Source: Myxococcales bacterium | GTDB taxonomy: Bacteria > Myxococcota_A > Polyangia > Polyangiales > Polyangiaceae | DNA: 38,533 nucleotides | Assembly: GCA_020430845.1 (NCBI GenBank) | Contig: JAGQJA010000095.1 | Location: 1-38,533 of the forward strand | Direction: 5' to 3' | Part shown: positions 1 through 38,533 of the stretch, piece by piece | Position numbering within the stretch: the first letter of the stretch is position 1 | How the letters are laid out: each line of letters begins with the position of its first letter | Notes under the pieces: model-generated | The model's database searches: none | Seen by the model: only the letters and a program-made list of their open reading frames with translations | Told to the model about the DNA's origin: nothing | Translations under genes and position numbers: made by a program

Positions 1-73
1 GGATCGTCGTCCTCGGCCGTCGAGACGGCGCCACGCAAGGGGCGGACAGCCGCCCGGAGCAGCATTTCCCCGC

Positions 74-101
74 TTGCAACTGGCCGGCGCGAAGGTATGG
101 T
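74..101 (+). promoter_or_regulatory. Candidate promoter of the tRNA-His gene
   Basis: TTGCAA at 74-79 and TATGGT at 96-101 are separated by 16 bp and lie about 30 bp upstream of the tRNA. They match the sigma-70 consensus at four of six positions each. The assignment rests on motif and position only. Bases 1-73 show no other feature I can support. Confidence 0.4.
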
Positions 102-131
102 GTCACCGATTTCGGCCCCCCGGGGCCGGAT

Positions 132-208
132 GGTGGCCGTAGCTCAGTTGGTAGAGCGCCGGATTGTGGCTCCGGCTGTCGCGGGTTCAAGCCCCGTCGG
201 TCACCCCA
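132..208 (+). tRNA. tRNA-His (anticodon GTG)
   Basis: The cloverleaf folds completely. The acceptor stem is 133-139 with 198-204 (one G-T pair). The anticodon stem is 159-163 with 171-175 and has GTG at 166-168. The T-loop GTTCAAG is present. The histidine identity pair is encoded: G-1 at 132 faces discriminator C at 205. The 3' CCA (206-208) is also encoded. It stands alone and converges with the lipoprotein gene that ends at 251. Confidence 0.97.
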
Positions 209-222
209 CCTCGCGTCGATCT

Positions 223-243
223 GCGCCCCGCCCGTCGGGGCGC
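223..243. terminator. GC-rich hairpin between convergent tRNA-His and lipoprotein gene
   Basis: A perfect 8-bp stem (223-230 with 236-243) closes a 5-nt loop. It lies 15 bp after the tRNA and 7 bp after the minus-strand stop codon at 251. There is no T-run on either side, so it is a candidate bidirectional terminator by position only. Confidence 0.45.
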
Positions 244-250
244 GGTCGTG

Positions 251-1780
251 TCAGGGGGGCGCGTCGCAGCTCGGATCGACGACGTCGACGCGCGTCTCGC
301 TGCCGTTGCCCAGCGCGCGGACCAAGAACCCGACGCCGGCGCTCGCGGTGAGCGCGATCTTCTCCGTGGCGAAGTCGCCGCGCGGCGTCTCGTCGGCGCT
401 CGTCGCGAAGCGTCGCGTCGGGGGCGCCGCGAGCGGCTCGCGCGTCACGAGGCGCACGGCCGTCGTGACGCGGTTGGCGGCGGGGTCCGAGGCGGGGGCC
501 GCCACGAGCGCGCGTGTACCGTCGAGCGCCGCGGTGAGCGAGGGCGCGTCGAAGAACCCGGCCGCGCACACGTTGCACGCGCCGGTCATCGGGTTGGTGT
601 ACCGCTCGGTGTCGACGATCTGATTGGCGTCGATCGTCGTCGTCTCGCGGCTGTGCAAGATCCACTGCACGCGCTGCGTGGTGACGCAGTTGCACTCGGG
701 GGGAACGCCGCGGCGCGGAAACGAGGCGAGCAGCACGCCCCGCTCGCCCACCGAGAAGCGCGGGAAGACGGCGCTACCGGTGGGGGGTTGCAGCACCTCG
801 TCCGGGTCGAGGTGGACGAGCGCCGAGGCCGGATCGGAGATCGGGTTGAACGTCCCGGGCAGCCGAAACGCCATCAACCGCGCGCCGCTCGACCCGACGA
901 CCAGCATCCCTCCCGCGTCGGGCACGGTGCCCACCGGGAACATGGGGTGCGACGGCGCCTCTGCGCCGCCCTCGGGCAACACACCGAGCTGCCCGCGCCC
1001 GCCGAGGCTGCCGCGGAGGCGCGCCGTCGGGAGACCGCGCGCGACGTCGTTGTGGACGAGGTACAAGTCGCCGTCGGGGGCCGGCGTTGCGCCGACGCTC
1101 GGGTACTCGGAGAGGAACGTGGTCGGACGCCCCACGAGGGCCGTGGTCGTCGGGTCCGACGGCACATCGACCGAGCTGATCGTGAGCTGGTGCGGCGCCG
1201 CCCCGCCGGTCGTCTCGCCGACGACCCAGAGGCGTCGACCGCTCGCGACGACCTGCGCGGGCCGGAACGCGACGCCCTCGAGCGCGACCTCGGCCGGCGC
1301 TGACGCGCCCGGATCATCGACGCGGTACGCGCGGACGTCCTGCGCCGTCCCCACGAACAAGAACGGGTGGATGGCCGCGACGCACGACTGCGCCGACGCG
1401 CACCCGAGCGTCACGCCGGGGAGCGCGTAGCCACCCGCGCGAAAGCCGTGACGGGCGCCGCCTTCGCACCGCGACATCGCGGTGTTGCAGCGCCCCACGA
1501 GGCACGCGTCCGCCGCCGTGGGGCAGAGGCGGTACACGCACGCGCCCACGTCGAGATCGCACGTGCCCACGTGACAGCCGCCCGGGTGCACGCAGTCGGC
1601 GTCTGCCTTGCACGTGCTCGGCGCGCCGCCGGCCGTGCTGCTCTCGGTCGCGGCCTCGGGCGCAGGCGCCGCGTCCGGAGCGTCGGGGCGCGCGGGCTGC
1701 TCCTCGATCCCGAGCAAGAGGTTGCACGCCGCGCCGAGGGAGCCCACGACCAAGGCGGCCGAGAGGATGCGCCGCCGCAT
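251..1780 (-). CDS. Cys-rich lipoprotein of unknown function, 509 aa
   Basis: The first 20 residues form a lipoprotein signal ending in the lipobox LGAAC, followed by LLLGIEEQ. A Pro/Ala/Asp linker precedes a Cys-rich block at about residues 53-105 with regularly spaced Cys (C-x5-C, C-x4-C types). The remaining roughly 400 residues look beta-rich and could be a propeller-like repeat domain, but I recognise no catalytic motif. The start chosen is the ATG at 1780. The frame stays open upstream, but that ATG shares its A with the TGA of the upstream TPR gene, as in translational coupling. Surface or periplasmic anchoring is inferred from the lipobox. Lipoproteins of this layout are common in Polyangia; function unknown. 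Confidence 0.8.
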   Translation of the reverse strand: MRRRILSAALVVGSLGAACNLLLGIEEQPARPDAPDAAPAPEAATESSTAGGAPSTCKADADCVHPGGCHVGTCDLDVGACVYRLCPTAADACLVGRCNTAMSRCEGGARHGFRAGGYALPGVTLGCASAQSCVAAIHPFLFVGTAQDVRAYRVDDPGASAPAEVALEGVAFRPAQVVASGRRLWVVGETTGGAAPHQLTISSVDVPSDPTTTALVGRPTTFLSEYPSVGATPAPDGDLYLVHNDVARGLPTARLRGSLGGRGQLGVLPEGGAEAPSHPMFPVGTVPDAGGMLVVGSSGARLMAFRLPGTFNPISDPASALVHLDPDEVLQPPTGSAVFPRFSVGERGVLLASFPRRGVPPECNCVTTQRVQWILHSRETTTIDANQIVDTERYTNPMTGACNVCAAGFFDAPSLTAALDGTRALVAAPASDPAANRVTTAVRLVTREPLAAPPTRRFATSADETPRGDFATEKIALTASAGVGFLVRALGNGSETRVDVVDPSCDAPP

Positions 1781-2745
1781 CAGAACCACCTCGCCCCGAC
1801 GGTCACCTGGGCGCCCGCGGGCGCGCTCGAGGTGGCCGGAGCGCCGGTGAGCCAGAAGTACACGCCGCCTCCGAGCGCCGCGAGGCCCAGTGCGCCCACG
1901 AGCGTCGCCACGTTGCCTTGCGCCGCCGCGCTCCGCTGCGCGTCGACCGCGCGCGCGTCGCACCCAGACGGATCACAGAAGGCGAGCGAGTCGTCGTAGC
2001 GCGACTTGGCCGTCAGCCCGAGGACGACGGCCGACGCGACGGCGGTGAGCCCGACGGCGCCGAGCGCGATCGCGCCCGCGCGCTTGGTCGTGATGCGTAC
2101 GCCCTCGGCGTCCCGCGGCCGCCGCTCCACCGCGTCGAGCGGCGGGACGAGCACGTCGAGCGTCGCTCCCTCTCCGCGCGCGTGTAGGTCGAGCGACCAC
2201 GGCGCGCGGCCCGGGGCGGTGGCCGTCAGCACGATCTCGTCGGGATCGATCGGGACGGGCACGCCGAAATCGGTGCGGGGCACCGCGACCTTGTTGCGCT
2301 GCACCACGAGCCCCGGCGTGTCGGGCTCGCTCACGCGGATCTTGAGCTTCATCATGCGCGGGCTCACGTCCGCGATGCGCTCGAGCGCGAAGGTCGCGCG
2401 CTTGGTGTCGCCGGCCCGGCGCGCGAGGATCTCGGCCTCGCTGTAGGCCTCCATCGCGCTCAACATGCGCCCCAGCTGCTCGCTGCAGAAGCCCAGGTTG
2501 ATGAGCGTGCCCACGGCCGGCGCGATCCGGTTGCTCCGCGTCAGCTTCGCGCAGGCCTCGGCGTGCTTGCCCTGCTGCAAGAGCGCGCGGCCCTCGAGGA
2601 AGAGCGCGTCGGCCTCCGCGGACGTGCCTCCGACCTCGGGCGGGAGGTTCGACGGAGAGGGGCCGGCGCTCGGCGGCGCGGACCGAGCGACAGAGCACCA
2701 CAGGCCGACCGAGAGCGCCCCCCAGAGCACGAGCGCGGCGCGCAT
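1780..2745 (-). CDS. TPR and PEGA-like protein with two C-terminal membrane helices, 321 aa
   Basis: A signal-like N-terminus (residues 1-22, ending ARSAP) is followed by one or two TPR units at about 45-115. A beta-rich segment at about 120-215 resembles PEGA-type domains. Two hydrophobic helices lie at about 227-247 and 285-303, with a short loop carrying two Cys (CDPSGC) between them. This architecture recurs in Polyangiales, often in many paralogous copies per genome, usually annotated only as a tetratricopeptide repeat protein. It is first in a two-gene operon and overlaps the next gene by one base (TGATG). The function is unknown; a cell-envelope scaffold role is a guess from the domain layout. 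Confidence 0.8.
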   Translation of the reverse strand: MRAALVLWGALSVGLWCSVARSAPPSAGPSPSNLPPEVGGTSAEADALFLEGRALLQQGKHAEACAKLTRSNRIAPAVGTLINLGFCSEQLGRMLSAMEAYSEAEILARRAGDTKRATFALERIADVSPRMMKLKIRVSEPDTPGLVVQRNKVAVPRTDFGVPVPIDPDEIVLTATAPGRAPWSLDLHARGEGATLDVLVPPLDAVERRPRDAEGVRITTKRAGAIALGAVGLTAVASAVVLGLTAKSRYDDSLAFCDPSGCDARAVDAQRSAAAQGNVATLVGALGLAALGGGVYFWLTGAPATSSAPAGAQVTVGARWF

Positions 2746-2862
2746 GACCCGAGTCTACGGCGCAACGTCGCCGCGCGCGCCCCAATCGTCACCTCACGAG
2801 CGGCCGCGCAATTCCTGCGCCACGCGCGCGAGAACGTGTGCCGCTGCGCGGGGCAGCCGCGA

Positions 2863-2886
2863 CGGAGCGCGCGCTTCGGCGCTCCG
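2863..2886 (-). terminator. Hairpin downstream of the SDR gene
   Basis: An 8-bp perfect inverted repeat (2863-2870 with 2879-2886, 8-nt loop) begins 16 bp past the SDR stop codon on the minus strand. It has no T-run. It probably ends the phaC-SDR transcript. The rest of 2746-2902 shows nothing further I can support. Confidence 0.4.
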
Positions 2887-2902
2887 CCGCGGTCCGCACC
2901 GC

Positions 2903-3664
2903 TCAGAACGAGTGGCCGCCGTCGACGTCGACCGTGCGCGCGTTGAAGTAGTCGCACTCCAGCGCGAAGCGCACGGCCTGCCAGATGTCTTCGGGCACGC
3001 CGATGCGCGCGACCGGGATCTGGCCGACGATCGCGTCGCGGGCCTTCTGCGGCATGCCCTTCGTCATCGGCGTCTCGACCATGCCGGGGGCGATGGCGCA
3101 CGCGCGGATGCCGAACGGCGCGAGCTCGCGCGCCCACGTGACCGCGTTCGCCGCGAGGGCCGCCTTGGCCGCCACGTAGTTGGACTGCCCGCGGTTGCCG
3201 TGACGCGAGATCGACGAGATGTTCACGATGACGCCGCGCGTCTCGCCGGGCGTGTGACCGCCTTCGCGCGCGATCTCGGCCGCCACCTCGCGCGCCATCA
3301 GCGTCGCGCCCGTGAGGTTGACCGCGACCACCGCGTTCCAGTCGTCGAGCCCGAGCGTCTTGATGGCGCCGGTCTCGCGGTCCTTCTTGACCAGCAGGCC
3401 GTCGCGCAAGATGCCGGCGTTGTTGACGACGGCGTCGAGGCCGCCGAGCGTCTCCGCGGCCCACGACACGAACGACTTGCAGTCGGCCTCGTTCGAGACG
3501 TCGAGGCGGCGACGGAAGATGGTGTCGGGCAGCTCGGCGAGCATGCCCTCGTTGACGTCGCCGGCGGCGACCTTGGCTCCCGCGTCGGCGAGACGCCGCG
3601 CGAAGTGCGCACCCATGCCCGACGCTGCGCCCGTGACGATGACGCGCAATCCCGAAAGCTTCAT
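2903..3664 (-). CDS. Short-chain dehydrogenase/reductase, likely 3-oxoacyl/acetoacetyl-CoA reductase type
   Basis: This is a classical SDR of 253 aa. The cofactor loop TGAASGMG is at residues 11-18 and NNAG at 81-84. The catalytic set is Ser150/151, Tyr163 and Lys167 (YVAAK). The NAGILRD segment resembles that of acetoacetyl-CoA reductase PhaB and FabG. As last gene of the minus-strand PHA arm it probably makes the (R)-3-hydroxyacyl-CoA monomer for the synthase encoded just upstream, using NADPH. That role comes from context; sequence alone cannot separate PhaB from FabG or another SDR. An AGGAG ribosome site precedes the ATG. The gap from the phaC stop codon is 65 bp, so co-transcription is likely. 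Confidence 0.85.
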   Translation of the reverse strand: MKLSGLRVIVTGAASGMGAHFARRLADAGAKVAAGDVNEGMLAELPDTIFRRRLDVSNEADCKSFVSWAAETLGGLDAVVNNAGILRDGLLVKKDRETGAIKTLGLDDWNAVVAVNLTGATLMAREVAAEIAREGGHTPGETRGVIVNISSISRHGNRGQSNYVAAKAALAANAVTWARELAPFGIRACAIAPGMVETPMTKGMPQKARDAIVGQIPVARIGVPEDIWQAVRFALECDYFNARTVDVDGGHSF

Positions 3665-3729
3665 GTGATTCTCCTACGAAATACGGGCCCGGAGCCGGCG
3701 CGTTGCGGTCGGTCTCGGGCGGCTCCAGC

Positions 3730-4785
3730 TCAGAGCCGGCTGGCCGGCGGCGGGTCGCGGCGCGTGTGCTCTGTGAGCCACGCCGCCATCCGCGGGTAGA
3801 GGTCCTTCTGCGCGCGGCTCCCGACCACGGCGCCGACGTGTCCGCCGGGGACCGAGAGCACGTCCTTGACTTGTGCGCCGCACAAGTCGAGCAGCGCGGT
3901 GGCGGCCTTGGGCGGACAGATGGCGTCGCGCTCGGCCACGACGGCGAGGACGGGGCAGGTGATGCGCTTCAGGTCGACGCGCTTGCCCGCCACGTGGTGC
4001 TCACCGCGCGCGAGCTGGTTCTGCTGGTACAGCTCGCCGATGTAGCGACGGTAGGCGGCGGCCGGGAAGGGGATGTTGTCGCTCGCCCACGTCTCGAGCG
4101 CCAAGAACGCCTCGCGCGATCTCGGCTCGTGGCCGCGGTCTGCGAAGCCCACCCACTTGGACACCGAGGTGGTCGGCGCGAGCGCCAGGAACCCGCTCTG
4201 CATCTGCGTCGCCGACACGTTGCCCGCCGCGGCCACGGCCTCGGCGTCGAACCATCGCTTGTCGACCATCGTGCCGAGACGGCCCGAGTGCTCGAAGTCG
4301 ATCGGCCCGAGCAGGTCGACGAGCGCCGCGACGACGTGGGGCTCGAGCGCCGCTTGGATGGCCGTGAGCGTCGCGCCCATGCAGTAGCCCACGAGCGAGA
4401 CCTTGGGCGCGCCCGTGATGCGACGCACGGCGGCGATCGCGCGCGCGAGCTTCTTCACGATCTCGTCCCACTCGACGTAGCGGTCTTCGTCCTCGGGGAT
4501 GCCCCAGTCGAGGCAGAAGGTCTCCCAAGGTCTGTCGTGCGAGAGCGCGGCCATGAGGCTCGCGCCTTCCCGGAGGTCGACCACGTACCAGCGGTTGATC
4601 ATCGACGGGACGACCAACACGGGCGCGTGCGTCTTCTCGCGACCCTCCTGCTCGGCGGGATCGCGGAACCTGTAGAGCTTCGCCTTTCCGTCGGTGTGGA
4701 CCACGTCGCGCGGCGTGGGGGCCACGCGCGGCGCGCCGGGCAGGTCCGCGATCCACGGGAGGCGCTCGGGAGCGCTCTGCGTCAC
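3730..4785 (-). CDS. phaC: PHA synthase, class III PhaC-like, 351 aa
   Basis: The length and motif positions match class III PhaC (about 355 aa). The lipase-like box GYCMG places the nucleophile at Cys135, the acid at Asp287 and the base at His316 (GGHVG). Known class III enzymes polymerise (R)-3-hydroxyacyl-CoA to polyester on granules and need a PhaE partner. No full-length PhaE is visible; the small protein just upstream may stand in. The start is a GTG two bases after the TGA of that gene, with a GAAGG ribosome site inside its 3' end, so the two are probably translationally coupled. A 21-bp palindrome lies inside the gene at 3868-3888. A second PHA synthase is encoded at 12800. Confidence 0.9.
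   Translation of the reverse strand: MTQSAPERLPWIADLPGAPRVAPTPRDVVHTDGKAKLYRFRDPAEQEGREKTHAPVLVVPSMINRWYVVDLREGASLMAALSHDRPWETFCLDWGIPEDEDRYVEWDEIVKKLARAIAAVRRITGAPKVSLVGYCMGATLTAIQAALEPHVVAALVDLLGPIDFEHSGRLGTMVDKRWFDAEAVAAAGNVSATQMQSGFLALAPTTSVSKWVGFADRGHEPRSREAFLALETWASDNIPFPAAAYRRYIGELYQQNQLARGEHHVAGKRVDLKRITCPVLAVVAERDAICPPKAATALLDLCGAQVKDVLSVPGGHVGAVVGSRAQKDLYPRMAAWLTEHTRRDPPPASRL
3868..3888. promoter_or_regulatory. Palindrome with TTGTGC arms inside phaC (possible PhaR site)
   Basis: Perfect 9-bp arms, GACTTGTGC and its complement, flank GCC. The inner 15 bp, TTGTGC-GCC-GCACAA, have the same layout and half-site as the operator-like palindromes at 5092-5938. It encodes part of a residue 300-306 segment, so coding constraint could also produce it. 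Confidence 0.4.
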
Positions 4786-4787
4786 GC

Positions 4788-5060
4788 TCAGCCCTTCGCC
4801 GACGTGGCGTGCGTCATGGCCTCGACGCCGAGCTTGCGCATCGACGCGCCGAGCTCGACGGCGTACGCGAGCTGCGCCTTGGTGATGCGCGCGCTCTCCT
4901 GCATCCAGGTGTCGAGGTGCTCGAGGCCGGTGCGCTCCATCTTGGTGATCTCGTCCGAGATCGTCGAGGTGCGGGCCATCTGACCGCGCATCGCGTCGGC
5001 CCAGAAGTCGAGCATCGGGGCGAAGGGGGCGAAGGGCGAGGGGGTGGTCTTGTCGCTCAT
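4788..5060 (-). CDS. Small phasin/PhaE-like granule protein, 90 aa
   Basis: The protein is short and helical with no signal peptide. Its N-terminus (PFAPFAPMLDFWADAMRGQM) is followed by an amphipathic helix through about residue 80. This resembles phasins and the helical part of PhaE, but is much shorter than PhaE (usually over 300 aa). It sits directly upstream of phaC and is probably coupled to it. An AGGAGA ribosome site precedes the ATG. It is the first gene after the twin-operator promoter at 5092-5168. A role as synthase partner or granule coat is inferred from context; I do not recognise a named family. Confidence 0.7.
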   Translation of the reverse strand: MSDKTTPSPFAPFAPMLDFWADAMRGQMARTSTISDEITKMERTGLEHLDTWMQESARITKAQLAYAVELGASMRKLGVEAMTHATSAKG

Positions 5061-5091
5061 GGTTGTCTCTCCTGTTCGGCGCCGCGGTCTA

Positions 5092-5106
5092 TGTTGCGGT
5101 GCACAA
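5092..5106. promoter_or_regulatory. Putative PhaR operator, downstream site of the minus-arm promoter
   Basis: The sequence is TGTTGC-GGT-GCACAA; on the minus strand it reads TTGTGC-ACC-GCAACA. It lies 11 bp after the candidate -10 and centres at 5099, exactly 62 bp from the centre of the next copy at 5161. Confidence 0.65.
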
Positions 5107-5117
5107 TGACAGGGCCG

Positions 5118-5146
5118 AAACTAAGCCCACGCCCCCCCTCTGTCAA
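5118..5146 (-). promoter_or_regulatory. Candidate promoter of the phasin-phaC-SDR operon
   Basis: On the minus strand TTGACA (5146-5141) and TAGTTT (5123-5118) are 17 bp apart. The -35 is a perfect consensus; the -10 is weak. Operator-like palindromes lie 7 bp upstream and 11 bp downstream, a layout suited to repression. Confidence 0.55.
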
Positions 5147-5153
5147 CGGCCTG

Positions 5154-5168
5154 TGTTGCGGTGCAACA
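5154..5168. promoter_or_regulatory. Putative PhaR operator, upstream site of the minus-arm promoter
   Basis: TGTTGC-GGT-GCAACA has perfectly symmetrical 6-bp arms. It lies between the phaR stop codon and the -35 element. TGC-rich palindromes are the kind of site reported for PhaR in proteobacteria; binding here is inferred. Confidence 0.7.
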
Positions 5169-5203
5169 AAAAAGTCCGCGGCGTGGCCGGGCCAGGCGGC
5201 GTT

Positions 5204-5842
5204 TCACTTCTTCTTCTTCGCGGCGGCCTTCTTCTTGGGGGCCTTGGCGCGGGCCCGCGGGGCGGGCTTGCCGTCACCGCCCCGGGCCAGCCTCTTGAGC
5301 TCGTCGAGCTCGCGGCGCAGCGCGGCGATCTCGGGGTCCGCGGCCGCGCCTCGCTCCTCGCGAGCAGGCGGCGGCGTGGGCGTCGCGCCTGCGGCGGCCG
5401 GCGCGGGGGGAGGCAGGTCGGCCTGAGGCGCGGGCGGCCCGCCCCCGTAGGCGCCCCAGATCGGGTTGACCATCCGCGCGAAGGCGTTCGTGGCCGCGAA
5501 CGGCGCGCTCGCGATGGGGCCGAGCGGCGGCATGATCTGCCGGGCCTGCACGTACACCGAGAGCGCCCACGACACGTACCGGCCGAAGAACTCGGCCAGC
5601 GCGTCGTCGCCCAGCCGGATGAGCTGCACGAGCAGCGGCACGGGCAACAGGCGCGCCCCGCCCCGCGCCTCGAGGATGATCTGGGTCAGCGTCACCTGCG
5701 TGATGTCGCTGCCGTCCTGCGCGTCCTGCACCATGACGTCGGCGCCCGCGCGGATGCGATCGGCCAGGTCTTCGAGCGTGATGTACCGGCTGTCGACCGT
5801 GTCGTACAGGCGGCGGTTCGAGTACTTCTTGACGATCTGCAT
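5204..5842 (-). CDS. phaR: PHA synthesis regulator PhaR, 212 aa
   Basis: The N-terminus carries the PhaR DNA-binding signature: KKYSNRRLYDT at residues 5-15, then SRYITLEDLA. This is followed by a PHB-accumulation-regulator-like helical region to about residue 110. A Pro/Ala linker, a short coiled coil at about 165-185 and a Lys/Ala/Pro tail with long Lys runs complete it. PhaR proteins repress phasin and PHA genes and are released by binding to nascent granules. The start is the ATG at 5842, because the conserved domain begins there; the frame stays open far upstream without homology. The upstream palindrome at 5862-5876 suggests autoregulation. The basic tail is longer than usual and may add non-specific DNA binding. 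Confidence 0.93.
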   Translation of the reverse strand: MQIVKKYSNRRLYDTVDSRYITLEDLADRIRAGADVMVQDAQDGSDITQVTLTQIILEARGGARLLPVPLLVQLIRLGDDALAEFFGRYVSWALSVYVQARQIMPPLGPIASAPFAATNAFARMVNPIWGAYGGGPPAPQADLPPPAPAAAGATPTPPPAREERGAAADPEIAALRRELDELKRLARGGDGKPAPRARAKAPKKKAAAKKKK

Positions 5843-5861
5843 CGGGCCCGATCCTAGCCGA

Positions 5862-5876
5862 TGTTGCGGCGCAACA
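5862..5876. promoter_or_regulatory. Putative PhaR operator between phaR and the plus-strand operon
   Basis: TGTTGC-GGC-GCAACA is perfectly symmetrical, and a flanking A/T extends the arms by one. It lies 20 bp upstream of the phaR start and 6 bp upstream of the plus-strand -35. It could serve both phaR autoregulation and the divergent operon. Confidence 0.7.
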
Positions 5877-5882
5877 TTCAAC

Positions 5883-5911
5883 TTGACCGACCCCCTCCCC
5901 GGAGCTATCTC
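5883..5911 (+). promoter_or_regulatory. Candidate promoter of the plus-strand PHA/envelope operon
   Basis: TTGACC (5883-5888) and TATCTC (5906-5911) are 17 bp apart. It sits between two operator-like palindromes in almost the same geometry as the minus-arm promoter (6 bp and 12 bp gaps versus 7 and 11). The -10 is weak. Confidence 0.5.
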
Positions 5912-5923
5912 GGTGTCGCCGCG

Positions 5924-5938
5924 TTGTGCGGTGCAACA
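5924..5938. promoter_or_regulatory. Putative PhaR operator, downstream site of the plus-arm promoter
   Basis: TTGTGC-GGT-GCAACA centres at 5931, exactly 62 bp from the site centred at 5869. Read in the direction of transcription, it has the same variant arm order as the downstream site of the other promoter. Confidence 0.65.
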
Positions 5939-5950
5939 AGGAGCCCGGGG

Positions 5951-6121
5951 ATGACGACGGTGACGGCACGCTCGGGGCGAGGGGAGCACGAGGCCGAGGG
6001 CTTGCCCCCGGTCCCCCACGGTGCAACAGCTCAGGCTGTCGGCGTGCGGGCGGCGGTGGGTGCAGCCCGGCCCCCGCGCACGCTGGTGGTCGTCCCTGCC
6101 GTCGGCCTCGGCCGCCGCTGA
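5951..6121 (+). CDS. Possible small leader ORF, 56 aa
   Basis: An ATG at 5951 lies 7 bp after an AAGGAG ribosome site (5938-5943) that abuts the operator at 5924-5938. The frame ends 18 bp before the first lipoprotein gene. The product is Ala/Gly/Arg-rich with no recognisable domain, so it may be translated only as a leader or may be a chance frame in GC-rich DNA. It would occupy most of the roughly 220-nt leader of the plus-strand operon. Confidence 0.3.
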   Translation: MTTVTARSGRGEHEAEGLPPVPHGATAQAVGVRAAVGAARPPRTLVVVPAVGLGRR

Positions 6122-6139
6122 AACGAGAGAGAGACCGCC

Positions 6140-7120
6140 ATGTTGCCCGACCTTCTTCGACCCATCGCGCGTCCGTCCCTCGCCGTCGCCCTCGCGGGCG
6201 CGTGCCTCGTGGCGGCGGCCCAGGGTTGCTCTTCGGATCCGGCGCGCGAGTGCGTGGTCGGCGCAGACTGCGCATCTGGCCAGTGCGCGCCCGACGGCAC
6301 GTGCGTCCGCGGACCGGCCCCCGACGCCCCGACCGACGGCGGCGACGCGTCCGCGAGCGACGCGGGCCCCGGGGCAGACGCTTCGTCCGACGCGCCCGGC
6401 GACGGACCCACCCTGCCGGGGTGCTCGCCCAACAAGGACGGCATCATCACGGCCGCCGAGGTGCCGCTCAAGGCGGGCCTCCGCGCCACCTACCGCGTGG
6501 GCACCGACGAGTCGGTCGACACGGCGGGCACCAAGCTCCCCGACGGCACGCGCAGCTGGGACTTCTCTGTGCAGCTCGCGTCCGACCGCGCGTTCTTGGT
6601 CGAGACGCTCCCGCTCGCGGGCAAGTGGTACGAGTCGAAGTTCACCGGGGCGACCTACGCCACGCAGCTCCGGGCGTCCTCGCCCGAGCTCGGCATCTTC
6701 GAGGTCTCTCCCACCGCCGTGCTGCTCCGCGGCGTCGTCACCCCCGACGGCGGAGTCTTCCGCACCGAGGTCACGCACGCGCCTCCGCCCTCGATGCTCG
6801 CGTTCCCGCTCTCGATGGGGAAGAAGTGGACCGCCGACGCGAACGTCAGCGGCTTCGTCAACGGCGTGCTCGCGCCGTACTCCGAGAGCTACACGTTCGA
6901 GGTCGACGCGCGCGGCACGCTCAAGACGCCGCTCGGCACGTTCGACGTGCTCCGCGTGCAGATCCTGCTCGAGCGCACGGTCGGCCTGCTCAAGACGACG
7001 GTCCGGTCCTTCGGCTTCGTGTCCGAGTGCTACGGCACCGTGGCCACCGTGGCCTCCGCGGACAACGAGCAGGACGTCGAGTTCACGCGCGCCGCCGAGC
7101 TGCGGCGCATCTCCCCCTGA
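6140..7120 (+). CDS. Lipoprotein with EF-hand-like loop, paralogue of the 9737 gene, 326 aa
   Basis: The signal peptide ends in lipobox AAQGC (Cys30). A Cys-rich stretch (about 38-55) and an Asp/Ala/Gly linker follow. A loop at residues 96-107 (SPNKDGIITAAE) fits the EF-hand spacing except at position 1. The beta-rich domain (about 108-326) has GKWY, a Tyr-rich strand and a late Cys. The same motif order (C-x-PN-x-DG-x-I, ATY-x-V, VD-x-AG, GKWY, late FxxxC) recurs in the gene at 9737, so the two are paralogues. It is first in the plus-strand run and ends two bases before the hydrolase start. I do not recognise the family. A role in binding a substrate or the adjacent outer-membrane barrel is inferred from context. 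Confidence 0.82.
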   Translation: MLPDLLRPIARPSLAVALAGACLVAAAQGCSSDPARECVVGADCASGQCAPDGTCVRGPAPDAPTDGGDASASDAGPGADASSDAPGDGPTLPGCSPNKDGIITAAEVPLKAGLRATYRVGTDESVDTAGTKLPDGTRSWDFSVQLASDRAFLVETLPLAGKWYESKFTGATYATQLRASSPELGIFEVSPTAVLLRGVVTPDGGVFRTEVTHAPPPSMLAFPLSMGKKWTADANVSGFVNGVLAPYSESYTFEVDARGTLKTPLGTFDVLRVQILLERTVGLLKTTVRSFGFVSECYGTVATVASADNEQDVEFTRAAELRRISP

Positions 7121-7122
7121 CG

Positions 7123-8148
7123 GTGACCCCTTTGAAGCTCGAGCTGCTCTTCATCGCCGCGCTCAGCGTCAGCCTCCTCGGCTGCCTGTCGTTCCACCGC
7201 GGGCCCATGCCCGGCGAGCCCGCGGGCGCGCGGTTCGCGGAGATCGAGGGCGCGCGCGTGCGGTACGTCGACAGCGGCGAGTCCGCGCCTGCGGCGCCTC
7301 CTGCTGCGCCGCAACAAGCCGAGGGCGCGCCCGACGCATCGGACGGCTCCGGCGCCCCCGCACCGCAGCAAGGCGACGCCCCGGTGGCGCCTGCCGCCGA
7401 GCGACCCACCGTGGTGCTCATCCACGGCTTCGCGTCCGCCCTCGACACCTGGGACACCGTGCGTCCCGTGCTCGAGCAGCGCTATCGAGTGATCGCGCTC
7501 GACCTCAAGGGCTTCGGGTGGACGGATCGACCCGAGGGCGACTACTCGCCCGAGGCGCAGGCTCGGCTCGTCTTGGCGCTCATGGATGCGCGCGGGGTCA
7601 AGCGGGCCGCCCTCGTGGCCCACTCCTGGGGCTCGTCGGTCGCGCTCCAGGTGGCGCTGCTGGCCCCCGAGCGCGTGACCAAGCTCGCCCTCTACGACGC
7701 GTGGGTCTACGAGGAGCAGCTGCCCGCGTTCTTCCACTGGGCCAGGATGGGCGGCGTCGGCGAGGCGCTCTTTCGTGCGTTCTACACGGAGCGTGCAGAC
7801 GAGCGCATCCGCCTCGCGTTCTACGACAAGAAGTGGGTCACCGAGGCGCTCGTCGAGTCGATCGACGCGGCGCTCGAGCGCCCCGGCACGGTCGCCGCCG
7901 CCCTCGCGGCGGTGCGCGGTCAGCGCTACTCGGAGGTCGAGGGCCGCTACCGCAAGGTGCAGAAGCCCACGCTCTTGCTCTGGGGCCGCGACGACCGCGT
8001 CACGACGCTGCGCTTCGGCGAGCGCCTGTCGCGCGATCTGCCCCACGCGTCGCTCGTCACGTACCCGCGCTGCGGCCACTTTCCGATGCTCGAGGCGCGC
8101 GAGGCGTCGACGCGCGACCTCCTGAGCTTCCTCGGGGGTACGCCGTGA
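7123..8148 (+). CDS. Lipoprotein alpha/beta hydrolase, 341 aa
   Basis: A GTG two bases after the previous stop codon opens a lipoprotein signal (lipobox LLGC, Cys21). An alternative TTG lies three codons in. The fold is an alpha/beta hydrolase: HGFAS at 101-105 (oxyanion region), nucleophile Ser168 in AHSWGSS, Asp290/291 in GRDDR and His319 in CGHF. It should cleave an ester or similar bond at the cell envelope; the substrate is unknown. Between the first strand (ending about 52) and the HG strand (starting about 93) there is a Pro/Ala/Gln-rich insertion of about 40 residues where relatives usually have a few. Its neighbours suggest a link to polyester or lipid turnover. It overlaps the next gene by four bases. 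Confidence 0.85.
   Translation: MTPLKLELLFIAALSVSLLGCLSFHRGPMPGEPAGARFAEIEGARVRYVDSGESAPAAPPAAPQQAEGAPDASDGSGAPAPQQGDAPVAPAAERPTVVLIHGFASALDTWDTVRPVLEQRYRVIALDLKGFGWTDRPEGDYSPEAQARLVLALMDARGVKRAALVAHSWGSSVALQVALLAPERVTKLALYDAWVYEEQLPAFFHWARMGGVGEALFRAFYTERADERIRLAFYDKKWVTEALVESIDAALERPGTVAAALAAVRGQRYSEVEGRYRKVQKPTLLLWGRDDRVTTLRFGERLSRDLPHASLVTYPRCGHFPMLEAREASTRDLLSFLGGTP
7302..7316. promoter_or_regulatory. Operator-like sequence inside the hydrolase gene
   Basis: TGCTGC-GCC-GCAACA differs from the perfect operator at one arm position. It is coding sequence for the Ala/Gln-rich insertion, so chance is quite possible. Confidence 0.25.
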
Positions 8149-9737
8149 GCGCTCCCCGCCGGGCTCGCGCCTCGCTGTGCGCCGCGCTCTGCGCGCTCGC
8201 GATCGCCACGCCGGCGGGGGCGACGGGCTTTCACGAGGTCGGCCAGGACATCCTGCCGCGCGAGCGGACCGAGGTCGAGGTCTCGGGCTACCTGCGCACC
8301 CGCATGGAGGCGCTGCACAACCTCGACCTCGATCGCGGGCTCACGCCGTCGGGTCAGCCGCTCTTCCCCGTGTCCGAGGCCGACCCGCAGGCCCAGACGC
8401 TCACGCACGCCGACATGCGCGCTCGGGCCGACATCAAGCTCTACGCGCCGGGCTCGATGGTCGCGGTCAAGGCGAGGATCGACGCGCTCGACAACCTCAC
8501 CCTCGGCAGCCTCCCCGACGGCGTGCCGTCGGCCGTGACCACGCAGCGCTCACCGGCCGACGCCATTCGCGTGCGTCGGGCGTACGGCGAGCTCCTCTTG
8601 CCGATCGGCCTGCTCGCCGCCGGACGTATGGGCACCCACTGGGGCCTCGGCATGCTCGCCAACGGCGGCGACTGCCTCGACTGCGACTCGAGCGACGCGT
8701 CCGATCGCGTCGCGTTCCTCACGCCCCTCGCGGGCCACATCTTCGCCGCGGCGTACGACTTCAGCGCCACCGGCCCCACGGTGCCGCGCACGCTCCAGGC
8801 GCGCGCGATCGCCGTCGAGCCCACGACGGCCGTGCGCACCGTGACGTTCGCGGCGATGCGCTACCGGGACGAAGAGGCCCGCGCACGGCGCTCCGCGGCG
8901 GGCAAGGTCACGGTCGAGTACGGCAGCTACGTCACGCACCGCTGGCAGACCGACGACGTCCCGTCGAGCTACCTCCCCCTCGCGCAGCCGCTCGACGCCG
9001 CGCGACCGTCGGCCCAGGGCATCATGAGCCGCGGGTTCACGGCGACGGGCGTCGACGGCTGGGCCCGCTTCACGTTCCCCGGAGGGCGCGTCGAGGCCGA
9101 GCTCGCCTACCTCGTGGCGAACGTCGATCAGGCGTCGCTCCTCCCGGGCGTGCTCCTGCGCGATCCGGCCAAGAGCCGACAGCTCGGCGCGGCGCTCGAG
9201 TCGGACTTCGGCTCGGAGCTGTCGCGCTTCGGCGCCGGCCTCGACTTCGGCTACGCGAGCGGCGACCCGGCGCCCGGCTTCGGTGTGGTGCAAAAGCCCA
9301 ATGCTGCGGCGCCGCAGCGCGGTGACCTCGACGGCCCGCAGGCGAGCCCGCGGCGCGACATGCGCGTCGACAACTTTCGCTTCCACCCCGACTACCGCAT
9401 CGACCGCATCCTGTTCCGCGAGATCCTCGGCGCCGTGACCGACGCCGTCTACGCGCGGCCGCACGCGCGCGCTGTCATCACCCGCGCCGCCAGCGGGAGC
9501 CTCGTCGCGCACACGGCCGTCATCGCGTCCACGGCGGTCGAGGCCGCGTCGACGCCCGGCGGCAAGGCGCCCCTCGGCGTCGAGATCGATCCGTCGCTAC
9601 GCTACGAGACGCAGGCGTTCCTCGCGTCGCTCGACTACGGCGTGCTCTTCCCGCTCGCGGGCCTCGACAACGTCGCGTCGGGCCTGTCGGCGCGCCCCGC
9701 GCAGCTCATCCGCCTCCGCCTCAATTACCTCTTCTGA
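8145..9737 (+). CDS. Outer-membrane beta-barrel protein, 530 aa
   Basis: The start is a GTG overlapping the previous stop codon by four bases. The frame is open for another 2.1 kb upstream, but that part is a shadow of the two preceding genes. A signal peptide (about 1-27, ending GATG) is followed by alternating amphipathic strands, and the protein ends LRLNYLF, with a terminal Phe as in outer-membrane barrels. GRMGTHWGLGMLANGGDCLDC at about 157-177 looks like a conserved family signature. I think it belongs with a myxobacterial family annotated as TIGR04551, but could not check. It could form a channel or receptor for products of the lipoprotein hydrolase. Its stop codon shares a base with the next start. 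Confidence 0.8.
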   Translation: MSAPRRARASLCAALCALAIATPAGATGFHEVGQDILPRERTEVEVSGYLRTRMEALHNLDLDRGLTPSGQPLFPVSEADPQAQTLTHADMRARADIKLYAPGSMVAVKARIDALDNLTLGSLPDGVPSAVTTQRSPADAIRVRRAYGELLLPIGLLAAGRMGTHWGLGMLANGGDCLDCDSSDASDRVAFLTPLAGHIFAAAYDFSATGPTVPRTLQARAIAVEPTTAVRTVTFAAMRYRDEEARARRSAAGKVTVEYGSYVTHRWQTDDVPSSYLPLAQPLDAARPSAQGIMSRGFTATGVDGWARFTFPGGRVEAELAYLVANVDQASLLPGVLLRDPAKSRQLGAALESDFGSELSRFGAGLDFGYASGDPAPGFGVVQKPNAAAPQRGDLDGPQASPRRDMRVDNFRFHPDYRIDRILFREILGAVTDAVYARPHARAVITRAASGSLVAHTAVIASTAVEAASTPGGKAPLGVEIDPSLRYETQAFLASLDYGVLFPLAGLDNVASGLSARPAQLIRLRLNYLF

Positions 9738-10624
9738 TGGGACCCTCGATGCAACGCTCCGACCTCCGAAAGCTCGCCGTCGCCGCCGCCGCGCTCGTGG
9801 GGCTCTCCGCGTGCCTCGCGGGCTGCGGCGACAACCGCACCCCGCCGCCCACGCGCGCCGCGTACGAGGCCGGCGCGCCCGAGGCGCTCCCGTGTGTGCC
9901 CAACCTCGACGGCAAGATCGAGGCGAGCGAGCTCACGCCGCAGATCGGCATCCCCGCCACGTACCTCGTGTCGCCGTCCGGCAAGGAGCGCACGGTCGAC
10001 GTCGCCGGCGCGCCCAACGCGCAGGGGCAGCTCGCCTGGTCGCTCGGCGTCGACTTCGCAGACGATCTCGCGCTCACCGTGCGCGCCTCCACCGTCGAGG
10101 GCAAGTGGTACGCGGCGTCGTTCCCGCAGCCGGGCGCCTTCGTCGCGCCGTTCGACGCGGGCGGTCGCGTCGAGGGCGTGTACCTGCACAGCCCCGAGCG
10201 CTTGTCGTTGCTGGGGCTCGCGTCGGTGGCGCCCGACGTGCCCGAGGGCAAGACGTTGCTCGTCTACGGCACCCCGGTCGAGCTCTATCGTTTTCCGCTC
10301 GCCCCGGGGGCGGAGTGGTCGAGCGTGGGCGAGGTGCGCGACGCGACGCTCCGCGGCCTGCCCTACGCGGGCCGCGACACGTACGAGGTCAAGGTCGACG
10401 GCGCGGGGCAGCTGGCGCTCCCCGACTTCGTCCTCACGCAGGCGCTGCGCGTCCGCGTCAAGGTCACGGTCGCGCCCGCGGCCGGACAGACGACGACGCA
10501 GCGGCAGACGCAGTTCTTGTTCGAGTGCCTGGGCGAGGTCGCCCGCGCGACGAGCAAGCTCGACGAGCCACAAGAGAACTTCACGACGGCGCTCGAGCTC
10601 CGTCGGTTGGGCCTCGGCCCGTGA
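9737..10624 (+). CDS. Lipoprotein, paralogue of the 6140 gene, 295 aa
   Basis: The ATG at 9737 shares its A with the preceding TGA; a second ATG four codons later is also possible. Lipobox CLAGC puts the lipid on Cys30. A loop at residues 54-65 (VPNLDGKIEASE) matches the EF-hand-like loop of the 6140 product at the same relative place. The following domain shares the ATY-x-V, VD-x-AG, GKWY and late-Cys landmarks, without the long Asp/Ala linker. The two paralogues bracket the hydrolase and the barrel, which suggests they act with the same barrel or substrate. The family is not recognised. Confidence 0.82.
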   Translation: MGPSMQRSDLRKLAVAAAALVGLSACLAGCGDNRTPPPTRAAYEAGAPEALPCVPNLDGKIEASELTPQIGIPATYLVSPSGKERTVDVAGAPNAQGQLAWSLGVDFADDLALTVRASTVEGKWYAASFPQPGAFVAPFDAGGRVEGVYLHSPERLSLLGLASVAPDVPEGKTLLVYGTPVELYRFPLAPGAEWSSVGEVRDATLRGLPYAGRDTYEVKVDGAGQLALPDFVLTQALRVRVKVTVAPAAGQTTTQRQTQFLFECLGEVARATSKLDEPQENFTTALELRRLGLGP

Positions 10625-10638
10625 CACGTGGGCGCACG

Positions 10639-10653
10639 TGGTGCGCCGCAACA
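10639..10653. promoter_or_regulatory. Putative PhaR operator in front of the second phasin-like gene
   Basis: TGGTGC-GCC-GCAACA keeps the TGC-N3-GCA core and one perfect arm. It lies 4 bp before the AAGGAG ribosome site. It overlaps a 7-3-7 perfect palindrome at 10631-10647 that could form an RNA hairpin. Confidence 0.5.
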
Positions 10654-10669
10654 TGACAAGGAGCGAATC

Positions 10670-10951
10670 ATGATCTGGGACACCTGGAAGAAGGGCTTCG
10701 ACGCTTGGGAGTCGGCCACCGCCAAGCTGATGGAAGAGATGCTCAAGAGCCCCGCCGTGCTCTGGCCGAGCGGCGCGATGCTCACGGGCGCCATGAAGGC
10801 GAAGACGGCGTACGACCGCGCCGTCTCGCAGTGGGTCGGCGCCGCGGGGGTGGCCACCAAGCGCGATCAGGAGCGCATGCTGCACGCCATCCACCAGCTC
10901 GAGAGCAAGCTGCTCGATCTCGAGGAGAAGCTCTCGCAGAAGAACGCCTGA
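10670..10951 (+). CDS. Second small phasin/PhaE-like protein, 93 aa
   Basis: The ATG at 10670 follows AAGGAG at 10658-10663; an in-frame upstream ATG has no ribosome site and would cross the operator. The product begins [20 protein letters not shown], is helical throughout and ends in a heptad-like Leu/Glu/Lys coiled coil (about 65-93). It resembles the helical part of PhaE and phasins, like the 4788 gene, though the two share little direct identity. It precedes the acyl-CoA synthetase and second PHA synthase. A granule-coat or synthase-partner role is inferred. Confidence 0.72.
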
Positions 10952-10960
10952 GACCACCCA

Positions 10961-11027
10961 CCGCCGCGACGCGCGGCGGCGCTCGCCCCGTCGAGCGAAC
11001 CGATCCGAGGGGGGACGCACGCGTCCC
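10961..11027 (+). other. Three consecutive hairpins between phasin-like and acyl-CoA synthetase genes
   Basis: Stems are 10961-10968 with 10972-10979 (loop ACG), 10980-10985 with 10992-10997 and 11012-11017 with 11022-11027. All are perfect. No T-run follows, so they could attenuate transcription or protect the phasin mRNA after processing. Confidence 0.45.
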
Positions 11028-11049
11028 GAGAAGTCGTAGAGGAGTAGCC

Positions 11050-12798
11050 ATGGACATCACGCCGTACACCGAGCTTCGTATCGCGCCCCGCGCCGTCTTC
11101 GACGCGCTCTCCGAGAGGAGCTCGCGCCCGAGATTCATGGTGCCCGACGGCGCGGACTGGCGCGCGGTGACGTGGGGCGCGTTCGCCAAGGAGATCAAGG
11201 AGATCGCGCTCTTCCTCGGCACCGTCCTCAAGAGCACCGACCGCGCGTGCGTCTACGCCCCCAACCGCGTCGAGTGGGCCTCGGCCGCGCTCGCCATCCA
11301 GGCCGCGGGCGGCGCGATGGTGCCGATCTACCCCGCGTGCACGGCCGAGCAGGCCGCGTACGTGGCGTCCCACGCCGACGCCAAGGTGGTCTTCGTCGAC
11401 ACGCCTGCGCTGTTGGCGCGCCTCTTCGAGGCGTGGCCCGCGCTCGGCTGCGTCGAGAAGGTCGTGCTGCTCGACGACGGGCTCGACCCCGAGCGCGTGC
11501 TCGCCTCCCTGCGCGACAAGGGCGTCGCGGCGCCGGGCTACGCCGACGTCGAGCCTCGCATCGTGCACTGGACGCGCGCCCGCGCGATCGGTCGCGCGCG
11601 CGGCGAGGCGGACCCCGCGGCGTTCGAGCGCACGATGCACGCCGTCTCGCTCGATCAGGTGGGCATGATGCTCTACACGAGCGGCACGTCGGGCGACCCC
11701 AAGGGCGTGCCGCTCACGCACCGCAACGTCGGCGTCAACGGCCTCGACTGGCTCAAGTGCAACGCCCCCCTCGTCGACGAGGGCGCGGTCGACGTGCTCT
11801 GGTTGCCCATGAGCCACATCTTCGGCTTCGGCGAGATGTGCCTCGGCAACACGCTCGGCTTCACGAGCTACCTGTCCGATCCGGTGAGCTGCCTGAGCAA
11901 GCTCCCCGAGGTCCGGCCGAGCGTCTTCATGAGCGTGCCGTCGCACTGGGAGAAGCTCGCGCAGGCCGCCGCGTCCGAGCCGACCACCGAGGCGAAGGTC
12001 AAGAAGCTCCGCGAGGTCACGGGCGGCAACCTGCGCTTCTGCCTCTCGGGCGGCGCTGGCCTCAAGCGCGAGGTCAAGGAGCTGTTCCACGCGGCCGGCG
12101 TGCTCATCGTCGAGGGCTACGGCCTCACCGAGACGTCGCCCACGCTCACCCTCAACCGGCCCGACGCGTTCCGGTTCGACACCGTGGGCAAGCCGCTCCC
12201 GTCGGTCGAGCTCAAGCTCGCCGAGGACGGAGAGATCCTCGCGCGCGGCGCGAACGTGTTCTCGGGCTACCACAAGGATCCGGAGGCGACGCGCGAGGCG
12301 TTCACGTCCGACGGCTGGTTCAAGACCGGGGACGTCGGGCGGTTCACCGACGACGGCTTCCTGCAGATCATCGACCGCAAGAAGGACATCCTCGTGACGG
12401 CCGGCGGCAAGAACGTCGCGCCCGCCAACATCGAGCTGCGCTTCCGCGACGACCCGTTCATCGCGCACGTCGTCGTGTACGGCGACGCGCGCAAGTTCCT
12501 GGTGTGCGGCGTGTGGCTCGAGCCCACGGCGGTCAAGGCCAAGCTCGGCGACGCACCGAACGAGGCCGAGCTGCGCGCGCTCGTGCAGCGCCGCATCGAC
12601 GACGTCAACGCCAAGGTCGCCAAGTTCGAGACGCTCAAGAAGTTCGTCCTGTTCGACGAGCCCCTCACCGTCGAAAATGGCATGCTGACCGCGTCGTTCA
12701 AGGTTCGCCGCAAGAAGGTGTACGAGCGCTTCGGCGCGCGCCTCGAGGCGCTGTACGACGAGCCCAAGCCCGAGACCGCACAAGAGACCCGAGCCTGA
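11050..12798 (+). CDS. AMP-forming long-chain acyl-CoA synthetase, 582 aa
   Basis: Adenylate-forming enzyme motifs are complete: P-loop [11 protein letters not shown] at residues 209-219, YGLTETSP at 357-364, TGDVG at 426-430, [14 protein letters not shown] at about 442-455 and the C-terminal Lys551 (ASFKVRRK). It is of the FadD15/FAA type and turns a free fatty or hydroxy acid into the acyl-CoA with ATP. A GAGGAG ribosome site precedes the ATG; the open frame upstream is not coding. It ends one base before the second PHA synthase start. That points to activation of acids for polyester synthesis, as opposed to beta-oxidation alone. Chain-length preference cannot be read from sequence. Confidence 0.92.
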
Positions 12799-12799
12799 C

Positions 12800-14062
12800 G
12801 TGAAGCGACTGCTCAACCTCGCCGCGCGCGTGACGCGGCCCGCTCCCGTGGGCACGACGCCCGCCGACGTCGTGCTCCGCGAGAACAAGTGGAAGCTCCT
12901 GCGCTACCGCCGGCCTGCGGGCTCCCCGCCGCCGCGCGAGACGCCGGTGCTGCTCGTGCCCTCGCTCATCAACCGCCACTACGTCATGGACCTGCTCCCC
13001 GACCGGAGCATGGCCGCGGATCTCGTGGCGCGCGGGCACGACGTGTACTGCATCGATTGGGGCACGCCCGAGGACGAGGACCGCTTCGTCACGTTCGACG
13101 ACGTGTGCGATCGTTACCTCGGGCGCGCCATCCGTCACGTGGCGAGCACCTCGCCCCGCAGCAAGGCGCACCTGCTCGGCTACTGCCTGGGCGGCACGCT
13201 GGCCGTCATCCACGCCGCGGCGCGCCCGGAGCACGTCGCGTCGCTGCTGCTGCTCGCGGCCCCCGTGCGCTTCAAGAACGAGGGGAGCCTGCTCGAGGCG
13301 TGGACGCAGAGCCCCACCTTCGGCGTGCGCCCCGTGGTCGAGGCGTTCGGCAACGTCCCGTGGCAGCTCATGCAGAGCGCCTTCCACATGCTGCGGCCCA
13401 CGCTCAACCTCTCCAAGCTCGTGCACCTGCTCGACCGCGCAGAGAGCGGCGAGTTCCTCGACGGGTTCTTCGCCCTCGAGACGTGGGGCAACGACAACGT
13501 GTCCTTCCCGGGCGCGTGCTTCGAGCGCTACATCGAGGAGCTCTACCGCCAAGACCTGCTCGCGCGTGGAGAGTTCCGCCTGTCGGGGCGGCCGGTGAAG
13601 CTCGGCGCCATCACCTGCCCGGTGATGGCCGTCACCTTCGAGCACGACAACATCGTCCCCGCCGCGAGCGCGTCGTGCGCGCTCGACATGGTGAGCTCGA
13701 CCGACAAGGTGCACCTGCACCTGCCCGGCGGTCACGTCGGCGCCGTGGTGTCGCGCGGCGCGCAGCGGTCGCTCTGGCCCAAACTGAGCGAGTTCTTCGC
13801 AGCGCGAGACGCCGACGCTGCACCGCAGCGCGTCGAGGCACGGCGCGTCGCGAAGGCGCCCGCAGAGCCCGCGCCGCGAGAGCCCGCGCCGCGAGAGCCC
13901 GCGCACGTCGCCCCGCCCGGCCGCGGGCACACGAACGGCCACGCGAACGGTCACACCAACGGTCACGCCAAGGCCGAGGCGCCGATCGTCGACAAGAAGC
14001 GCAAGGCCCGCGCGGTCGCGTCGCCGGCCGCCCGCAAGAAGCGCGCGACGCGCTCGCCCTGA
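12800..14062 (+). CDS. phaC: Second PHA synthase, PhaC-like, with basic C-terminal tail, 420 aa
   Basis: The GTG start lies one base after the preceding TGA. The box GYCLGG gives nucleophile Cys129, with Asp283 and His312 (GGHVG) completing the triad. The catalytic part (1-335) has the class III length and is clearly related to the 3730 product (shared PEDEDR, ALETW and GGHVGAVV segments). It then carries an 85-residue tail absent from that protein: two AEPAPREPAPREPA-type repeats, a GHTNGHANGHTNGHAK stretch and a Lys/Arg-rich end. The tail recalls the DNA-binding tails of PhaF-type phasins and the Lys tail of the local PhaR. I infer that it tethers granules or the enzyme to DNA or acidic partners. 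Confidence 0.9.
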   Translation: MKRLLNLAARVTRPAPVGTTPADVVLRENKWKLLRYRRPAGSPPPRETPVLLVPSLINRHYVMDLLPDRSMAADLVARGHDVYCIDWGTPEDEDRFVTFDDVCDRYLGRAIRHVASTSPRSKAHLLGYCLGGTLAVIHAAARPEHVASLLLLAAPVRFKNEGSLLEAWTQSPTFGVRPVVEAFGNVPWQLMQSAFHMLRPTLNLSKLVHLLDRAESGEFLDGFFALETWGNDNVSFPGACFERYIEELYRQDLLARGEFRLSGRPVKLGAITCPVMAVTFEHDNIVPAASASCALDMVSSTDKVHLHLPGGHVGAVVSRGAQRSLWPKLSEFFAARDADAAPQRVEARRVAKAPAEPAPREPAPREPAHVAPPGRGHTNGHANGHTNGHAKAEAPIVDKKRKARAVASPAARKKRATRSP

Positions 14063-14076
14063 GCTATCCTCGGGCG

Positions 14077-14622
14077 ATGTTCCGAGGTCGCCCGTCGCGC
14101 GCCGTCGCCTGGTCTGTCGTCACCGCGGCCGTCGCCGCCTGCGCGTCGTACGCGTGTACGACCGAGGATCCCGCGGCGGGCGCCGACGCCTCGGCAGACG
14201 GCGCGCCCGACCGCGCGTCGTCCGACGGCGCCGTGGATCCGAGCCAGGACGGCTCGGTCGCGGACGGTGGCGACGGCGGTCCCTCCGACGCGGGCCGCGA
14301 CGCGCGCGTGAGGCCCGACGCCAACGGTCCGGGCTTCGACGACGCGGGCTGCGCGTTCAACCGCGACTGCAACCTCGCGCTGCGATGCGAGTGCGATCAA
14401 GGAGACTGCCGGTGCGTCCGCGGGCCGCGCGGCACCGGAGAGGTCGGCGTCGACAAGTGCGACGGCGGCAACGACTGCTCGAGCTCGGTCTGCGCCGAGG
14501 GGCCCGGCGGCGTCTACTACTGCACCGACGAGTGCGTCACGGGCGCGGACTGCGCCGGCGCGTTGCCCAAGTGCACCGACATCGCGTTCGTGGGGCGCAT
14601 CTGCATCCGCGACGGCGGGTGA
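14077..14622 (+). CDS. Small Cys-rich lipoprotein, 181 aa
   Basis: The ATG lies 14 bp after the synthase stop codon without a clear ribosome site. The signal-like N-terminus contains two possible lipid Cys (Cys22 in AVAAC, Cys27 in SYAC). An Asp/Ala/Gly linker of about 60 residues follows, then about 85 residues with 14-15 Cys in short-spaced pairs (CxC, CxxxC). No family is recognised. Its 3' end overlaps the convergent membrane-protein gene by 106 bp. Confidence 0.7.
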   Translation: MFRGRPSRAVAWSVVTAAVAACASYACTTEDPAAGADASADGAPDRASSDGAVDPSQDGSVADGGDGGPSDAGRDARVRPDANGPGFDDAGCAFNRDCNLALRCECDQGDCRCVRGPRGTGEVGVDKCDGGNDCSSSVCAEGPGGVYYCTDECVTGADCAGALPKCTDIAFVGRICIRDGG

Positions 14623-15704
14623 TCGACACGTCTCCCGCGGACGAGCGCGTACACGAGCGCGGCCGCCTCGACGTGCCCGTGGAACCCCGCGAGCACGAAG
14701 TACGCGCGCCGCGCGATCCCTAGGTCGACGAGCGCGTAGACGGCGATCACGATCGCGACGCCCGCGACGCACGTGAGCGCGCGCGGCCCGAAGTCCCTCC
14801 GCAGCGCTCGGACGGTCATGCGGAACGTCGGTGTGCCCTCGGCGCTGAGCGTCTCTTCGGGGATGACGCCGAGCCAGAAGGCGTAGTGGACCGAGTCGGT
14901 GAAGGCGTGCGCGAGCACGAGCGAGCCGGCCACTCCCGTCGCCGCGCCCGGCGCGAGCCAGGCCCCGACCTCGGCGATGTCGACGGAGAGCGCGCGCGCG
15001 CCCCACGCCGACGGGGCGCGGCCCGCGACGCTCAGCGCGCAGAGGCCCGCCAACGCGGCGACGAGGGCGAGCAGCACCCAGGCGGGGCCCCGTCGACGGT
15101 CTCGACGCCACACGACCCACCAGAGAGCGACCACGCCCAGGTTGTGGACGTGGACGAGCGCGAGCCGCGTCGTCGCGGCGTGGCCCAGCGCGATCACGCC
15201 GCACGCGACGAGCGCGGCGCAGCCGATCGCCGCGCGCCCGGCACGTCTCCCGTCGACCCAGGCCGCCACGAGCGCGAGGGCCGAGAGGCCGATCCCGAGA
15301 GCGACCTCCACGGGCGCGAGGCCTCCGGCGGTCGCGTACGGCTCGCCGATGCGCGTCGCGACGATCGCGACGGCGAACGTCGCGATCACGAGCACGCGCC
15401 CGCGAGCGTGCCCGTTGCGGATCACGTTGTAGCGCAGCGAGCTGGCCACGTGCGGGACGCCCAGCACCACCGGGCCGACCGCGAGCGCGAGCGCGGGCGC
15501 CGTCGCGGCGACGACGAACGCGACGGCGATCGCGACCAGGGCGCGCGCCATCACGCGATCGTCCCTGCGCCGGACCCAGCGGCCGACCCACGGCGCTCTG
15601 GCGACGCGGTAGAGAGCCGCCGAGCGCGCGCGATCGAGCGGTGCCGTCCAGTCGATCACCGCGCGGGAGACTATTTCACGTCGCGGCGCGTGCCTACTGC
15701 GCAT
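14517..15704 (-). CDS. Multi-pass membrane protein of unknown function, 395 aa
   Basis: About nine to ten hydrophobic segments rich in Ala, Val and Leu are separated by short Arg-rich loops. Conserved-looking polar spots lie in or near the helices: HVASSLRYNVIRNGH, HVHNLG, HAFTDSVHYAFWLGVIPEE and GFHGHVEAA. The many His residues suggest a metal or haem site, or a membrane enzyme, but I do not recognise a family. I chose the ATG at 15704 over a TTG 13 codons upstream; neither has a strong ribosome site. The last 36 or so residues are encoded antisense to the 14077 lipoprotein gene. Confidence 0.75.
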   Translation of the reverse strand: MRSRHAPRREIVSRAVIDWTAPLDRARSAALYRVARAPWVGRWVRRRDDRVMARALVAIAVAFVVAATAPALALAVGPVVLGVPHVASSLRYNVIRNGHARGRVLVIATFAVAIVATRIGEPYATAGGLAPVEVALGIGLSALALVAAWVDGRRAGRAAIGCAALVACGVIALGHAATTRLALVHVHNLGVVALWWVVWRRDRRRGPAWVLLALVAALAGLCALSVAGRAPSAWGARALSVDIAEVGAWLAPGAATGVAGSLVLAHAFTDSVHYAFWLGVIPEETLSAEGTPTFRMTVRALRRDFGPRALTCVAGVAIVIAVYALVDLGIARRAYFVLAGFHGHVEAAALVYALVRGRRVDHPPSRMQMRPTNAMSVHLGNAPAQSAPVTHSSVQ

Positions 15705-15771
15705 CGCGGTCCGCGCACGCAGGCGAGCGGCGCGCGCGTGCAAGGCTCGGGAGTTGCGCTATAGGGACGTG

Positions 15772-16356
15772 ATGCGTCGCCTCTCCCTCGCGCTCGCTGT
15801 CGCGGGCAGCCTGCTCTCTCTCCTCGTGGCGTGCGGCACCGACAACGGACCGGCGGCCGACGCCGGCGCCGAGGACGCTGCGCGACCGCGCGACGGCGCG
15901 GCGCAAGGCGACTCGGCGAGCGATCCCGACGGTACCGCCGGGGGAGACGCCGGCGTCGACGGCCCGAGCGACGCGGCCGCGGCGTTCGACGGCGAGTGCC
16001 TCGATGCGAGCACCGCGCCGATGACGGGCGAGACGTGCGCGGGCTTCGGGGCGGGTGAGCCGTGCGAGCCGGCGTGCGGCCTGCCGAAGTTCGGCTACGT
16101 GTGCTTCAACGGCGGGCCGCCCAACATCGCCGGCTGCGTCCAGGTGCGCAAGTCGATCGTCGGCGAGACGTACTGCTGCCCCAAGAACGACTGCGTGCGC
16201 GTGCCGGATCAAGACAACAAGTGCCTGAACGGCGCGCAGCCGAGCCTCTATCAGTGTCCGCCGACGGACAAGGACGGAGGCGCGGCCACGCCGCCGGGCG
16301 CTTGCACCGAGACGACGCTGCCGGGCAGCCCGTACAAGTACTACTGCTGCCCGTGA
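15772..16356 (+). CDS. Cys-rich lipoprotein, 194 aa
   Basis: The signal MRRLSLALAVAGSLLSLLVAC has lipobox LVAC (Cys21). An Asp/Ala/Gly linker reaches about residue 70. The mature domain has 14 or so Cys, including two CC pairs (YCCP, YYCCP), one of them at the C-terminus. An AGGGA ribosome site lies just before the ATG; a GTG and a TTG lie upstream in frame. Function unknown; probably an extracellular disulfide-rich domain. Confidence 0.75.
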   Translation: MRRLSLALAVAGSLLSLLVACGTDNGPAADAGAEDAARPRDGAAQGDSASDPDGTAGGDAGVDGPSDAAAAFDGECLDASTAPMTGETCAGFGAGEPCEPACGLPKFGYVCFNGGPPNIAGCVQVRKSIVGETYCCPKNDCVRVPDQDNKCLNGAQPSLYQCPPTDKDGGAATPPGACTETTLPGSPYKYYCCP

Positions 16357-16357
16357 C

Positions 16358-16391
16358 ACGACGTCGGCTCCGCGCGCGGAGCACGACGTCG
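16358..16391. terminator. Long hairpin between convergent lipoprotein genes
   Basis: A 16-bp perfect palindrome (16367-16382) is flanked by two copies of CGACGTCG, giving a 16-bp stem with one bulged A. It begins 1 bp after the plus-strand stop codon and ends 17 bp before the minus-strand stop codon. There is no T-run. Confidence 0.6.
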
Positions 16392-16408
16392 CCGCGGGTC
16401 GTCGGCGC

Positions 16409-16990
16409 TCAGAGCGAGACGTCGGTGCAGTTGCCGCCCGTGCACGTGTTGGTGCACGCCCCGGCCGCGCACTTGAAGGTGCAGCTCGATCCCGAGCACG
16501 TGTTGTCGCACTTCGAGCCTGCCTCGCAGATCATCGTGCAGCCGCCGCCCGAGCACGTGTGCTGGCACGTCGCGCCGGCCTTGCACGTGAACTGGCACCC
16601 GCCGCCCGAGCAGGTGTAGTTCGCGGTCGCGCCCGAGAGCGTGGTGATCTGGCAGCTGCCCGTCGTGCAGGCGACGTCGCACGTGCCCGAGCGGCACTCG
16701 CACTTGCCGCTCAAGATGCCGTCCGAGCAGGCGGGATCACCCGTCGAGCCGGAGCTGCCGCCGTCGGTGTTGCCCGAGCTCCCGCCGTCGGTGTTGCCGC
16801 TCGAGCCAGAGCTGCCGCTCGAGCCAGAGCTACCGCTCGAGCCCGAGCTGCCGCTGGAGCCCGAGCTGCTGCTCGCAGGCGGCGGATCCGTGCCGCTGTC
16901 CTTTCCGTCCACCACCGTCGTGGTGCATCCCACCGCCACGAACGCGCCCGCCACGAGCGAAAACCACGAAGCCGATCGACAAGAAGCCAT
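16409..16990 (-). CDS. Ser/Gly-repeat lipoprotein with Cys-rich repeats, 193 aa
   Basis: The start is the ATG at 16990 (MASCRSASWFSLV), giving lipobox VAVGC. A long SSG repeat linker and two GNTDGGSS units follow. About 3.5 copies of an 18-20 residue unit, TCSGGGCxxxCxAGxxCxx, come next. The spacing suggests a disulfide-laced beta-solenoid or a DUF3060-like repeat; I cannot confirm either. A stalk-and-head surface protein is the simplest reading. Confidence 0.78.
   Translation of the reverse strand: MASCRSASWFSLVAGAFVAVGCTTTVVDGKDSGTDPPPASSSSGSSGSSGSSGSSGSSGSSGSSGNTDGGSSGNTDGGSSGSTGDPACSDGILSGKCECRSGTCDVACTTGSCQITTLSGATANYTCSGGGCQFTCKAGATCQHTCSGGGCTMICEAGSKCDNTCSGSSCTFKCAAGACTNTCTGGNCTDVSL
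16797..16872. repeat. Tandem 18-bp repeat encoding the Ser/Gly stalk
   Basis: Roughly four copies of a CCGCTCGAGCCAGAGCTG-type unit, with third-position variation, encode the repeated Ser-Ser-Gly stalk of the lipoprotein. Copy number could vary by slippage. Confidence 0.7.
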
Positions 16991-17158
16991 GTGTCCCGTT
17001 CTCCCTTTGCGAAGTGGGCGCGCGCCCGTCGCGGACGCGCTGCCGAAGGGAGCCATTACGAGAAGCGTGCCGGCTCGCGCCGGGCGAAAAGTCGAACAAT
17101 TTCAATAGACAGTCGCGTCCCGCGTGACGCGCGGTCCGCGCACGCGCGCCCGTGCCGT

Positions 17159-17219
17159 GCGTCACGCATGACGCGCCCGCGCCCGCGCCCGCGCCCGCTG
17201 ACGCGCCCGCGCCCGCGCC
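17159..17219. repeat. GCGCCC simple repeat and small hairpin after the HDAC-family gene
   Basis: A 6-bp stem (17159-17164 with 17169-17174) runs into two blocks of GCGCCC hexamers split by CTGA. The blocks end at the TAG of the minus-strand amidohydrolase gene. Apart from this, 16991-17218 shows nothing I can support. Confidence 0.6.
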
Positions 17220-18235
17220 TACTGGTGAATCTTCCACGCGCGCTCGGCCACGGCCTGGGCGCGTCCGATGTCCGCCGCATCGACGTCGCGCGGGATGTCG
17301 ATGCCGACGCCCTCGACGATGCCGCGCGTCGCGGCGAGGAGCCCCGTCTCGAGCGCGATGAGGTCGTATCCGCCCTCGAGCACGAGCGCGATGCGCCCGC
17401 CGGCGTGCCGATCGGCGACGCGCCGGAGCTCGCGCGCCATCCACCCGAAGGCGTCGGCGGTGAGCGTCATCTCGGCCAGCGGATCGCGCGCGGAGGCGTC
17501 GAAGCCCGCGCTGACGAGCACGAGGTCGGGCGCGAACTCGTCGAGCACAGGCAAGATGATCCGCTCGAACGCGCCGCGAAATACGCCGTCGCCGCCGCCC
17601 GCGGTGAGCGGCACGTTGACGGTGTGGCCGGTGCCCTCACCGGTGCCGGTCTCGAGGACGGCACCGGTGCCCGGGTAGAAGGGGAACTGGTGCGTCGACA
17701 CGTAGAGCACCGACGGGTCGTCGTAGAACATCTCCTGGGTGCCGTTGCCGTGGTGCACGTCCCAGTCGATGATCGCCACGCGCCCGAGGCCGCGCGCGCG
17801 CGCGTGGGCGGCGGCGACGGCGACGTTGTTCAGCAAGCAGAAGCCCATGGCCTGATCGGCCCGCGCGTGGTGGCCCGGCGGGCGCACGAGCGCGACGCCC
17901 CGGCGGAGCGGGCCGTCGACCAGCGCGTCGACCATCGCCACGGTGCCGCCCGCGGCGAGCCGCGCGATCTCGGCCGAGCGGGGCGAGACGAACGTGTCGG
18001 CGTCGATGAACGCTTGCTTGCCTTCCATCGAAGCGAGCCACTCGACGAACGCCGGGGTGTGCACCCGGGCGAGCTCCTCGGCCGTGGCCAGGCGTGGCTC
18101 GAGCGGCATGAACGCGAGCCGCGACTGCTCGACGGCCGCGCGCGCCGCGTCGAGGCGCTCGGGGCGCTCGGGGTGGTAAGCCCCCGCCCGGTGCTGGAAG
18201 AAGCGGGGATCGCTGAGGAGGACGGCGTCCTTCAT
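17219..18235 (-). CDS. Histone-deacetylase-family zinc amidohydrolase, 338 aa
   Basis: All class II HDAC/acetylpolyamine amidohydrolase motifs are present: RPPGHH (His122, His123), GFCLLNN at 131-137, DWDVHHGNG with zinc ligands Asp159 and His161, STHQFPFYPGTG, AGFDA with zinc ligand Asp246, and LEGGY with Tyr290. The length is typical of bacterial members. The enzyme should remove acyl groups from lysine, acetoin-type or polyamine substrates; which one cannot be told. It is cytoplasmic (no signal peptide). It is divergent from the 18307 gene, with 71 bp between them. No ribosome site is visible before the ATG. Confidence 0.93.
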   Translation of the reverse strand: MKDAVLLSDPRFFQHRAGAYHPERPERLDAARAAVEQSRLAFMPLEPRLATAEELARVHTPAFVEWLASMEGKQAFIDADTFVSPRSAEIARLAAGGTVAMVDALVDGPLRRGVALVRPPGHHARADQAMGFCLLNNVAVAAAHARARGLGRVAIIDWDVHHGNGTQEMFYDDPSVLYVSTHQFPFYPGTGAVLETGTGEGTGHTVNVPLTAGGGDGVFRGAFERIILPVLDEFAPDLVLVSAGFDASARDPLAEMTLTADAFGWMARELRRVADRHAGGRIALVLEGGYDLIALETGLLAATRGIVEGVGIDIPRDVDAADIGRAQAVAERAWKIHQ

Positions 18236-18306
18236 GTGGGTTGCCCGTCTGGACTCGGCGATGATAGCGTCGTACGCCGCTGTAAGAAACGCTTGCCGAG
18301 GGCGGA

Positions 18307-19734
18307 ATGCGAAACAAGATCATCGCAGTAAACGCCGTCATCGTACTGATCGTCGGCCTGCTCGCGTTCGCCATCGTGCGAACGTCCCTGGGAGTGGCGA
18401 CGGGAAGCCCAGACGCGCTGAAGAAGCGCGCTGAGACCGATGCCGAAGCTGCCGCAGCGAAGCTGCAACGGGACGCGCTCGTGCTCGAGCGCTGGTTGAT
18501 CGGCGCCGCGACCGAAGCGCCCGTGCGCGCCGTGATGTCCAAGGCCACACAAGAGGCCAAGGGCGACTCGGCGACGCAGGCGTGCGACGGCGTCGTCAGC
18601 GCCGCGAAGACGGCCTTCGGGGCCCGCGCCCCGTCGATCGTCGCGATGGTCGACACCAGCGGCAAGATCATCGGGCGCAACGGCTCGAACCTCGCCCGCG
18701 GAGAGGACGTCGCCAGCGCGTATCCGGCCTTCAAAGAGGCGCTCAAGACGGGGCGCGGCGGCAGCGACGTGTGGAGCGACAAGGCTCGCGCCGACCAATA
18801 CCTGGTGGCGTACGCGCCCGTGCGCGACGAGGCGGGCCAGCCGGCCGGCGCCATCTACGCGGGCGTGCCGTTGGCCGATTCGCTCTCGCGCGTGAGCGAA
18901 GGCGCGTCGGGGCAGGGCCTGCTGCTGCTCACGGTCAGCGGCGACTCCATCCAAGTCGCCTCGACCTCGACCAACACGTCCGAGGAGGTCAAGGCCGCCA
19001 TCGCGGGCGCGACCGAGCCCGTCATGAGCGCCCTCAAGGCGGGCAACGTCGTGATCGGCACGCAGAAGGACACGGCGTTCGCCGTGGCGCCGCTCGAGGC
19101 CTTCGGCGACGGCAAGCGTGCCGCCCTCGTGGCGGTCGCGCCCACCACGCTGCTCGAGGGCGCCAACGCGGCCTCGTACTCGATCCTGGGCGTCATGGTG
19201 CTCGGCATCGTGATGGTCCTCGGCGGCGGCGTCGTGCTCGGCAACTACATCTCGCGTCCGATCCAGATGCTCGAAGAGGGGCTCCTCGCCATCCTCAACG
19301 GCCAATCCGACAAGCGCTTCGAGCTCGATCACGCCGAGCTCGGCGGTCTCGCGTTCCGCATCGATCAGCTCCTCAACCAGCTCATGGGTATCGAGGAGGA
19401 CACGACCGACGAAGAAGGACGCGTCTCCAAGGCCCCGACCGCGGCGAACTTCAGCGACGCCATGGCCGTCGACCGCAGCGGTCAGCAGCCCGCGGTCGAC
19501 CCGGCGAGGCTTGCGGCCGAGCCCGCCGATGCTTATTACGCTCGCCTCTACAGCGAATACATGGCCGCGAAGCGCGCCCTCGGCGAGCAGGTCGACCACA
19601 TCACCGACGCCGCTTTCCGCAGCAGAATCCAAGGGATGGAGCAAGACGCCGCCAGCAAGCAGGGGCGCCCGGTCCGCTACCACGTGCAGACGAACGGCCG
19701 TGAGGTCGTCCTCCTCGCGGTTCCCCTCGGATAA
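18307..19734 (+). CDS. Membrane sensor-like protein with Cache-like and HAMP-like regions, MXAN_5187-type C-terminus, 475 aa
   Basis: TM1 is at about residues 5-27. A periplasmic region of about 260 residues follows, with a Cache-like segment (FGARAPSIVAMVDTSGKIIG, then AYAPVRDEAGQPAGAIYAGVPL). TM2 is at about 290-313. A HAMP-like pair of helices begins ISRPIQMLEEGL. After a linker comes a C-terminal domain (about 410-475: AYYARLYSEYMAAKRALGE ... VRYHVQTNGREVVLLAVPL) that I recognise as like M. xanthus MXAN_5187. There is no kinase, MA or GGDEF output domain. A GAGGGCGGA ribosome site precedes the ATG. It is followed after 41 bp by a HEAT-repeat protein, a likely partner. Confidence 0.78.
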   Translation: MRNKIIAVNAVIVLIVGLLAFAIVRTSLGVATGSPDALKKRAETDAEAAAAKLQRDALVLERWLIGAATEAPVRAVMSKATQEAKGDSATQACDGVVSAAKTAFGARAPSIVAMVDTSGKIIGRNGSNLARGEDVASAYPAFKEALKTGRGGSDVWSDKARADQYLVAYAPVRDEAGQPAGAIYAGVPLADSLSRVSEGASGQGLLLLTVSGDSIQVASTSTNTSEEVKAAIAGATEPVMSALKAGNVVIGTQKDTAFAVAPLEAFGDGKRAALVAVAPTTLLEGANAASYSILGVMVLGIVMVLGGGVVLGNYISRPIQMLEEGLLAILNGQSDKRFELDHAELGGLAFRIDQLLNQLMGIEEDTTDEEGRVSKAPTAANFSDAMAVDRSGQQPAVDPARLAAEPADAYYARLYSEYMAAKRALGEQVDHITDAAFRSRIQGMEQDAASKQGRPVRYHVQTNGREVVLLAVPLG

Positions 19735-19775
19735 CGCCCCGGCCATCGGCCCGGGGGGACGAGGACTTTCGACAT

Positions 19776-20513
19776 ATGGGTCTGTTCGACCTCTTCAAGA
19801 AAAAGGGCGGCGGCGACGGCAAGAAGTCGAGCCCCGCCGCCAAGTGGGCCGAGGCCGCGGGCAACAAGCGGGCGCAGACGTACGATCGCCAAGAGGCGCT
19901 GCAAGAGCTGGCGGCGATGGGCACGGCCGACGCGGCCGAGGCCCTGCTCAAGCGCTTCACCTTCACGATCGACCCGTCGATCACCGACCAAGACGAGAAA
20001 GAGATCGCCTTCCAGGGCGTCCTCAAGGCCGGCAAAGACGCGATCGAGCCCGTGCGCGCGTTCGCGGCCAAGGCCGAGAGCCTCGCTTGGCCCATGCGCG
20101 TCTGCAAAGAGATCCTCTCCGAGGACGAGGTCATCGACGAGCTGTGCACGTGGCTCAGCCGCTGGGACACCGAGTACGCGCGCTTCATCGACCCCAAGCT
20201 CCAGCTGCTCAACGAGCTCGGTGACTTCACCGACGAGCGCGTGGTCGAGGCCGTCACGCCGTTCCTCGAGGACGTGAACGAGCCCGCGCGCTTCCACGCC
20301 GTCGTCGCGCTCCTCAACCAGCAGTCCGACGCCGTCGCCGACTCGCTGCTCAAGATGCTCCTCGAGGAAGAGAGCGTCCGCATCAAAGCCAAGGTGGCCG
20401 ACGCCTTCATCCAGCGCGAGTGGGTCGTCCCCGAAGACCAGCGCGAGCCCGTCCGCAAGGTCCTGCCGTACGAGTACGGCATCGACGGCAACGGCAACTT
20501 CAGCAAGCGCTGA
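19776..20513 (+). CDS. HEAT-repeat protein, 245 aa
   Basis: The basic N-terminus (MGLFDLFKKKGGGDGKK) could touch the membrane surface. Helical pairs of HEAT type follow from about residue 38: RQEALQELAAMGTADAAEALLKRF, EIAFQGVLKAGKDAIEPVRAF, and further units to about 225. There is no signal peptide, so it should be cytoplasmic. Position suggests it works with the Cache/HAMP-like protein encoded just upstream. HEAT proteins are scaffolds; the partner is unproven. Confidence 0.78.
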   Translation: MGLFDLFKKKGGGDGKKSSPAAKWAEAAGNKRAQTYDRQEALQELAAMGTADAAEALLKRFTFTIDPSITDQDEKEIAFQGVLKAGKDAIEPVRAFAAKAESLAWPMRVCKEILSEDEVIDELCTWLSRWDTEYARFIDPKLQLLNELGDFTDERVVEAVTPFLEDVNEPARFHAVVALLNQQSDAVADSLLKMLLEEESVRIKAKVADAFIQREWVVPEDQREPVRKVLPYEYGIDGNGNFSKR

Positions 20514-20540
20514 CCGCCGCACACCCGCCGCGGGCCCGTC

Positions 20541-20600
20541 GCGGGCCGGCTGCACGCGCCGCGGGCCGGCTGTACGCGCCGCGGGCCGGCTGTACGCGCC
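20541..20600. repeat. Three tandem 20-bp repeats in a convergent intergenic gap
   Basis: The unit GCGGGCCGGCTGYACGCGCC occurs at 20541-20560, 20561-20580 and 20581-20600, with a four-base start of a fourth copy. Only the C/T at unit position 13 varies. The unit contains the GGCCGGC palindrome core. Confidence 0.85.
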
Positions 20601-20638
20601 GCGGCAGCTAGGCAGGCTGGTCGGCAGGTAGAAACCAA

Positions 20639-20671
20639 ACGACCCGCGCCGCGTCTCCGCGGGCGGGTCGT
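20639..20671 (-). terminator. Rho-independent-like terminator of the GltA/GltB-type operon
   Basis: Nine-bp perfect arms (20639-20647 with 20663-20671) enclose a GC-rich loop. Reading the minus strand, the hairpin lies 34 bp after the stop codon and is followed by GTTTGGTTTC, a fair T-tract for this genome. Confidence 0.65.
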
Positions 20672-20704
20672 CGTGTACGGGGCGCTCGGGGCGCCGCCGC
20701 GCCG

Positions 20705-21544
20705 TCAGTCCGTCGTCTTGGGCAGCGTCGGCAGGTAGAAGCCGGCCTGCAGCGTGAACATCTGGTTGAAGCTGAAGGTGCGGTCCTCGGCGTCGACGCG
20801 CTGGTCGGGGAACTTCGCGTCGTTGCCGCCGCCGCGCTGGTCGAAGCCGGCGCGGTTCCACGAGAAGGGGAACGCGCGGTACTCGAACGCGAGGCTGATG
20901 AAGTTCGTCGTGTAGAGCGAGAGGCCCAGGCCGAACGACGGCGCGACGGCCGTGCGCGACTCGAGGCCGAACGTGGTCGGGTCGCTGCAGGGCTTCTTGC
21001 CGGGGCCGCCGCAGTCGCCGCGCTCTTGCAGACCGACGAACGCCACGCCGCCGTGGACGTAGAGATCGGTGTCGACGAAGAGCTTCTGGAAGATGGCGAG
21101 CTTGCCGCGGAACGGGCTGAACACCAGCTGCGGGTTGATCATGTACGTGTAGCGCGCCGTCTGGTCGGCGAACTTGCCCCGCGGGCCCACGTTCACCGCC
21201 GTGCGCGAGTTGCGCGGCGACACGCTGTCGATCTGGTCGGTCAGGTCGGTGGAGAGCCCGATGAGGCCGTAGCCCCCGAAGACGCCCACGCCGAGCCAGT
21301 CGAACAGGTTGTACTGCAGCCGGCCCGTCACGAAGTACGTGCGGCGGTACTCGTCGAGCAGCGTCGCGCTCATACCCGCGCCGAGCTCGAAGCGCCCCTC
21401 GCGGTAGTGCCGGAGCCTGCGCACAGCCGGCGCGCCCGCGAGCGGACCCGTCAGCTGGATCTCCTGCGCGGCCGCGTCGTTCGAGATCGCGAGTGTGCCG
21501 AGCGCCATCGCGCCCGACGCCAGGATCGTGAGCCATCGCTTCAT
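20705..21544 (-). CDS. Outer-membrane beta-barrel protein, GltA/GltB-type, 279 aa
   Basis: The signal peptide (MKRWLTILASGAMALGTLA ... AAAQE) precedes a short basic stretch and a barrel of about 230 residues with alternating Tyr/Phe strands and a DCGGPGKKPC loop. This fits the myxobacterial outer-membrane beta-barrel family (I recall TIGR04565) that includes GltA/GltB and NfsA/NfsB of the gliding and spore-coat export machines. The second barrel gene lies 32 bp upstream on the same strand, and GltC-GltG homologues start 7.5 kb to the right. It should be the outer-membrane part of that envelope-spanning complex. The start is the ATG at 21544, preceded by GGAGACGAGGAC. Which of A or B it matches cannot be settled here. 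Confidence 0.72.
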   Translation of the reverse strand: MKRWLTILASGAMALGTLAISNDAAAQEIQLTGPLAGAPAVRRLRHYREGRFELGAGMSATLLDEYRRTYFVTGRLQYNLFDWLGVGVFGGYGLIGLSTDLTDQIDSVSPRNSRTAVNVGPRGKFADQTARYTYMINPQLVFSPFRGKLAIFQKLFVDTDLYVHGGVAFVGLQERGDCGGPGKKPCSDPTTFGLESRTAVAPSFGLGLSLYTTNFISLAFEYRAFPFSWNRAGFDQRGGGNDAKFPDQRVDAEDRTFSFNQMFTLQAGFYLPTLPKTTD

Positions 21545-21576
21545 GATCGTCCTCGTCTCCTTCGCCACGCCGCGCC

Positions 21577-22557
21577 TCACCGGGGCAACCTGTAGTCCCA
21601 GCTGAACGGCAAGAAGACCGCGACGCCGAGCTGAGCCTGGATGTTGTTCGTCAGCGGCTTCTCACCGAACCAGGTGCTCTGGTTCTGCTGCTGATCTTGC
21701 GTCGGGGCGACCGTGAGCGCCTCGAGCTGCTCCACGTAGATGTAGTCGCGGATTTCGGTCGTGATCGCGAACCAGCGGTTGAGCGCGATGCGGAAGCCGA
21801 GGCCCACGTTGAACGAGAGCCGGTTGTCGAACTCGAACTTGCGGTTGTCGGGGTCGATGACGGGGATGGGCTTGGTGCGCGCGATGCCCACGCCGCCGAC
21901 CACGTACGCGTCGTACGAGAAGATGAACTGGCCGAACCCGGCGAACTTTCCGTACATCGGGACGTACGTGAAGTTGGCCGCGGCGTTCATCTGGTACTCG
22001 TTGAGCGGCACGGCGACGCGCGACGCTCGACGGTTCTGGAAGTTGAACTCCTTCTCGACGTTGAACGGCTGGTAGAAGGTGCCGTTGATGCCGATCGCGA
22101 GGACGTTCGTGAGGTAGTAGTTGACCGCCAGGCCGGGGCCGGGGTGGTTGACGAACTGATCGTTCAGGGTGAACGACCAGTACGGCTGGATCTCGAAGCG
22201 ACCGCGACGGAGGAAGTAGATCTGCTGGACGGCGTAGACCTCGGCAGCGACGTCGCGCTGCGCGGCCTTGCCCAGGTCGGCCTGCTTCGGACACGCCGAA
22301 GGGTCGATCTCGCAGATGCCTCCGCCACCCGTGCCGGCCGGTTTGGTGCCGTCGTCGGGCGGGGGAGTGTCCGCCGGCGGCGTGTCGGTGGGCGGCTTCG
22401 GGTCGTCGAGCTCAATCGAGTCTCCGCCTCCTGCCGCGGGCGCGGCCGCACCTCCGGCGGGAGGTTGTCCCCCGGCGGGTTTTGCCGGCTGCGCCATCGC
22501 AACCGTGGGCAGCATCATGAGCGCTGCCAAGAGGAGACACCATCGCGCCTGCTTCAT
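21577..22557 (-). CDS. Outer-membrane beta-barrel protein, GltA/GltB-type, with Pro-rich N-terminal segment, 326 aa
   Basis: A signal peptide (to about residue 23, VAMAQP) is followed by a Pro/Gly/Ala segment containing SIELDDPKPP and a CEIDPSAC pair. The barrel region starts at about residue 100 (FLRRGRFEIQPYWSFTLNDQ) and ends FSWDYRLPR. FLRRGRFEIQP resembles the HYREGRFELGA start of the 20705 barrel, so the two are distant paralogues. The start is the ATG at 22557 with GGAAGGGG about 10 bp upstream. It is first of the two-gene operon. The IELDDP motif recurs in the GltC-like protein encoded at 29049, which hints at a shared binding site. Confidence 0.72.
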   Translation of the reverse strand: MKQARWCLLLAALMMLPTVAMAQPAKPAGGQPPAGGAAAPAAGGGDSIELDDPKPPTDTPPADTPPPDDGTKPAGTGGGGICEIDPSACPKQADLGKAAQRDVAAEVYAVQQIYFLRRGRFEIQPYWSFTLNDQFVNHPGPGLAVNYYLTNVLAIGINGTFYQPFNVEKEFNFQNRRASRVAVPLNEYQMNAAANFTYVPMYGKFAGFGQFIFSYDAYVVGGVGIARTKPIPVIDPDNRKFEFDNRLSFNVGLGFRIALNRWFAITTEIRDYIYVEQLEALTVAPTQDQQQNQSTWFGEKPLTNNIQAQLGVAVFLPFSWDYRLPR

Positions 22558-22645
22558 CGAAAACCCCTTCCGCTTCCGCGCACTGCTGCGAGCGTAACTC
22601 ATTAGAAAAATTGGGGATTTCAGGGGTACAGCAAACTTCCGCGGC

Positions 22646-22675
22646 AATATACCACGCGCTTTTAAGCGCGGGCAA
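22646..22675 (-). promoter_or_regulatory. Candidate promoter of the barrel operon with palindrome in its spacer
   Basis: TTGCCC (22675-22670) and TATATT (22651-22646) are 18 bp apart on the minus strand. A perfect palindrome with CGCGCTT arms (22655-22670) fills the spacer. The same hairpin could instead terminate ftsY, which ends at 22701. The region 22558-22700 is unusually AT-rich for this window. Confidence 0.45.
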
Positions 22676-22700
22676 TCACAGAAGAAGAGGAAATCCGTCC

Positions 22701-23954
22701 CTACGCCGCCTCAGCTTCATCCGCATCGCGCCCAAGAAGGGCTTCGACGAAATCTACGGTGTTGAACTCGCGCAAATCTTCGGCGCGCTCTCCGAGACCG
22801 ATGTATCTCACCGGCACGTTGAGCTCGTCGCAGACCGCGAGCACGATTCCCCCCTTGGCCGTCCCATCGAGCTTGGTCAGGACGACGCCTGACAGGTCGA
22901 GGGCCTCTTTGAACATCGCGGCTTGGGTCAGTCCGTTCTGACCGGTCGTCGCGTCGAGCACGAGCCACGTCTCGTGCGGCGCGCCCTCCATCGCCTTGCC
23001 GATGGTGCGCTTGACCTTCTTGATCTCGTCCATGAGCGGCGACTTGGTGTGCAAGCGCCCCGCCGTGTCGACGAGCAGGTAGTCGGCCTTGGCCTCCTGC
23101 GCCTTGGTCGTGGCCTCGAAGGCCACCGCGCCCGGATCCGCGCCGTCCTTGCCCTTGATGACGTCAGCGCCGACGCGCTTGCCCCAGACCTCGAGCTGCT
23201 GGACGGCGGCCGCGCGGAACGTGTCGCCCGCGGCGAGCACGACCTTCTTGCCGTCGCCGTGCCACTTGGTGGCGAGCTTGCCGATCGTCGTCGTCTTGCC
23301 GACGCCGTTGACGCCGACCATGAGGATCACGTGCGGCGTGCCGGTCGAGCCCTTGGGCGAGGGGACCGAGAGGATGCGCGAGGCCTCGACGCGCAGCGCG
23401 CGCCAGAGCGCGTCTTCGTCGGCGAGCTCGTTCTTCGAGAGCTTGTCGCGCAGGCGCTCGAGGATCGACTGCGTCGTCTTCACGCCCACGTCGGCGCCGA
23501 GGAGGACCGCTTCCATCTCCTCCAAGATGGCCGGGTCGATCTCTTTCTTGCCGGAGAAGAGCGCCTTGAGCTTGGAAAAGAAGCCGGTGCGGCTCGCGGC
23601 CAGGCCCTTGCGAAGCTCGCTGACGTCCTTCTTCGACGGCGCGGGGGCCTCTTCTTCGGCCGGGATCTCGGGCTCCGACTCCGACGGGACGACGTCGGTG
23701 GAGGGCAGCGACTCGGGCGGCGCCGGCTTCTTGGACGAGACCGGCGCGGCCTTCTCGGGCGCGGCCTTCTCGGGCGCGGGCGTCTCTTTCTTGGGCTCGC
23801 GCTGGACGGGCTCGGGCTCTTTCCGCTCGGGCCGCGCCGTGTCTTTGGCCGTCGTCGAGGTCGTCTCGGGCAACGCCTTCTTCTTGAGGAAGACGAAGTA
23901 CACGAGCGCCGCGACGATGAGCCCGACGACGACGATGATTGCGGGGTTCTCCAT
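22701..23954 (-). CDS. ftsY: Signal recognition particle receptor FtsY, 417 aa
   Basis: An N-terminal membrane helix (residues 3-23) is followed by a charged Pro/Glu/Lys linker to about 110, then the N domain and the SRP-type GTPase. G-motifs are GVNGVGKTT (214-222), DTFRAAA (244-250), DTAGR (296-300), TKLD (360-363) and GLGE near the end. It docks ribosome-SRP complexes at the inner membrane. The true membrane anchor recalls actinobacterial and some deltaproteobacterial FtsY; the E. coli protein has none. Its own promoter lies in the end of the upstream gene. Confidence 0.96.
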   Translation of the reverse strand: MENPAIIVVVGLIVAALVYFVFLKKKALPETTSTTAKDTARPERKEPEPVQREPKKETPAPEKAAPEKAAPVSSKKPAPPESLPSTDVVPSESEPEIPAEEEAPAPSKKDVSELRKGLAASRTGFFSKLKALFSGKKEIDPAILEEMEAVLLGADVGVKTTQSILERLRDKLSKNELADEDALWRALRVEASRILSVPSPKGSTGTPHVILMVGVNGVGKTTTIGKLATKWHGDGKKVVLAAGDTFRAAAVQQLEVWGKRVGADVIKGKDGADPGAVAFEATTKAQEAKADYLLVDTAGRLHTKSPLMDEIKKVKRTIGKAMEGAPHETWLVLDATTGQNGLTQAAMFKEALDLSGVVLTKLDGTAKGGIVLAVCDELNVPVRYIGLGERAEDLREFNTVDFVEALLGRDADEAEAA

Positions 23955-23989
23955 CCCTTGAGCTCCAGAGCCGCACGAGGCGGCACGCC

Positions 23990-24019
23990 GTTATAGGGAG
24001 GGGGGATGCAGGCCGTCAA
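23990..24019 (-). promoter_or_regulatory. Promoter of ftsY
   Basis: TTGACG (24019-24014) and TATAAC (23995-23990) are 18 bp apart, five of six matches each. The -35 overlaps the TGA of the upstream gene. The ftsY ATG is at 23954, giving a leader of about 30 nt with an AAGGG ribosome site. Confidence 0.65.
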
Positions 24020-25797
24020 TGACGGTCAACCGGTCGGCTGGGCTTTTCCGCTGAGTCGGGCAAGAGACGCTCGATTTCTGCCTCTTTTCGTGCATCCACC
24101 TCGCCGGGCTGGTAAGCGGCGCGCTCCACGGCGTCGGCCCATCGCGCGACCGCCTCGTCGTCTCGCGCGGCCCGCCTCACGTGCGCGGGCGTGGGCTCCG
24201 GCTTGCTGTCGAAGGGCTTTCCGGCGCGGCGCGCCCAGGCGACGAGCCGCGCGATCACCTGACGGCGTCGCGCCACGAGCGTGACCGACAGGCGGCCTGG
24301 CGACGGGACGTCTTGCTCGAGGCGCGAGTGCAGGCGCGCCTCGGCGCAGAGCCGCTCGCCGCCGCGGAGCTCGACGGGCTCGAGCCGAAAACGCCCGCGC
24401 TCGTCGGTGGTGGCGCTCGCGAGCTCGACGGTGCCCTCGAAGCCCGGGCGCTCGATCCACACGCGCGTCTTGTCGATCGGCGCGCCGTCGTGTGCGTCGA
24501 GCACCGCGCCGCTCCACCCGCGCTCTCCGCGCGACGGCGGGGCGACCACGTCGACGCGGGCGCGGCCCTCGCTCGCGCGCACGAGCTCGTCGGCCTTCTC
24601 TTCGGCGTCGGGCGCCTCGCGGCGTCGCACGCGTGCCGCGACGAACCACGCGATCACGCCGATGGCCGCCGCGAAGAGCGGCACCTTGGACCAGACGCTC
24701 GGCCCGCGTACGGGCACCGTGAAAGAGAGCTCGGGCCCAGGCTCGTACCACGGCGCCGTGGAGACGTAGCGGACGCGCACGGTGGACTGGCCGGCGGGCG
24801 CGTTGAAGGTCATGACGAGCCGCGCGAGGCCGCGCTCCACCGGGGCCGCGCCCACGAGGCTCTCGCCCACGTACGCCTCGACGCCCCCCGAGCCGACGAT
24901 CCCGCCCGCGCCCGTCGCGTCGATGTCGACCGCCACGCCGTCCTCGGGGCTCTGCGGCGACAGGCCCTTCTCGGCCGCGGGCGCGCGCAGCGTCACGCGC
25001 GCGTGGCGCTCGATGGCCGTCACGCTCGAGGCGAACGCGTTGTCGACGTCACCGGGAAAGGCCGCGCGCAGCTCGCCCGGTCCGGCCCCGCCGAGGCGTG
25101 CGCTCTCGACCGTGAAGCGCGCGCGACCGGAGCGGTCGGTCGTGGCGCGCCCGAGCGCGGTCCCGGACTCTGTCGTCAGCGTGATCGGCAGCGACGGCGC
25201 GGCGGTCGGGCCCTCGGTCTCTTCGACGAGCGCCGCGACCTCGACGCGCACCGACGGTGCATCGAGCTTGACCACGAAGATCGCGGGATCGAAGCGCAGC
25301 GCCACGGAGCGCCGCGAGAGATCGAAGGGGAGCTCGAGCTTGGTGCCCTCGACGAGGCTGTCGCCGCCCCACGTGAGCAGCGCGCGGTGGCGATCGAGCG
25401 GCAGCGCTGCGCGCACACAGAACGTGCCGCGCTCGTCGGTCATCACGCGGAGCTTCTCGCCGTCCGACGTCGCGGCCGTCGACCCCCCGTTCACGCACAA
25501 CCTCGCACCCCGCACCGCAGCGGACACGTCGGCGAGCTGCGTCGCGGCCTCCGGGCGAAACAGGACCTCCACGGGCTGATTCGGCAGCGGCTGCGTCATG
25601 TCGTCGAGCAGCGCGCCGCTCAGCACGAGCTCGCCACCCGCGCGCGTCGCGCGTGCCTCGATCCGCGCACCGCCCCGGACGCGGATACGGAGCGGGTCTG
25701 CGTGCGCCGTGCCCTCACCGACGGCGCAGGCGCACATCGTCGCCACCAGGGCGCGGGCGAGCACGCGATTGAAGGAAACGGGTCGCACTTCCGTCAT
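24016..25797 (-). CDS. Membrane-anchored protein with Ig-like and carboxypeptidase-regulatory-like domains, 593 aa
   Basis: A signal peptide (about 1-33, ending AHADP) is followed by two or three beta-sandwich-like segments, two of which share the TTDRSGRARF / TDERGTFCV type strand. A membrane helix lies at about 370-390 (LFAAAIGVIAWFVAARVRRR). A cytoplasmic-side domain with GAVLDAHDGAPIDKTRVWI and TTDERGRFRL resembles the carboxypeptidase regulatory-like fold, followed by an Arg-rich amphipathic tail. Function unknown; no catalytic residues seen. A GAGAGA ribosome site precedes the ATG at 25797. It is divergent from the 25852 gene and shares a 54-bp intergenic region with it. Confidence 0.72.
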   Translation of the reverse strand: MTEVRPVSFNRVLARALVATMCACAVGEGTAHADPLRIRVRGGARIEARATRAGGELVLSGALLDDMTQPLPNQPVEVLFRPEAATQLADVSAAVRGARLCVNGGSTAATSDGEKLRVMTDERGTFCVRAALPLDRHRALLTWGGDSLVEGTKLELPFDLSRRSVALRFDPAIFVVKLDAPSVRVEVAALVEETEGPTAAPSLPITLTTESGTALGRATTDRSGRARFTVESARLGGAGPGELRAAFPGDVDNAFASSVTAIERHARVTLRAPAAEKGLSPQSPEDGVAVDIDATGAGGIVGSGGVEAYVGESLVGAAPVERGLARLVMTFNAPAGQSTVRVRYVSTAPWYEPGPELSFTVPVRGPSVWSKVPLFAAAIGVIAWFVAARVRRREAPDAEEKADELVRASEGRARVDVVAPPSRGERGWSGAVLDAHDGAPIDKTRVWIERPGFEGTVELASATTDERGRFRLEPVELRGGERLCAEARLHSRLEQDVPSPGRLSVTLVARRRQVIARLVAWARRAGKPFDSKPEPTPAHVRRAARDDEAVARWADAVERAAYQPGEVDARKEAEIERLLPDSAEKPSRPVDRH

Positions 25798-25810
25798 TCT
25801 CTCTCGGCGG

Positions 25811-25824
25811 CGGGAAGTTTCCCG
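25811..25824. promoter_or_regulatory. Inverted repeat between divergent genes
   Basis: CGGGAA-GT-TTCCCG is a perfect 6-2-6 palindrome in the 54-bp gap between two divergent start codons. It is a candidate operator by position; no second copy was noticed. Confidence 0.35.
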
Positions 25825-25851
25825 ATCAAACCCCGTACGAGGGACGCTTCG

Positions 25852-26703
25852 ATGCGTGATAGCCTAGAGCGGAAGATGCGCAGGGGCGCCATGGTCGTTG
25901 CAGCCTTCCTGACGATGCTCCCGAGCATCGCTCACGCGCAAGGCGCGCGCACACAGTTTCTCGCCGACAAGCTCAAGTCGGACGACTTTCGTGTGCGCAC
26001 CAACGCCGCGCTCGCGCTCGGCGCGACCAACGATCCCGCCGCCGTCGAGCCGCTCTGCCGCGCGCTCGACGACCCCAAGGAGGTCGTGCGCCAGGCGGCC
26101 GCCGTCGCGCACAAGCGCCTCGGTCGCTCCTCTTCGCTCCCGTGCCTCAAGGTGCACAAGTCGAGCGAGCGCAACGAGGGCGTTCGCGTGCAGATTACAC
26201 GCGCTGTCGAGTCCATCGAGGCGGCCGGCGGCGGCTCGGGCGGCGGCTCTTCCGATCCGGGGCCCCCCTCCCTCAACCCCAAGGCGCAGTACTACGTCGC
26301 CCTCTCGAGCGTCTCCAACTCCACGGGCCGTGGTCAGAGCGAGGTCGAGCGGCTCGTCATCAAGGCCATCCGCGCCAAGCTCGAGGCGGCGGGATCCATG
26401 CAGCTGGCCCCGTCGTCCGAGTCGCCCGACGCGGCGCGCGGCGTCCTCAAGAAGCGCAAGCTCAAGGGCTTCTACCTCTCGGTCGCGGTCGACAAGTTCG
26501 ACTACAGCGGCGGGCACCTCAAGGTGCGGGTGAAGGTGGGCGTCTTCACCTATCCGGGCAAGTCCCTCCTGGGCAACGTCGACCGCGCGCTCACCAAAGA
26601 GGGCGTGCGCGGGAGCGACGCGTCGTCGGAGGACCAGCTCATGGAGCTCGCCGCGGGCCTCGCGGCCGAGCAGTTCGCCCAGAACGCCAGCGCGTTTCTA
26701 TAA
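25852..26703 (+). CDS. Exported HEAT-repeat protein, 283 aa
   Basis: The signal peptide has its hydrophobic stretch at about residues 13-29 and ends AHAQG. Two or three HEAT units follow (DDFRVRTNAALALGATNDPAAVEPLCRAL, then VVRQAAAVAHKRLG) to about 110. A Gly/Ser linker leads to a C-terminal domain of about 150 residues (NPKAQYYVALSSVSNSTGRGQ ... LSVAVDKFDYSGGHLKVRVKVGVF) that I do not recognise. The ATG at 25852 has GAGGGA at good spacing; a second ATG eight codons later is less well placed. It precedes a HAMP-type membrane protein by 93 bp. Confidence 0.75.
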   Translation: MRDSLERKMRRGAMVVAAFLTMLPSIAHAQGARTQFLADKLKSDDFRVRTNAALALGATNDPAAVEPLCRALDDPKEVVRQAAAVAHKRLGRSSSLPCLKVHKSSERNEGVRVQITRAVESIEAAGGGSGGGSSDPGPPSLNPKAQYYVALSSVSNSTGRGQSEVERLVIKAIRAKLEAAGSMQLAPSSESPDAARGVLKKRKLKGFYLSVAVDKFDYSGGHLKVRVKVGVFTYPGKSLLGNVDRALTKEGVRGSDASSEDQLMELAAGLAAEQFAQNASAFL

Positions 26704-26796
26704 GCGGTCCGGTCGCCTCGCGCGCCGATCGCCGAGCTTGAGGCGCGTGCGGATTGCAGGCACCATGACATGGAGCCCTCGAAGGGCAGGAGTCCC

Positions 26797-27540
26797 ATGA
26801 GCCCCTCCGCCGAAGCGGCCGCCCCGCGGCCCAAGTACAAGCGCAGCATCAAGAACTACCTGATCGACTCGCGCTTCCAGCTCAAATACACGGCGATGAT
26901 CATCTCCGTCGCGCTGGTCATCAGCGGCGTGATGGGAGCGTTCCTCTACCGAACGAGCTCGCAGGTCACCGCCCAGAGCCAGAAGGTCATCGCTCAGGGG
27001 CAGAAGCTCATCAAAGAGAGCCAGACCAACAGCGATCTGGTCAAGATGCAGATCAAGCAGGAGTACGCCGACGCGCCCGAGCTCGCCGACTCCTTCAACA
27101 AGAGCGCCAAGACCCTCGACAAGGAGCTTCAGGCCAAGCAAGAGGGGCTCTTCGAGCAGCAGGCGCAGACGATCGAGCAGCAGAAGAAGATGCTCTGGTC
27201 GCTCGTGGCCGGTCTCGTGGGCCTCGTCGTCCTGATCGGCCTCCTCGGCATCTACTTCACGCACAAGGTGGCCGGGCCCATCTACAAGATGAAGCTCCTG
27301 CTCGGTCAGGTCGGCGCGGGCAAGCTCAACTTCCAGGGCAAGCTCCGCAAGGGCGACGAGCTGCAGGACTTCTTCGAGGCGTTCGCCAACATGGCCGAGC
27401 AGCTCAAGGCGCGTCAGGCCAAAGAGGTCTCGGAGCTCGAGCTGGCGATCGAGGCGGCGACGGCGTCGGGCGCGAGCGACGAGGCCATCTCGCGCATCCG
27501 CTCGGTCCGCGACGAGATGAAGGCCGCGCTCGACAAGTAG
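26797..27540 (+). CDS. Two-helix HAMP-like membrane protein, 247 aa
   Basis: TM1 is at about residues 32-52. A helical Gln/Lys-rich periplasmic region of about 75 residues follows, then TM2 at about 130-154. A HAMP-like domain begins VAGPIYKMKLLL and includes GDELQDFFEAFANMAEQL. The end is a short coiled coil. No signalling output domain follows, so it may work as a scaffold or pass signals to a separate protein. The ATG at 26797 has AGGAG at 26788-26792; an in-frame ATG at 26770 would add nine residues. It converges with the YraN-family gene, leaving 21 bp that hold a small GCGCG hairpin. Confidence 0.75.
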   Translation: MSPSAEAAAPRPKYKRSIKNYLIDSRFQLKYTAMIISVALVISGVMGAFLYRTSSQVTAQSQKVIAQGQKLIKESQTNSDLVKMQIKQEYADAPELADSFNKSAKTLDKELQAKQEGLFEQQAQTIEQQKKMLWSLVAGLVGLVVLIGLLGIYFTHKVAGPIYKMKLLLGQVGAGKLNFQGKLRKGDELQDFFEAFANMAEQLKARQAKEVSELELAIEAATASGASDEAISRIRSVRDEMKAALDK

Positions 27541-27561
27541 CAGCGCGTCGCGCGCCGCGCC

Positions 27562-27966
27562 TCACGCGGTGATGGCGCCCGGCACGTACTCCACCGTGGT
27601 GCGACCGCCCTGGCGCGTCACGGACGCGACGTCGATGCGCACGCGGCGGACGTCGGGAAGACGCGACAGCTCGCGCGACCAGAGGAAGTGGGCCGCGCGC
27701 ACGAGGCGCCTCTGCTTGTCTCTTCCGATGCTCGAGAACGGCCGATCGAACGAGCGCGGGCCGCGCGTCCGCACCTCGACGATGACGACGAGGTCGCCGC
27801 GCCTGGCGACGAGGTCGAGCTCGAGCGCGCCGAAGCGCAGGTTCTCGTGCATCACGACGAAGCCGTGAGCGCGGAGGTAGTCGGCGACGGCCTGCTCCGC
27901 GACCCGCCACGGAACCGTGGCGCGCGCTACGTCAGTCGCACTTGCGCGCGGCCGGGTCGCAGTCAC
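27562..27966 (-). CDS. YraN/UPF0102 family endonuclease-like protein, 134 aa
   Basis: The fold signature of the YraN family is present: the AEQAVADYLRAHGF helix, ENLRFGALELDLVARRGD with Glu49 and Asp51, and IVEVRTR with Glu64. These match the E-x-D ... EVK nuclease core, with Arg in place of Lys66. KQRRLVRAAHFLW follows as usual. The length is normal with a slightly long N-terminus. The GTG start at 27966 lies inside the preceding lipoprotein gene, a 35-bp overlap in another frame. Relatives are thought to act on DNA, possibly Holliday junctions, but their role is poorly known. Confidence 0.85.
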   Translation of the reverse strand: MTATRPRASATDVARATVPWRVAEQAVADYLRAHGFVVMHENLRFGALELDLVARRGDLVVIVEVRTRGPRSFDRPFSSIGRDKQRRLVRAAHFLWSRELSRLPDVRRVRIDVASVTRQGGRTTVEYVPGAITA

Positions 27967-28564
27967 CCTGCTGGCACCCGAGCGTCGCGTCGTACTCCGT
28001 GCGCTCCTTGATGCAGTAGCCGCCCGTGAGGCCTTCGTTGCCCTGGCCGATCGAAGTGACCAGCTGCGCGCAGACGAAGCCGTCGGGGCACTTGCAGTAG
28101 TTGGCGCCGTCGTCGTCGCGGCCCTCGGTGTTGGCGCAGCGGCACGAGCAGTAGACGGCCTGCGAGGCCTTGCGGTCGGAGCACTGCGCCGGGACCGTCG
28201 CCTTCTTGCGCGGGTCGGAGAAGTTGCCCTTGTCGTCGGCGCCCGTGACCTTGGCCGTGGAGCCCGGGATGGTGCAGCCCGTGTCGTTCGGCGCCGGGGT
28301 GCCCGGAGGGGGCACGCCGTCGGACGACTGGCCGTACGGGCACGACACGCGGCCGCGGAAGTGATTCACGAGGCAGAGGCGCGTGCGGCACTGGAAGCTC
28401 TTGGACTCGACGTTGACTTCCTTTTCGTCGAAGCCCAAGAACGACTGGTCGAACTCCTGCTCCGGCGTGCACGGATCGCCCACTCCCTGGTCTGCGCAGC
28501 CCGGTGCAGAGACCGAGACCAACAGACCGCCCATCAGCATCACAGCGACAATCGCGCGCGTCAT
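27932..28564 (-). CDS. Cys-rich lipoprotein, 210 aa
   Basis: The ATG at 28564 follows AGGAG. The signal ends in lipobox SAPGC (Cys23). The mature part has about 17 Cys, among them the cluster CSCRCANTEGRDDDGANYCKCPDGFVC, and ends CQQGDCDPAARKCD. The layout suggests a small disulfide-rich extracellular module; no family recognised. The open frame upstream to 29137 is not coding. Confidence 0.75.
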   Translation of the reverse strand: MTRAIVAVMLMGGLLVSVSAPGCADQGVGDPCTPEQEFDQSFLGFDEKEVNVESKSFQCRTRLCLVNHFRGRVSCPYGQSSDGVPPPGTPAPNDTGCTIPGSTAKVTGADDKGNFSDPRKKATVPAQCSDRKASQAVYCSCRCANTEGRDDDGANYCKCPDGFVCAQLVTSIGQGNEGLTGGYCIKERTEYDATLGCQQGDCDPAARKCD

Positions 28565-28869
28565 CGTGAGTGGAGCTCCTAGCGAGGGAGAGAAGCGCGA
28601 GGGCGACCGACAGGTCGGCACGCACCGGCCGCGGCAAAGTACCCGCGGGGAGACAAGAGCGTCAAGGCCTGATGGCCCGCTGCGCACATATCCGTCACGT
28701 CTCTTGTTGCGGGCGGTCTCGCGCCCGGCGCGCCGACGGTCGGAGCCTCGCGCGGCCATGAAGGGGGAGCGCCCCCCGCGAGCGCGCGGGGACGAGGCGT
28801 CTCTGCGGGCCCCAAGGCTCAGCCGCCTCCGCGGGTTCTCGGGTGCGCGCGTGAGACGCCCTTTCGACC

Positions 28870-28899
28870 TTGACAACGGAGTTTGAGCGTCCGTACCAT
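28870..28899 (+). promoter_or_regulatory. Candidate promoter of the gltC-gltG cluster in a 484-bp gap
   Basis: TTGACA (28870-28875) and TACCAT (28894-28899) are 18 bp apart, giving a leader of about 140 nt to the ATG at 29049. The rest of 28565-29048 becomes AT-rich after 28900 but holds no gene or repeat I can support. Confidence 0.6.
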
Positions 28900-29048
28900 T
28901 CCGCGGCCTCGAACTTACTATCTCATCAAATTCGTTCCACTTTTCGGGGATCGCCGGAGCCACGACGACGCGCGTGCTCCCCCCCGCCTTCCGCAACCGG
29001 CGCCGCTCGCGCCTGTCTGTAACCCCCTCCAGGCGAGGAAAAATCACG

Positions 29049-30788
29049 ATGCGATCGTTCTTGCGCTCTCTGCTCTTCGCGTCGGCCGCGTGTGCGTTCA
29101 CCCTCAGCGCGAGCACGGCCTCGTCGCAGCCCCGCAAGCCGAAGCCGAAGCCGGCCGCGGCCGCGCCCGCTGGGGATCAGGCGATCGAGCTCGACGATCC
29201 GCCGCCCGCGCAGCCCGGCACGCCGGCCGCGAAGCCCGTCGACAACTCGCCCCCGCCGCAGGCCGGGCAGATGACGGAGCAGGCCGCGCAGGCCAAGCGC
29301 CTGTTCGACGGCGAGAAGTGGGGCGACGCCGCGAGCGCGCTCTACCGCGTCTACAAGGGTGAGACGGGCGACGACGAGGGCAACAAGCAGCTCGCGCAGT
29401 ACCACCTCGCGATCGCGCTCTACCGCCTCAAGTTCTACCAGGCCGCGTACGGCATCTTCAGCGAGATCGCCGACAAGCCCAACCACCTCAAGTTCAACGA
29501 GACGTTGCTCTGGCTCGCCAAGCTCGCGACCGACCTGCCCGAGCCGGCGGACATCGTCGAGCGCGTCGGCAAGTACACCGACGCCGCGATCGACAAGTTC
29601 AACAACGCGAACCAGCGCGAGCTCTACTGGCAGCTCAACTACCTGCTCGGTCGGTACAAGTACCGCAACCGCCAGTACGAAGAGGCCCTCCGCCTCTTCC
29701 GCAAGGTCGACCGCCAGTCGAAGTACTACATCAAGGGCCAGTTCTTCAGCGGCATCTCCAACGTGCAGCTGCGCAAGAGCGTCCCGGCGGTGCAGTCGTT
29801 CCAGCGCATCGTCGGCGCGATCGACGAGGGCGTCGAAGGCGTCGAGGGCGAGGACCGCATGCGCGACCTCGCGTTTCTCTCCATGGCGCGCACGTACTAC
29901 TCGGCGTCGGTCCGCCTCGACGAGAACAACGCGCCGACGATCGACAGCAACAAGCTGAGCGCCGCGGTCAAGTACTGGAACAAGGTCGACGTCGACAGCG
30001 AGTACTGGCTCGACGGTCTGTTCGAGGAGTCGTGGGCGTACTTCATGGCCGGCGACTACGCGCACGCGCTCGGCAACATCCACACGATCCAGGCGCCGTA
30101 CTTCCCCAACTCGTACTACCCCGAGGCCGACGTCCTCCGCGCGGTCATCTACTTCGCGAACTGCCAGTACGACGACGCCGAGACCATCGTCGCCAAGCTC
30201 CAGACCACGTACCAGCCGATCTACGACGACCTCAACAAGGTCCTCGAGCGGTTCAAGGGCGACGAGGCCGACGAGCCGTTCTACAAGTTCCTCAAGGAGG
30301 TCCGCGACGGCAAGGCGAACCTGCCCCCGCGGATCCGCACGGTCGTCGAGAACGCGCTCTCGGACCGCCAGCTCCTGCGCCACCTCCAGTACGTGCAGGT
30401 GCTCGACGACGAGCAGAAGCGCTTCTCGAAGGCGCCGGGCAGCTTCCGCGACTCGGCGCTCGGCAACGACGTCAAGGACGCGATGCAGCTCGCGCGCGAC
30501 ATCGCCGTGCGAAACGCCGGCCAGCTGGCCCGCGAGCGCTACCAGCGCAACCTCGACGAGCTCAACGAGCACCTTCGCAATTCGGCGAAGATCCTCATCG
30601 ACATCACGGCGGCGCGTCGTAACCAGCTCGACGCCGCGATCGCCGGATCGCAAGTTACGGTCCAAGAGTCCGAGCGGAATATCGTCAAACCCGACGAAGA
30701 GCACGTCATCTGGCCGTTCGACGGCGAGTATTGGCGCGATGAGCTCGGTTTTTATCGTCAGACGATCACCTCGAAGTGCGGGAGGTAG
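29049..30788 (+). CDS. gltC: GltC-like TPR protein of the gliding/spore-coat machinery, 579 aa
   Basis: The signal peptide (MRSFLRSLLFASAACAFTLS ... ASSQP) is followed by a Pro/Lys/Ala segment with AIELDDPPPAQPG. The rest is helical with TPR units (AKRLFDGEKWGDAASALYRVYKGE, AIALYRLKFYQAAYGIFSEI, YWQLNYLLGRYKYRNRQYEEALRLF, and others). The C-terminal 150 residues are rich in long charged helices. It should be periplasmic. Assignment rests on TPR content, export and position directly before the GltD/GltE homologues; in M. xanthus gltC lies in a different glt cluster, with the barrel genes. Its stop codon lies 1 bp before the next start. Confidence 0.72.
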   Translation: MRSFLRSLLFASAACAFTLSASTASSQPRKPKPKPAAAAPAGDQAIELDDPPPAQPGTPAAKPVDNSPPPQAGQMTEQAAQAKRLFDGEKWGDAASALYRVYKGETGDDEGNKQLAQYHLAIALYRLKFYQAAYGIFSEIADKPNHLKFNETLLWLAKLATDLPEPADIVERVGKYTDAAIDKFNNANQRELYWQLNYLLGRYKYRNRQYEEALRLFRKVDRQSKYYIKGQFFSGISNVQLRKSVPAVQSFQRIVGAIDEGVEGVEGEDRMRDLAFLSMARTYYSASVRLDENNAPTIDSNKLSAAVKYWNKVDVDSEYWLDGLFEESWAYFMAGDYAHALGNIHTIQAPYFPNSYYPEADVLRAVIYFANCQYDDAETIVAKLQTTYQPIYDDLNKVLERFKGDEADEPFYKFLKEVRDGKANLPPRIRTVVENALSDRQLLRHLQYVQVLDDEQKRFSKAPGSFRDSALGNDVKDAMQLARDIAVRNAGQLARERYQRNLDELNEHLRNSAKILIDITAARRNQLDAAIAGSQVTVQESERNIVKPDEEHVIWPFDGEYWRDELGFYRQTITSKCGR

Positions 30789-30789
30789 C

Positions 30790-33700
30790 ATGAAGCGTCT
30801 CGTTCAGATCGCCGTCCTCGGCGCGGCCCTCCTCGGAGCCGCCAGCGCGTCCGCGCAGGGCGTGTGCATCGAAGAGAAGGCCAAGAAGTCCCTCAACGCC
30901 TGCGAAATCGCGGGCCCCAAGGACTTCGATGTGGGTAAGCACGGCAAGTCGCCGCAGGTGAACTTTCACTCTGCGCCGCCTCCGCCCGACCTCAAGAAGC
31001 GTGACCAGAACAAGAAGCCGCCGATGCCGGTGGTCGACTCTGTCCCGCGCGACGAGCGAAAGAGCCGCCTCGCGGCTCGTCAGCGCGCGCTGCTCGTGAC
31101 GGAGATCCAGGGCATCGAGCGCCTGTTCGAGCGCACCAAGAAGAACGCGCCGGACCGCGTGCAGCTCGCGCGTCGCCTCGCGGAGGACTACGTCGAGCTC
31201 GAGGCCGCGGCCTTCCGCGACAAGACGACGGCCGAGATCAAGCGCGACGAGGTCAAGAAGAAGAACCCGGCGCAGGCCGGCCAGTTCCAGACCTCCGCCA
31301 ACCAGGCCGACGCCGTCATGAAGGCGGCGCGCAAGAAGGCGATCCAGTCGTACACGCTGCTCATCAACGACTACCCGAACTACGGGCAGCTCGACGAGGT
31401 GCTCTACTACCTCGCGTACGAGTACGAGCAGGCGAGCGACCTCAAGAACGCGCGCTCGGTCTACTACGACCTCATCAAGAAGCGCCCCGACTCGAAGTAC
31501 ATCCCCAACGCGTACCTGGCGTTCGGCGAGCTGTTCTTCAACGAGGCGCAGGGCGACCCGAGCAAGTGGGACCTGTCGGCCCAGGCGTACACCGAGGTCG
31601 TCAAGTACCCGCCGCCGCAGAACAAGGTGCTCGGCTACGCGCGCTACAAGCTCGCGTACGTCTTCTGGAACAAGGGCGAGTTCGACAAGGCGCTCAGCGA
31701 GTTCAAGAAGGTCATCGAGTTCGGCGTCGCGTACCCGCAGCTGCCCGGCGCGTCCAAGCTCGCCGACAGCGCGCGCCGCGACTTCATCCCGGTCTACGCG
31801 CTCAAGGGCGACCCCGCGCAGGCATACAACGTCATCCACAACGTCGCGGGCGACAAGCCCGGGTCGAACGAGAAGACGTTCAAGATGCTCGACGACCTGG
31901 GCATGAACTACCTCGACACGGGTCACTACCCCGAGGCGATCATCCTCTACAAAGACCTGATCAACCGCGACAAGAGCGGGCGCCACTGCGTGTACCAGGC
32001 GCACATCTCCGAAGCGACGATGGCCCTCAAGTCCGCCAACAAAGAGGCGATCAAGGGCGAGCTGGAGAACCAGGTCAAGGTCTACAACGCCTTCAAGGGC
32101 GGCAACTGGTCCAACGAGGACAAGCTCGAGTGCGCCAACAAGAGCGCCGCGCTCCTCAGCGAGACGGCGATGGCGTGGCACCTCGAGGCCGTCGGCTCGC
32201 AAGGCCAGCGCGGCACGGGCGACCCCAAGACGATGGCGCTCGCGGCGTACCTGTACAAGCGCGTCGTCGACACCTGGTCGGCCAAGGAGTTCGAGGCCTT
32301 CAAGTTCCCGCGCATCGTCAAGGACGACTGGCCGACGATCTACAAGATCAAGTACGCCATGGCCGACCTCCTGTACTTCCAGAAGGACTGGGCCAAGTGC
32401 GGACCGGCGTTCGACTCCGTCGTCGCCGAGAACCCCAACGGCCCCGACGCGGCCGAGGCCGCGTACGCCGCGGTGCTCTGCTACCAGAACATCTACGACG
32501 AGACCCACAAGGGCGACGCCGCCAAGAAGGGCTCGGGCAACCTCCCCGGTCAGAAGAAGGACGACAAGAAGGACGACGCCGAGCGGCTCAAGCCCAAGGA
32601 GATGACCGAGAACCAGAAGGGCATGATCACGGCCTTCAATCGGTACATCTGCTACATCAAGCCGAAGCCGAACGACGCGCAGGGCCAGGACCAGCTCGTC
32701 GAGGTCAAGTACGCGCGCGCTCGAACGTACTTCGAGTCCCAGCACTGGGAGGAGGCCGCGATCGGCTTCCGCGACATCGCGATGAACAACGCCGACCGCG
32801 ACGTCGGTATCTACGCGGCGCAGCTCTACCTCGAGAGCATCAACGTGGTCGGGCAGCACCTGGGCAAGCCCTCGTGCTTCGACGACATGGGCAACGACGT
32901 GCCCAAGTTCATCGAGCTGTACTGCCAGGGCGAGAAGGCGACGAAGAACGCCGAGCAGTGCACGATCCTCAACAAGATCCAGGTCGACATCCTGCGCCTC
33001 AAGGCCGAGAAGCTCGTTCAGCGAGCCGACAAGGGCCAGGGCAAGGACGCGCTCAAGGACTACGAAGAGGGCGGCAAGTCCTACTTCGAGATGTTCCGCA
33101 AGTACTGCCAGGATCCCGTCAGCAACGGCCAGCAGCCGCAGGCCGAGAAGTGCGACGAGATCGCGTACAACGGCGCGCGCGCCTTCCAGGCCGCCCGCCT
33201 CGTCGCGAAGGCGATCACGGTGCGTCGCGCGCTGCTCGCGTACGACGAGAAGCTCAAGCTGAACTCACCGCTGGCTCGCAAGGCCACGTACGAGATCGGC
33301 GGTAACTACCAGGCGATCGCCGTCTACGAGCTCGCCGCCGACTGGTACGAGCGCTTCGCGCGCATGGACCCAAAGGCGGAGGAGGCCCCGTCGGCCCTCA
33401 GCGACGCGACCCTGCTGCGCCTCGGCCTCGGCCAGGAGCAGGAGGCGATCAAGGACGCCGATCTGTTCCAGAAGAACTACGGCGGGAAGAACCCGGCCAA
33501 GGCCGCGGCGATCGCCTACGCGATCGGCGCCCACTACGCCGAGAAGGAGGACTGGGACAAGGCCCGGAAGTCCCTCACCGGCGCGATGGGTATCATCGGC
33601 CGCGCTCCGCCCGACGTGCAGGTGCAGGCGCACGCGACGCTGGGCCGCGTGTACGGCAAGGTCAAGGCGTGGCAGAACCAGGCGGCCGGCGAGTACGGCA

Positions 33701-34506
33701 AGGTCCGCGCCCTCTGGTCGAACCCCGCCGACGCCGAGGCGAAGATCCGCGCGGCCTACCCCGACGAGGATCAGACCCAGAAGGACCGTCGCCTCGCCAA
33801 GGCGCTCAACGCCGTCGGTGAAGCGTACTTCGACGCGGCCGAGAGCCAGCGCGTGAAGGTCGTCGAGCCGCTCACGTTCCCGGCCTACAAGGGCCCGGGC
33901 GACAAGGACTCGGTCCTCAAGCACATCAACACGAAGGTCAAGGACTGGTACACGAAGAAGATCGCGGCCATCAAAAAGGTCGAGCCCGACTACGTGAAGA
34001 TCCTCGACCTCAAGCCGGTCCCGCCGCCCAAGTGGGTCATCGCGGCCGGTTCGCGCGCGGGTCTCATGTGGGGCGACTTCGTCGACGACTTCCGCCGCGC
34101 CCCCATCCCGGAGGCGTGGAAGAAGGACGCCGAGATCCGCGGCACCTACTACGACGCGCTCGACAAGGCCTCGGAGCCCTTCAAGGTGGGCAACGCCAAG
34201 CCCGCGCTCAAGAAGTGCCTCGATCTGTCGGTCAAGTACCAGTACTTCGACGAGTACAGCCGCAACTGTGAGGTGTGGCTCGCGAAGAACTACAAGTCCG
34301 AGTACCACGTCGTCGACGAGCTCCGAGGCGCGCCCACGCTCGCCAACAGCGGTCTCGACGAGAAGGGCCCGCCGGTCCTCGTGGGCGGCACGTTCTGGCA
34401 TCCCCAGGCGGCCGCTCCCGAGAAGACGACGGTCAAGACGGAAGACAAGAAGGAAGACGCCAAGCCGGCGCCGAAGAAGCCCGCCGCTCGCGGCAGGCGG
34501 CGGTGA
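30790..34506 (+). CDS. gltD: GltD/AgmU-like large TPR protein, 1238 aa
   Basis: The signal peptide ends ASASAQG. More than 1,100 residues of TPR-like helices follow (for example AIQSYTLLINDYPNYGQLDEVLYYLAYEYEQ, SVYYDLIKKRPDSKYIPNAYLAFGE, EFDKALSEFKKVIEF). The C-terminus is a Lys/Ala/Pro tail ending KPAARGRRR. Size, export and place between a GltC-like and a GltE-like protein match AgmU/GltD and NfsD, periplasmic parts of the Glt and Nfs machines. GGGAGG precedes the ATG at 30790; the frame opens 17 codons earlier inside the gltC end. Confidence 0.85.
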   Translation: MKRLVQIAVLGAALLGAASASAQGVCIEEKAKKSLNACEIAGPKDFDVGKHGKSPQVNFHSAPPPPDLKKRDQNKKPPMPVVDSVPRDERKSRLAARQRALLVTEIQGIERLFERTKKNAPDRVQLARRLAEDYVELEAAAFRDKTTAEIKRDEVKKKNPAQAGQFQTSANQADAVMKAARKKAIQSYTLLINDYPNYGQLDEVLYYLAYEYEQASDLKNARSVYYDLIKKRPDSKYIPNAYLAFGELFFNEAQGDPSKWDLSAQAYTEVVKYPPPQNKVLGYARYKLAYVFWNKGEFDKALSEFKKVIEFGVAYPQLPGASKLADSARRDFIPVYALKGDPAQAYNVIHNVAGDKPGSNEKTFKMLDDLGMNYLDTGHYPEAIILYKDLINRDKSGRHCVYQAHISEATMALKSANKEAIKGELENQVKVYNAFKGGNWSNEDKLECANKSAALLSETAMAWHLEAVGSQGQRGTGDPKTMALAAYLYKRVVDTWSAKEFEAFKFPRIVKDDWPTIYKIKYAMADLLYFQKDWAKCGPAFDSVVAENPNGPDAAEAAYAAVLCYQNIYDETHKGDAAKKGSGNLPGQKKDDKKDDAERLKPKEMTENQKGMITAFNRYICYIKPKPNDAQGQDQLVEVKYARARTYFESQHWEEAAIGFRDIAMNNADRDVGIYAAQLYLESINVVGQHLGKPSCFDDMGNDVPKFIELYCQGEKATKNAEQCTILNKIQVDILRLKAEKLVQRADKGQGKDALKDYEEGGKSYFEMFRKYCQDPVSNGQQPQAEKCDEIAYNGARAFQAARLVAKAITVRRALLAYDEKLKLNSPLARKATYEIGGNYQAIAVYELAADWYERFARMDPKAEEAPSALSDATLLRLGLGQEQEAIKDADLFQKNYGGKNPAKAAAIAYAIGAHYAEKEDWDKARKSLTGAMGIIGRAPPDVQVQAHATLGRVYGKVKAWQNQAAGEYGKVRALWSNPADAEAKIRAAYPDEDQTQKDRRLAKALNAVGEAYFDAAESQRVKVVEPLTFPAYKGPGDKDSVLKHINTKVKDWYTKKIAAIKKVEPDYVKILDLKPVPPPKWVIAAGSRAGLMWGDFVDDFRRAPIPEAWKKDAEIRGTYYDALDKASEPFKVGNAKPALKKCLDLSVKYQYFDEYSRNCEVWLAKNYKSEYHVVDELRGAPTLANSGLDEKGPPVLVGGTFWHPQAAAPEKTTVKTEDKKEDAKPAPKKPAARGRRR

Positions 34507-34517
34507 GGAGGACGGCC

Positions 34518-35939
34518 ATGAAGAAGCACCACGGAATCACGAAGGTCGCGTGCGCCGCCCTCCTTTCCCTCACCGCCGCTTGCGGTGGCGGTGGGGGCGC
34601 GTCCAGCGGCGGACCGAAGACCCCGCCCGGCGGAAAGCCGCCGCCGCGCGCGCAGATCGACCAGGGCGCCCAAGAGCAGTTCAACAAGGCGCTCGACGCG
34701 TTCATCGCGCACGACAAGGCCAATGACTGGAGCGACGCAGCTTGCGCCGACGTGGCCAAGCAGTTCGACGAGGCGGTCTCCAAGCAGTCGAACGGCAAGT
34801 TCGCCGAGGCGACGTTCAACGCCGGCATCGCCTACCAGCGCTGCGGTGACGACAAGAACGCGCGCGCCCACTTCGAGAAGGCCCTCCAGGACGACCCGAA
34901 GTTCCACGGCGCCCGCGCCCAGATCGCCCTCTACAAGTACAAGGCAGACGGCAACGAGGACGCGGCGATCAACGAGCTTCAGCAGGCCGTGCTCGACGCC
35001 CAGTTCCAGAACGTGCCCGCGCTCGTCAACCTGGCCCTCGTGCAGATGGTCCGCGACAGCGAGCAGGGGCAGCAGGGCTGCAAGAACGACATGGAGTGCG
35101 CCAAGCTGAACCTGCAGCGTGCGCTCGCCATCGACGACGCGTACATGCCCGCGTTCAACCAGCTGGCGCTCTACTACTTCCAGCTCGCCAAGAAGCGCGC
35201 CGGCGCCGTCAAGACCGGCGGCAAGGGCTCGCGCGGGCGGCAGATCGTCACCAACGCCGCCAAGACCAAGCGCGCGTCGGTGCAGGAGCTCGAGCTCGCG
35301 GCCCTCGTCTGCTCGCAGGCGATCCGCAAGAACCCGAGCTACGCGCCCATCCACAACACCGCCGGCCTCATCCAGAACGAGCTGGGCCAGGTCAACGGCG
35401 CGGTCGCCGAGTTCGCGACCGCCGCCAAGCTGGACCCGAAGCTCTTCGAGGCCCAGATGAACTACGCCGCCGTCAACCTGTCGTTCCGCGGCTTCGACGT
35501 GGCGCGTGACGCGTACAAGAAGGCGCTCGCGATGCGCCCGAACGACTACGACGCGCACCTCGGCCTCGCGCTCGCGCTCCGCGGCCCCATCACCGGCACC
35601 GAGGCGAACTACGACGAGCTCGTCAACGGCGCCCAGGCCGAGCTCGACGCGGCCAAGAAGATCGACGCCAACCGCCCCGACGCCTACTACAACGAGGGGA
35701 TCCTCACGCAGGAGTTCCGCGCCAAGGCCGGCGGGTCCAAGGACCAGACGATCGCCGCGCTCACCAAGGCCAAGGGCACCTTCCAGCAGTTCATCGACAA
35801 GGCGAGCGGCAAGCCCGAGTACGACGGTGCCGTGAAGCGCTCCAAGGAGCGCATGCAGGACATCGACGACACGATCCAGTTCCTCAATCTCGAGGTGAAG
35901 GAGGAGCCGAAGGAGGCTCCCAAGGACGAGAAGAAGTAG
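34518..35939 (+). CDS. gltE: GltE/AglT-like TPR lipoprotein, 473 aa
   Basis: A lipoprotein signal (lipobox LTAAC, then GGGGG) anchors it, probably to the outer membrane. TPR units fill most of the length: ATFNAGIAYQRCGDDKNARAHFEKALQDDP, LNLQRALAIDDAYMPAFNQLALYYF, ASVQELELAALVCSQAIRKNPSYAPIHNTAGLI, AEFATAAKLDPKLFEAQMNYAAV, and others. It ends in a Lys/Glu-rich tail. This matches AglT/GltE and NfsE. A GAGGAGG ribosome site overlaps the gltD stop codon, so translation is probably coupled. A 293-bp gap with hairpins follows. Confidence 0.87.
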   Translation: MKKHHGITKVACAALLSLTAACGGGGGASSGGPKTPPGGKPPPRAQIDQGAQEQFNKALDAFIAHDKANDWSDAACADVAKQFDEAVSKQSNGKFAEATFNAGIAYQRCGDDKNARAHFEKALQDDPKFHGARAQIALYKYKADGNEDAAINELQQAVLDAQFQNVPALVNLALVQMVRDSEQGQQGCKNDMECAKLNLQRALAIDDAYMPAFNQLALYYFQLAKKRAGAVKTGGKGSRGRQIVTNAAKTKRASVQELELAALVCSQAIRKNPSYAPIHNTAGLIQNELGQVNGAVAEFATAAKLDPKLFEAQMNYAAVNLSFRGFDVARDAYKKALAMRPNDYDAHLGLALALRGPITGTEANYDELVNGAQAELDAAKKIDANRPDAYYNEGILTQEFRAKAGGSKDQTIAALTKAKGTFQQFIDKASGKPEYDGAVKRSKERMQDIDDTIQFLNLEVKEEPKEAPKDEKK

Positions 35940-35997
35940 GTCTCGCCTCTTGCGTTCGACCGGGGGCGGCGTCCGTGGGGCGCTGCCCGGTCCGAGC

Positions 35998-36036
35998 ACT
36001 CCCAAGCCGAACACCCCCAGGGGAGTTTTCTTGGGA
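35998..36036 (+). terminator. Terminator- or attenuator-like alternative hairpins after gltE
   Basis: ACTCCC (35998-36003) can pair with GGGAGT (36021-36026), which runs into TTTCTT. Overlapping bases TCCCAAG (36000-36006) can instead pair with CTTGGGA (36030-36036). The two folds exclude each other. Confidence 0.45.
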
Positions 36037-36059
36037 ACCTTCCAACAGGGCGGCTGTCA

Positions 36060-36113
36060 GTCTCGATACCTGACGCCGAGCCGTGATTGAGACCTCTGCG
36101 ATTCGTCGCAGAG
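36060..36113 (+). other. Two stacked hairpins in the gltE-gltF gap, the second with a TTCG loop
   Basis: GTCTCGAT (36060-36067) pairs with ATTGAGAC (36086-36093) with one mismatch. Next to it, an 8-bp perfect stem (36094-36101 with 36106-36113) closes a TTCG tetraloop. The second hairpin ends one base before the candidate -35 of gltF. Confidence 0.55.
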
Positions 36114-36114
36114 C

Positions 36115-36143
36115 TTGCCGCGACCGGTACCCCGGAGTACACT
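36115..36143 (+). promoter_or_regulatory. Candidate internal promoter of gltF-gltG
   Basis: TTGCCG (36115-36120) and TACACT (36138-36143) are 17 bp apart. The leader would be about 80 nt, AT-rich for this genome, ending in an AGGAG ribosome site (36222-36226). Confidence 0.5.
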
Positions 36144-36232
36144 TTCACTGTAATCCGGTCGCAAAATTCTTGGGAAATTGTAACTGCGCGGTGGATGTCC
36201 CACCTCGCCTCCCATCGCGTCAGGAGCGAGCC

Positions 36233-36523
36233 ATGAGCGTGAAGTCCCTGCTGGTCGGTCTCGTCGGTTGCACCCTCTTCTTGGTGCCTGCTGCTTCGTT
36301 TGCACAGGACGCCGCACCGGGTGGAGCCCCCAAGGCCACTCCCGCCGCTGGCGGAAAAGAGGAGGGCTACGGCTACGAGTTCTCCGACGACCCGCTCGCT
36401 GCCGGCGGCTTCGGTCCCAACGACGCGACGATTCGTGTTCGCCCCGGGCCGGTCCGCACCACCCTGATTCGTCCGCGCACGTCGTTCGTGCCGGAGATGT
36501 TGAAGTCGGTCGAGAACCTCTGA
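36233..36523 (+). CDS. gltF: Small exported protein at the gltF position, 96 aa
   Basis: The signal peptide (MSVKSLLVGLVGCTLFLVPA ... SFAQD) precedes a mature part of about 70 residues. A Pro/Ala/Gly start leads to EEGYGYEFSDDPLAAGGF and then IRVRPGPVRTTLIRPRTSF ending VPEMLKSVENL. I recall similar small proteins at this place in other myxobacterial glt clusters, but cannot verify. It lacks TPRs or membrane helices and should be periplasmic. AGGAG lies 6 bp before the ATG. Confidence 0.7.
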   Translation: MSVKSLLVGLVGCTLFLVPAASFAQDAAPGGAPKATPAAGGKEEGYGYEFSDDPLAAGGFGPNDATIRVRPGPVRTTLIRPRTSFVPEMLKSVENL

Positions 36524-36601
36524 GAGGGCTCGCCCGAGCACGTTTCACCCGTCACGTTTCCAGCCGCGCGCTAGTCCGCGCGCCGCCGAGGTAGGTTCAC
36601 G

Positions 36602-38533
36602 ATGGAAGGCAAAGCCAAGGTTGCGCTCACGTTCGCTCTCTACCAGGGCGACCAGCTCGTTCGGCGAGACACCATTGCGCAGGACATCGTGAAGGTCGGC
36701 AAGGACCCTCGCAGCCACCTCCGCGTCGACGACGAGCTCGCCTCGCGCATGCACGCGGTCATCGAGGTCGCGGGCTCCGAGGACATCACGCTGATCGATC
36801 TCGGCAACGAGCCGGGCACGCTCGTGAACGGGCAGCGCGTCAACAAGTGCAAGATTCGTCCGGGCGATCAGATCCAGATCGGCTCGACGATGATTCACCT
36901 CGAGGCCGCCGAGGCCGCGGCCTCGAGCGTCGCGCCCCCGCCGGTCGCGGCCGTCGCGGCCCCCGCGGTCGCTCCGCCGCCGCAGATGCAGGTCGCCACG
37001 CCCACCGAGGCCATCGCGCCCCAGGGCGTGCCGGCCCCCGCGCCCGCCGCTGCGCCGCCGTCGGCTCCGCCCGCGGCCGACCCGGGCAACCCCTTCGCCG
37101 CGGCCAACCCGTTCGCCGCGGCCGCAGGCGCCACCAACCCGTTCGCGCCGGCCAACCCGTTCGCGCCGGCCAACCCGTTCGTCGCCTCCGCGGTCGACCC
37201 GGGCTACGCGGTCAACGCGCCCGGCGGCTCCGACTTCGACCCGAACCAGCCGTACACCTTCCAGATGGTGAAGGCCGGCCCCGACGTGAACCCCGACGAG
37301 GTCGAGCAGTCGCACGTGGCGGCCGTCGAGGTCGCGGTCAAGTGGGACGCGAACACGCTCCACATGGCGCACCTCAGCCCGCCGCGTTCGTTCTACGTGG
37401 GCGAAGAGGGCACGGCCGGGTGTGAGTACTTCGTCCCGAGCGAGGTGCTCGGCACCACGCGCGCTCCGGTCGTCGTCGCGCGCGGCGTGTCGGCGGCGCT
37501 CGTCATCCTCCCGCGCACCACGGGCACGATCGAGATCCCGGGGCAGGGCACGCACTCGCTGCTCGACCTCATCTCGTCGGGCCAAGCCCGCCCCAGCAGC
37601 GAGCTGAGCGGCGCGCACGAGTTCGAGCTCCCCACGGGCGCCAAGGCCATCATGACCCTCGAGGGGTCGGGCCTCACGTTCGAGGTCAGCGCGGTCAACG
37701 CGGGCAAGGCGCCGCCGGTCGGCGTGTTCTCGAGCTTCGAGCCGGCCGCGTACATGTTCATCGGCCTCTCGTTCCTGCTCCACGTCGGCATCATCGCGTC
37801 GATGGCGTTCTTCATGCCGTCGATGGGTGGCGACGACGCCGACGCGATCGATCGCGATCAGTTCCTTCTCATGCAGAAGATGCTGAACGCGGCCGCCGAG
37901 CGCGAGCAGGAAGAGAAGGAGACCGAGCAGGTCTCGCAGGACAACGCCGACAACAAAGAAGGCGGGACCGGCACGCGCGCCAAGGGTGAAGAGGGGTCGA
38001 TGGGTAACCCCAACACCAAGGAGACCGGCAAGCGCTACGGCGTCCAGGGTCCCAAGGACAACCCCGATCCCCACATCGCGCGTCAGGCCGCCCTCAAGGA
38101 GGCCGCCGAGTTCGGCATGATCGGTCTCATCAACGTCGGCGCCGGCGGCGATCCCAACGCCCCGACGGCTCCGTGGGGTCGCGAGGACTCGTCGGGCAAC
38201 GACCCGCTGAGCGCGCGCGGCAACATGTGGGGCGACGCCATCGGCGACTCGTTCGGCGCGGGCGGTCTCGGCCTCACCGGCGTCGGCGAAGGCGGCGGCG
38301 GTCGCGGCGAGGGCATCGGCCTCGGCAACATCGGCGCGCTCGGTCACGGCGCCGGCACCGGCACCGGTCAGGGCTTCGGCAACGGCCACGGTCGCCTCGG
38401 CGGCGCGCACCAGACGCGCGCTCCCAAGATTCGCCAGGGCGCGACCCAGGTCAACGGCCGCCTCCCGCCCGAGGTCATCCAGCGCATCGTCCGCCAGAAC
38501 TTCGGTCGCTTCCGTCTCTGCTACGAGAACGGC
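36602..38533 (+). CDS. gltG: GltG/PglI-like FHA and TonB-like protein, 3' end cut by the window (644 codons present)
   Basis: An FHA domain spans about residues 5-100 (VGKDPRSHL, DELASRMHAVIEV, LGNEPGTLVNGQRV). A Pro/Ala linker holds five NPF motifs between 163 and 193. A middle domain (about 212-375) follows, then one membrane helix at 381-405. A long Gly/Asn-rich periplasmic region (DPNAPTAPWGREDS, GNDPLSARGNMWGD, GVGEGGGGRGEGIGLGN) ends in the start of the AgmX/PglI C-terminal, TonB-like domain (NGRLPPEVIQRIVRQNFGRF, RLCYENG). The cytoplasmic FHA domain would read phospho-threonine on partners, while the periplasmic end would reach the outer membrane. GAGGTAGG precedes the ATG. The frame is open to the last base, so the gene continues. 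Confidence 0.9.
   Translation, partial: MEGKAKVALTFALYQGDQLVRRDTIAQDIVKVGKDPRSHLRVDDELASRMHAVIEVAGSEDITLIDLGNEPGTLVNGQRVNKCKIRPGDQIQIGSTMIHLEAAEAAASSVAPPPVAAVAAPAVAPPPQMQVATPTEAIAPQGVPAPAPAAAPPSAPPAADPGNPFAAANPFAAAAGATNPFAPANPFAPANPFVASAVDPGYAVNAPGGSDFDPNQPYTFQMVKAGPDVNPDEVEQSHVAAVEVAVKWDANTLHMAHLSPPRSFYVGEEGTAGCEYFVPSEVLGTTRAPVVVARGVSAALVILPRTTGTIEIPGQGTHSLLDLISSGQARPSSELSGAHEFELPTGAKAIMTLEGSGLTFEVSAVNAGKAPPVGVFSSFEPAAYMFIGLSFLLHVGIIASMAFFMPSMGGDDADAIDRDQFLLMQKMLNAAAEREQEEKETEQVSQDNADNKEGGTGTRAKGEEGSMGNPNTKETGKRYGVQGPKDNPDPHIARQAALKEAAEFGMIGLINVGAGGDPNAPTAPWGREDSSGNDPLSARGNMWGDAIGDSFGAGGLGLTGVGEGGGGRGEGIGLGNIGALGHGAGTGTGQGFGNGHGRLGGAHQTRAPKIRQGATQVNGRLPPEVIQRIVRQNFGRFRLCYENG
37136..37181 (+). 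repeat. 18-bp tandem repeat encoding NPF motifs in gltG
   Basis: The unit AACCCGTTCGCGCCGGCC occurs at 37136-37153 and 37154-37171, followed by a partial third copy. Related, less exact copies lie at about 37086-37120. Confidence 0.75.

Follow-up and report, generated by a model that had tools for sequence, protein, structure and literature searches.

Given that a phaR homologue in the window (the whole 38,533-nucleotide stretch of Myxococcales DNA that was analysed) lies between two promoter-like modules, each framed by a pair of palindromic boxes, we asked what keeps the two boxes of a pair at their distance and what such pairs are likely to do. The modules consist of the features below, in which D denotes the phasin-side promoter, U the divergent promoter, and O1 and O2 the upstream and downstream box of each.

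5092-5106, minus strand: O2 of the D promoter, TTGTGC-ACC-GCAACA, 11 bp past the -10, predicted centre about +13
5118-5123, minus strand: -10 of the D promoter, TAGTTT, 17-bp spacer to the -35
5141-5146, minus strand: -35 of the D promoter, TTGACA, 7 bp from O1
5154-5168, minus strand: O1 of the D promoter, TGTTGC-ACC-GCAACA, predicted centre about -50
5204-5842, minus strand: B-type phaR homologue of 212 aa, putative PHA-responsive repressor
5862-5876, plus strand: O1 of the U promoter, TGTTGC-GGC-GCAACA
5883-5888, plus strand: -35 of the U promoter, TTGACC, 6 bp from O1
5906-5911, plus strand: -10 of the U promoter, TATCTC, 17-bp spacer to the -35
5924-5938, plus strand: O2 of the U promoter, TTGTGC-GGT-GCAACA, 12 bp past the -10, predicted centre about +14

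All four PhaR-type boxes (TGTTGC-N3-GCAACA, at most two mismatches) were located where a prior reading of the letters alone, hereafter the sequence-only reading, had put them, with 62 bp from centre to centre in both pairs and a perfect palindrome as the upstream member of each. The same reading had placed the -35 and -10 elements of the two modules in equivalent positions to within 1 bp, with the PhaR gene between the modules, and both statements hold. It had further described TTGTGC as the first arm of the downstream box; this is true of both window modules and of the divergent side at 8 of 10 loci in the genus, but on the phasin side it is confined to the window itself (1 of 10). The U-promoter O1 has its centre 27 bp ahead of the phaR start codon (ATG) and may therefore also be a phaR operator. 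A TAGGAT hexamer (5851-5856, minus strand) stands 8 bp before that ATG, and nine of the ten genus loci show, by eye, a TANNNT 6-10 bp ahead of the start codon of phaR, a placement that suggests a leaderless phaR transcript whose promoter is perhaps overlapped by the divergent-module O1.

The protein encoded between the modules carries the PHB_acc_N DNA-binding domain (PF07879, E 1.6e-24, 86.2 bits, cutoff 25), while the PHB_acc domain (PF05233) scored 19.1 bits, under the Pfam gathering score of 27. TIGR01848 matched nearly the full length of its model (E 8e-27) at 93.8 bits against a cutoff of 109.45, and we therefore name the protein a PhaR homologue rather than a curated equivalog; PhaR proteins of relatives scored 89-102 bits on this model, below the cutoff in all three tested. 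A PDB search with PhaR returned only three weak matches, to designed proteins (E up to 1), and a narrow literature search found no work on myxobacterial PhaR. The C-terminus of B-type PhaR is often a coiled-coil-like stretch followed by a Lys/Arg-rich tail: Lys and Arg make up 30% or more of the final 40 residues in 15 of 57 B-type versus 0 of 26 A-type rows, the latter including a few duplicates. PhaM, which reportedly ties PHB granules to the nucleoid, is said to have a similar tail.

Comparison with characterized systems supports the assignment of the boxes to PhaR, since they agree with footprint-backed PhaR/PhbF motifs. The comparisons made here with PhaR/PhbF and with LacI draw, as a group, on portions of PMC12849132, PMC3570403, PMC12542648, PMC10888616, PMC6201568, PMC3206438, PMC5081198 and PMC9049629. 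The Herbaspirillum seropedicae PhbF motif, TG[N]TGC[N]3GCAA, lies inside a DNase I-protected region and resembles that of the window, and PhbF is a tetrameric repressor; paired spacing is not mentioned for its regulon in the portions drawn upon. The Ralstonia eutropha (Cupriavidus necator) PhaR motif, deduced from published sites, is YTKNTGCRNYGCANMAR, and that of Bradyrhizobium diazoefficiens is TGCRNYGCASMA, from which the window boxes depart by reading GCAACA across the S position. In B. diazoefficiens one phaP1 site was footprinted 6 bp upstream of the -35, with a TGC-N3-GCA core as in the window, and its second box lies 6 bp downstream of the -35, unlike that of the window, which is at the predicted start site.

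The closest likeness is to the repressed R. eutropha phaP1 promoter, described as having PhaR sites just upstream of the -35 and around the start site (BS1/BS2): there, as here, a box of the same type stands directly upstream of the -35 of a sigma70 promoter (7 bp in Cupriavidus) and a second one at the start. Both window modules have this layout, with a TGC-N3-GCA palindrome 7 bp (D) or 6 bp (U) upstream of the -35 and another at the inferred start site, 11 bp (D) or 12 bp (U) after the -10. Cupriavidus phaP1 promoters extracted from genomes differ in detail, as six of seven loci place O1 and O2 56 bp apart (no O1 was seen in the remaining one), about half a helical turn shorter than the 62 bp of the window, and the -10 to O2 distance is 6 bp with hexamers chosen by eye. 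No common helical phase was seen among the box spacings of the window genus, Cupriavidus and B. diazoefficiens. The two-box promoter design is thus known from Cupriavidus phaP1, for which one such promoter is described in the portions cited, and is here used twice, around phaR, extending a footprinted design to another bacterial lineage.

To place these distances in a wider context we used 57 B-type phaR loci from relatives, chosen among the matches listed (at least 126 of the 144 genomes contain PF07879); short duplicates of a locus were removed before counting. Genus sites served to seed the score matrix, with two seeds coming from family loci L071 and L072; the matrix is thus circular for the genus and less so for other genera. 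Both box pairs were present in 10 of 10 B-type loci of the genus, drawn from 9 of its 12 genomes, with D spacings of 62, 63, 64, 64, 64, 61, 64, 65, 64 and 63 bp and, in the same locus order, U spacings of 62, 62, 80, 80, 64, 60, 62, 64, 63 and 63 bp. The SD of the D spacing was 1.2 bp, compared with 94 bp for the distance from the phaR stop to O1 and 11 bp from O2 to the phasin ATG; that of the U spacing was 7.5 bp over all ten loci and fell to 1.3 bp once the two 80s were set aside. The distances in related genomes, for which the sequence-only reading had proposed a search, are hence not random (D 61-65 bp in 10 of 10 genus loci). Throughout, only the nearest box within 40-110 bp of O1 was counted as O2. 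Outside the genus, 12 of 16 loci, representing 8 of 11 genera, have a U pair at 60-69 bp (p 1.7e-5 compared with a uniform distribution over 40-110 bp), with exceptions at 56, 91, 96 and 96 bp, and only five D pairs were counted, at 55, 55, 68, 74 and 77 bp.

Collectively, these data demonstrate that the spacing is constrained to a band and not to 62 bp. The earlier argument for selection on spacing is upheld insofar as the D distances scarcely vary, but not in its exact value, with D at 61-65 bp and U at 60-64 bp plus two 80s. We rejected a strict 62-bp rule on the same distances, together with the 60-69 bp of the U pair in other genera and the 56 bp of Cupriavidus. Nor does the equality of the two window distances carry a signal alone, since it is expected in about 21% of cases from the genus distances with the two 80s left out. 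At the two loci with a U spacing of 80 bp (L054 and L055), a GTTGC-N6-GCAAC palindrome was noted by eye between the -10 and O2 and is perhaps a decayed earlier box.

Closer inspection of the promoters shows where the constraint is strongest. Across the 57 loci, 79 promoters met the search definition (40 D, 39 U), and in all 79 O1 lies 5-10 bp before the -35, within an allowed O1 to TTGAC range of 2-15 bp; in the genus, TTGAC follows the D O1 by 7-8 bp in 10 of 10 loci. None of the 79 is reversed: U promoters all point away from phaR, and D promoters read in the phaR direction. A 17-bp spacer separates the -35 and -10 in 57 of them, the -10 boxes having been chosen by a simple score that tried 17 bp first. 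O2 was counted in 15 of 40 D and 26 of 39 U promoters, and throughout the genus both promoters have it, 9-14 bp from the -10 save for two at 30 bp. Because the place of O1 is constant and O2 is optional by lineage, the anchored element is O1 relative to the -35, and the deepest constraint is the place of a box relative to its promoter, that of the upstream box above all. This tells the constant part of the design (box versus -35) apart from the variable part (the downstream box). At 8 of the 57 loci neither side has a promoter of the O1-TTGAC kind, and at five of these (L102, L103, L111, L101 and L068) there is no box near phaR altogether; three loci are short (L039, L042 and L051), so sites may be missed there.

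The two promoters face distinct sets of genes, listed here with an additional box.

2903-3664, minus strand: SDR reductase (PhaB/FabG-like), PF13561, E 1.8e-43
3730-4785, minus strand: PhaC-like synthase, class III type, TIGR01836, E 3.2e-73, 246.7 bits, below the cutoff of 365.3
4788-5060, minus strand: putative small phasin, first gene of the D promoter, named from its location and from homologues that follow phaR
6140-7120, plus strand: putative lipoprotein 1 (by eye), first conserved gene of the U promoter, no Pfam or NCBIfam match
7123-8148, plus strand: alpha/beta hydrolase, PF00561, E 2.2e-32
8148-9737, plus strand: TIGR04551 family protein, E 6.9e-99, over the cutoff
9737-10624, plus strand: putative lipoprotein 2, resembling lipoprotein 1 by sequence similarity
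10639-10653, plus strand: extra PhaR-type box, TGGTGCGCCGCAACA, preceding the PhaE-like gene
10670-10951, plus strand: PhaE-like short protein, PF09712, E 4e-4, 20.2 bits, below the cutoff of 25.7
11065-12798, plus strand: acyl-CoA ligase, PF00501, E 3.9e-63

Phasin models did not match the 4788-5060 product (Pfam gave a sub-threshold FliN_N only, NCBIfam nothing). Within 4 kb downstream of phaR, homologues of the phasin, phaC and the SDR gene occur at 25, 28 and 20 of the 57 loci, and within 7 kb on the divergent side lipoprotein 1 occurs at 43, TIGR04551 at 33, the PhaE-like gene at 36 and the CoA ligase at 34 (the hydrolase was not counted), with some contigs ending too early to decide. Lipoprotein 2 counts take in matches on the lipoprotein 1 gene, as the lipoprotein 2 query matches the lipoprotein 1 position in several relatives at 30-36% identity. 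A phasin, phaC or SDR homologue lies downstream of 35 of the 40 D promoters, the other five having no PHA-type homologue within 4 kb downstream in the sequence examined, and a gene of the divergent set lies downstream of all 39 U promoters. The TIGR04551 protein, of which the literature searched held no mention, may be an outer-membrane barrel. The U side probably puts an unstudied envelope gene set under PhaR, which would tie an uncharacterized, often conserved operon to PHA control.

From this arrangement, we consider it likely that PhaR represses both arms from boxes near -50 and +13 and that PHA relieves this repression by titration. Each module would constitute a sigma70-type promoter between two PhaR boxes, the upstream one set against the -35 and the downstream one over the first transcribed bases. 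When polymer is absent, free PhaR from the intervening gene would fill the boxes and block RNA polymerase at both promoters; nascent PHA would then titrate PhaR off, and both arms would open, the minus arm for the putative phasin, PHA synthase and reductase and the plus arm for the lipoprotein-hydrolase-TIGR04551-lipoprotein-PhaE-like-CoA ligase operon. The near-constant box spacing would follow mainly from the place that each box requires relative to the promoter.

The sequence-only reading had gone further, suggesting that about six helical turns would allow two PhaR units to meet on one DNA face or to form a small loop. A PhaR tetramer bridging O1 and O2, with the DNA between them folded into a small repression loop and the spacing selected for its geometry, is a possibility that we hold only tentatively. 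In its favor, PhaR is described as tetrameric in B. diazoefficiens and, as cited there, in P. denitrificans, as is PhbF in H. seropedicae; LacI, although unrelated to PhaR, acts through an operator pair around a promoter, as in the window, and in E. coli it forms repression loops spanning 6-8 turns; and a LacI-like role of auxiliary sites has already been proposed for R. eutropha phaP1. The D and U spacings also covary in eight genus loci, leaving out the two with U = 80 (r 0.85, permutation p 0.009; tree contrasts r 0.79, p 0.008, seven contrasts). This correlation falls to 0.68 without L057, so that one species bears much of the signal, and to r 0.39 (p 0.11) when all ten loci are taken, as the two with U = 80 have D = 64. 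The four loci from other genera in which both pairs occur have D/U spacings of 55/65, 55/65, 68/96 and 74/91 bp, differing by 10-28 bp, and the Cupriavidus spacing likewise argues against a fixed geometry. Given that 60-65 bp in the genus already spans half a helical turn and 60-69 bp across genera most of one, strict phasing is unsupported, and what survives of the earlier suggestion is the tetrameric state of relatives and the covariation in 8 of 10 loci. Simple blocking by two promoter-placed boxes fits the data with fewer assumptions than a loop. The natural spacing variants now at hand offer material for testing DNA looping by tetrameric PhaR.

A broader version, in which PhaR bridges with a species-tuned spacing, the two promoters drift together, and the polymer state also controls an envelope operon that may import and activate outside hydroxyacids or fatty acids, appears to us rather doubtful.

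Repression itself is not certain, since PhaR of R. eutropha acts on phaP3 as an activator, from upstream sites, and O1 near -50 could accordingly be an activator site with O2 as the repressor site. Such a dual role would suit the promoters in which O1 has no counted O2, 25 of the 40 on the D side and 13 of the 39 on the U side. A lone box near -50 is an unusual position for a repressor, and such lone boxes are common here outside the genus. Two points make the dual role improbable: the phaP1 promoter of R. eutropha shares this layout and is repressed, and the -35 elements of the window match TTGAC well enough that an activator should be unnecessary.

The two modules have one layout, inverted around phaR. 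A recent inverted duplication with inherited equal spacing would produce this symmetry, yet it is very unlikely: the 47-bp inner segments agree at 12 of 47 positions, bearing out the divergence that the sequence-only reading had described, and D/U identity within species (0.22-0.47) is at the background seen across species (0.29), so the modules are not a recent copy. D instead resembles the D of other species (0.46) and U their U (0.47), and all ten genus loci have both modules. Chance origin of the palindromes in a G+C-rich window has a negligible probability even though three more window boxes (2292, 7302 and 10639) fall outside the promoter layout, as simulated windows (300, order-2 Markov model) contained on average 0.22 sites (at most two mismatches, intact TGC-N3-GCA core) versus 7 in the real window, none of the 300 contained four within 850 bp, and the conservation of the boxes in relatives already refutes it.

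In the genome as a whole (8.56 Mb, 88.7% complete), the compact pattern GCAACA-N5-8-TTGAC-N34-44-TGCN3GCA has two matches, both at this locus, and its reversed control none. The box at 10639-10653 is letter-for-letter the downstream box of Cupriavidus phaP1, as contained in the phaP1 oligo; a box within 120 bp upstream of the PhaE-like gene was found in only 6 of 36 loci, the window locus included, which amounts to no conservation, with the boxes of L083, L107, L109 and L112 assigned to the U region because the PhaE-like gene there lies within about 260 bp of phaR. This extra box is probably lineage-specific or due to chance. Elsewhere in the genome, a perfect box (G000:C270:3944-3958, L010 near 1501) is flanked by a TTGAC on one side and by the start of an ACP_syn_III-type gene on the other, and could be a third target with another layout.

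The genome carries two PhaR paralogues, and the A-type protein could be a competitor of the B-type one encoded in the window. Of seven same-genus A-type phaR loci (L052 and L062-L067), four have no box at up to two mismatches; L063 and L064 have one each and L066 two, every one with two mismatches. The clamp pattern was found in all nine genus genomes with B-type PhaR and in none of the three with A-type PhaR only. Across the 144 genomes it gave 37 matches, versus 9 in the reversed control: 25 beside phaR, 4 at YaaH-like genes, 5 chance-like, and one each at a phasin-like gene (L117, by eye), a PHB depolymerase gene (PF10503) and an alpha/beta hydrolase gene. The YaaH-like genes (L138, L139, L122 and L135) come from four genomes of two other genera and were named by a sub-threshold Pfam match for L138 (E 7e-4) and by eye for the other three. 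The occurrence of the clamp at YaaH-like, phasin-like, depolymerase and hydrolase genes fits PHA control.
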